A stretch of DNA of 36,374 nt from Pirellulales bacterium. Its GTDB lineage: Bacteria > Planctomycetota > Planctomycetia > Pirellulales > JACPPG01. Below the pieces are notes generated by a model. That model saw only the letters and a program-made list of their open reading frames with translations, was not told where the DNA came from and made no database searches. Location: the NCBI GenBank assembly GCA_036490175.1, contig DASXEJ010000258.1:1-36374 (forward strand), written 5' to 3'. Made by a program: the position numbers and the translations under genes. Shown here piece after piece: positions 1 to 36,374 of the stretch. Positions within the stretch are counted from its first letter, which is position 1, and every line of letters starts with the position of its first letter.

Positions 1-39
1 CCGATGGACATCCAAACCGACGTATACTAGCTTTTTCAT
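1..39 (-). CDS. IS110-family transposase, N-terminal fragment (runs off window)
   Basis: Reading leftward from the ATG at 39-37 gives MKKLVYVGLDVHR before the window ends. The pattern hydrophobic-Y-V-G-L-D-V-H is the usual N-terminus of IS110-family DEDD transposases, and the Asp of GLDVH is the first catalytic acidic residue of the RuvC-like domain. A GGAGG Shine-Dalgarno lies 9 nt upstream on the minus strand (53-49). Known of the family: these recombinases insert without classical terminal inverted repeats and are guided by a bridge RNA encoded in a non-coding end. Only 13 codons are visible, so the family call rests on one motif and nothing can be said about intactness. Confidence 0.6.
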   Translation of the reverse strand, partial: MKKLVYVGLDVHR

Positions 40-120
40 GGGACCAGTCCTCCGTGGTGGCTCTGCGCATTGTAAACGCAACTCCAGCGTAACCCACGTC
101 AAACGTGAGCGACTGGTCCC
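40..120 (-). ncRNA. structured leader of the IS110-type transposase, candidate bridge-RNA region
   Basis: Seen: a perfect 10-bp inverted repeat, GGGACCAGTC (40-49) and GACTGGTCCC (111-120), closes an 81-nt segment that ends directly at the transposase start codon. Two smaller stems lie inside: TGCG/CGCA (64-67 with 77-80) and CACG/CGTG (95-98 with 104-107). As RNA on the minus strand this is a multi-branch fold with the transposase GGAGG ribosome-binding site inside the closing stem. Inference: it may control transposase translation or be part of the bridge RNA that IS110-group elements encode upstream of the gene. The true element end is not identifiable from this sequence. Confidence 0.4.
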
Positions 121-190
121 AACCATTCTGTCTACCGGAAAACCGCGTTTTTGACGCTAACGGCCGCCGAGCATTAGACTAAATGGTTCC

Positions 191-250
191 ATGTCTCCAG
201 ATCTTCAGACCCGCCGCCACTGGCATCAGTGTTGGCTGGAGACGAAGCTG
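191..250 (+). pseudogene. decayed copy of the RRHWYQF-type N-terminal segment
   Basis: Reading from the ATG at 191 gives MSPDLQTRRHWHQCWLE, a damaged version of the TRRxWxQFxLGT segment seen intact at 16889 and 17417. At the DNA level it matches the start of the lipoprotein locus near 1480-1530 (shared CAGACCCGCCGCCACTGG). No membrane segment follows in this frame. It sits just upstream of the membrane protein gene at 270 in another frame, so it is probably a relic of a replaced 5' end. Confidence 0.4.
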
Positions 251-269
251 GGAAATTCGGAACAGAAGA

Positions 270-587
270 ATGAATGCGGTAGCGGTCTTCAGTGGGCTTT
301 TTTTTGTCGCGTGGATTCTTGTGGTGGCTGGGGGCGCTGTAAACTGGTGGCTCTTGGCTCGCCTCCACGAACGGCACCTATCTACATACGAGCGGCTCGG
401 TTCCCCTAAATTGATTGGACCGTGGCGTCCCAGCTGGGAGTTCCTTAAGTTCATATGGTCTTCCGAATGGCGTTACCTCAATGATTCGGCGCTTGCCAGT
501 GCGGTATTTTTGGCGAGAGTCGTTCGTGCATTGTTCGTCGCGTTAATTCTTATGTGCTATGTGATCTTCTTTCAGAATATCTTCTGA
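270..587 (+). CDS. small two-TM membrane protein, unknown function
   Basis: The 105-residue product starts MNAVAVFSGLFFVAWILVV. It has two hydrophobic helices, about residues 3-28 and 80-103, separated by a polar segment with several Trp, Arg and Glu residues (WRPSWEFLKFIW, WRYLNDSA). This start was chosen over the in-frame ATG at 183 because it begins directly at the first helix and is preceded by AGAAG; the upstream extension overlaps the decayed RRHW segment in another frame. No family is recognised. It is followed by two more small membrane or secreted genes in the same direction, a common setting for planctomycete accessory genes. Confidence 0.5.
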   Translation: MNAVAVFSGLFFVAWILVVAGGAVNWWLLARLHERHLSTYERLGSPKLIGPWRPSWEFLKFIWSSEWRYLNDSALASAVFLARVVRALFVALILMCYVIFFQNIF

Positions 588-624
588 ACCGCTTCTCGAT
601 TAGCACCACAGTGATGAACGTCCA

Positions 625-678
625 ATGAACCAAGCACCATTCACCCGCCGTTTCCAGTTCGGGAAACGTCTCTCATGA
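625..678 (+). CDS. 17-residue leader peptide with RRFQF motif, overlapping the next gene
   Basis: The ATG at 625 opens a 17-codon frame, MNQAPFTRRFQFGKRLS, whose TGA (676-678) overlaps the ATG of the next gene (675) as ATGA. The sequence keeps the xxAPxTRRxxQF start of the planctomycete RRRWFQF family (compare 1021 and 17417) but lacks the membrane helix. Translational coupling to the following membrane protein is plausible. It could equally be a family member truncated by mutation whose ribosome traffic now feeds the next frame. Confidence 0.35.
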   Translation: MNQAPFTRRFQFGKRLS

Positions 679-926
679 CTACCACCGCCATTATTGTCAT
701 TGCCGCCGTCTTCGTTGCGATCTGGTTGGCGACCGTAGGTTTCAGCGTTGTGATGTTCTTAAATCGCAAGCCAGGTACCCCAATGCTGATGAACCCGACG
801 TTAAATCCAAGCATTCTGAATGATCGCGGTCGATGGGCTAGGAAATGGTCGAATGTCCTAGCTATCTCCGGCGCAACTTGGTTAATCTTCGGATCGGTAT
901 TCGGATGGATGTTCTTTCGGCGATAG
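675..926 (+). CDS. small two-TM membrane protein, unknown function
   Basis: This 83-residue protein has an N-terminal helix (IIVIAAVFVAIWLATVGFSV, about residues 5-28) and a C-terminal helix (VLAISGATWLIFGSVFGWMF, about 61-80) around a polar loop rich in Pro, Asn and Arg. Its start overlaps the stop of the 17-codon RRFQF leader, so translation may be coupled. No family is recognised. The helix-loop-helix layout and size resemble the neighbour at 270, but the sequences are not clearly related. Confidence 0.55.
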   Translation: MTTTAIIVIAAVFVAIWLATVGFSVVMFLNRKPGTPMLMNPTLNPSILNDRGRWARKWSNVLAISGATWLIFGSVFGWMFFRR

Positions 927-1007
927 ACCAGAATTTCCCCCGATTGTGAGCACCACAGGCTTTGGGCAAGCTGGTTCGTCGCTGGAGTCGATATTCCCGG
1001 TGAGCGG

Positions 1008-1020
1008 TACAATAGGTCGC
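1008..1020 (+). promoter_or_regulatory. -10 box placed for leaderless transcription of the 1021 gene
   Basis: TACAAT at 1008-1013 is followed by only 7 nt (AGGTCGC) before the ATG at 1021. With the usual 6-7 nt from -10 to the start site, the mRNA would begin at or next to the A of ATG. The block GCGGTACAATAGGTCGCATG recurs identically at 17401-17419 upstream of another RRRW-family gene. No convincing -35 element is seen here. Confidence 0.5.
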
Positions 1021-1428
1021 ATGCCCCAAGCTCCCCCTACCCGCCGCCGCCAGTTGAGCACCCGCATGACGCTATTTGCGAGCGCTGCAATACTCTTAGT
1101 TCCAGTAGGATTGCTTGTTTATTTGGAACTTCCACAAGCTACCACTATCAAGGTCGTCAATGCGTCAAGTCGAGCCGTTAGTGACATCCACATCACCCAT
1201 CGACATGGAAAGATGCAATACGTGCCCGACCTTGGACCGGGCGAGGCAGAAACTCAGAGGCTAACACCCGGGCACGGGTCGGGGATTCGCATCTCATTCA
1301 TCGATGGGCGCGGCAAGCTGAGAGTCGCGGAAGGCGACAACTACGTTAACCCGGATAATGGCAGCGACATTGAGATAACGATTGGCGAGGACACGGTGGA
1401 ATTCACCGACAACTTGCATCCAAGCTGA
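1021..1428 (+). CDS. membrane-anchored or secreted small protein with RRR-type N-terminus
   Basis: The 135-residue product opens MPQAPPTRRRQLSTRMTL, a variant of the planctomycete TRRRWFQF start. One hydrophobic helix follows (about residues 18-37, FASAAILLVPVGLLVYLEL). The remaining ~95 residues are hydrophilic and beta-rich by eye (TIKVVNASS, SDIHITHRHGK, DIEITIGEDTVEF) with no Cys, so they probably form a periplasmic or surface beta domain. The ATG at 1021 is chosen over the longer in-frame extension because of the family motif and the adjacent -10 box. No named domain is recognised. Confidence 0.6.
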   Translation: MPQAPPTRRRQLSTRMTLFASAAILLVPVGLLVYLELPQATTIKVVNASSRAVSDIHITHRHGKMQYVPDLGPGEAETQRLTPGHGSGIRISFIDGRGKLRVAEGDNYVNPDNGSDIEITIGEDTVEFTDNLHPS

Positions 1429-1540
1429 TACCGCCACGACCAATTCACTGTTAAGATTTTAACCATTGACGCCAGCTCCCCAGACCCGCCGCCACTGGTA
1501 TCAGTTTTCAGTCGGGCTGGGGACGTTTGCCGACCAGAAC

Positions 1541-2092
1541 ATGCGAATTCGATGCCTGATGACTATCGCAGCAGCGGTCAGCATCGCTGGCTGTCGGCCC
1601 CGTGCCGACCAATCGAAGAAAGAACAAAGCAATGGCGTCGCGATTACGGCTAGCACCGAGGGCCAGTTTGGCCACCGTTATTCGTGGCATCTCATCGTCA
1701 ACCCGGTGGGAATGGCGGAGCTGACGATTCACACGTCTCCTGCGCCGACCAAGCGGCAGTTCAGCATTCCAAAGGAACGGCTGGACGCATTCCGCGCCGC
1801 TGTGGCTCAGGAGCGTTTCTTTGACCTAGATGATGACTACGGCCAGATTGTGCCCGATGGCAGCGCTGACACGCTGACTTTAACGTAAGACGATGAATCG
1901 AAGAAGGTAAGAATCCATTTCCTGATGAACTGGCAGGGTGATCCGTCGAAGCTTCGCGATCCATGCCGAGCCGTTCGGCTATTTATGATGTTGCGAGGAT
2001 GGTTCGACGACTCTGACGCGGTTGACCCGCGGTTTCTCGCGCTGTTTATTTGGCAGATGGTCAGCGCCGCTCGGATTGGTCTAAACCCCTGA
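1541..2092 (+). pseudogene. lipoprotein gene interrupted by an in-frame TAA
   Basis: The start MRIRCLMTIAAAVSIAGC is a lipoprotein signal with lipobox SIAG-C. The domain that follows (YSWHLIVNPVGMAELTI ... FSIPKERLDAFRAAVAQERFFDLDDDYGQIVPDGS) ends at TAA 1886-1888. The same frame then stays open for 67 more codons with protein-like sequence (DDESKKVRIHFLMNW ... ARAVRLFMMLRGWFDD), stopping at 2090-2092. One nonsense change in a ~180-residue lipoprotein explains this best. An upstream TTG at 1466 in frame gives TPAPQTRRHWYQFSVGLGTF, so a RRHWYQF segment once preceded the lipoprotein, with a TAAGAT box 8 nt before that TTG. Confidence 0.6.
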
Positions 2093-2260
2093 ATTCAGAC
2101 TGACCCACGACCGTTTTTTCCCCATCACAAGCCAGACATTCTGAGCCGTCCACGGCTTCCCCCCAGACGGTGGCCAATCTCTCCTGGTTTAAACGCGTGG
2201 CTATTTCCCGAGACGACGGCCGCTCGGTTCGTATTGCAACGTGTTCAAGAGACGCGATCA
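2081..2260 (-). pseudogene. C-terminal remnant of a serine-recombinase-like protein, frameshifted
   Basis: The minus strand reads SSREIATRLNQERLATVWG up to a run of six G (2159-2164 as C on the plus strand), then in the -1 frame KPWTAQNVWLVMGKKRSW before a TAG at 2083-2081. REIAxxLNxExxxTxxGKPWTAQNV resembles the HTH segment near the C-terminus of large serine recombinases. The catalytic N-terminal domain is absent and replaced by a low-complexity shadow. It is probably a relic of a mobile element at the left boundary of the phage-like region. A sequencing indel in the G run would restore the frame but not the missing domain. Confidence 0.4.
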
Positions 2261-2272
2261 CCGTAGGTCGCA

Positions 2273-2403
2273 TAGGGCGCTTAGGGCGGTATTTTCCTTT
2301 TCTGTGGGGTTCGGAGAGAAATGATATACGGTACGTATAGGGGAGCGTCAGGAAGAGGGGGCCAAAGGGATCCAGAATAGGAAAACGCGCCCTAAGCGCC
2401 CTA
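2273..2403. repeat. 131-bp inverted-repeat element
   Basis: TAGGGCGCTTAGGGCG (2273-2288) and its exact complement CGCCCTAAGCGCCCTA (2388-2403) form perfect 16-bp arms. The similarity continues inward with small gaps (TTTTCC and TTCTG against GGAAAA and CAGAA), giving imperfect arms of about 30 nt around a ~65-nt centre. The centre contains ATACG-GTA-CGTAT. No credible gene lies inside. It could be a small non-autonomous element, a cruciform or binding site, or a hairpin transcript. It lies between the recombinase remnant and the first phage gene. Confidence 0.6.
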
Positions 2404-2527
2404 CTCGCCCTGGCGAATTTCAGAAAAAACGTACACGCGAAAAAATTACGCACGTTTTTTCAAATTGCCGGAAACAATTGCCGCCAGTGGCCGGTGTCAC
2501 GGACAAAAAAGCGTCCTGGGGTCACAG

Positions 2528-2890
2528 ATGAAACGGGATATGGAACTGATTCGGAAAATAGTGTTGGCTGTCGAAGAAAACCCAACTGGTTTTTGCCCAC
2601 CATTAAAAATCGACGGATACGATGCGGACGTCGTCGGGTATCACGCGTACCTACTTGTCGATGGCAAACTAGCGACGGGGATAAGTACGGCCGGCTTGGG
2701 AAGCAAAGGGCCGAAGTGGATGGTCAGCTCCTTGACCTGGGCCGGCCATGAGTTTGCTGATGCGATTCGCGACGACTCTGTCTGGAAGCAGGCGCAAGAA
2801 ACGGTGAAAGTGAAGGGAGGAGGTTTTACCTTCGAAGTGCTCAAGGATCTGCTGGCTTCGATCCTAAAGACCGCCGTGCTCGGGGGCTGA
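2528..2890 (+). CDS. DUF2513 family protein
   Basis: The start at 2528 gives MKRDMELIRKIVLAVEENPT, the very regular opening of DUF2513 proteins. The family's C-terminal pattern LTWAGHEFADAIRDDSVWK follows at about residues 68-86. The 120-residue length fits. DUF2513 proteins are common in prophages and plasmids and have no established biochemical function; a small winged-helix-like fold has been suggested, which I cannot verify here. The longer in-frame start at 2465 adds sequence unlike the family and is rejected. This is the first recognisable phage-associated gene of the region. Confidence 0.75.
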   Translation: MKRDMELIRKIVLAVEENPTGFCPPLKIDGYDADVVGYHAYLLVDGKLATGISTAGLGSKGPKWMVSSLTWAGHEFADAIRDDSVWKQAQETVKVKGGGFTFEVLKDLLASILKTAVLGG

Positions 2891-2908
2891 CTAGGTTAGC
2901 AGAAGCCA

Positions 2909-2935
2909 GCCTGCACACGCTAATCACCCACTACC
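2909..2935. repeat. 27-bp direct repeat, left copy
   Basis: The sequence GCCTGCACACRCTAATCACC followed by CACTACC occurs here and at 17706-17732 with one mismatch. It lies just after DUF2513, while the right copy lies just after the RRRWFQF gene at 17417. The two bound about 14.8 kb of phage-like and small-gene DNA. It could be an att-type duplication or a dispersed intergenic repeat. Confidence 0.5.
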
Positions 2936-3169
2936 GCCAGCCGGCGGCCGCACGTGCCAGAGCCCAACTCCCGCCGGCGATTAGTCCCTCTTCCGAGTTG
3001 TGGCCATGGGAGATCGCGCGCGGTGGGAATCCAGGTTTCACAATTGCTAGTTTTTGAAATCTCATCGCGGCTGTTGATTCCTGCTGCCATGTTGACATTG
3101 CCATTGAGTGCCAAATTCGGTAGCGTGGAAGTGTTGCCGAGGGAGAGACTGTTCGGCGACCCCCAAAAC

Positions 3170-3244
3170 TAGAATCCGTTGCGACCGGATACAGCCGACG
3201 CCACGACCGCCGTGCAAAGTGCACAGCGACCGTGGCGTTTTTTT
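3170..3244 (+). ncRNA. short terminator-bounded transcription unit upstream of the HTH gene
   Basis: A TAGAAT -10-like box (3170-3175) is followed about 24 nt later by a long hairpin. Its outer stem is CGCCACG/CGTGGCG (3199-3205 with 3231-3237), its inner stem GTGCA-AAG-TGCAC (3212-3224), and it ends in seven T. A transcript of roughly 60 nt is predicted. It could be an attenuator or terminator for upstream transcription or a small RNA. No -35 box is obvious. The rest of 2891-3258 holds no gene that I can support. Confidence 0.4.
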
Positions 3245-3258
3245 ATTTGATGTGCATT

Positions 3259-3519
3259 ATGGCTTCTCAAACTGCAACCATTCCGACGGTCTCCGAAGCG
3301 GACCAGACTACGCTACTGGATCGCGAGGAGATGGGCCGCAGGCTGGGCGTCTCTACTGCTACCGTTGACCGCTGGGCCGCCGACGGCACGATCCCAGCCA
3401 TACGGTGCGGTAGAAGCGTGCGTTTTCACTGGCCAACGGTCTTGCAGAAGCTGCTTGCGGATCGCGATGCCCTGGCCGCGCCGCACCAACCGCCTGGGCG
3501 GACCATAGAGCTCATTTAA
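3259..3519 (+). CDS. excisionase/MerR-type helix-turn-helix DNA-binding protein
   Basis: The 86-residue protein has a winged-helix excisionase-type domain at about residues 18-68: LLDREEMGRRLGVSTATVDR, then WAADGTIPAIRCGRSVRFHW. The pattern sets a helix-turn-helix, then G-x-IP-x-x-x-x-G-R-x-x-R-F, as in small Xis-like and helix_turn_helix_17 proteins. It probably binds phage or element DNA as recombination directionality factor or regulator. Start MASQTATIP at 3259 is chosen because the in-frame extension from 3232 lies in the T-run of the preceding terminator. The next gene follows 13 nt downstream. Confidence 0.75.
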   Translation: MASQTATIPTVSEADQTTLLDREEMGRRLGVSTATVDRWAADGTIPAIRCGRSVRFHWPTVLQKLLADRDALAAPHQPPGRTIELI

Positions 3520-3532
3520 CTGGGAGCATTTA

Positions 3533-3826
3533 ATGATTACCGTTCCAACGCACGACAAAATGCCACTGCGTGAACTGCCAAGAGTCCAAGACTCCTGGGA
3601 TCTCGAAGAGGAATTGTTTCGACAATACGCGCTACGAGAATATTTCACCCACGAAGACTGCATGCACTTTCGCGCGATGTGCCATGCAGCGGCCTTGTTA
3701 ATCACCCGAATCCGTATTTCCAGTCTACAACTTCTCCCGAATGGTAAGAGGCGACTGGCTCGGATTGAGCGAGGAGTACACCGGGCATTATTGAATTTTA
3801 CGGAAGAACTACTGGATGATCGGTAG
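3533..3826 (+). CDS. hypothetical protein of the phage-like region
   Basis: The 97-residue product is preceded by GGGAG at 8 nt. It is largely helical by eye and acidic-basic mixed (DSWDLEEELFRQYALREYF, MHFRAMCHAAALLITRIR, ending in a helix with NFTEELLDDR). No motif or family is recognised. Its position, 13 nt after the Xis-like gene and before the tail chaperone, suggests an operon with the former. It could be a small phage accessory protein. Confidence 0.55.
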   Translation: MITVPTHDKMPLRELPRVQDSWDLEEELFRQYALREYFTHEDCMHFRAMCHAAALLITRIRISSLQLLPNGKRRLARIERGVHRALLNFTEELLDDR

Positions 3827-3879
3827 TTGCGCGTACGTTTTTATTGTCGAGTAAAACGGTAGCCAAATGACGTCGAGCA

Positions 3880-4508
3880 ATGACTTCCAAACCAACGAAA
3901 AAAATGAGCATCTTTGATCGCTTCAATCGTCAGCCAACCAATCGCCAGCGCGAGATTTTCCGCTATTGGGACGGCACGAAAGAACGCGGTGCCGATCCAC
4001 TGGTTGTGCTGCGGGCGCTCGTCACGGATTCCGAGTTCGATATTAAGACGGACCCGGAACTTGCCGCACAAGGCATTGCTGACGCGACCGATAGGACGCT
4101 GAAAGCGATCCGGCGGGTGTTGAGTGTGCGCCCCTGGGAAACCCTCGCCTGCGGTAAGGAAGTCGGCCTGACTGACGCCGAAACCCTCGAGTTGCTTTCG
4201 GACTTCGGGCTGTATCTCGACGGGTTAAAAAAAAATTCCAGCCTGACGCCGACTTCGCAGCCTGCTACGGGTTCGACGGACTCAGTTTCGCCCAACCCAC
4301 CGCCGGACGCGCAGCCTATGAGCGAATCGTCGGACTCCGACTCAACCTCGACCGATCCGAGACGCGCCGCAGCGTCGTTTTCCTCCGCGGGATCCGCGAC
4401 GCCCTGAGCGGTGCGGTAAGCCGCGAATTGTTTGAAGCGATGGCCGAGACAGCGGAGTTAGGCCAGATGGATTTCGAGATTCAACGAGAAATGAACGCGA
4501 GCGAGTAA
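3880..4508 (+). CDS. phage tail assembly chaperone with predicted -1 frameshift (G/GT-type)
   Basis: The first frame encodes NRQREIFRYWDGTKERGADP ... LTDAETLELLSDFGLYLDGLKK, then reaches AAAAAAAAA (4227-4235). Without slippage it continues as a Ser/Thr/Pro-rich tail to a TGA at 4405-4407. After a -1 slip it reads FQPDADFAACYGFDGLSFAQ and on through RLNLDRSETRRSVVF to TAA 4506-4508, sequence that looks far more protein-like than the zero frame. Tail assembly chaperones of long-tailed phages are classically made as a short form and a -1 frameshifted fusion directly upstream of the tape measure gene, exactly this layout. The spliced product would be about 209 residues. A true indel in the A run is the alternative. 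Confidence 0.65.
4227..4235 (+). promoter_or_regulatory. slippery A9 site for -1 ribosomal frameshifting
   Basis: In the zero frame the codons are TTA AAA AAA AAT, so the heptamer A AAA AAA (4227-4233) fits X XXY YYZ. A -1 slip opens a 272-nt frame; a +1 slip hits TGA at 4244 almost at once. No strong downstream stem was identified by eye. Confidence 0.6.
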
Positions 4509-4518
4509 GCGAGTAGAA

Positions 4519-5829
4519 ATGTTTCCCGCGCTAGCATCATTGGTTGGACCATTACTCGCTGGCGCTGGCATGCGCGCACTCGCCGGCGCCGCGTCTGGGG
4601 GCTCGGAAAGATTGGCGTCCGGAAAAACGTCGACGGGCATGGGCGACGTGACACAATCACTGATGTCGAATGCTGCTGAGAGAAACGAAAGTCGGCAGGG
4701 GGCGAGCGGTAGCGACGTGCATGGAGGACTGTTCTCGCGATTACTGTCCGGCATTGGAAGGATGATCGGCGCGGGACACAGAGACGTCGGTCCACAACGG
4801 CAGACTGGGCAAGGATTCGCAACACTCTCACAAGCATCGTCGGGCGGGGGCGTGCAGTTTCCTACCAATCACGAAAACAAACTGGTCAGCGACGTAACTG
4901 ATTCGCTGATGTACCGAGCCAGGGAACAAAGGGAGCGGCGCGAGTCGCCCAGCGGATGGGGTGTTGGGCGAACGAATCCCCTGCGCAGCATCACTCCGGG
5001 GATCGCGAATCATGGTTTCCCGCAGGCAAGCAACAACCGTGGCGACAATCGCGAATCCGATGGCGGCTCGATTCTTTCTCGAATCGCAGCCACGTTGACG
5101 GACATCAAATCGATCCTAACCACAGGGCATCCCGGCGGCGCGCTGAACAATCTGCGCGGCCTAACTGGAAATTCTAGTGGTAACTCGCCGGATCATCGCA
5201 ACGGTTTTTCGAGGCTTGCACATCACGCCCAGAATCTCGGCAGGCTGCTCGTCCCGCGATCTGCGGCCGGTGGTGCTGCGGAAGGAGCGGGGGCAGCGAG
5301 CGGTGCAGCTGCTGGTGCCGCAGAGGCTGGATTGTCTACGACGGCAGCGACAGTCGCCGGGCTGGCTGGCGTGGCGGGTGCCGCAGTCTTAACCGGCGCT
5401 GCCCTAGCGAAAGTGCCATCGGCGATGCATGGGTTTGCGAATTCGCTCTCTTCCGGGCAGGAATATTTGAAATCGTTCAACGGCAAGATCGCTGTTGCGT
5501 TTGGTCAGCTTCAGCAATCGAACAATCGCCTGAATTTTCAGCAGGGTCGCGCAACTGCCGATTCGGTTAAAGCCCTTTTTAAGTCGGAGGCCAGATACAA
5601 CGAGGCCGTTCAACCGTGGAAAAACGAATGGGAGAACATCAAAAACGCGCTCTCTGCTGGATTGAATAATAGCGCTTCCGACATCATCGAAGTGGTTAAT
5701 AAATTGCTTGGCGTCAACATAAAAATTGAAAAGAACACCCGCGATCCCAGAGACGCGCCGGCATGGAAGGGCTTCCTGTCGGACGTGGCCGAAGGAAAGT
5801 TTGCCGGGAAAACACGCAAAGATAGATAG
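4519..5829 (+). CDS. tape-measure-like phage tail protein (short)
   Basis: The 436-residue protein starts 10 nt after the frameshifted chaperone. It has Gly/Ser/Ala-rich disordered stretches (residues 20-60 and 100-180), a strongly hydrophobic Ala/Gly segment (about 250-300, AAGAAEAGLSTTAATVAGLA and onward), and helical charged sequence toward the C-terminus (FQQGRATADSVKALFKSEA, ENIKNALSAGLNNSASDIIE). That composition and the gene position fit a tape measure protein, although those of siphophages are usually longer, so a short tail or a truncated product is implied. Homology was not recognised directly. It ends 2 nt before the next gene. Confidence 0.5.
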   Translation: MFPALASLVGPLLAGAGMRALAGAASGGSERLASGKTSTGMGDVTQSLMSNAAERNESRQGASGSDVHGGLFSRLLSGIGRMIGAGHRDVGPQRQTGQGFATLSQASSGGGVQFPTNHENKLVSDVTDSLMYRAREQRERRESPSGWGVGRTNPLRSITPGIANHGFPQASNNRGDNRESDGGSILSRIAATLTDIKSILTTGHPGGALNNLRGLTGNSSGNSPDHRNGFSRLAHHAQNLGRLLVPRSAAGGAAEGAGAASGAAAGAAEAGLSTTAATVAGLAGVAGAAVLTGAALAKVPSAMHGFANSLSSGQEYLKSFNGKIAVAFGQLQQSNNRLNFQQGRATADSVKALFKSEARYNEAVQPWKNEWENIKNALSAGLNNSASDIIEVVNKLLGVNIKIEKNTRDPRDAPAWKGFLSDVAEGKFAGKTRKDR

Positions 5830-5831
5830 TC

Positions 5832-7526
5832 ATGACCAATCGAACCGACGTCTCTTACAACGGCATTACACTTGAGAATTGTCTCACCAAAATGTGGGAT
5901 GAAACTGCCGTTTACGATCAAGAGAGCGAAACCGATGTTGTCTATCACAAGGTGCGTTTGACCGTCTCGTGCCTGGTGCATGATGTAGTTGGCTCCGGCC
6001 CCGTGGGCACATTTCCACAAGTCGGCAACTCGATCGTCGACTTTTTCTCATACATCAAAGCTCAACTGATGGAGACGCGCAAGCCGTTCGCCTACAGTGT
6101 CGGCGGCGTTCCTCTCGTGTCGCTGCAGGGGCCTGGTGCCTATGTTGCCAATGCCGACGTCAACAACGGCCCGAAACCTATCGACGTCAAGCTCGTCGGT
6201 GTGACGCCGAAACTATTTAAGATTGAATTCACCATCGAATTGGCGCTAGTCGATTGCAACAACGACACAAATACGCAGGGTGTGCTGAGCAATCGATGGT
6301 CGATGATGGACTCGTACGACACGAATTGGTTTTGCAACCGTACTGTTCGCGGACGTCTACGAATCGCGACGCTCAACTTGAACGCCCAATCATTTCGCTC
6401 TTGGGTTGTGCCGCCGTTGCAATCGGGATTCAAGCGCGAGGCGATGCACTTCACGACGTCGACGGACGGCTTGACACTGGAATATATCATCACTGACCGG
6501 CAGGTGTTCGCGTCTTGCCCGATGCCTGGCACTTCCTGGACTTGCGACCACAGTGAATCAACAAACGACGGCGCCAGCTCGGTCAGTGAAATCGCGATTC
6601 ACCTCGAAGGTCCGCCGAACAGCAACAAAAAAGCCCTTGTTGCGCTAGGGGCTCAAATCGCCGAGAGCGTATTGCAAATTAATCGATACTCAACGGACGA
6701 CAAGGTTGAGCAAATCGGCTTTGTCGATCACATGCATGACTCGACCGTTGACGTACTTCTTCGACTGCGACGAACGAGCACTCCTGAGTATTTCACGGCA
6801 ATCGGCGCTGCCATTGGTAGCCCACTGTCACTGCCTGGTTACGATCCCAAGGTTTCGGCAGAGCCAACGGATATCGACCTCGCCAGTCCGGCTGGGTTGT
6901 TCATGTGCTATCTGCAAACTCCCTGCGACGACAACCACAAGATTGGCAATTCAACTTCCATCACTAGCCCGGGTGGAATCGCTGAGCTGCGGAATACTGT
7001 GCCTCTGGTGACTATGAGCCAGGGAACATTGGTCAGAACACTGGCGCCGGATTGGTCGTCCGAGCAACAGCGAGCGATGTACACCGAATACCTCGTCGAT
7101 TCGAAATACAAAACGCACGCCATGACGCTGGCGCTGCCGATTGCGGCGAGTTCAAGCGGGCCGTCAAACGGCGTGACAACGCGAGCAACTGTCTCATTGG
7201 CACCGCCACAGACGACTCGAACAATCAAAATTACAGCCGAGCGATTCGGTGATTGGCCGGAGATTCCTGATTTGCTGACAACGTATGAGGATCCCACCGG
7301 CCGAGCGGTTTTAGTGGGTCGTGGGGAAGTGAATTTGCAGTCGCCGGTGTTGTCGGTCGATGGGCAGAATCGCATCTATTCTGCGACACAAACACTCGTT
7401 TATTCGCTACCTCGCGCGCCGACGTTGGCTGAGATGCGCGCGGTTCCCGTGCCGTGGATGAAGCCGGAACCGTCCGATGTCGCGCTGACGACGACCGCCG
7501 TGTTGACGGGCGGAGTTGGGCTATAG
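5832..7526 (+). CDS. phage tail structural protein (distal-tail/hub-like)
   Basis: The 564-residue protein begins NRTDVSYNGITLENCLTKMW. The YNGITLxNCLTKxWxxExVYD start, followed by beta-rich sequence (YHKVRLTVSCLVHD, IDVKLVGVTPKLFKIEFTIE), resembles tail proteins found next to tape measure genes in planctomycete prophages. The middle (ALVALGAQIAESVLQINRYS) and C-terminal (TTRTIKITAERFGDWPEIPD) parts are beta-rich without a named motif. Start 2 nt after the tape-measure stop implies coupling. It is most likely a baseplate or distal tail component. The role is inferred from position and general character, not a confirmed family. Confidence 0.5.
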   Translation: MTNRTDVSYNGITLENCLTKMWDETAVYDQESETDVVYHKVRLTVSCLVHDVVGSGPVGTFPQVGNSIVDFFSYIKAQLMETRKPFAYSVGGVPLVSLQGPGAYVANADVNNGPKPIDVKLVGVTPKLFKIEFTIELALVDCNNDTNTQGVLSNRWSMMDSYDTNWFCNRTVRGRLRIATLNLNAQSFRSWVVPPLQSGFKREAMHFTTSTDGLTLEYIITDRQVFASCPMPGTSWTCDHSESTNDGASSVSEIAIHLEGPPNSNKKALVALGAQIAESVLQINRYSTDDKVEQIGFVDHMHDSTVDVLLRLRRTSTPEYFTAIGAAIGSPLSLPGYDPKVSAEPTDIDLASPAGLFMCYLQTPCDDNHKIGNSTSITSPGGIAELRNTVPLVTMSQGTLVRTLAPDWSSEQQRAMYTEYLVDSKYKTHAMTLALPIAASSSGPSNGVTTRATVSLAPPQTTRTIKITAERFGDWPEIPDLLTTYEDPTGRAVLVGRGEVNLQSPVLSVDGQNRIYSATQTLVYSLPRAPTLAEMRAVPVPWMKPEPSDVALTTTAVLTGGVGL

Positions 7527-7549
7527 GGATGGACGAGTAGGATACTGCC

Positions 7550-7999
7550 ATGTGGAACACAGAAGTATCCTACGGCTGGAATTCTGACGCGCCTCCGTGT
7601 GTCGCTGAAATAATTGCCGAGCATTCCAATCATGGTAGTAAGGCGGTATTTGCGCTAACTCGCGGCCCCCACCTCGGCGGTGACCATGAGTCCGTGTCGA
7701 GTATTTACAACGGGGACGAGCCTCTCGGGGCGATCGCCACAGCCTGCAGCAAAGTTGTGGACGTTATCTCCACGCTGGCGAACGGCAACGACGACGGAAT
7801 CGGGCTGGCATTCGTCAACTTCGCGTCCAGTGGTCCGATAGTTAAGCCGCCAGCTAGAAAAGTCGACACACAGCAGGACTTCGCCGCGGCGCTTTTCGTT
7901 TTCTTAAAAGCCCTGTCGGAAAGCATCAAGCCGGTTGACATTAATAGTGCTTGCGACTGGGTAGTGCTCTCGTGTGTCCGCACCCCAGGCGATCAATAG
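7550..7999 (+). CDS. hypothetical protein at the end of the tail module
   Basis: The 149-residue product starts MWNTEVSYGWNSDAPPC with AGGA 8 nt upstream of the ATG. It is mixed alpha/beta by eye, with a helix around residues 62-77 (ATACSKVVDVISTLANG) and another near 115-130 (FAAALFVFLKALSESIKP). No motif is recognised. It follows the tail gene by 23 nt on the same strand and is probably the last gene of that operon, since the next gene converges from the other strand. Confidence 0.5.
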   Translation: MWNTEVSYGWNSDAPPCVAEIIAEHSNHGSKAVFALTRGPHLGGDHESVSSIYNGDEPLGAIATACSKVVDVISTLANGNDDGIGLAFVNFASSGPIVKPPARKVDTQQDFAAALFVFLKALSESIKPVDINSACDWVVLSCVRTPGDQ

Positions 8000-8049
8000 T
8001 GCTGAAGAAAGGCGATGCACATATTGGCACGCCGGCTGACAAAACAGCT

Positions 8050-8499
8050 CTATCGGTTTACGGAAAGCAGCCACGCAAGAATGCCGCCACACAATGCGCC
8101 GAGAGGGACAAAAACAAACAGGTGCACAGGAATTATGCTAAGTCGAGCTGGACTGAAAGGTTCAGCAAGCGTGCGCTCCAGAAAGCCGCCAAAAACCGGC
8201 ACGTACTGACTTGATAATAGTCCTGAGCAGCCAAGAACAATCGCGCCCATAAATGCCCCCATAACGATTGCCAGCGTATTGGGAGCACTTCTGTCGAATT
8301 GAAATTTGCTCGGCGAGTTTTGCGGATAGAAGTCCTGATCTCTAAATTCAGATGGAACATTCGTCGTTGGCAAGTCCGGCGCCGGTACTTCGACTCGAAA
8401 TTCTCTGTCGCAGGTTGGGCACAGCATGGTTTTGCCCGCATATTCGTCGCTCCACGGGAACGCTTCATTGCAGTGCGGGCACGCGATCGAGTCAAACAT
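8050..8499 (-). CDS. zinc-ribbon membrane protein
   Basis: Starting at the ATG ending at 8499 the 149-residue protein opens MFDSIACPHCNEAFPW. A zinc-ribbon follows with paired CPHC and CPTC knuckles (residues about 7-10 and 29-32) around a YAGKTM segment, a layout common in planctomycete small proteins. After a Pro-rich linker come two hydrophobic helices (about 80-102, IVMGAFMGAIVLGCSGLL, and 122-146, VHLFVFVPLGALCGGILAWL). The N-terminal ribbon would face the cytoplasm. The in-frame extension to 8685 is Arg/Cys-rich and not credible. No function can be assigned beyond metal-binding membrane protein. Confidence 0.6.
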   Translation of the reverse strand: MFDSIACPHCNEAFPWSDEYAGKTMLCPTCDREFRVEVPAPDLPTTNVPSEFRDQDFYPQNSPSKFQFDRSAPNTLAIVMGAFMGAIVLGCSGLLSSQYVPVFGGFLERTLAEPFSPARLSIIPVHLFVFVPLGALCGGILAWLLSVNR

Positions 8500-8701
8500 A
8501 AGATGCTCGCTCACCAATAGAGCCAGAGTCATTTGCCGACGATAAAGTGCGAATGAGATTTTTTTTACCACGACACAGAGATGTCTGCGTGAGGAGTTAC
8601 AGTCACGCAGACAAATGCAATGATTCTCGCGCCCGCAATCGGTAGAGTCAAGCAACGGCGTCCACGCCAACACGCGTCCTGGCAATCAGGACGATGCTTG
8701 G

Positions 8702-8926
8702 TTAAAGCTCTTCGCCCAAAACATCCGTCGCGGCGTCACGCGCTTGCTCTACTGTCATGCACTCAGCCACTAGACTGCTGTAACCTGCAGACATTTTGTA
8801 CACCCAATAACGGTCGCGGGCGTACCACACCTTTGCTCGGACGTCATTTCGGTGGATGTCGAGCACGGTTTGGCCGTCTTGGTGCGGTAAATTGGATAGG
8901 TCGTCGAGTTGGACTTCGCTGGTCAT
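8702..8926 (-). CDS. small hypothetical protein, YWV/AR-type paralogue, third gene of operon
   Basis: This 74-residue protein has the pattern VRAKVWYARDRYWVYKM, then LVAECMTVEQARDAATDVLG. The order (beta-rich YWV strand pair, then a helix with xxVEQARDxA) recurs in the gene just upstream (8923-9192) and, more loosely, in the 61-residue protein at 15843 (YRGGEKFFLMM, LIAESVLEAENIINAFM). I read these as a small paralogous family. Its start overlaps the upstream gene's stop by 4 nt. No function is known to me. Confidence 0.55.
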   Translation of the reverse strand: MTSEVQLDDLSNLPHQDGQTVLDIHRNDVRAKVWYARDRYWVYKMSAGYSSLVAECMTVEQARDAATDVLGEEL

Positions 8927-9192
8927 GCGTGCATACCACCCGCAACTTCTCTAATCCCTTGCTGCGCCCACGTCCGCGCCACGTCCCGTGCTTCGATCAC
9001 CGACCGAACAGTCTGCGACCGCCAATTCTCCTCGTTCAGCACATCGACCTGATTGACCCAATATGTGCCTTGCCCATTGCAAGTGACCGTGATCGTCCAT
9101 TCGTCGCTTTCAACGACGAGCACCGGCTCGCCGAGACGGTGCGGACGTTCGGTCAAAACGTCGAGAACAACTCGCATGGATTGCGCCTTCAC
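8923..9192 (-). CDS. small hypothetical protein, YWV/AR-type paralogue, second gene of operon
   Basis: The 89-residue product has the strand pair VVESDEWTITVTCNGQGTYW followed by the helix RSVIEARDVARTWAQQGIRE, matching the layout of its downstream neighbour. The first start is GTG at 9192 overlapping the stop of the upstream gene; an internal ATG at 9177 is an alternative. Tight 4-nt overlaps on both sides make a three-gene operon likely. Function is unknown. Confidence 0.5.
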   Translation of the reverse strand: MKAQSMRVVLDVLTERPHRLGEPVLVVESDEWTITVTCNGQGTYWVNQVDVLNEENWRSQTVRSVIEARDVARTWAQQGIREVAGGMHA

Positions 9193-9596
9193 TCAGCTAT
9201 GCGTGCGGTCACCACGGCCTCGACGAAACCAACGTAGAAGTTCAGCAAGAACCGGCTCGGGCCTATGTCGCCGCCCTCTTCTTGTAGCGCCCTAAAGAAT
9301 TCCAGCGCTTTTCCGCGGCTACCGGCGACCGACACCCCCGGGCCGTGAATTGCCGCAAACAGCATCCCGGCGGCTTCATGGACGCGCTCCCCAGGTGAGC
9401 TGGCGCCCGACGTCAGATTGCCCTCTTCGATCCATTGCCCCAATACGTCAACCGTACATGCTTTCAGTACACGATCGCGCTGCCGACGGGTTGACGTAGA
9501 TGACCAATAGAAACCGGCAGCCCGGCCGCGTTTGCGTGCCTCCCCGATTTCCAGGGCATTACTGACGTCGGATGGATCGTCGAGTCCGTTATCCAT
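9189..9596 (-). CDS. hypothetical protein, first gene of three-gene minus-strand operon
   Basis: The start MDNGLDDPSDVSNALEIGEA is preceded by GAGG at about 10 nt; a GTG at 9614 is an in-frame alternative. The ~135-residue protein is helical by eye (ALEIGEARKRGRAAGFYW, RVLKACTVDVLGQWIEEGN, KALEFFRALQEEGGD, FLLNFYVGFVEAVVTARIAE) and has no recognised domain. It overlaps the next gene by 4 nt (TGA/GTG), so translation is likely coupled with the two YWV/AR-type genes. Confidence 0.5.
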   Translation of the reverse strand: MDNGLDDPSDVSNALEIGEARKRGRAAGFYWSSTSTRRQRDRVLKACTVDVLGQWIEEGNLTSGASSPGERVHEAAGMLFAAIHGPGVSVAGSRGKALEFFRALQEEGGDIGPSRFLLNFYVGFVEAVVTARIAE

Positions 9597-9749
9597 CCGA
9601 CTAAACCTCAGCACCAGTCATTTTCGCTCGCTGTTCCTACCTTCCGAGTAGGTGGCGGGAAGCGTCTGTGGAAGTGCCACCAGTGGCCGAGGGGAAATGC
9701 TCGCTTCGGGCCAGGATCGCCCGACAAGTGGAAAGACGAACAGACCCGC

Positions 9750-10043
9750 CTACCGAGGAAATCCGTAGCGGCTGTTACGTTGAGAATGTTCCTTGGCTGA
9801 CAACCATCCATCACTATTGTCATCAAGGGTCCTGAATTCCTTTCTGGCTTTTTTCCCAGCCTTACCGGCTTTTTGGCCAACGTATTCCTCTTCGCTAACT
9901 CTGTTGTCATCGTTGGTGTCAGTCGTCATGAAGAGTAGCAGCTGCGCGGTAATCTTCTGGCTTGATGCCCTTTCAGCTCCTGCCGCGACACCGGACATCA
10001 CGAGAAGGGAGAGCATCAGCGCTTTGTATCCGGAGAACTTCAT
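9750..10043 (-). CDS. secreted EF-hand calcium-binding protein
   Basis: The 97-residue protein has a signal peptide (YKALMLSLLVMSGVAAGAE) and two EF-hand loops, DTNDDNRVSEEE at about residues 42-53 and DDNSDGWLSAKE at about 74-85. Both keep acidic or Asn ligands at positions 1, 3 and 5 and Glu at 12. Such small exported EF-hand proteins are frequent in planctomycetes. The ATG at 10043 overlaps the TGA of the frameshifted membrane gene upstream (ATGA), so the two are probably coupled. Nothing credible lies between this gene and 9597. Confidence 0.7.
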   Translation of the reverse strand: MKFSGYKALMLSLLVMSGVAAGAERASSQKITAQLLLFMTTDTNDDNRVSEEEYVGQKAGKAGKKARKEFRTLDDNSDGWLSAKEHSQRNSRYGFPR

Positions 10044-10326
10044 GGGACGGGCTCCGTAGGCGGGCTGCGGTAATGGGTGGCAATAAATCCCGCAGCAGCC
10101 TTAGCTAACGCCGTGCCAAATTGCCTCCCCTCCAGCTTGCGCCCGGCGTGGGGAACAAGGAGAAACCCCATGGCCAGGAATCCAGCGACTGGCGATCCCA
10201 AGCCGACCGAGACCGACCCCCCCGACCCGAACTCGCGAAGTGGAGACGGTCTATCGCGGCAACACCAAGACTGTAGAGCCCAAAGCTCGCGAGCCTGGCG
10301 CGCTTAAGTGTGGCGTCACTCACCAT
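10040..10326 (-). CDS. small membrane protein whose frame is broken at a G7 run
   Basis: From the ATG ending at 10326 the frame reads MVSDATLKRARLASFGLYSL, then GVAAIDRLHFASSG, and meets seven G (10217-10223 as C on plus). Beyond it the original frame turns to Arg/Ser-rich sequence, while the -1 frame reads GGSVSVGLGSPVAGFLAMGF, then LLVPHAGRKLEGRQFGTALA, ending at TGA 10042-10040. That TGA overlaps the ATG of the EF-hand gene, which supports the -1 frame being translated. G GGG GGT fits a slippery heptamer. The options are programmed frameshifting, a recent frameshift mutation or a sequencing indel. The product would be about 95 residues with two hydrophobic stretches. Confidence 0.5.
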
Positions 10327-10421
10327 TGCCCCTCGGCGCGTGAAAAGACGCCTGCTTGGCACAGCTATCGCATGCAGCCGCTTCCGAGGTCACCAACCCA
10401 GTCAAAACAAATGGCGCTTGC

Positions 10422-10520
10422 ATGGAAAACAAACACGTTGGCAGCCTTTGGATCATCGCGATGATCGCTGTTGCGGCATGTTATTTCCTTCTCACAATAA
10501 TTCTTGACGCTGCGATTTAG
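10422..10520 (+). CDS. 32-residue single-TM small protein
   Basis: The ATG at 10422 opens MENKHVGSLWIIAMIAVAAC followed by YFLLTIILDAAI, ending TAG at 10520. Residues 8-28 form one strong transmembrane helix with a short polar N-terminus. No Shine-Dalgarno is evident. The composition is too hydrophobic for a chance frame in this GC-rich DNA, and the size equals that of the TM protein at 10872. Function is unknown. Confidence 0.45.
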   Translation: MENKHVGSLWIIAMIAVAACYFLLTIILDAAI

Positions 10521-10608
10521 CGAGCTGAGCAGGGCATCGGTCCACTGGGGGCCATTTTGGTCGTTGACCGTCCGTGCAATCGGCGCCTACGGTGCCTTTC
10601 GATTGCTG

Positions 10609-10621
10609 TACAATACAGGCC
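10609..10621 (+). promoter_or_regulatory. -10 box placed for leaderless transcription of the 10622 gene
   Basis: TACAAT (10609-10614) is followed by 7 nt (ACAGGCC) and then the ATG, the same geometry as at 1021 and 17417. The -35 region is weak. Confidence 0.45.
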
Positions 10622-10753
10622 ATGCCTCACAAAAAACCGATTCCTCTTCGTCATCCCCTGAACACCCCCAAAACGCGACTGTGTCCAATCTGCGGGATGC
10701 CTTCGTATTCCGCCTCCGGCTCCCACCCGCAATGCACCGACAAGAAAAACTGA
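10622..10753 (+). CDS. 43-residue zinc-ribbon-like protein
   Basis: The product reads MPHKKPIPLRHPLNTPKTRL, then CPICGMPSYSASGSHPQC, then TDKKN. The CPIC knuckle and the later HPQC give three Cys and one or two His, enough for one zinc site. The basic N-terminus suggests nucleic-acid binding. The gene has no Shine-Dalgarno but a TACAAT box 7 nt before ATG. Similar tiny CPxCGMPSYSASGxHPQC proteins are, to my knowledge, seen in planctomycetes. A long frame on the opposite strand is a shadow. Confidence 0.6.
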   Translation: MPHKKPIPLRHPLNTPKTRLCPICGMPSYSASGSHPQCTDKKN

Positions 10754-10871
10754 TCAGAGGTCCCGACGTCGGCCAGTCATCGGCCGGTTCATCACGTTCA
10801 TAAGTGGACACCGCGGTGACCACCCCGCCAGCGGCGCATCACGGCCGTCTTGCCAGACGTACGATCAAGTT

Positions 10872-10970
10872 ATGGACCCCGATTTCCTCGAACACTGGTT
10901 TCCGCAGCTGCTTGCCTGGGGCGTCATCATTGCTTGTTTCGTCGGCGTCGCAGTTGTGGCGCAGATGTGA
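10872..10970 (+). CDS. 32-residue single-TM small protein
   Basis: The ATG at 10872 opens MDPDFLEHWFPQLLAWGVII followed by ACFVGVAVVAQM. An acidic amphipathic start leads into a transmembrane helix (residues 12-31). TACGAT at 10860-10865 lies 6 nt before the ATG, matching the leaderless pattern of the neighbours. The last 44 nt overlap, antisense, the end of the small minus-strand gene at 10927-11031. Function is unknown. Confidence 0.45.
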   Translation: MDPDFLEHWFPQLLAWGVIIACFVGVAVVAQM

Positions 10971-11031
10971 TTTTAAAGCTCTTGCGCTTCGAGGCATTGG
11001 CCGAAACAGTGACCTTGATTTCGTCGCTCAT
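10927..11031 (-). CDS. 34-residue basic protein coupled to the HTH gene
   Basis: The ATG at 11031 overlaps the TGA of the HTH gene (ATGA) and is preceded by a strong GGAGGAAGG. It reads MSDEIKVTVSANASKRKSFK then ITSAPQLRRRRNKQ. The first 20 residues look natural, while the Arg-rich end lies antisense to the 10872 gene, so the protein may be truncated. The strong ribosome-binding site and 4-nt overlap argue that it is translated. No function is known. Confidence 0.4.
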   Translation of the reverse strand: MSDEIKVTVSANASKRKSFKITSAPQLRRRRNKQ

Positions 11032-11240
11032 GGTTTTCCTTCCTCCGTATCGGATGTCATAACGAGCTCCATTCCGAGATGCGTGGCAATGTGACCGGCT
11101 TTCCGGAGGCCGATATCCTTCCCGCCCAGGAATCGGCTGATGCTCGACTGCTCGACGCCAGTCGCCCTTGCGAGATCAGCTTGTGAAATGCCACTTGCGA
11201 TGATCGCGGCGCGCAACACGTCGCCGATCGGCTTCGCCAT
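11028..11240 (-). CDS. XRE/Cro-type helix-turn-helix regulator
   Basis: The 70-residue protein MAKPIGDVLRAAIIASGISQ carries a classic HTH_3 domain: SQADLARATGVEQSSISRFL at about residues 19-38, with G in the turn and SSISRFLGG as recognition helix. It ends IATHLGMELVMTSDTEEGKP. A GAAGGGTGAG sequence precedes the start, and CGGCC-GATT-GGCCG (11255-11268) just upstream may be its operator. It resembles the XRE protein at 18396-18617, including SRFL in the recognition helix and GLELxxxx after the last helix. It is likely a local repressor or the antitoxin-like half of a pair with the 34-residue gene. Confidence 0.75.
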   Translation of the reverse strand: MAKPIGDVLRAAIIASGISQADLARATGVEQSSISRFLGGKDIGLRKAGHIATHLGMELVMTSDTEEGKP

Positions 11241-11422
11241 TACTCACCCTTCTTCGGCCGATTGGCCGCACATCGTGTTAAAGTTCTTCCCCTTGACACG
11301 CTAGCACATGATCGCAGAGATATTCTGTCGCAACGAACCGACCACGTCGTTGACGAAAACGTAATCGATCGAGAGAATGCGATTCTTGACTATCACCTTG
11401 GACGAATTGGCGGAGAAAAAGC

Positions 11423-11800
11423 ATGAGGCGCATTTTTGTAGTCATCGGTGTTATGATTGGCTTCGGATCCTTTGTCGAAAGTGCGAACGCGCAGTACAAA
11501 CCCCAGAGTAGGCCTTTCGATACGCAATCCCGCCGGCCATCAGTTAGTCCGTACATGAACTTGGTCAACAACAGCAATGCCGGCGCCTCGACCAATTACC
11601 AGTCGCTTGTTCGCCCACAGGTTGATCAGCAAAACTTCAATTCGCATTCGGCCTCGGCGATAAAAAATCTGCAGCGTAGTGCTGATTCTCCCGCGCGTTC
11701 GAAATCGACGGGTGGCGGCAGCAATGCAAAGCTTCGCTCGACAGGGCATGCTGCGGTACGGCAGAATTATTCGCACTACTATCCCACGTTGGGTCGATAG
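11423..11800 (+). CDS. secreted planctomycete-type small protein
   Basis: The 125-residue product has a signal peptide (RIFVVIGVMIGFGSFVESAN, cleavage near NAQ-Y). A low-complexity mature part follows with SPYMNLVNNSNAGASTNYQS, LVRPQVDQQNFN and the ending RQNYSHYYPTLGR. The order SPYxNLxNN ... YxxLVRPQxxQQxFN ... YSHYY is a recurrent layout in small exported proteins of planctomycetes, whose function is unknown. GGAGA lies about 11 nt before the ATG. A possible promoter with TTGACA lies near 11293-11298, leaving a leader of about 100 nt. Confidence 0.6.
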   Translation: MRRIFVVIGVMIGFGSFVESANAQYKPQSRPFDTQSRRPSVSPYMNLVNNSNAGASTNYQSLVRPQVDQQNFNSHSASAIKNLQRSADSPARSKSTGGGSNAKLRSTGHAAVRQNYSHYYPTLGR

Positions 11801-11856
11801 CCCATCGGACGACCGGTCGTCGAATCGTGCCCCTCGGCCGGCAGTATAACTCTGCA

Positions 11857-11916
11857 ATGCTCATGATCGCGGCCGTTGCCGTCGCTGGTGTTGTGGGCGT
11901 TGCGGTGCTGATTTAA
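11857..11916 (+). CDS. 19-residue hydrophobic peptide, predicted leaderless
   Basis: TATAAC (11845-11850) lies 6 nt before an ATG that opens MLMIAAVAVAGVVGVAVLI and ends at TAA. The whole peptide is one transmembrane-like helix. There is no Shine-Dalgarno. The -10 spacing matches that of several neighbours, which raises the chance that it is real, but a 20-codon frame can arise by chance. Confidence 0.3.
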   Translation: MLMIAAVAVAGVVGVAVLI

Positions 11917-12061
11917 CAACGAACCCCCGATTCACCTACGGGGGCGGCCAGGGCCATATTTTCAGTTGGCCCTGCGGACCTCGCTATACTCCGGCCGACG
12001 TTCACCGAGTCGGCTGCCAGGGCCGACGCTAAACCTTCGGTCCTGCGGTCTGCTGGCTGAC

Positions 12062-12322
12062 TCACTCTTTCCAAGGACACACATCCGGCCAACCGGTAAT
12101 GAACTGCTTCTCCGCCATGCGACGCAGCTTCCACAGCCGCTCGTATCGCTGGGCGAGCTTCTTTTTCACTTCGGACGCATGGGATAGCGTCGTCCATTCG
12201 CCGTTTGTGGAGGGCGGCCGAAGATGCGAACGCGATCGTCGAGCCGCGCTCTTGGCACCAACGATAACGACCGGCCATGGCGTGGACCGAGTAGCGCAAG
12301 GCGAATACCGGCCGACTGACAA
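12062..12322 (-). CDS. uncertain small basic protein
   Basis: The C-terminal half reads EWTTLSHASEVKKKLAQRYE, then RLWKLRRMAEKQFITGWPDV, which looks like a real charged helix. The N-terminal half is Arg/Ser/Pro-rich and looks out of frame. Either the true start lies inside or the gene is damaged. No family is recognised and no ribosome-binding site was identified. Confidence 0.3.
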   Translation of the reverse strand: MSVGRYSPCATRSTPWPVVIVGAKSAARRSRSHLRPPSTNGEWTTLSHASEVKKKLAQRYERLWKLRRMAEKQFITGWPDVCPWKE

Positions 12323-12656
12323 CCCTGAGATCAGCCTCTCTACCGACGACCCAGCCGCGCCCTAGGGCAACGCTCAGCATTCTCGCCTTCCTGCCCTATC
12401 ACCGGGCGCCTTGATCCCAGCGACGGTCCCGAAGATGTGGCCGCTGCCAGTGGAGCGGATCAACGCGAGCCACGCCGAATTCTCCGTGTCCCTCTAATTG
12501 GGTTGCAAAGTCTTCTTAGTTGGACCCGTCGCCCGCGTTTGACGCATTCGGAGCCGGTGGCGTCCCCTTTTACCAGAAATTCAAACAGCCGGCGCGCAGT
12601 TTGCAAACGGTAGCAAAAAAGGCCGTAAGAAGCTGGGGCCGGATCGGAGAGAGGCA
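12323..12656. other. intergenic stretch with nothing recognised
   Basis: Frames in this stretch are short or Arg/Ser/Pro-rich and unconvincing. No terminator, repeat or RNA gene was recognised. The last bases hold the GGAGAGAGG ribosome-binding site of the next gene. Confidence 0.4.
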
Positions 12657-12884
12657 ATGTGCACTGAAGTGAGAACGATACACGTCGACCGCATTAGTTA
12701 CGCTCTGACCGTGGACACGTACGGTGCCGAGGTATCGGCGTCGTGGCGCTATTGCCATTGCGACCAACCAGCCACCTCGACGGTGCGCGATTCAACCGTT
12801 GACGATGCGGTCGCACGCGTTATGGGTGATCTGTGGGACCATCACGAAAGTTGCCATGCGAGCGAATCGCTCGCTGCTGCCTAG
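12657..12884 (+). CDS. small Cys/His protein, family A copy 1
   Basis: The 75-residue product reads MCTEVRTIHVDRISYALTVD ... AEVSASWRYCHCDQPATSTV ... DDAVARVMGDLWDHHESCHA. A strong GGAGAGAGG precedes the ATG. It aligns by eye over its full length with the protein at 13500 (RLIVNGVACAVTV ... YRARWFCGACSNHSP ... VAAMVKLAADDLEQHVHTVH): a beta strand, W-x-(x)-C-x-(x)-C, then a helix ending in several His. The conserved Cys and His suggest a zinc site. Function is unknown. Confidence 0.6.
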   Translation: MCTEVRTIHVDRISYALTVDTYGAEVSASWRYCHCDQPATSTVRDSTVDDAVARVMGDLWDHHESCHASESLAAA

Positions 12885-12965
12885 ACCTTCCACGGAAGAG
12901 TGCAGTCCATCGTGCCGATACGATAAGTTCCGGCGCTCAGCCGTTTTGACTCGATGGAATAAACT

Positions 12966-13397
12966 ATGCCGCTCGTGGCCGTGACTCGACTTCGCGTCCG
13001 CTCCTGGCGCTTTGTGCCGGCGTTTGCATGGCATACATGGCAGTCCATTCGGCAAGCACGCTCCGCTGCCGGCAATTTGGGCGTTGCAATACGGAAGGCA
13101 AAGGGGTTGGCGTTTTGGACCGCAACTGTTTGGAAGGACCGTGCGGCGATGACCGCCTTTCGAAACGCGCCGCCCCACGGTGCCGTGATGCCCAAGCTCC
13201 TGGAGTGGTGCGATGAGGCGAGTCTCGTCGATTGGGAACCAGATTCATCCGCAATGCCCAACTGGCCAGCGGCAGAACGCCGGATGGCAGAGTCTGGGCG
13301 ATTGTCGAAAGTCCACCAACCGTCCCGAGATCAGCAAATCGGCCGGCTCGATTTTCGACTAAAAGCTCGTTCGACGAAACGGGACTCAGGGCGCTGA
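12966..13397 (+). CDS. ABM-like (dimeric alpha-beta barrel) monooxygenase-type protein
   Basis: The 143-residue protein reads VAVTRLRVRSWRFVPAFAWH, ... GVAIRKAKGLAFWTATVWKD, ... AAMTAFRNAPPHGAVMPKLL, then EWCDEASLVDWE. This pattern (strand, long helix, strand FWTxTxWxDxAAMxAFRN, helix ending PKLLxWCDEAS) matches a bacterial family of antibiotic-biosynthesis-monooxygenase-like proteins with a ferredoxin-like fold. The enzyme activity is unproven. The C-terminal ~40 residues are polar and variable. The small Cys/His genes of family A flank it on both sides. Confidence 0.6.
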   Translation: MPLVAVTRLRVRSWRFVPAFAWHTWQSIRQARSAAGNLGVAIRKAKGLAFWTATVWKDRAAMTAFRNAPPHGAVMPKLLEWCDEASLVDWEPDSSAMPNWPAAERRMAESGRLSKVHQPSRDQQIGRLDFRLKARSTKRDSGR

Positions 13398-13499
13398 TCC
13401 GCTTGTAGGATTGCTAACGGGCGTACGGTTGCAGGAAACTATCGCCCAACTATGCTGGCTCCATTGATTTCCTGCCGGCCCCACAAGTCGCGGATTCAT

Positions 13500-13724
13500 A
13501 TGCCAGGACAAGTCGAAGACCGAATTCTCACTCATCGCCTAATAGTCAACGGCGTCGCCTGCGCCGTGACAGTCCGAATGAAAGACGGCGCTTACAGGGC
13601 GCGGTGGTTCTGCGGGGCATGTTCCAATCACAGTCCAACTTCGTTCACGGACTCCTCTGTCGCTGCAATGGTCAAGCTTGCCGCCGATGACTTAGAGCAA
13701 CACGTTCATACAGTCCATGGGTAG
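13500..13724 (+). CDS. small Cys/His protein, family A copy 2
   Basis: The 74-residue product is the paralogue of the gene at 12657, sharing the strand, W-(F)-C-G-A-C and the C-terminal helix with clustered His. The start MPGQVEDRILTHRLIVNGVA fits the alignment. An in-frame TTG at 13464 lies 7 nt after a TATGCT box (13451-13456, with TTGCAG 16 nt upstream), so a leaderless TTG start is an alternative. Two diverged copies around the ABM-like gene point to local duplication. Confidence 0.6.
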   Translation: MPGQVEDRILTHRLIVNGVACAVTVRMKDGAYRARWFCGACSNHSPTSFTDSSVAAMVKLAADDLEQHVHTVHG

Positions 13725-13748
13725 TGATCGCGGTCCCACAACAACGAA

Positions 13749-14057
13749 ATGCTCGAACCCGCCGACAAAAGTGAGATTCGGTTCCCGGCGTTTCTGGTCG
13801 GCACGGAGACTCCCGCTGGCTACTATGCCACCATCGTAGTCGACGATGGCAAATGGCTTCCGCTTTTTGAGAGCGAAGAATTAGCGCAGCTATATCTCGA
13901 AAGGTTTGACGCAGACACGGATCGCATGCCGCTGGCGGTTGAACGCGAGGCGTTGAGAACCTGGATGCTCGCGTACCCGCATATCCGCGGTTGCATTTTG
14001 AATCCCAGCGTGGACGGGCCGTGGATTGAATACATCGAACGGCACAACTTTCTCTGA
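13749..14057 (+). CDS. hypothetical acidic protein
   Basis: The 102-residue protein reads MLEPADKSEIRFPAFLVGTE, then GYYATIVVDDGKWLPLFESE, ELAQLYLERFDADTDRMPLA, and a C-terminal part ending PWIEYIERHNFL. The KWLPLFESEELAQLYLE segment suggests a small alpha/beta protein, but I do not recognise the family. It starts 24 nt after the family A gene and may be cotranscribed with it. Confidence 0.5.
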   Translation: MLEPADKSEIRFPAFLVGTETPAGYYATIVVDDGKWLPLFESEELAQLYLERFDADTDRMPLAVEREALRTWMLAYPHIRGCILNPSVDGPWIEYIERHNFL

Positions 14058-14171
14058 CGCATTAAGCCGGCGCGTGACTAGTGGTGTCCGCTTGACGACC
14101 AAAGCGCACAACTTTCTACCACACGCTGCCTTAGCGTGGGCAATGTTCACGCTCACGTTGCTTTGCTTCAC

Positions 14172-14265
14172 AACGATGGCATAATTTAAATGGGTAGGCG
14201 GATTGCATAATTCGGCCTGCCTCCGTCAGGTTGTTTTCCGTCAGCTTGGCGGTTTTTTTCGCGCC
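14172..14265 (+). ncRNA. possible short terminator-bounded unit
   Basis: CATAAT (14179-14184) with TTGCTT 16 nt upstream is followed about 70 nt later by GGCGG and seven T (14253-14259), then CGCGCC. The stem is less clean than in the following units (CTGCC/GGCGG with a wobble pair), so a terminator is only probable. The region 14058-14735 has no protein gene that I can support. Confidence 0.3.
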
Positions 14266-14308
14266 ACAATGGGCAAGATTTAGGTACTAAAGTATCCAGA
14301 CGATTTAT

Positions 14309-14421
14309 TTGCGGCCGCATCCCGCATCGTCTAGATTCACGTTGTTGCCGGGCCTAACGCGGCGACAGGCCGCCGGGTAATTGGTCTCATAGCTGATTAC
14401 TTGACGGCTTTTTGATGCGCC
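14309..14421 (+). ncRNA. possible small RNA unit with TTGCGG-17-TAGATT promoter
   Basis: TTGCGG (14309-14314) and TAGATT (14332-14337) are spaced 17 nt. Downstream, GGCCT/AGGCC closes a hairpin near 14350-14370, and the unit ends at TTTTT-G-ATGCGCC (14409-14421). The stem directly before the T run is weak. The ATGCGCC following the T run is shared with other units in this zone. Confidence 0.35.
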
Positions 14422-14425
14422 ATTG

Positions 14426-14519
14426 TTGACCGCGCTCGTCGCTCGATTAGATTGTGTGCTGTCGCGCTTCTGGGCGATGAGCAGGCCGCCAGGTATTGAG
14501 CCACCTGGCGGCCGTTTTT
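14426..14519 (+). ncRNA. candidate small RNA, copy 1 of a conserved-5'-end pair
   Basis: The promoter is TTGACC (14426-14431), 16 nt, TAGATT (14448-14453). The predicted start, 7 nt on, coincides with the 15-nt block TGTCGCGCTTCTGGG (14460-14474). A perfect 11-bp hairpin follows, GGCCGCCAGGT with ACCTGGCGGCC (14484-14494 and 14503-14513), then five T. The transcript would be about 60 nt: a conserved single-stranded 5' segment plus a terminator hairpin. The neighbour at 14571 has the same 5' block and spacing but a different hairpin. That pattern of constant 5' end and variable terminator is what a small-RNA family looks like. Confidence 0.55.
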
Positions 14520-14570
14520 GCGCGCTCAGTGATACCGTGCCCCGGGGTACGTTCGTGCCATGTACCATCG

Positions 14571-14662
14571 TTGACTGCGCCGATTGCCAGATTAGACTTG
14601 CCGATGTCGCGCTTCTGGGTGATATGGGGTCGCTGGGTGGATTGGACCTAGCGACCCTTTTT
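14571..14662 (+). ncRNA. candidate small RNA, copy 2 of a conserved-5'-end pair
   Basis: The promoter is TTGACT (14571-14576), 16 nt, TAGACT (14593-14598). The block TGTCGCGCTTCTGGG (14605-14619) begins exactly 7 nt after the -10, as in copy 1. The terminator is GGGTCGCT/AGCGACCC (14627-14634 with 14650-14657) and five T, followed by CATGCGCG. Outside the promoter and the 15-nt block (plus the following YGAT) the two copies differ, so selection on the 5' end is implied. Confidence 0.55.
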
Positions 14663-14735
14663 CATGCGCGAAATTGTTGCCGGCATGAAATGGTTGCTGG
14701 AACTGTCGAGTCTCCTCACTCACTTGGAACCAGCC

Positions 14736-14945
14736 ATGACGCATAAACCTGTAATCGCGCAAGAGTGGACCTGCGATGCATGCAATAAAACAGAACTAAC
14801 GGCTGTCATCGCACTTCCTGAAGGCTGGACAAGCGGAACGCGGGTGTAGGTCGGGGAAATTATCAAAGCGATTGACCTTTGCCAGGATTGTTCTCGGGAC
14901 CGAGCGCAAGCCGTTGAGAATTGCAAGAGACTGATGCGATATTGA
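14736..14945 (+). pseudogene. zinc-finger protein gene with an in-frame TAG
   Basis: The ATG at 14736 gives MTHKPVIAQEWTCDACNKTE, ... ALPEGWTSGTRV, then TAG (14847-14849). The frame continues VGEIIKAIDLCQDCSRDRAQ to TGA at 14943-14945. The two halves supply the two knuckles of one zinc site, CDAC and CQDC, so the intact protein was about 69 residues and the TAG is a nonsense change inside it. Readthrough is possible but there is no specific evidence for it. It follows the second candidate small RNA by about 70 nt. Confidence 0.6.
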
Positions 14946-15033
14946 AATAGGTACTTCGGCCGAGATCTGCAATCGCCTCGACGGGGTCCAGTTGAATTCC
15001 CGTTCCCTACCGATTATTTTAGTACCGCCGACG

Positions 15034-15091
15034 TATGCTAAGGCGTCGACATTGGTCGCCGGTTACACACGAATGCCCGGCGACCTTTTTT
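15034..15091 (+). ncRNA. short terminator-bounded unit with TATGCT box
   Basis: TATGCT (15034-15039) is followed by about 14 nt and a perfect 9-bp hairpin, GGTCGCCGG with CCGGCGACC (15054-15062 and 15077-15085), six T and then ATGCGC. The transcript would be under 50 nt. It could alternatively be the terminator of the damaged zinc-finger gene upstream, though it lies 100 nt beyond that gene and has its own -10-like box. Confidence 0.4.
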
Positions 15092-15411
15092 ATGCGCACT
15101 GCCAGGCCACATTTTTCGCTTGCTTGCGCGCCAGACGTCGCATAGATTTAGCTTCGTCCACCTGGTGCTGACCGTTTGCCACGTGCCTGCGTATTGGTTA
15201 CGCGGGGCGGGGTCCGTCGGCACGCAACTGGGTGCCCCTGCCGGCGGTCCATTTCTATTCAATGGGCGCCTTGCCGATGGCTTTGATGGGCTCTCTCGCA
15301 AACCTAGCTGCCTGGACGTCCCGGAAAGTGCGCCGAGGACCTAACGTGAGCTTCGACTCACGTCGCGATTCGCTGGCATGTCGCCATCGCCACTGAACCA
15401 ATGCGCTCATG
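15092..15411. other. intergenic stretch without a convincing gene
   Basis: Only a weak minus-strand frame near 15089-15180 (GQHQVDEAKSMRRLARKQAK, ending NVAWQCA) looks protein-like, from a GTG start with a poor ribosome-binding site. I do not call it. No repeat or terminator was seen. Confidence 0.3.
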
Positions 15412-15591
15412 ATGGATAATCCACGCGACGCTTTAGAGGCCCGTATTAAGTCTTTAGATGCCGCGCTTGATCAGCTCGGGCCTGGCGACGAGACGCGAAT
15501 GCAAGAACTATTGAGGGAGTGGAGCGAGGTGAACAGAGAAATTGCAATCGTTCATAAATCAAAGCCCTCGGAAACATGGCGGGAGGCTTGA
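15412..15591 (+). CDS. short coiled-coil-like protein
   Basis: The 59-residue product (MDNPRDALEARIKSLDAALD, then QLGPGDETRMQELLREWSEV, then NREIAIVHKSKP) is highly charged, with heptad-like hydrophobic spacing over residues 8-45 broken by LGPGD. It probably forms a helical hairpin. An ATG immediately before (15409) is an equal start. No Shine-Dalgarno is clear. Function is unknown. Confidence 0.45.
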   Translation: MDNPRDALEARIKSLDAALDQLGPGDETRMQELLREWSEVNREIAIVHKSKPSETWREA

Positions 15592-15784
15592 GGCAACTCG
15601 TCGCAGGCCGGCTCGCGAGCAGGAGAATCTGCTTAAATCCGGAATTCTCCATCCGGTTTGTTGATCGCATGACGCCTTTGGTAATGGGCCGTTCATCTTT
15701 GACGCCTGTCTTTAGACGAGCTTGGCTATACGTCGCCTCCGAAGTATTGATCGGTTCTCGCCGCCCTACGGACAACGTGGGGGT

Positions 15785-15816
15785 CGCCAGGCGCTGCCCA
15801 GCCTGGCGGCTTTTTT
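15785..15816 (+). terminator. intrinsic terminator with the ATGCGCC junction
   Basis: CGCCAGGC (15785-15792), loop GCTGCCCA, GCCTGGCG (15801-15808), then GC and six T, followed directly by ATGCGCC (15817-15823). Upstream, TTGGCT-17-TATTGA near 15722-15750 could make this a short transcription unit of its own. It separates the coiled-coil gene from the next gene. Confidence 0.7.
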
Positions 15817-15842
15817 ATGCGCCATCCAGCAGTTCCGGCACG

Positions 15843-16028
15843 ATGAATCCTGACGAAATGCCCCGTGATGACATAGTCCGCGTCGCCCAGTATCGTGGCG
15901 TATCGATCTACAGAGGCGGTGAGAAGTTTTTCCTCATGATGCCAACGGTAGATGGAATGCATACCCTGATCGCCGAGTCCGTCTTGGAGGCGGAGAACAT
16001 CATCAATGCATTCATGAATTGCAAATAG
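15843..16028 (+). CDS. small hypothetical protein, YWV/AR-like
   Basis: The 61-residue product (MNPDEMPRDDIVRVAQYRGV, then SIYRGGEKFFLMMPTVDGMH, then TLIAESVLEAENIINAFMNC) has the strand-strand-helix order of the 8702 and 8923 proteins: an aromatic strand, L(I/V)AE, then a helix with EAxx(I/A). The ATG lies 20 nt after the preceding terminator junction. It is likely a third, more distant member of that family. Confidence 0.5.
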   Translation: MNPDEMPRDDIVRVAQYRGVSIYRGGEKFFLMMPTVDGMHTLIAESVLEAENIINAFMNCK

Positions 16029-16176
16029 CGGGTCGTCTCATAAAGCGACGCTCCAGGATGCCCCAGGAATTGCGCCGAGGGGTAGGCTTGGCCCTACCGT
16101 CTGCTAGACTTTTCAACTGCCGGTCAATTCTTGGCTGCGCGAAGTGTGTTGTGCACCTGACAAAGGAGAAACGCCA

Positions 16177-16875
16177 ATGATCGCTATCAGATGGACGAAA
16201 CTGCTTACGTGCGTTTCGATTCTTGCGCTGTCGTGTAGCAGGACCTTAGCCAGTGATGTAGAAGTCACAGTTAATCCCCCCTTCTCCGATCCTCCCTTCG
16301 CTGTCACGCCAGGGTACGCGGTGTCATATACTCCCAGCACTGGGATTGACCTGACAGTTCCGAGCGCTTTTCCTCAGCCGAATACGGACGTGATGGATGA
16401 CAACAAGTTCGGCGTTTCGCTGAACTATGGGGGAACGGGCTACACCGTACTGACGTCACGGTATCTCTTCGAAAACTCGCCGGAAATCGCTCTAACTGTC
16501 GCGAATCTCGATTCGGCTTTGAACTACGAAGTATTCGTGCAGACGTTTGTCAACAGCGGATCCGACTTCTACGGCGGGCGTTATGGCTTTGCAAGTGGCC
16601 AGTTGACCTCGTATTTCTATTCCGATGGAGGTTCTCTGATCGCAACCGGCACAAATGGTCCGAACGACCAGGGCCAATTTCAAATTCGCGAGTTCGATTT
16701 AGGAATGCATCCGGCTGCTGGCGGCCAGCTGACGCTTTATTTTGATGATTTCAACCAAACCGATTTTGTTGGTAACTTCGCTGAATTGCGTCTCGCTCCA
16801 GTACCCGAGCCCTCCACGCTCATCCTCGCCACACTCGGCGCCGTCGCCTTACTGGCCTATCGCCGTCGCCGCTGA
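16177..16875 (+). CDS. PEP-CTERM secreted protein
   Basis: The 232-residue protein has an N-terminal signal (LLTCVSILALSCSRTLAS) and a beta-rich body (NYGGTGYTVLTSRYLFENSP, ALTVANLDSALNYEVFVQTF, QLTLYFDDFNQTDFVGNFAE) that looks like a jelly-roll or fibronectin-like domain. It ends with a PEP-CTERM sorting signal: VPEPST, a hydrophobic helix LILATLGAVALLAY, and RRRR. Exosortase would cleave and process it; none is in this window. AAAGGAGAAA precedes the ATG. The next gene starts 13 nt after the stop from its own -10 box. Confidence 0.8.
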   Translation: MIAIRWTKLLTCVSILALSCSRTLASDVEVTVNPPFSDPPFAVTPGYAVSYTPSTGIDLTVPSAFPQPNTDVMDDNKFGVSLNYGGTGYTVLTSRYLFENSPEIALTVANLDSALNYEVFVQTFVNSGSDFYGGRYGFASGQLTSYFYSDGGSLIATGTNGPNDQGQFQIREFDLGMHPAAGGQLTLYFDDFNQTDFVGNFAELRLAPVPEPSTLILATLGAVALLAYRRRR

Positions 16876-16888
16876 GTACAATCGCGGC

Positions 16889-17221
16889 ATGAGCGAAGAG
16901 AAGCCAAACCGCCGTCGCTGGTATCAGTTCGGGCTGGGGACGATGCTATTGGCGGTGACCGTTTTTGCGGCATTGCTGGGCTGGGAACTGGACTACATCC
17001 GTGAGCGCAAGGAATTCCTTGCATGGGTCGAGAGCACGTGCGCGGCCGAGGGGAACCATTCGTTCACGATTGACACGCTGGCCGTGCCGGCTGAGATTCC
17101 TGTGTGGCGTCACTGGATGGGAGATAAGCCGGCGGATGCAATTACGCTGCCATTCGTGGCGACAAAGGCCGACGCCGATAAAGCAAGAACACTCTTTCCT
17201 GAAGCTAAGGTCGAGCGGTAG
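16889..17221 (+). CDS. RRRWYQF-family membrane protein, predicted leaderless
   Basis: The 110-residue product opens MSEEKPNRRRWYQFGLGTML, the planctomycete RRRWFQF(S/G)LxT signature. One helix follows (about residues 19-35, LLAVTVFAALLGW), then a charged linker and a small domain (NHSFTIDTLAVPAEIPVWRH, DAITLPFVATKADADKARTL). TACAAT at 16877-16882 lies 6 nt before the ATG and there is no Shine-Dalgarno, so a leaderless mRNA is predicted. Its promoter sits in the gap after the PEP-CTERM gene. The function of this family is unknown; the Arg-rich start suggests a cytoplasmic N-terminus. Confidence 0.7.
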   Translation: MSEEKPNRRRWYQFGLGTMLLAVTVFAALLGWELDYIRERKEFLAWVESTCAAEGNHSFTIDTLAVPAEIPVWRHWMGDKPADAITLPFVATKADADKARTLFPEAKVER

Positions 17222-17225
17222 CCAG

Positions 17226-17266
17226 CGACCCCAGGCAACCGCAATCCGGTGACCTGGGGTCGTTTT
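17226..17266 (+). terminator. intrinsic terminator of the 16889 gene
   Basis: CGACCCCAGG (17226-17235) pairs perfectly with CCTGGGGTCG (17253-17262), followed by TTTTG. It starts 4 nt after the stop codon. Confidence 0.8.
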
Positions 17267-17340
17267 GTTTACCAACGGTCGGATTGCCGTCCTGCGGTGT
17301 TCAATCATTTCGGTCTGGGTGCTTAGCGGCTCCCGGCTGG

Positions 17341-17379
17341 CCGCTGGGTAGCGCCCCGAACACTGCCCAGCGGTCTTTT
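17341..17379 (+). terminator. intrinsic terminator with TTGCGCC junction
   Basis: CCGCTGGG (17341-17348) pairs with CCCAGCGG (17366-17373), then TCTTTTA. The TTGCGCC that follows doubles as the -35 box of the next gene. It lies 75 nt beyond the previous terminator, so it either ends a separate short unit (17270-17380) or is a second terminator. No clear promoter was found for such a unit. Confidence 0.6.
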
Positions 17380-17380
17380 A

Positions 17381-17416
17381 TTGCGCCAGCGATTGGTCAG
17401 CGGTACAATAGGTCGC
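17381..17416 (+). promoter_or_regulatory. promoter for leaderless transcription of the 17417 gene
   Basis: TTGCGC (17381-17386), 17 nt, TACAAT (17404-17409), then 7 nt to the ATG. The 20-nt block around the -10 is identical to that before the 1021 gene. Spacing is optimal for a sigma-70-type promoter and places the start site at the ATG. Confidence 0.6.
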
Positions 17417-17686
17417 ATGTCTACTGGCTCTACGACTCGCCGCCGCTGGTTTCAGTTTGGTCTTGGGACGATGCTTTGGCTGATGCTGACAATAGCGCTC
17501 CTCTTATTCGGCCTTAACGAGCGATTCAAGCGATCCGAAGTTGAATCGGCATCGGCTAGCAAGGAAGCTTCGCTTGCGCAACAGCTCGCACAGACGCGAA
17601 AACAGGCATCGGACGAGCAGAGGAAGCGCCACAGATACCAGCAGGAAAACTCCGAACTTCAGCGCGCAGCCGAGTCCAAGAAATAG
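17417..17686 (+). CDS. RRRWFQF-family membrane protein with coiled-coil tail
   Basis: The 89-residue product reads MSTGSTTRRRWFQFGLGTML, one helix (about 18-33, WLMLTIALLLFGL), then a long charged helix (SASKEASLAQQLAQTRKQAS, EQRKRHRYQQENSELQRAAE) with coiled-coil character. It is the textbook form of the motif that appears intact at 16889 and degraded near 191, 625, 1021 and 1466. The coiled coil would lie outside or inside the membrane depending on topology; the positive-inside rule puts the Arg-rich start in the cytoplasm. Confidence 0.7.
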   Translation: MSTGSTTRRRWFQFGLGTMLWLMLTIALLLFGLNERFKRSEVESASASKEASLAQQLAQTRKQASDEQRKRHRYQQENSELQRAAESKK

Positions 17687-17705
17687 GCGATCTTAAGTCA
17701 CTTAC

Positions 17706-17732
17706 GCCTGCACACACTAATCACCCACTACC
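17706..17732. repeat. 27-bp direct repeat, right copy
   Basis: Matches 2909-2935 with one mismatch, in the same orientation and likewise 20 nt after a stop codon. Confidence 0.5.
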
Positions 17733-17853
17733 CACTGCCGGCCCTCTTTGACTTGCTATCGCGTGAACCAGTAACGTGAGCGATCCGCGCCAACAGAGCT
17801 GCCAAGATCGCAAGGCTTGCGGCTCACGAAGCATTAGCAAGTCGAGTCGTTGA

Positions 17854-17940
17854 AGTGGCGCGACTCCCGTGATGGCCTGCGGTTTGGCTGACAAGGCTTG
17901 GACGATCAAGGAATTAATCGAGCGAGCAGCCGTGGAGTGA
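17854..17940 (+). pseudogene. possible C-terminal relic of an insertion-sequence transposase
   Basis: The frame reads SGATPVMACGLADKAWTIKE then LIERAAVE and stops at 17940. TPAMAxGLxDxxWxxEEL is a frequent C-terminal ending of some insertion-sequence transposases, which this resembles. The frame is closed by a TGA at 17851-17853, so nothing upstream is preserved. Low certainty; the match is short. Confidence 0.3.
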
Positions 17941-17943
17941 TAG

Positions 17944-18315
17944 ATGGCCGAAAAGAGCTTTCATCGATTCTCACTATCGGACGAATACGACGCCGATTGC
18001 GATGAATCAGAACGCGGCCGCGCTGGTCAAATCTATCACGTACGCGGGACTTCTACCGGACGCGGAAAGACACTTACGCCAATTGCCCGTTACTTCTGCT
18101 GGAGACCGAGCTTCGTAGAGGGCTTTAATGGACATTGGAGAGTCGATTGCTTCGTCAAAGAACACGCCCTAGCACCGAAGCCACTAGCTATCGGACAATC
18201 GCTGGTCCAAGCACTAATGCGCGAACAAATATGCCTTGAGCCGATCTGGCTTTCAGTGCATCAGAGCGAGGAGATATCGGGAGGCGCATTCGGGCAAGTG
18301 TTTGAAGAGGACTGA
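17944..18315 (+). CDS. hypothetical protein
   Basis: The 123-residue product has GGAGTGA before its ATG. It is polar and mixed (FHRFSLSDEYDADCDESERG, then RYFCWRPSFVEGFNGHWRVD, then ALAPKPLAIGQSLVQALMRE, IWLSVHQSEEISGGAFGQVF). No family is recognised. The central FVEGFNGHWRVDCFVKEH could be a beta hairpin. It stands alone on the plus strand; a T-rich stretch but no clear hairpin follows. Confidence 0.5.
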   Translation: MAEKSFHRFSLSDEYDADCDESERGRAGQIYHVRGTSTGRGKTLTPIARYFCWRPSFVEGFNGHWRVDCFVKEHALAPKPLAIGQSLVQALMREQICLEPIWLSVHQSEEISGGAFGQVFEED

Positions 18316-18395
18316 TCTAACTTTCTTTTTTCCCACACACCGGATTACCAGTACCATTCTTTAAGCCTGAAGTAGATTCTTTGGTCATTTCTGCC

Positions 18396-18617
18396 CTATG
18401 TGGTTTTTTTATTTCGTCCCCCGGGCTTCAGTTCCAGCCCGAAGTAAGCCGCGAGTTTGTCGGCCGTCCGTTCTAGCCGAATGTCGCGGTGCTGGTCGGG
18501 ATCAGCCGACAAAAACCGGCTGAGGATTGGGTGCGAGACCCCACACCGCTTGGCCAGTTCGTTGAGTGAAAGGCCCGAATCTTTAATCGCGCATTTGATT
18601 TGCTTGCTGATTGACAT
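18396..18617 (-). CDS. XRE-type repressor
   Basis: The 73-residue product (MSISKQIKCAIKDSGLSLNE) has a Cro/CI-type HTH: LNELAKRCGVSHPILSRFLS (about residues 18-37), then RLERTADKLAAYFGLELKPG. The ATG ending at 18617 is chosen because the minus-strand promoter TTGCCA-17-TATGCT (18653-18648 and 18630-18625) lies exactly 7 nt before it, giving a leaderless transcript; two in-frame ATGs further upstream lie inside that promoter. It faces a two-gene operon and probably represses both directions through the palindrome at 18654-18671. Confidence 0.75.
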   Translation of the reverse strand: MSISKQIKCAIKDSGLSLNELAKRCGVSHPILSRFLSADPDQHRDIRLERTADKLAAYFGLELKPGGRNKKTT

Positions 18618-18647
18618 CAACACAAGCATAGCAAATATGCCGCTTGG

Positions 18648-18681
18648 TGGCAATTGACACAGTGGTGTCAACTGCTACAAT
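18648..18681. promoter_or_regulatory. divergent promoters with palindromic operator
   Basis: The plus-strand promoter is TTGACA (18654-18659), 16 nt, TACAAT (18676-18681). The palindrome TTGACAC-AGTG-GTGTCAA (18654-18671) covers its -35 box and abuts the -35 box of the minus-strand promoter (18648-18653). A dimeric XRE repressor bound here would block both. The arms are perfect over 7 bp. Confidence 0.65.
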
Positions 18682-18695
18682 GCCGATTAGAAAGT

Positions 18696-18726
18696 GGCCC
18701 CCGCGATGTTGTACCATCCGGGGGCC
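18696..18726 (+). promoter_or_regulatory. GC-rich hairpin in the 5' leader of the 18760 operon
   Basis: GGCCCCCG (18696-18703) pairs with CGGGGGCC (18719-18726). There is no T run, so it is not a terminator. It would sit about 8 nt from the predicted mRNA 5' end and 20 nt before the CGGAGG ribosome-binding site, and may stabilise the message. Confidence 0.5.
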
Positions 18727-18759
18727 GTGGAAAACCCCAAGTCCGACCGGAGGTTTACG

Positions 18760-18993
18760 ATGTCCAAGGTAGCTACACGTAGGAAAAGCGTCCAGCGCAC
18801 GAAGGCTCGATGCCGAAACGTTGAAATTTACGCCATTGAGACTATCCATCGTGGCAAGTCCGGGATCTTCGATGCCATGCACGACGGCGAGAGGGCTCGG
18901 CAGCTCGTCGAACAACTCACAAAAGCCTTCCGCGGTACTACCAGCCGCGCCATTCTCCACACCACGAGCGTGCGGATTGGGGGTGTCCTTTGA
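18760..18993 (+). CDS. small basic protein, first gene of repressor-controlled operon
   Basis: The 77-residue product (MSKVATRRKSVQRTKARCRN, then VEIYAIETIHRGKSGIFDAM, then RARQLVEQLTKAFRGTTSRA) has CGGAGG 6 nt upstream. The layout of a basic N-terminus, a strand with VxIYxxET, a helix and a strand ending in HTTSVRIG recurs in the first 85 residues of the next gene, so the two look like paralogues. It could bind nucleic acid, but no known family was identified. Confidence 0.55.
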   Translation: MSKVATRRKSVQRTKARCRNVEIYAIETIHRGKSGIFDAMHDGERARQLVEQLTKAFRGTTSRAILHTTSVRIGGVL

Positions 18994-19445
18994 AGACTAA
19001 AGCAGCAAAGAAGCCCGTCCAGCGTCGAAAGTTGTTGACAACCAGACGAACTGAAACTGGCCGCACTGTCACGGTCTATTTCCTAGAGATTAGGACGCCC
19101 GATAAGCCGGTGGAGTTCAGCCGCGAGTCTCTAAACAAGGAATGGGCCGAGGACTCGTTACGACGGGTTCAAAAGATCCTCGAAGACTGCAGTGGATGTA
19201 TGGTGAAATTGCATTCCGTCACCGCCAGAATACCGATGGATAACGCTCCGCGGGTGACGGCCGCCCGTGAGCAGCTCTATCAAGTTGTGGTCAAGCATGA
19301 AGACGGGCTACGCGAGATCGTTGCGCAATTCATGTGCAAGGGTGAAGCGGACGGCTACACGGAAACCTACAACAAAAAGAGAGAAGACGGCAATATCGCA
19401 AAGGCTATGAAGATGCCGCCGTTGCCTGTTCTCAGAACGTACTAG
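18990..19445 (+). CDS. hypothetical basic protein, second gene of operon
   Basis: Start is TTG at 18990, overlapping the previous stop (TTGA) after a GGGGGTG. The 151-residue product opens with a Lys/Arg-rich tail (KTKAAKKPVQRRKLLTTRRT), then TVTVYFLEIRTPDKPVEFSR, a helix (EDSLRRVQKILEDCSGCMVK) and LHSVTARIPMD, paralleling the upstream protein. A second half (AAREQLYQVVVKHEDGLREI, VAQFMCKGEADGYTETYNKK) is extra. A strong terminator follows. Cargo directly before an integrase and under its own repressor fits an accessory gene of the element. Confidence 0.55.
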   Translation: MKTKAAKKPVQRRKLLTTRRTETGRTVTVYFLEIRTPDKPVEFSRESLNKEWAEDSLRRVQKILEDCSGCMVKLHSVTARIPMDNAPRVTAAREQLYQVVVKHEDGLREIVAQFMCKGEADGYTETYNKKREDGNIAKAMKMPPLPVLRTY

Positions 19446-19452
19446 CTACGTC

Positions 19453-19491
19453 CCGCTGGCGTCGTGTCGACCATACGGCGCCAGCGGTTTT
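19453..19491 (+). terminator. intrinsic terminator between operon and integrase
   Basis: CCGCTGGCG (19453-19461) and CGCCAGCGG (19479-19487) pair perfectly over 9 bp, followed by TTTTCTT. Confidence 0.8.
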
Positions 19492-19510
19492 CTTCATGGG
19501 AGAAAAATAC

Positions 19511-20497
19511 ATGATCGCTCTTAACCAACTCGCATTAATCGAAACCGCACCACACCCGCAACCCCTCGTCGCCGGTGATCCGAACGTTGCGGCGGCGGGG
19601 CGGTTAATTGCCTTGTTCGTCCGTTCCGGTAAGAGTGAGCGAACGACCGCAACGTATCTCGGCGCTCTCGATGACTTCGCTGGCTTCATGCAACAGCCAA
19701 CGGCTGCGTTCGCAGTATCCCAACTGCTGGCCAGCGGCCGTGGCCCCTGTACAGCAGTGATTCAGCGATACCTAGTCAACATGAACGATCGAGCCCTGGC
19801 TCCGCACACGCACAACCTGCGGCTCACGGTGCTGCGCAGTCTGCTGGAATTCGCCAATTCTCTGGACATGATTTCCTGGACGGTCCGGGTCAAAGGGATT
19901 CGTGGGGCTGGCAATGTGAAGGATTGCCGCGGTCCGACTTTGGAACAAGTCCGAGCGATGTACGCCCGGATTGTTGGCGATGATGCACCCGCCCGCCGGT
20001 CGCGCGCCGCATTCCGGCTCTTGTTCGACTTGGGCCTGCGTCGCATGGAAGTCCTAGCGATCGATGTCGAGGATTGCGACCTATCGCCCGGTGGCCGTGC
20101 GTGCGTCATGGTGCGAGGGAAAGGGAAGCGGACTAAATCACCGATCACTCTGCCGGAGGAGACGGCCGCGGCCCTCCGTTCGTGGATGGCCGTTCGTGGC
20201 GCACAGCCGGGACCGCTTTTCATTAGCCTGTCGAATTCTTCGAGGGGCAGGAGACTGTCCGGCCAGTCCCTGTTCGTGCTGATTCAGGATCTGGGTCGCC
20301 AAGTCGGGACTAAGACAGGCATTCATCAGATGCGTCACAGCTCAATCACCGCCGCGCTGACCGGAACGAACGGCGACGTGCGACGCGTGCGGTTCCACTC
20401 GAGGCATGCCGACTTGGCGACGATCGCGAAGTACGATGATGCACGGCAAGACATGGCCGGCGGGGTCGCGAAATTGGTTGCGGGGATGCTGGAGTGA
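19511..20497 (+). CDS. tyrosine recombinase (phage-type integrase)
   Basis: The 328-residue protein has an N-terminal SAM-like core-binding domain (TTATYLGALDDFAGFMQQPT through TVLRSLLEFANSLDMISWTV) and a catalytic domain. Visible catalytic residues are Arg in LGLRRMEVLAI (about 177), Lys in VRGKGKRTK (about 206), HQMRH (about 270-274), His in HSRHADLAT (about 296) and Tyr in IAKYDDAR (about 306), so the site is complete. GGGAGAAA precedes the ATG at 19511. It is about 150 nt upstream of a tRNA 3' fragment, the usual attachment position. It differs from the integrase family whose remnants lie in the repeats downstream. Confidence 0.85.
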   Translation: MIALNQLALIETAPHPQPLVAGDPNVAAAGRLIALFVRSGKSERTTATYLGALDDFAGFMQQPTAAFAVSQLLASGRGPCTAVIQRYLVNMNDRALAPHTHNLRLTVLRSLLEFANSLDMISWTVRVKGIRGAGNVKDCRGPTLEQVRAMYARIVGDDAPARRSRAAFRLLFDLGLRRMEVLAIDVEDCDLSPGGRACVMVRGKGKRTKSPITLPEETAAALRSWMAVRGAQPGPLFISLSNSSRGRRLSGQSLFVLIQDLGRQVGTKTGIHQMRHSSITAALTGTNGDVRRVRFHSRHADLATIAKYDDARQDMAGGVAKLVAGMLE

Positions 20498-20650
20498 GGG
20501 ACTACAGACCACTACATCCTTCTGCCTCGAATACAGCGTTTCTTTGTCGGTTTTCAATATTGAGTAATAACACTTGAGAAACTGCCCGAGGTTCGATATT
20601 CTCAAAACAGTCGTCGTTTTTCGTGCTTTTCGGCTGGCTTTGCGTGTGCC

Positions 20651-20920
20651 CTCACACGGTAGAAGTCACAGGTTCGAGTCCTGTAACGCCCATTCGTTGT
20701 AAGCCCCGCCGAAACGAGCATTTCTGTTACCTGCCGATGGTCGGCAGTGCGGCCTTGAAGTCCTCCGAAATCCGGTAGTCTACCGGCTTGCTGATGGCTG
20801 GAGGTGCGCACGATGTCCGCTACCAATTCGGCACGCATTTCATCATAGCGCCGTCACAAGCCAACGGGCCAAGCGGTGGGCACGCTTGCTGGCAAGGACG
20901 GATATCTAGGGCTTTGGGGA
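20651..20920 (+). repeat. tRNA-fragment/integrase-stub repeat, copy 1
   Basis: Begins with a tRNA 3' half: CTCACAC anticodon-loop-like sequence, TAGAAGTC variable region, the T arm CAGGTTCGAGTCCTG, and TAACGCCCA. No 5' half (GGGCGTT expected) is present. It continues through CTGCCGA-TGG-TCGGCAG and CCGGTAG-T-CTACCGG (20772-20786) into the start of an integrase gene. Copies are at 24353-24622 and, shorter, 26771-26875. It is most simply an attachment-site remnant left by an element that integrates in this tRNA. Confidence 0.75.
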
Positions 20921-21340
20921 ACGGCTGCCAGCCGAGCAGAGTACGATCGTTTGATTGGCGAATGGATTTCCAACGGTCGACAGCTCAACGACGTTTCGGA
21001 CAGCTCGATCAATGAGTTGATTGCTGCGTATTTTGAATTTGCTCAAGGCTACTACCAGAAAGACGGGAAGCCCATGGGCGCGATTGCGGGCATTAGAATA
21101 GCTCTCGGGTTTTTGCGAGGTTCTTATGGTCATACGCTCGTGAGCGAATTTGGTCCCCTTGCATTGATCGCTTTACGTGACCGCATGATTGAAGCGGGAC
21201 AGAGTCGTGGCTACGTCAATGGCAATGTGGACCGCATCCGAAGTTGTTTTAGTAGTTTATGGGCATGGCTCGCCGATTCCCGGCTACGACCGACGAACCG
21301 CTCGCGCCGTCTCGATTGGAAACTTGCGATCAGCTACTAG
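20813..21340 (+). pseudogene. truncated integrase with TAG at codon 12
   Basis: After GGAGG, the ATG at 20813 reads MSATNSARISS, then TAG (20846-20848), then RRHKPTGQAVGTLAGKDGYL, GLWGTAASRAEYDRLIGEWI and on to a tRNA-targeting-integrase N-terminal domain (DSSINELIAAYFEFAQGYYQ, GPLALIALRDRMIEAGQSRG, YVNGNVDRIRSCFSSLWAW). Planctomycete integrases of this type normally carry SYRRHK here, so TAG replaces a Tyr codon. Sequence similarity stops near 21275, before any catalytic domain. A shorter stub with the same TAG is at 24516. Confidence 0.75.
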
Positions 21341-21640
21341 GACGGTACTTATTTCCCAGGGCGCCGCGGCAACTGCTTGCGGTTTGGTAATGTGATCGCA
21401 GTTTCGTCGCCTTAACCGCAAACTACGTTGCAGGCTGCGGCAGCGCAGTTTAGTCTGCTGCCTGGGCGTCGACTTTGGTGGTAGCGTCCTAGCCGCGTTC
21501 GAACGACGAATCACCACGTCGCGACTCAGTCCCTGTCGCTTTCGCGTCCGCGGGCCGAGCGTTGTGTTTTTGAGCGGTGCGCGTTGCCCGTTCGGCTTTC
21601 ATATTGGACGGTCTTTGTTTCTCTCGAAAGGGTGGGAGCG
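21341..21640. other. non-coding stretch with one hairpin
   Basis: TTGCGGTT and AACCGCAA form an 8-bp inverted repeat around 21378-21425. No gene, terminator or promoter is otherwise recognised. The last part holds the GGTGGGAG ribosome-binding site of the next gene. Confidence 0.4.
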
Positions 21641-24013
21641 ATGGTACGAGGGCGTGTCGTATGGCGCAACGTCAGGCGGGGAACCCTATCCGCAACAGCC
21701 GTCTTGGTGATCTTGCTAGGGCCGACAAGCATCGCGCTGGCACAATTCACGTTGCTCAATCAATTCGCTAACGGTGCGGCGAATAGTCCGGGATATTTAC
21801 AGTACCCAATCGACGTCGGCAATGTTGGACCGGACGGACAAGTTCTCGTTGATCAGGGCCAGTTGGGAACAGACGGCATTGTCAAAGCTTACTCAGCGGA
21901 CGGCAGCTTCGTGCAAACGCTCGCGAACGGACCTGTTGGTTCGGAGGTGTCCTTCAACCAGCCGGGCTATTCCGCGATCGGTGCAGATGGGACGTATTAT
22001 GTCTCCGATTTCCTTCACCAAACCGTAGTTGTCGCTGGCACCACTGGCGTCGCGAATCATTACCTGCCGAGCGTGGCCGCTTTCAGTGACCCTGCTGGTG
22101 TCGCGGCCAGCGCTGCCGGCACGCTATATGTCGCCGATAAAGATCACATCGACGTCTACGGCACGATATTTAACGGGACCAGCTATCCGTCCTTGGGAAG
22201 CTTCGGTTCAGCGGGGTCCGGTGCTGGCCAATTTGGCGCCTTTGGCATTGGAGCCATTACGCTCGACTCGACAGGCGCGAACCTATACGTTGCTGACGGT
22301 GGGAATAACCGCATCGACGTTTTTTCGTCCGCAGGCGCTTACGAATCGTCAATCGGCAACTTGTCGGGACCTGGCCAACTCACCTTTCCGACCGGGGTCG
22401 GCGTCAGCGGGACCGGCTTGGTTTTCGTGGCCGATGACGACCCCGGCATAAAGGTCTTTTCATCTGGCGGTGCGTATCAAGAAACGGTCGCGGCCACGGT
22501 GAACGGCCAATCCTTTCACGCGGTTTCTGTCTCGGTGGCACCAACCGGGCTAGTGTATATAGCCGGGCAATTCAGCGGTGGCGGCAGCCTTGGCGCTTTC
22601 CGCTATTTTGATCCTGCTTCGTGGGCTTCGGGCACCAACACTTTCACCAATCCGACAACCGGACCCACAAGCGTGGCGGTGGGCACCGGTCGGTTGCTGG
22701 GCACGAACCTGACACTCGATGCCACCAAGGGCCTGGTGGTCGGCCAGACAACAACGGTCAATAACGGCGGATCGCTCACGTTGGCCGGAGGTACCCTGAA
22801 CACGGGCAGTCTGACGGTCGACGGCACCGCGAGCAACGCCAATTTCACTATGACCGGCGGTAGCCTGACGACCGACGCGATCACGGTCAGCAATGGCGGC
22901 ATCGCAGATTTTGTCGGGCAGCCGCTTTCGGTGGCGCTCGGCGGCACGGTGTCGGTCGCGGATGCCAACTCGCAATTCAAAGTTGAGCAAGGCGCGACGT
23001 TTTCGGCCACGGGGCTGACGAATCACGGCCAGGTTACTGTCGGGTCGAATGCCGATTTCATCGTTTTCAACCCGGTGGTCAATCAGGCCACGGTTAACCT
23101 CAACGGCGGCGAACTCGACATCCGCGGCTTGCTCGGCAACGCGCCAGGTAGCACGATCCAAGGCACCGGCACGCTGAACACGTCCTCAGGACTGTCCAAT
23201 AGCGGCAGCGTGCAACTAACAGGGCAGGCAAGCATATTTGGCACTGTCAACAATCTGGCAACCGGCGGCACGATCGAAGTATCAGGCGCGCAGAGCCACA
23301 CGTTCTTCGGCGGTGTAGTCAACGACGGCACGTTCACGATCGACGCGGGTTCGAGCGCCGCGTTCCAGGGAGGCTACGCTGGTCCGAACGGCACGGCCGG
23401 CACGGGCACGGCCACTTTTGCCGGCGGGCTGTCACCCGGCGTTCCGACCGACATGGCTTTCGGCGGTAGTGTCGCGTTGCAGCATGCAAACGTTACCACA
23501 TTGCAACTGGCAGGCACCACGGCAGGCAGTGGTTACGACAAGATCGACGTCGCGGGACAACTCAGTTTCGATGGCACGCTACTGGTGGCGCTGCAAAGCT
23601 TCACGCCGCAAGTTGGCGAGGTGTTTCACCTGTTTTCGTGGGGAAGCGAGGTCGGCACATTCTCGCAGTTGAGCTTGCCGGCGCTGCCAACCGGCTTGTC
23701 GTGGAACGCAGCGCAGCTTTACACGCAAGGTAACTTGAGAGTGACCATCAGCGGCGACGTGAACGCCGACGGCGTCGTCAATGGACTGGATATAAATCAG
23801 ATCGCCACCAAGTGGTTGGCCACCGGTACTGGTATCGCTGGTGACGCCAACAACGACGGCGTAATCAACGGTTTGGATATCAACGCGGTAGCCTCGAACT
23901 GGCTCCACACGGCGGGCGGTGGTACTGAGGTTGGCGCGGCTGTCCCTGAACCCACAAGCTTCATGATCGCCGCGCTCGCCGGACTCGCCTTACTGGCCCA
24001 CGGACGTCGTTGA
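21641..24013 (+). CDS. NHL/beta-passenger/dockerin PEP-CTERM surface protein, copy 1
   Basis: The 790-residue secreted protein starts MVRGRVVWRNVRRGTLSATA with a signal peptide ending near ALA-Q. Residues about 40-300 form NHL-type propeller repeats (DSTGANLYVADGGNNRIDVF, GVGVSGTGLVFVADDDPGIK). About 350-640 are short beta-helix-like repeats (VNNGGSLTLAGGTLNTGSLT, VSNGGIADFVGQPLSVAL). About 703-755 is a type I dockerin with two calcium loops (GDVNADGVVNGLDINQIATK and GDANNDGVINGLDINAVASN). The end is VPEPTSFMIAALAGLALLAH plus GRR, the exosortase sorting signal. It is a close paralogue of the minus-strand gene at 29819-32188 and is flanked by tRNA-fragment repeats. A role in surface matrix is inferred. 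Confidence 0.85.
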   Translation: MVRGRVVWRNVRRGTLSATAVLVILLGPTSIALAQFTLLNQFANGAANSPGYLQYPIDVGNVGPDGQVLVDQGQLGTDGIVKAYSADGSFVQTLANGPVGSEVSFNQPGYSAIGADGTYYVSDFLHQTVVVAGTTGVANHYLPSVAAFSDPAGVAASAAGTLYVADKDHIDVYGTIFNGTSYPSLGSFGSAGSGAGQFGAFGIGAITLDSTGANLYVADGGNNRIDVFSSAGAYESSIGNLSGPGQLTFPTGVGVSGTGLVFVADDDPGIKVFSSGGAYQETVAATVNGQSFHAVSVSVAPTGLVYIAGQFSGGGSLGAFRYFDPASWASGTNTFTNPTTGPTSVAVGTGRLLGTNLTLDATKGLVVGQTTTVNNGGSLTLAGGTLNTGSLTVDGTASNANFTMTGGSLTTDAITVSNGGIADFVGQPLSVALGGTVSVADANSQFKVEQGATFSATGLTNHGQVTVGSNADFIVFNPVVNQATVNLNGGELDIRGLLGNAPGSTIQGTGTLNTSSGLSNSGSVQLTGQASIFGTVNNLATGGTIEVSGAQSHTFFGGVVNDGTFTIDAGSSAAFQGGYAGPNGTAGTGTATFAGGLSPGVPTDMAFGGSVALQHANVTTLQLAGTTAGSGYDKIDVAGQLSFDGTLLVALQSFTPQVGEVFHLFSWGSEVGTFSQLSLPALPTGLSWNAAQLYTQGNLRVTISGDVNADGVVNGLDINQIATKWLATGTGIAGDANNDGVINGLDINAVASNWLHTAGGGTEVGAAVPEPTSFMIAALAGLALLAHGRR

Positions 24014-24054
24014 TTAGGATGATGCGCTTCCTGATCCGGACTCAAATCCATTAG

Positions 24055-24622
24055 GGTGCGCACCGTGGCATTGACGATGCGAGAAGCCCACGGCCTCCCT
24101 AACAACACCGCGGTTTCTTCTGATGAAAAGCTGCGGAGGAACATGAGAATCCGAACGGAACCCCGGTCCGGCAAAGCTGAAAAGGCAACGTCGATCTCGC
24201 CTGCCGGTAAACTACCGGATTCGGAATCGGACTACCGCGATTCCCCGCGTAGAAACTGGATTGTTTGCAAGCGTTTGCAATGGGGCAGCTTTGGGATAAG
24301 ATCCCTGAAAAGCACGGAGCTTTTGGGCTTTTAGCGGTTCCGGCAGGATTTTCTCACACAGTAGAAGTCGCAGGTTCGAGTCCTGCAACGCCCATTCGTT
24401 GTAAGCCCCGCCGAAACGAGCATTTCTGTTACCTGCCGACGTTCGGCAGTGCGGGCCTTGAAGTCCTCCGAAATCCGGTAGCCTACCGGATTGCTGATGG
24501 CTGGAGGTTCGCACGATGTCCGCTACCAATTCGGCACGCATCCCATCATAGCGCCGTCACACGCCAACGGGTCAGGCTGTGGTCACTCTTGCTGGCAAGG
24601 ACCGATTTCTAGATCTTTGGAG
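24055..24622 (+). repeat. tRNA-fragment/integrase-stub repeat, copy 2 (extended)
   Basis: The part from CTCACACA at 24353 to 24622 matches copy 1 closely, including the T arm CAGGTTCGAGTCCTG, CTGCCGA hairpin region and CCGGTAG-C-CTACCGG (24475-24489). Upstream, 24055-24352 resembles 26578-26770 of copy 3 (GTGCGCACC start, CCGGTA-AAC-TACCGG at 24204-24218, ACTACCGCGATT, GCGGTTCCGGC), although more diverged. So the full unit is up to about 570 bp and lies between two cargo genes. Confidence 0.7.
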
Positions 24623-24656
24623 AACCCATCGTGACTCAGCACTTTATCGCGATTGA
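24516..24656 (+). pseudogene. integrase N-terminal stub with the same TAG as copy 1
   Basis: The ATG at 24516 reads MSATNSARIPS, TAG (24549-24551), then RRHTPTGQAVVTLAGKDRFL, DLWRTHRDSALYRD and TGA at 24654-24656. It matches the first ~30 codons of the stub at 20813, including the nonsense codon at position 12, so the two descend from an already dead integrase or were homogenised afterwards. Similarity ends about 40 nt before the 3' end of the glycosidase-like gene. Confidence 0.7.
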
Positions 24657-24694
24657 CACGATAAAGCGCCATGCGTCGCAATCCCGCAATCGCG

Positions 24695-26539
24695 TTATTT
24701 AACCCGGAAGCCGAAAAGGTCGGCGTCCAGCAGCTCGATGAAGAGCACCACGCTGCGGCCCTGCAACTCCTTGAGGCTCGAACCGTTCTTGAATCGCACC
24801 ACTTGCTCGACGCTGTTCGCGTCGATGGGAATGCAGTCCTCCCGTGAAAATCCGGCGAGCACGTTCTGCTCCAGCAGGTGCGGTGCGAGGCTGTCGGTGG
24901 TGTCTTTGAGTGTGCGAACCGGCTTGTATTCGGCGATGCCGACCCGGACGCGCCCACGGCTGGCGTCCACGTTGAGCTGCAAGGTGTCGCCTGAAACCAC
25001 AAAGGGCTTGGTGACCAGAGTTTCCATCTGGCTCTTCGTGCGCAGGCTCACATACCGATTGTGCTTTTGCGTATACAACGCGATCTGCCCCTTCCGAACC
25101 CGATCGGCGTAACGCGTGCTCCTCTGGGCGTCGGTGCGTGTGACGAGATGATCTCCATTCATAACACCGACGTAAAACCAATCCTCGTCCTCCACGAGGA
25201 CCGGCGGGGCCGCAAACATAATTAGGCGATCATAACTGTCCTCCTCGGTACCGTGCGGAATCCAGGCCTCGCGGCTGGCGGTGCGATCCCACGTGCGCCC
25301 GCCGTCGCGACTCAGCGTGATGCGCATTTCGTTCGTTCCCTTGCGCGCCCAGGGCCAAAGGGATGGATTCTCGGCCGTGGCTGGCCAGGGCCAGCCCTGG
25401 CGCCGGCCGGACATTTCGGGCGCGCTTTTATCCAAGACCGGCCCCCCTTGCGGCGAGGAGCGGTCGCCGTGGAACCAGCTCAATAGCCCTAACACCACCC
25501 CATCCTGACAAAAGGGTGCCATCGACATCGGCTCGTCGTAATAGTCCGCGCGGTGCGGATCCGCCGCATCAGGGGTCAGAACGATGTCCGAGGTCCAGTG
25601 CTTGAGGTCGGGCGATGCGAAGCGAGCGATTTCGCGCGTCGGCAGCCAGTGCGGCACCGCGTTCTGGACGATGGCCACCCACTCCTGGTGCTGCGCGTCC
25701 CAAAAACTGAGAGTGCGTCCGCGCGGGCTGAAGGTGCCATCGACCGGCGTGAGTTTTTCCTTCCAGTCGCGGTCGTTGATGAAGTCCGGCAATTCGGCCC
25801 CAAAGTAGTTGCGGCCGTCGATGTTGAAAGCGTACCGCCTGGCAGGATCGGTCACGTCGCCGTACAGCGCGAGATCCATGAAACCGAACGGGCTAAGAGT
25901 GTTATTGTCCCGCCCGACTCCGGTGGGATGAGTAAACGGCGTATACTTCTTCCAGTCGGTCCCTGTCGGCTGATCGAGAATGCCGAGGTTCGGTTTTTCC
26001 CAATGGACGCCGTCCTTGCTCGTCGCATAACCAGCCGTCGTCACGTACTCTTGATCGGGGTCCGGCGGACGGGAATCCGCCACCTTGGTACGCCATGCGC
26101 CATCGGCAAAGATTACGTCATTGATCGTGGAAGAACGCGCATCGCTCTTGGGAATCCACCACACGGCGGTGTAGTAGCCAACGAATGTGCCGTCGGCTTT
26201 TCGCACGAAGTGAGTAGGCAGCGCGCTATGAGTTTCCCACGGCTTATCATTCGCAATCACGACACCCCTGGCCTTGGGGTGATGCACGACGCGGTCCAAG
26301 CCCGTGCCACGGGCGACCGCGAAGTCGTCGATGAACAGCTGCCAGTGCTGCGGGTCGATAGCCTGTTCTTTGCCATTGTCGGTTTTTTTGTCCGCTTGTT
26401 TATCAGCGATCGGGTTGGAATCCGCAGCGGTCTGCTGCGCTGACAGCTCCGTCAGCGGATTGAAGGCAACGACAAGTATCAATACAGCGACCGCCCGCAT
26501 GCTTCGAATAAGTAGGCGCATGGTGTTCATAGATGCCAT
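24695..26539 (-). CDS. secreted glycosidase-like protein (five-bladed-propeller type)
   Basis: The ~614-residue protein has a signal peptide (MRLLIRSMRAVAVLILVVAF ... LSA-QQ). A short Lys/Asp-rich linker follows, then a domain opening QHWQLFIDDFAVARGTGLDR with VVHHPKARG, typical of planctomycete proteins related to GH32/GH43-like propellers. Later parts have repeated D-G-x-W/T-F and E-S/A motifs (DGVHWEKPNLGILD, MRITLSRDGGRTWDRTASRE) and a C-terminal beta-sandwich (TLQLNVDASRGRVRVGIAEY ... SSLKELQGRSVVLFIELLDA DLFGFRVK). Catalytic acids cannot be assigned by eye. It probably acts on extracellular polysaccharide. Several Met codons near the start are possible. Confidence 0.6.
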   Translation of the reverse strand: MASMNTMRLLIRSMRAVAVLILVVAFNPLTELSAQQTAADSNPIADKQADKKTDNGKEQAIDPQHWQLFIDDFAVARGTGLDRVVHHPKARGVVIANDKPWETHSALPTHFVRKADGTFVGYYTAVWWIPKSDARSSTINDVIFADGAWRTKVADSRPPDPDQEYVTTAGYATSKDGVHWEKPNLGILDQPTGTDWKKYTPFTHPTGVGRDNNTLSPFGFMDLALYGDVTDPARRYAFNIDGRNYFGAELPDFINDRDWKEKLTPVDGTFSPRGRTLSFWDAQHQEWVAIVQNAVPHWLPTREIARFASPDLKHWTSDIVLTPDAADPHRADYYDEPMSMAPFCQDGVVLGLLSWFHGDRSSPQGGPVLDKSAPEMSGRRQGWPWPATAENPSLWPWARKGTNEMRITLSRDGGRTWDRTASREAWIPHGTEEDSYDRLIMFAAPPVLVEDEDWFYVGVMNGDHLVTRTDAQRSTRYADRVRKGQIALYTQKHNRYVSLRTKSQMETLVTKPFVVSGDTLQLNVDASRGRVRVGIAEYKPVRTLKDTTDSLAPHLLEQNVLAGFSREDCIPIDANSVEQVVRFKNGSSLKELQGRSVVLFIELLDADLFGFRVK

Positions 26540-26577
26540 TGTTTTAGGGATAGCGGGGATTACGACTACAAGCAGCG

Positions 26578-26875
26578 ATATGCGCACCCTGCATTGCGGA
26601 CTAGCGAGGAGAGAAGGATTGCAGCCGGTAAGCTACCGGATCGCTGTCTCACACTACCGCGATTTGTCGAGAGAGGCCACTACTGTCTGCGACTATTTGC
26701 AGTACTCTCGACTCGGACTAAAACCCGGAAAAGACCGGAGGATTTAGGCTTTGCGGTTCCGGCGGGATTTTCTCACACGGTAGAAGTCACAGGTTTGCGT
26801 CAGGTAACGCCCACTACTTGTCAGTCTTGCCGAAGCAAGCATTCCTGTTACCTGCCGATGGTCGGCAGTGCGGCC
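26578..26875 (+). repeat. tRNA-fragment repeat, copy 3 (no integrase stub)
   Basis: The tRNA 3' fragment at 26771-26815 carries changes in the T arm (CAGGTTTGCGTCAGG), so it has decayed more than copies 1 and 2. CTGCCGA-TGG-TCGGCAG follows and similarity stops near 26875, before the integrase part. CCGGTA-AGC-TACCGG lies at 26625-26639. The upstream half matches copy 2. It separates the glycosidase-like gene from the HAF-repeat gene. Confidence 0.65.
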
Positions 26876-27273
26876 CGCTCCCCAAGCGATAAAACCGTAC
26901 ATACCGCTTTGCGCCTCCGAATGGCACTCCGCGCCATGCCAAAACTCGTCAACACTCCCCCTCGCTATCTAGGTCGCAATGTCAGCAGTGAGGCCATCGT
27001 CAGAATCGGCGGGGTCGAATGTTGCGCCGCGCGAGGAAATACCCGCTCGAACCGAATCCCACAAGCCGTGACCTCCAGGCCGCCGGTACGCTCCCATGCG
27101 ACCGTAGGAAGTTCCCAATATCTCGCGAATTCCTTTGTATCTAACATGTTGCAGGACTACTTTACAGGCATGTCTTGCCAGGCGGGTTCTGTGGTCGAAC
27201 GCAAACACCTGGGCTTGCGTTCTTTCATCATGGCGGCATTTCTGTCGTTTTGGGCCGACGAAGGAGAAGTGTC
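26876..27273. other. intergenic stretch, no supported gene
   Basis: Minus-strand frames around 26965-27208 have protein-like fragments (EFARYWELPTVAWERTGGLE; also SYGRMGAYRRPGGHG in another frame) but no start or motif that I can defend; it may be decayed coding DNA. GGAGAAG at the end serves the next gene. Confidence 0.3.
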
Positions 27274-28335
27274 ATGAAGTCGCGCGTCGCGTTTCTTGCG
27301 GTTGCGTTGGCGAACTCAGCGATATCTCTTGCCGCGGACTATACCGTCACGGATTTGGGAACACTCGGTGGCTCCGCGTCGAGCGCCCGCGCAATTAGCG
27401 ACAGCGGATTGGTCACCGGTGCGATCACAATCGGAAACCAGTCGCACGTTTTCTTGTACGACGGCACGATGCACGATATCGGGACGGGGGTTGGCGACGG
27501 CGTTAACGACGCCGGTATGGTGACGGGGACGACGCCTGGCGCCTCGCCGGACGATTCGTCGCGCGTCTTCCTGTACGACGGCACGATGCACGATCTGGGC
27601 CCGGGCGCGAGCTACGGCATCAACAACAGCGGTGAGATCGTGCTGGACGGTATCCTTGGACAGGGGTTTCTCTATTACGGCGGATCGATGCACCCCATGC
27701 CGCTCTTACCCGGGGGGATAAACTATGCCATCCCGCTGGCGATCAACAATAGCGGCGAAGCCGCCGGCGTCGGTGACGCGCCGCTCGGATACAACCCAGG
27801 AGCTGAGCTGTACGCCTTTCTGTATGACGGGACGACGATGCACGACATCGGAACGCACGGACAGACTCCTGACGCGGTGCTGTTCACGAGCATCGCGTAC
27901 GGCCTGAACGGACATGGAGATGTTGTGGGAACGGATACGGCTCTATCGACCGGCGGCGCGGGAATTAGCGGCGGATTTCTCAACATTGGCGGCGTCGAGA
28001 ATGCCATTCCGGGGATTGCCCCGACCGGGGTCAACAATAGCGACATTGTGGTCGGGACGTCGACAACCGGGGCGGCCATCTATACCCTGGGCGGCGGGCT
28101 GGTGAATCTTGATGCGCTCATTGCTCCTTCGTCGGGATGGCACATCACGGCTGCCGCCGCAATCAACGACGCCGGACAGATTGTCGGATCCGGCAGTTTC
28201 GACGGCGGCCCGCTGCACGCCGTGCTGCTAAATCCTGTCCCCGAGCCATCCACTATCGCCCTGGCGGGCTTCGGGGCGCTGGCGATGATGTTGATTCGAT
28301 GGATCGGGCGCCAAGGACATTGCACGTCACGATGA
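27274..28335 (+). CDS. HAF-repeat PEP-CTERM secreted protein
   Basis: The 353-residue product has a signal peptide (MKSRVAFLAVALANSAISLA) and then tandem HAF-type repeats (YTVTDLGTLGGSASSARAIS, VFLYDGTMHDIGTGVGDGVN, VFLYDGTMHDLGPGASYGIN, AINNSGEAAGVG, AINDAGQIVGSG). Each unit pairs a beta-rich xFLYDGTMxDIGT with AINxxGxIVG. It ends VPEPSTIALAGFGALAMMLI and a basic tail, the PEP-CTERM signal. GGAGAAG lies before the ATG at 27274, which is preferred over the in-frame extension from 27175. It converges with the next gene, their stops overlapping by 9 nt. Confidence 0.85.
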   Translation: MKSRVAFLAVALANSAISLAADYTVTDLGTLGGSASSARAISDSGLVTGAITIGNQSHVFLYDGTMHDIGTGVGDGVNDAGMVTGTTPGASPDDSSRVFLYDGTMHDLGPGASYGINNSGEIVLDGILGQGFLYYGGSMHPMPLLPGGINYAIPLAINNSGEAAGVGDAPLGYNPGAELYAFLYDGTTMHDIGTHGQTPDAVLFTSIAYGLNGHGDVVGTDTALSTGGAGISGGFLNIGGVENAIPGIAPTGVNNSDIVVGTSTTGAAIYTLGGGLVNLDALIAPSSGWHITAAAAINDAGQIVGSGSFDGGPLHAVLLNPVPEPSTIALAGFGALAMMLIRWIGRQGHCTSR

Positions 28336-29598
28336 ATTAGTCTCTTTCGCAGACTTTTCTTTCGAGACGTTGCCGCGCCACGCGATACCAATAGTCAGGG
28401 CAAGTAGGCCCAGGGCCAGAGACGACGGCTCGGGCACTGTCACGGAAAATAAGATGCCACCTCCGCTGCCCGAATCCGGATTGGCGTAGCCGTAGACTGT
28501 TGAGCCGTCGACCGCCAGATATCCTGCAGGATTATAACCAGTAAAATTGTGCAGGACCTGGTAGTTCGATCCATCTGAATTCATTGAAAATATCAGGCCA
28601 TCGCCGGTCGGACCGCCGGTCGAAACCGTGCCGACCAACAGCGAGCCGCTATGAACCAGATTGCCAAGTTGGTATCCCGCAGTGCCGAAGTCTGCGAAGC
28701 TGTGCAGCATCTGATAATTCGAACCATCGAGATTCATCGAGAAGATCGTGCCGTCGCTGGCAAGTGGCACGCCGCCCGCGTTGGTGGTGCCAAATAGCTG
28801 CGAACCAATTTGCACAAGGCCCGTGTATGACTGGTTGCCAGTAGCGTCGAACTGATGCAGGACCTGAAAATTCTGTCCGTTGGGGCTGACGGAGTAGATC
28901 ACACCAACATTGTTCTGACCTCCCGCCGAGGTGGTGCCGTAGAGCGTCGACCCGACGGCCAAAAGCGGGCCGTGTGGGAAGTCGCCGTCTGTTCCGTTGA
29001 ACGCATGGATCGTCTGGAGATTCGAGCCATCCACATTCAGTGAAAGCACGCTTGAGCCATTTGCGTAGACTCCGAAAAGTTGCGACCCCAGCAGCGTCAG
29101 CGGCGAAAGTGGTGCATCGGAGTTGCTCGGGAAGCTCGACAGCACTTGAGAATCTGAGCCGTCCAAAGCCATCGATAGCACTTTGCCGGGATTCGTGGGC
29201 GACGCGTATTGCGTAACGCCATAAAGTTTCGAGCCCACCTCGGTGAGGCTCAGGAACATGCTCCCCTCGGTCGTCGTGTCGAGCTGATGGAGCGTCTGAA
29301 AGTTGCTGCCGTCGACAGCGACCGAGAACGCGGTGTCGCGGGTCGTACCGTACAGCGTCGAGTCGATGTCCAATAGATTGCCGCCGAGTTGCACATTGTT
29401 TGGAAACGTGAACAGGGTCTGGTATCCGTCGGCCAGCGCTGTGGAAACAGCCAAACCGCCCAGCATCGCGAGGGTCATGCATGTGGTCGCGGCAAATCGC
29501 GAGATGCACAAGTAATTATGTCGAACAACGGGCCGCAGTGCGGTTCGCAAGAAAGACCAATCCATCGCAGCCACCTGCCCATTGTCGCCCTGTGCCAT
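28327..29598 (-). CDS. GloVer-repeat PEP-CTERM secreted protein
   Basis: The ~423-residue product contains tandem GloVer-type repeats of about 45-50 residues (LGSQLFGVYANGSSVLSLNV, GSNLQTIHAFNGTDGDFPHG, VGSTLYGTTSAGGQNNVGVI, NGQNFQVLHQFDATGNQSYT), each with YG(T/V)T-S/N-AGG and xFQxLHxF. The signal region is TTCMTLAMLGGLAVSTALAD. The end is VPEPSSLALGLLALTIGIAW followed by a charged tail. The ATG at 29598 has AGGA about 9 nt upstream. The repeats form a propeller-like surface domain whose ligand is unknown. Confidence 0.8.
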   Translation of the reverse strand: MAQGDNGQVAAMDWSFLRTALRPVVRHNYLCISRFAATTCMTLAMLGGLAVSTALADGYQTLFTFPNNVQLGGNLLDIDSTLYGTTRDTAFSVAVDGSNFQTLHQLDTTTEGSMFLSLTEVGSKLYGVTQYASPTNPGKVLSMALDGSDSQVLSSFPSNSDAPLSPLTLLGSQLFGVYANGSSVLSLNVDGSNLQTIHAFNGTDGDFPHGPLLAVGSTLYGTTSAGGQNNVGVIYSVSPNGQNFQVLHQFDATGNQSYTGLVQIGSQLFGTTNAGGVPLASDGTIFSMNLDGSNYQMLHSFADFGTAGYQLGNLVHSGSLLVGTVSTGGPTGDGLIFSMNSDGSNYQVLHNFTGYNPAGYLAVDGSTVYGYANPDSGSGGGILFSVTVPEPSSLALGLLALTIGIAWRGNVSKEKSAKETNSS

Positions 29599-29707
29599 TG
29601 ATGTTGTTCCTGGGATGACCTTGTGCCCTGTCGGGTCGGTGGAACTTGCGACGTGCCAGAAATCGCGATGCGTAGCATGACCCGCAAATGTTCTCCCTGT
29701 TCTCACT

Positions 29708-29838
29708 CCAGGTATATACGGCTGCCACGCGGTTGGGAACGATTTCCCACCAGATATTCGGCTTATGACCCCCGATGTGCGGCTCTACTGATTTTGGGCC
29801 GTGCTCGGCGATTCGGCCCTAGGATCTACGGCGTCTGG
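29708..29838. repeat. direct repeat flanking the second NHL/dockerin gene, copy A
   Basis: CCAGGTATAT ... TTGGGAACGATTTCCC ... CCAGATATTCGGCTTATGAC ... GTGCGGCTCTACTGATTT recurs at 32440-32569 in the same orientation with scattered mismatches over about 130 bp. It contains GGGAA-CGAT-TTCCC. Its right end includes the last codons and stop of the minus-strand gene at 29819, so copy B at 32440 carries a relic of the same gene end. Confidence 0.7.
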
Positions 29839-32188
29839 CATACAGCGTCGCGCTTGCCAGCAGTGCGAGCGCGGCGGTCGATGGCTCAGGCACTTGCGTG
29901 GCCGTTCCACTGCCGGCTGCGTGCAGCCAGTTGGTGGCCACAAGGTTGATGTCGAGACCGTTGACGACTCCGTCGTTGTTGGCGTCGCCGGCCACGCCCG
30001 TACCGGAGGCCAACCATTTGGAGGCAATTAGATTGATGTCCAACCCGTTGACGATCCCGTCGCCATTGACGTCGCCGCTGATCGTCACACTTAAGGTGCC
30101 GGTGCTGTAAAGCTGCGATGCGTTCCAGCTTAGGCCAGCCCCGAGTGCCGGCAAATTCAACTGCGAGAATCGACCGGTTTCGCTTCCCCATGTGAACAAA
30201 TGAAACTTGTTGCCGACTTGCGGCGTGATGCCGTCAAGCACGATCTGCAGGGCGCCGTCGAAGCTGAGCTGGCCGGCCACATCGATCTTGTCATATCCGG
30301 TTACCGGTGTCGTGCCCGCCAATTGCATAGTTGTCGTGTTCGAATGCTGTAGCGTCACATTTCCGCCGAAGCTCATATCGACCGCAACATTCGGCGAAAG
30401 TCCGCCGGCGAAGACCGCCGCGCCTGTGCCGACGGTGCCGTTTGGTCCGGAATACCCACCCTGGAATGTGGCGCTCGAGCCGCTGTCGATTGTGAACGTG
30501 CCGCTATTGGTGACGGCGCCGTAAAACGTGTGGCTTTGCGATCCCGACACTTCGATGTTGCCCCCAGTCGCTAGGTTGCTAACCAAACTAAACACGCTCG
30601 ACTGGCCGGTGAATTGCACCCGGCCACCGTTGGCAAGGCCGGCGGTCGTGGTGAGCGTGCCGCTCCCTTCGATCAATGAACCGGGCCCGTTGCCGAGCAG
30701 GCCTCGAATGTCCAGTTCTCCGCCGTTGAGTATCTCGGTGCCGAGATTCACAGAACTGTTGAACACAATTAAATCAGAATTCGGCCCGACGGTGACGCTG
30801 CCGTTGTTGGTCAAGCCGGTTGTGGAAAACGTCGCTCCCTGCTCGACCTTGAGCTGCGAGCTCACGTCTGCGACCGAGACCGTGCCGGCAAGCGACACAG
30901 AGAGTGGCTGACCGACGAAGTCAGCGATGCCGCCATTGCTGATTGTAATCTTGCTGGCCGTCAGGTTGCCTCCGGTCATCGTGAAGTTGGCACTGCTGGC
31001 GGTACCGTCGACGACCAGGGCGCTCGTATTCAGCGTGCCGCCTGCCAACGTTAGTGATCCGCCGTTATTGACCGTCGTGGACTGTCCTACGACCAGCCCC
31101 TTGGTGGCGTCGAGTGTCAGGTTGGTTCCCAGCAACTGGCCGCTGCCGACTGTAACACTCGTCGGTCCAGTATTGGCGTTGGTGAATGTATTCGTGCCAG
31201 ACGACCAACTGGCGGGGTCGAAGAAGCGGAAGGCTTCGATATCGAGGCTGCCGCCCATGAAAGATCCTCCGGCATAGATCATTCCGGTCGGGGCAACCGA
31301 AACCGAAACCGGGTTGAAGGTCCGGCCATTCACCGTCGCGGCAACGGTTTCCAGGTATGTGCCGCTGGTCGAAAATACCTTGATGCCAGCATTGTTGTCC
31401 GTGGCGTATACCAGGCCCGTCCCGCCGACTGCGACTCCTGTGGGCTGATTAAGTTGACCTGGGCCCGAGGCATCGCCGATCGACGAAACAAATGCTCCGG
31501 CGCTTGAGAATACTTCAAGCCGATTATTGCTGGGATCCGTGACGTAGACGTTTGCACCCGTGGCGTCGAGCGCCAAGGCACCCACATTTGACGGGCCAAT
31601 TTGACCAGGTCCGCTGCCGGGCGAGCCGAACGACCCTATGAGTGGATACGATGTTCCGTTGAAGGTCGAGCTATAGACATTAATCTGCGTCTTGGAAGCG
31701 GCATACACCAGCCCCGTTTGACTGACGACCACTCCGGTCGGTGTGATGATCCCGCCGGCGGATGGCAAGGAGCGTACGAAGTTGCCATTGGGATCCACCA
31801 CGGCGATCGATTCGTTGGAATTCTCGGATAGATAAGATGTCCCGTCAGGTCCAATCGCCGAATAAATCGGATGCGCGACGTTGCCCGCTCCCACGGTATG
31901 CAAGAAACTTCCATCTGCGGCATATGCGCTTGCCGCGTTGCCGAACGGGCCTTCGGTCAGGACGATCTCACCGGCTGGTCCGACGCTACTCACGAAATAA
32001 GGATATTGCAAATATCCAGGGCTGTTCGTGGCGCCGCCCGCGATCTGATTCAGATAAGTGAATTGCGCGTGCGCTCTGTCGCCGCTGGTGACGAGCAATA
32101 CATTGGTCAAGATGGCTGCCAAACAAAACCGCGTCGCGGTGCCGCTACATTGGTGTAAGTTTATCAATGTGACCTCGGCAAGTTGCAA
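29819..32188 (-). CDS. NHL/beta-passenger/dockerin PEP-CTERM surface protein, copy 2
   Basis: The ~789-residue product repeats the architecture and much of the sequence of the gene at 21641: NHL-like repeats (DATGANVYVTDPSNNRLEVF, VAVGGTGLVYATDNNAGIKV), beta-helix-like repeats (VNNGGSLTLAGGTLNTSALV), a dockerin (GDVNGDGIVNGLDINLIASK, GDANNDGVVNGLDINLVATN) and VPEPSTAALALLASATLYAR plus RRRS. The signal part ends GDRAHA-Q. No ATG precedes the signal, so the start is TTG (near 32188) or another weak codon, and expression may be low. It is inverted relative to copy 1 and flanked by its own direct repeats. Confidence 0.8.
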   Translation of the reverse strand: MQLAEVTLINLHQCSGTATRFCLAAILTNVLLVTSGDRAHAQFTYLNQIAGGATNSPGYLQYPYFVSSVGPAGEIVLTEGPFGNAASAYAADGSFLHTVGAGNVAHPIYSAIGPDGTSYLSENSNESIAVVDPNGNFVRSLPSAGGIITPTGVVVSQTGLVYAASKTQINVYSSTFNGTSYPLIGSFGSPGSGPGQIGPSNVGALALDATGANVYVTDPSNNRLEVFSSAGAFVSSIGDASGPGQLNQPTGVAVGGTGLVYATDNNAGIKVFSTSGTYLETVAATVNGRTFNPVSVSVAPTGMIYAGGSFMGGSLDIEAFRFFDPASWSSGTNTFTNANTGPTSVTVGSGQLLGTNLTLDATKGLVVGQSTTVNNGGSLTLAGGTLNTSALVVDGTASSANFTMTGGNLTASKITISNGGIADFVGQPLSVSLAGTVSVADVSSQLKVEQGATFSTTGLTNNGSVTVGPNSDLIVFNSSVNLGTEILNGGELDIRGLLGNGPGSLIEGSGTLTTTAGLANGGRVQFTGQSSVFSLVSNLATGGNIEVSGSQSHTFYGAVTNSGTFTIDSGSSATFQGGYSGPNGTVGTGAAVFAGGLSPNVAVDMSFGGNVTLQHSNTTTMQLAGTTPVTGYDKIDVAGQLSFDGALQIVLDGITPQVGNKFHLFTWGSETGRFSQLNLPALGAGLSWNASQLYSTGTLSVTISGDVNGDGIVNGLDINLIASKWLASGTGVAGDANNDGVVNGLDINLVATNWLHAAGSGTATQVPEPSTAALALLASATLYARRRRS

Positions 32189-32439
32189 TCAGGAGTGGTG
32201 TGCATTCACGTGGCGCTATGACAAATTGTGTGCTGTGCTGTCGCGTGAAATCCGTCCGCCAGAATCATCTCCGCAGCGGAGCAGCTCAAGTGGATTCCGG
32301 GCGGCCGCCGGACTTCATCTACTGTGTGCCATAAATACAAATGTTGTCTCTGAGTCGTACTTTTGTCGGACCGGGTCAATACGATTTGCTGGGGGACAAA
32401 ATTGACAATTCGCTCGCCGACGCACGGTTCGTTCATCGT

Positions 32440-32569
32440 CCAGGTATATCCGGCTGACAGACCATTGGGAACGATTTCCCGCCAGATATTCGGCTTATGA
32501 CCCCCAATGTGCGGCTCTACTGATTTCGTGCCGAGTTCGGCCATTACGCCTGTGATCTGCAGCGTCTGG
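32440..32569. repeat. direct repeat flanking the second NHL/dockerin gene, copy B
   Basis: Counterpart of 29708-29838. Its right end (CTGATTTCGTGCCGAGTTCG to GCAGCGTCTGG) matches the 3' end of the neighbouring surface-protein gene but with the stop and codons altered, so it appears to be the leftover tail of a lost or displaced further copy. The stretch 32189-32439 between the gene and this repeat holds nothing I recognise. Confidence 0.65.
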
Positions 32570-32669
32570 TTAGACTTTCACATTGGCAGGCAGGGCACCG
32601 TGGTCCGGTCGATCGCCGTCTCCTATGCTAGGTGCAATGTGGCGGTACCATTCTCGTTCGAGCAGACTC

Positions 32670-33950
32670 ATGCAATATTCCCGTAATCTCCTGGTGGCAC
32701 TCACGATCATGTCAGTCGGTACTTCAATTCAGCTGGCCCAGGCTGCTTATCCGGACGTTGAGCAGTTGCCCGATCGCGCGGAGATGCCCGATCCGCTGAC
32801 GATGCTCGATGGCTCTCCGGTATCAAGTGCCACCCAGTGGCGCGAGCAACGCCGGCCGGAGCTGATTTCGTTGTTCGAGTGGTACATGTATGGGTCGCAG
32901 CCCGCGGCGCCGAAAGTCTCAGGCTCTGTGGAAAGCACGGATGAAGTACTGGGCGGCAAGGCCCGCATGAAGCAGGTGACGCTCGACTTCGGGCCGCAGG
33001 GGCGTGAACAGGGTGGCCGGATCAACCTGCTGCTGTTCGTGCCGGCCAAAACCACTCGGCCGGCGCCGGTACTGCTGGGTTTGAACTTTCGCGGCAACCA
33101 CATGGTGATGAAGCATCCAGGCATCCGGCTTCCCACGTTGTGGGTTCCGAGTGGCGTGGGTGTACAAGAGAATCGGGCCACGGACGAGGGACGCGGCATG
33201 GAAGCGCCGCATTGGTCGGTCGAACGCGCGATCGATCGCGGCTACGCGGTGGCCACGTTCTATCACGGCGACGTTAAGCTCGATCGTCCGGAGTGGAACG
33301 ATGGGGTGCCGGCCCTGTACCTGGCGCCAGGGCAGACCGCGCCGGCCGAACACGAATGGGGAACGATCGCGGCCTGGGCGTGGGGTTTGAGTCGCGCCGC
33401 CGATTACCTGGTAACCGATCCTGATATCGACGGGCAAGGCATGATCGTCTTTGGCCATTCGCGCAATGGCAAGACGGCGCTGTTGGCCGGAGCGCTCGAT
33501 GAACGTTTTGCGATTATCATTCCCTCGCAATCTGGCTGCGGTGGTGCCGCGCCGAGTCGAAGTACGGTGGGCGAATCGGTGCAGCGCATCAATACCGTTT
33601 TTCCCCACTGGTTCAACGATACCTTCCCGAAGTTCAATCAGCAGTTGCAAAAGCTCCCTTTCGATCAGCACTGCCTGATGGCCTTGGTCGCTCCTCGGCC
33701 GTTGTTGCTGACCAATGCCACTGGAGACCAATGGGCCAATCCGACAGGGCAGTTCGAGATGCTCAAGCGCGCCGAGCCGGTCTTCAAGCTGTTGGGCACT
33801 GCTGGCTGTGGCGCCGAACAAATGCCGCCCGAGAATCAATTGGTCAACACGCACCTGGGCTACTTCATTCGGCCAGGGAAGCACGACATGAGCGACGTCG
33901 AATGGTCGCAGTGGCTCGACTTTGCCGATCAGCATTTGCCGAAGAGATAA
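32670..33950 (+). CDS. CE15-like secreted alpha/beta-hydrolase (glucuronoyl esterase type)
   Basis: The 426-residue product has a signal peptide (MQYSRNLLVALTIMSVGTSI through AQA-AYPD) and the CE15 layout: PLTMLDGSPVSSATQWREQR, PELISLFEWYMYGSQPAAPK, a lid and VLLGLNFRGNHMVM, the nucleophile elbow GHSRNGKTALLAG (Ser about 264; CE15 has G-C-S-R-x-G-K, here Cys is His), DERFAIIIPSQSGCGGAAPS, and the late GKHDMS with the catalytic His (about 405). Family members cleave 4-O-methyl-glucuronoyl esters linking xylan to lignin. Related planctomycete proteins are numerous and substrates vary, so the activity is likely but not certain. Several upstream ATG codons are in frame. Confidence 0.75.
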   Translation: MQYSRNLLVALTIMSVGTSIQLAQAAYPDVEQLPDRAEMPDPLTMLDGSPVSSATQWREQRRPELISLFEWYMYGSQPAAPKVSGSVESTDEVLGGKARMKQVTLDFGPQGREQGGRINLLLFVPAKTTRPAPVLLGLNFRGNHMVMKHPGIRLPTLWVPSGVGVQENRATDEGRGMEAPHWSVERAIDRGYAVATFYHGDVKLDRPEWNDGVPALYLAPGQTAPAEHEWGTIAAWAWGLSRAADYLVTDPDIDGQGMIVFGHSRNGKTALLAGALDERFAIIIPSQSGCGGAAPSRSTVGESVQRINTVFPHWFNDTFPKFNQQLQKLPFDQHCLMALVAPRPLLLTNATGDQWANPTGQFEMLKRAEPVFKLLGTAGCGAEQMPPENQLVNTHLGYFIRPGKHDMSDVEWSQWLDFADQHLPKR

Positions 33951-34126
33951 TGGTGCGTCGGGCGCGCGATCGCCAGCGCTCGTATAGAAACCGTAATGTA
34001 AAAAGCGCACATGTCAGCGGTTCTTGCCGGCGCCGTGGCAAGGTGCAGGCTTTCCGACGGGAAATGTTGTAATATGGGACTCAATTCCCCCGGCCGATCC
34101 GATGGTTTGCGAGCGAACGGAAATTG

Positions 34127-35368
34127 ATGCGAGTTCTTGTGCTGTTGATCGCAGGACTGTGCGGCATCGCTTCGCCGGTCGCGGCTGAAGTGAACTGGCC
34201 GCAATTTCGCGGGCCTGGCGGCGATGGCATTTCGGCCGAAACCGGCTTGAGCCTCGCGTGGAGCGAGTCCGAGCACGTGGCTTGGAAAACCGCGATTCAC
34301 GATCGCGGCTGGTCGTCGCCCGTTATCTGGGATCGGCAGATTTGGATGACCACGGCCACGGTCGATGGTAAACGGCTATTTGCCGTGTGCATTGATCGCG
34401 TTAGCGGACGCGTCGTGCATGATATCCTCGTATTCGAAATTGCCGAGCCGCAGTTTTGTCATGCTCTGAATAGTTATGCCTCTCCCACGCCGGTCGTCGA
34501 GGAGGGACGCGTTTACGTACACTTCGGCTCGGCGGGAACGGCCTGTCTTGATACGGAGTCGGGCCAAATTCTTTGGACGCGACAAGACTTGCCGTGCAAC
34601 CACTGGCGCGGCGCGGGATCTTCTCCCATTTTGTTTGGCGACTTGCTCGTGGTCGCGTACGACGGCTACGACTTGCAATATGTCGTGGCTCTCGACAAGT
34701 CCACTGGTAAAACAGTCTGGCGGCGCGATCGCAATATCGATTACGGCCATGATGATGGTGATCAGAAGAAGGCCTATTGCACGGCCACGGTGATCCGCAT
34801 CGACGGCAAGCCGCAACTTGTCTATCCCAGCGCCGGGGCCACGATCGCCTACGAACCAGAGACCGGCGACGAACTGTGGCGCGTCCAGCACGGCGGCATG
34901 AACGCGGCTTCGCGACCGCTATTTGGAAACGGACGACTGTACCTGAATAGCGCGGACGGCGGTTTCAAGTTGTTCGCCTTACGCACCGGCGGCACCGGCG
35001 ACGTCACCCAGACGCATGTCGAATGGAAGTGCAAAGACGGCGTCCCCAGCCGGTCATCGCAACTATTGGTGGGAAATCAGATTTTCATGGTCAGCGATCG
35101 AGGTGTGACCACCAGTTTGAATGCTGAAACGGGCAAGCCGCTCTGGCAGAGTCGCTTGGGAGGAGATTTCTCGGCCTCGCCAATCTGCGCCGATGGTCGG
35201 GTCTATTTTCCCAATCAAGATGGCCGGACGTTCGTTGTCGAGGCCGGGCCAGAATTCAAGTTGCTGGCGACCAACACTCTCGACGACGGCTGCATGGCTT
35301 CGCCAGCGGTGTACGGCAAATCGCTGTTTTTGCGTACGGAGACGCACCTATATCGCATCGAGGATTAA
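34127..35368 (+). CDS. secreted PQQ-like beta-propeller protein
   Basis: The 413-residue product has a signal peptide (MRVLVLLIAGLCGIASPVAA) followed by NWPQFRGPGGDGISAETGLS, the standard opening of planctomycete PQQ-like propeller proteins. Blades with (A)LDxxTGKxxW motifs follow (YVVALDKSTGKTVWRRDRNI, TIAYEPETGDELWRVQHGGM, VTTSLNAETGKPLWQSRLGG). No catalytic dehydrogenase or Ca-PQQ site is visible, and this type is thought to be a structural or binding propeller rather than an enzyme. ATG at 34127 is used. TAATAT about 55 nt upstream may be part of its promoter. Confidence 0.8.
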   Translation: MRVLVLLIAGLCGIASPVAAEVNWPQFRGPGGDGISAETGLSLAWSESEHVAWKTAIHDRGWSSPVIWDRQIWMTTATVDGKRLFAVCIDRVSGRVVHDILVFEIAEPQFCHALNSYASPTPVVEEGRVYVHFGSAGTACLDTESGQILWTRQDLPCNHWRGAGSSPILFGDLLVVAYDGYDLQYVVALDKSTGKTVWRRDRNIDYGHDDGDQKKAYCTATVIRIDGKPQLVYPSAGATIAYEPETGDELWRVQHGGMNAASRPLFGNGRLYLNSADGGFKLFALRTGGTGDVTQTHVEWKCKDGVPSRSSQLLVGNQIFMVSDRGVTTSLNAETGKPLWQSRLGGDFSASPICADGRVYFPNQDGRTFVVEAGPEFKLLATNTLDDGCMASPAVYGKSLFLRTETHLYRIED

Positions 35369-35416
35369 TCCGTTCATTGGTTGCGCGTCTTTGAACGTCA
35401 AAGCGGGAGGTGTGTG

Positions 35417-36223
35417 GTGCAATTCCTGTCGTTAGCCCTGGCACTGATGGCCGTGGCCATCTCGGGTGAGCAAGCGAGCAGTGCGGCGGATCCAGCATCT
35501 TCGCTGCCGAGCCAGGCGTTGAAAGCGTCGGCAACCGCGGTACTGGGCGAGAAATCACCCGCCGCGCCCCCGGACTCGTCAGAGCCGCCGCGCAATCCGC
35601 GCGTGCTTTTCATCACGGCCAAAGATAGCACGCGTTGCATTGAGGAACTTGCGCGCCTGCGCCGTCCCGGCGGCGATTTCGAAAGAATGCGTGCCTATGG
35701 TTGGAAGATTGGGCCGGGCGCCGGCAGCCACCTGCAAATCGTCGACCGGGATTCGATCCCTGATCTCGTCCGTCGCCTCGATGTGCACGACTATCCGACC
35801 GTGGCATGTGTCAGCAATGACGAGATAGTACGGTCGTTCCAAAGCGGCTGCACGACGCCGCTCGATCAATGGACGTTTGGCTGGCTGGCCAAGGGAATCG
35901 ACGAGCGCCCCGCATCCTCGGTGCCCGAGGCCGCCCGCGCCGAGACGACGGGTCATTATCCGCTGCGCGGCAACCACTGGTCTGTGGACGGCGACTGGAG
36001 CCCGGCGCGGGAAACCATGATTCATCATCTACGGGGGCCGAACCATGCCAGTCGGTTGTCGGCCAGTTGGGAGATCGAAAGTTGGTCCTACGAAGAATTG
36101 CGCTCGTTGCACGACAACCTGCACGAAGCCGAAGGAGGCGTCGCGTCCTCGTCAAGCCGTGCGAAGTCAGGCAATCGAGGAACGAACCAGTTTAGCGCGA
36201 ATCGCAAGATTACCGGCCGCTAA
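35417..36223 (+). CDS. secreted thioredoxin-fold-like protein
   Basis: Start is GTG at 35417 after GGGAGG, opening VQFLSLALALMAVAISGEQA as signal. Residues about 58-165 resemble a thioredoxin fold (PRVLFITAKDSTRCIEELAR, GWKIGPGAGSHLQIVDRDSI, LDVHDYPTVACVSNDEIVRS), but the CxxC is lost: the active-site loop reads DSTRC. A C-terminal module follows with HYPLRGNHWSVDGDWSPARE, TMIHHLRGPNH and WSYEELRSLHDNLHEAEGGV, a combination repeatedly found in planctomycete exported proteins. It is probably not an oxidoreductase any more. It starts about 50 nt after the propeller gene and is likely cotranscribed. Confidence 0.65.
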   Translation: MQFLSLALALMAVAISGEQASSAADPASSLPSQALKASATAVLGEKSPAAPPDSSEPPRNPRVLFITAKDSTRCIEELARLRRPGGDFERMRAYGWKIGPGAGSHLQIVDRDSIPDLVRRLDVHDYPTVACVSNDEIVRSFQSGCTTPLDQWTFGWLAKGIDERPASSVPEAARAETTGHYPLRGNHWSVDGDWSPARETMIHHLRGPNHASRLSASWEIESWSYEELRSLHDNLHEAEGGVASSSSRAKSGNRGTNQFSANRKITGR

Positions 36224-36374
36224 TTGTACGGGACTCATGGAGAAATGTTGGTCGGCGCGGCGCGGGAGCCAAGACGCATACTTCGCAACGTACGCTGCAC
36301 GCCACCGGCTGGCTGCCATTTAGGAATTGCTCCTTGGTTTGCCGCATTGCAAGCCGTACGGTGCAGGATCAGGG
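36224..36374. other. right-edge intergenic sequence
   Basis: Only short frames are present and no motif, promoter or terminator was recognised in these last 151 bases. Confidence 0.4.

Follow-up and report, generated by a model that had tools for sequence, protein, structure and literature searches.

The question raised by this locus is what two neighbouring promoter–terminator units that share an identical 15-nt block encode, and through which part any product would act. The window analysed here, 36,374 nt, is the entire contig C258 of a 393-contig assembly, and ~1.8 Mb of the same genome were sampled for sequence-level work. The earlier note had described two promoters of the form TTGACC/T-16-TAGAT/CT (14426–14453 and 14571–14598), an identical block starting 7 nt past each −10, and different terminators with perfect stems, all of which were exact in position and motif. 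The block, TGTCGCGCTTCTGGG, lies at 14460–14474 in copy 1 and at 14605–14619 in copy 2, with 6 nt separating it from the −10 both times. The terminator stem of copy 1 (14484–14513) has 11 bp and is followed by GTTTTTG, and that of copy 2 (14626–14658) has 13 bp and is followed by a T-run. A self-comparison of the window showed that the likeness between the copies spans 64 nt at 73% identity; by our own arithmetic, an exact 15-mer repeat within ~200 nt has a chance expectation of ~0.007 in 36 kb.

An exact search of the whole 7.58-Mb genome found the 15-nt block twice, both times in the window. A third match, on C388 with one mismatch, lacks a comparable promoter or terminator nearby, and the block was rejected as a family marker. 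The note had not recognized the block as one half of a hairpin: on folding, in both copies TGTCGCGCTTCTGGG supplies the 5′ arm and the loop of a short stem, here called P1, which immediately precedes the terminator hairpin, P2. The 3′ arm of P1 reads GCGAUG in copy 1 and GUGAUA in copy 2, and both differences preserve pairing. Five further units of like anatomy had also gone unnoticed; counted with the pair, up to seven P1+P2 units occupy the + strand of the window between 14158 and 17384, four of them in tandem, with folding z-scores for the seven of −2.9 to −5.2. No gene lies between the tandem units (14158–14669). The features are given below with scores from two covariance models, R1 and R2, for which 60 kb of unrelated sequence reaches 15.2 and 17.4 bits, respectively.

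14158–14263, + strand: unit u1, with TTGCTT-16-CATAAT, P1 at 14192–14222, P2 at 14223–14252 and a T-run; z −5.2; R1 14.2 bits, within the background range.
14309–14419, + strand: unit u2, with TTGCGG-17-TAGATT, P1 at 14343–14367, P2 at 14369–14408 and TTTTTGATGCGC; z −4.3; R1 10.0 bits (weak).
14426–14453, + strand: promoter of copy 1 (u3), TTGACC-16-TAGATT (14426–14431 and 14448–14453); spacing the same in homologues.
14457–14483, + strand: P1 hairpin of copy 1, the block at 14460–14474 forming 5′ arm and loop; P1 z −2.1, whole unit z −4.0.
14484–14519, + strand: P2 terminator hairpin and T-run of copy 1, with loop AUUGAGCC within AGGU/ACCU; R1 17.2 bits, E 0.003.
14571–14598, + strand: promoter of copy 2 (u4), TTGACT-16-TAGACT (14571–14576 and 14593–14598); aligns with TTCACA-16-TAAATT of the copy on C121.
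14604–14625, + strand: P1 hairpin of copy 2; 3′-arm changes relative to copy 1 (C to U, G to A) preserve the pairs.
14626–14662, + strand: P2 terminator hairpin and T-run of copy 2, then CATGCGC; R1 25.9 bits, E 6.5e-6; blastn to C121, E 1.1e-9.
14992–15096, + strand: unit u5, with TTGAAT-17-TATTTT, P1 at 15029–15048, P2 at 15054–15085 and TTTTTTATGCGC; z −2.9; R1 17.0 bits, R2 25.5 bits.
15722–15821, + strand: unit u6, with P2 at 15782–15811, CUGCCC still in the loop and an uncertain promoter; z −3.7; R2 22.4 bits.
17302–17384, + strand: unit u7, with P1 and P2 at 17339–17375 and no clear promoter; z −3.2; R1 22.4 bits.

Both copies have the layout of a wider family: P1 lies directly 5′ of P2, the distance from the end of the −10 to P2 is 30 nt in copy 1 and 27 nt in copy 2 (27–38 nt in the family), and the P2 apices, AGGU..ACCU and GGGU..ACCU, are of the family type. 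Copy 2 is a family member since it scores 25.9 bits against the background given above and resembles a canonical copy on C121 end to end, promoter included (74% over 100 nt; blastn, own genome). Copy 1, on its sequence likeness to copy 2 and by anatomy, is then placed in the family as well. The P2 loops are AUUGAGCC in copy 1 and GGAUUGG in copy 2; as neither keeps the canonical UCCUGCCCC, we call the two diverged paralogues rather than canonical members. Window units score 8–26 bits in the covariance models against up to 15–17 bits in the unrelated 60 kb, and since u1 and u2 fall near or below that background, their membership rests on anatomy and position. A blastn search of the region in relatives gave no match beyond its own genome.

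Some of the small genes of the window recur in a related island on C60, together with a similar array. There, the unit ahead of the corresponding small gene has a P1 of different sequence whose arms also pair without mismatch (GUUGCC..GGCAAC), an argument for selection on P1 pairing. The small ORF after copy 2 (14664–14849) is shorter than its C60 counterpart (L006 ~1212–1420), so the window version may be truncated. The region that holds the array is one of short orphan genes, and a tyrosine recombinase gene (19496–20497; Phage_integrase, E 2e-14) is found downstream of it. Other repeats are present in the window as well: direct repeats of 127 and 172 nt with 82–91% identity (20629–20922, 24331–24625 and 26750–26876), a 1331-nt inverted repeat that is 73% complementary (22595–23925 and 29904–31234, two related long stretches on opposite strands) and an ORF (27175–28335) with internal repeats at 117-nt spacing (27441–27516, 27558–27633 and nearby).

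In the family at large, the terminators on other contigs share a common apex, CAGGTTCCTGCCCCACCTG. The apex 17-mer AGGTTCCTGCCCCACCT occurs exactly 10 times in the own genome, and 12 times with up to two mismatches compared with once for a reversed control. The constant part is the terminator loop UCCUGCCCC, in which CUGCCCC is 92–96% constant among 49 model hits, a figure that carries some circularity, since the loop had served to find the members in the first place; model hits with altered flanking loop bases still retain CUGCCCC. Covariation supports the P2 stem, with two-sided changes at 9 of 13 pairs among 35 members (score 0.568 versus 0.199 when shuffled) and at 10 of 13 pairs among the 49 model hits (0.587 versus 0.235 ± 0.015). 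Across the family the sequence of P1 varies freely and its pairing is preserved, 10 of 11 pairs showing two-sided changes among the 14 members of one group. Compared with shuffled sequences, P1 folds better in the majority of 54 members (mean z −2.6), and inspection of the sequences shows that it is often capped by the stable tetraloops GAAA, UUCG or CUUG. A 6-mer in P1 is complementary to the loop in 10 of 65 members, compared with 2.0 in mononucleotide shuffles, suggesting that P1–loop contacts within or between copies may occur.

The members also carry promoter-like sequences, the best score per member being 8.19 versus 7.41 in shuffles (sd 0.83; n = 54), and in 35 of 54 members, counted by hand, the best −10 ends 27–38 nt ahead of P2. 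The predicted RNA would be about 65–75 nt long. Within 34 nt after the loop, TGCGC is found in 42 of 65 members, canonical copies included, compared with 3.9 expected. In the window it follows the T-run of P2 at, for example, 14657–14669, 15085–15097 and 15810–15822, and 7 of the 10 strong terminators found there by script have a T-run and then GCGC. The T-run with its CATGCGC tail, tried as a defining element, pointed to the family but was insufficient, being present behind some ordinary terminators too.

These data bear on what the earlier note had proposed, namely a small-RNA family present in several copies, each having a promoter and a terminator of its own, recognizable by a conserved 5′ end and a free terminator and acting through that end as a seed. 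The family itself appears to be upheld, with the signature inverted. A lack of additional copies with like promoter spacing, named in the note as a refutation, was not what the search showed: further copies keep the 16/17-nt promoter spacing and the distance from −10 to terminator but not the 15-nt block, which the rest of the genomic copies lack. What speaks for action through the 5′ end is that the block is identical in copies 1 and 2; given that the block lies mostly inside P1, that words complementary to it are not significantly enriched at ribosome-binding sites (1,036 predicted starts) and that the conservation of the family is located in P2, we consider such a mode of action highly improbable.

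In a rival view, the units would act as intrinsic terminators or insulators that separate the small genes of the island; P1 and the promoters would then be incidental features, and the many copies a product of module shuffling. The genome does contain strong ordinary terminators, units stand between some of the same small genes in the C60 island, and the window units score low in the models. Compensatory changes that preserve P1, a promoter at a set distance ahead of P2, the tandem units with no intervening gene and a canonical constant loop that is unnecessary for termination all argue against this view, and we regard it as unlikely.

To define the distribution of the family, genomes were searched with both models. 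R1 detected it in 45 of 57 genomes (own, same genus and same order), with ~12 strong copies in the own genome, and R2 in 31 of 49 genomes of the same order. For the remaining orders of the class, ~149 genomes searched with R2 gave no match; the single phylum-level match outside the order, in G099, was rejected because the loop is absent and both strands match. The apex 17-mer was also found with P1/P2 anatomy in many planctomycete contigs of the GTDB collection, those with the family carrying the names Pirellulales, Planctomycetia and Planctomycetaceae. Exact 17-mer matches in non-planctomycetes are mostly coding, are without the P1/P2/T-run anatomy and look like chance. Tandem arrays occur in two further genomes, with five copies in 1.2 kb in one (G014, C364) and three in 0.5 kb in the other (G024, C188).

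Many canonical copies lie in two recurring neighbourhoods. In the first, the sRNA stands between an M20 peptidase gene and nuoA–nuoC; in the second, it adjoins an unnamed conserved gene in a setting of xylose-isomerase-like, exonuclease/phosphatase or DJ-1 genes. The simplest reading of this synteny is vertical inheritance of the canonical sRNA. Since ~12 canonical copies are located upstream of nuoA on the same strand, and since the T-run of copy 2 is immediately followed by the ATG of a short ORF (14664), the units might instead act in cis on the gene that follows, as attenuators or leaders. The distance from canonical copy to nuoA varies from ~150 to >600 nt, however, which argues against a leader, and the neighbours are different at the second recurring locus. 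In the arrays units precede another unit, and many copies have no common downstream gene. We therefore hold a cis-acting role of the units to be quite improbable, although it may apply at the locus upstream of nuoA.

Two virus-related occurrences of the loop or hairpin apex were noted. On a viral contig with a DnaB helicase gene (L186:118–138 and 326–520, IMGVR_UViG_3300048592_000600), the canonical loop forms the tip of a long hairpin, and this phage-borne hairpin lies ~190 nt upstream of a gene for CsrA, a global RNA regulator. The family's hairpin apex, with identical flanks, is shared by the own genome (G000:C119:74610–74634) and an IMG/VR contig (L187:8918–8942); this pair has no clear P1 or T-run and may represent either a provirus or a degenerate copy common to both.

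Considering the computed family, its structure, its order-wide distribution and recurring synteny, the array, and a canonical copy homologous to copy 2, we think it probable that copies 1 and 2 are tandem genes of an Hfq-independent, trans-acting sRNA family, multicopy in a Pirellulales-like order, that acts through a C-rich terminator loop. Transcription, action in trans, the type of target and the role of the divergent loops are modelled as follows. Each gene, consisting of a sigma-70-type promoter, P1 and a 13-bp P2 with its U-run, would be independently transcribed into an RNA of the predicted length. P1 would serve as a stabilizer, free in sequence and kept in pairing, and the canonical terminator loop UCCUGCCCC would be the effector, pairing in trans and without Hfq with G-rich mRNA sites or other RNAs. 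Obvious candidate targets would be GGCAGGA-type sites close to the Shine–Dalgarno sequence. The window copies would be diverged paralogues arrayed inside an island of small genes, and their changed loops may point to other targets, decoys or decay.

Trans-acting pairing through the loop appears to be the best explanation because a constant, unpaired, C-rich terminator loop is also found in LhrC of Listeria and because a search of 20 genomes of the order, positive controls included, detected Hfq in none. Trans-acting pairing in general is likelier than a Shine–Dalgarno-type mechanism in particular, for which we put the chances at slightly short of even. Words complementary to the loop showed no significant enrichment near the 1,036 predicted starts, and no consistent loop target was found near nuoA. 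More tentatively, a single vertically inherited sRNA with a fixed loop might have been copied into island arrays with diversified loops in an Hfq-free system. If so, each array would be a bank of short RNAs, presenting differing pairing loops on a shared promoter–P1–terminator chassis.

The earlier note knew of no described family with the 15-nt block, and none was found to match here: no Rfam 15 family scored above its gathering threshold, permissive Rfam scans returned only RcsR1 (23.5 bits against a threshold of 60) and nothing credible, and no planctomycete sRNA family of the two-hairpin, C-rich-terminator-loop kind was found described in the open papers searched. Neither Rfam nor these papers yielded a described conserved sRNA family for this order. 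Strong covariation, a fixed candidate effector loop and adjacency to nuo (complex I) together offer a concrete entry to planctomycete post-transcriptional regulation.

Known systems share some traits with the family. The 6C RNA of Actinobacteria and the UCCC-type sRNAs likewise have C-rich unpaired motifs, but 6C carries C runs in two loops and gave no Rfam match here. Cyano-1 (RF01701) may be the same kind of RNA as Yfr2. RsaE is of the UCCC type (PMC4132741). The Yfr2 family of cyanobacteria is clade-wide and multicopy (up to nine copies) with a short constant motif (PMC6778093), as is the family described here, but yfr2 genes occupy unconserved loci (PMC6778093) in a different phylum, and no Rfam match was obtained. 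The Rhodopirellula-1 motif, compared by its published description, also comes from planctomycetes; it is listed as occurring in Proteobacteria too and as possibly cis-regulatory, and no Rfam accession is given for it (PMC2864571, Table 1). Listeria monocytogenes LhrC1–5 are multicopy RNAs with two stem-loops and a CU-rich motif in their loops, the terminator loop among them; mutations in the terminator loop and in loop A impair binding of a target at its Shine–Dalgarno sequence, and Hfq is unnecessary for stability or for binding of lapB mRNA (PMC4132741). LhrC belongs to another phylum, measures 111–114 nt and has near-identical copies with three UCCC sites, whereas the planctomycete RNAs would have 65–75 nt, one C-rich loop and a P1 of free sequence. 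The two are alike in form, both being multicopy, having two hairpins and displaying a C-rich loop on the terminator.
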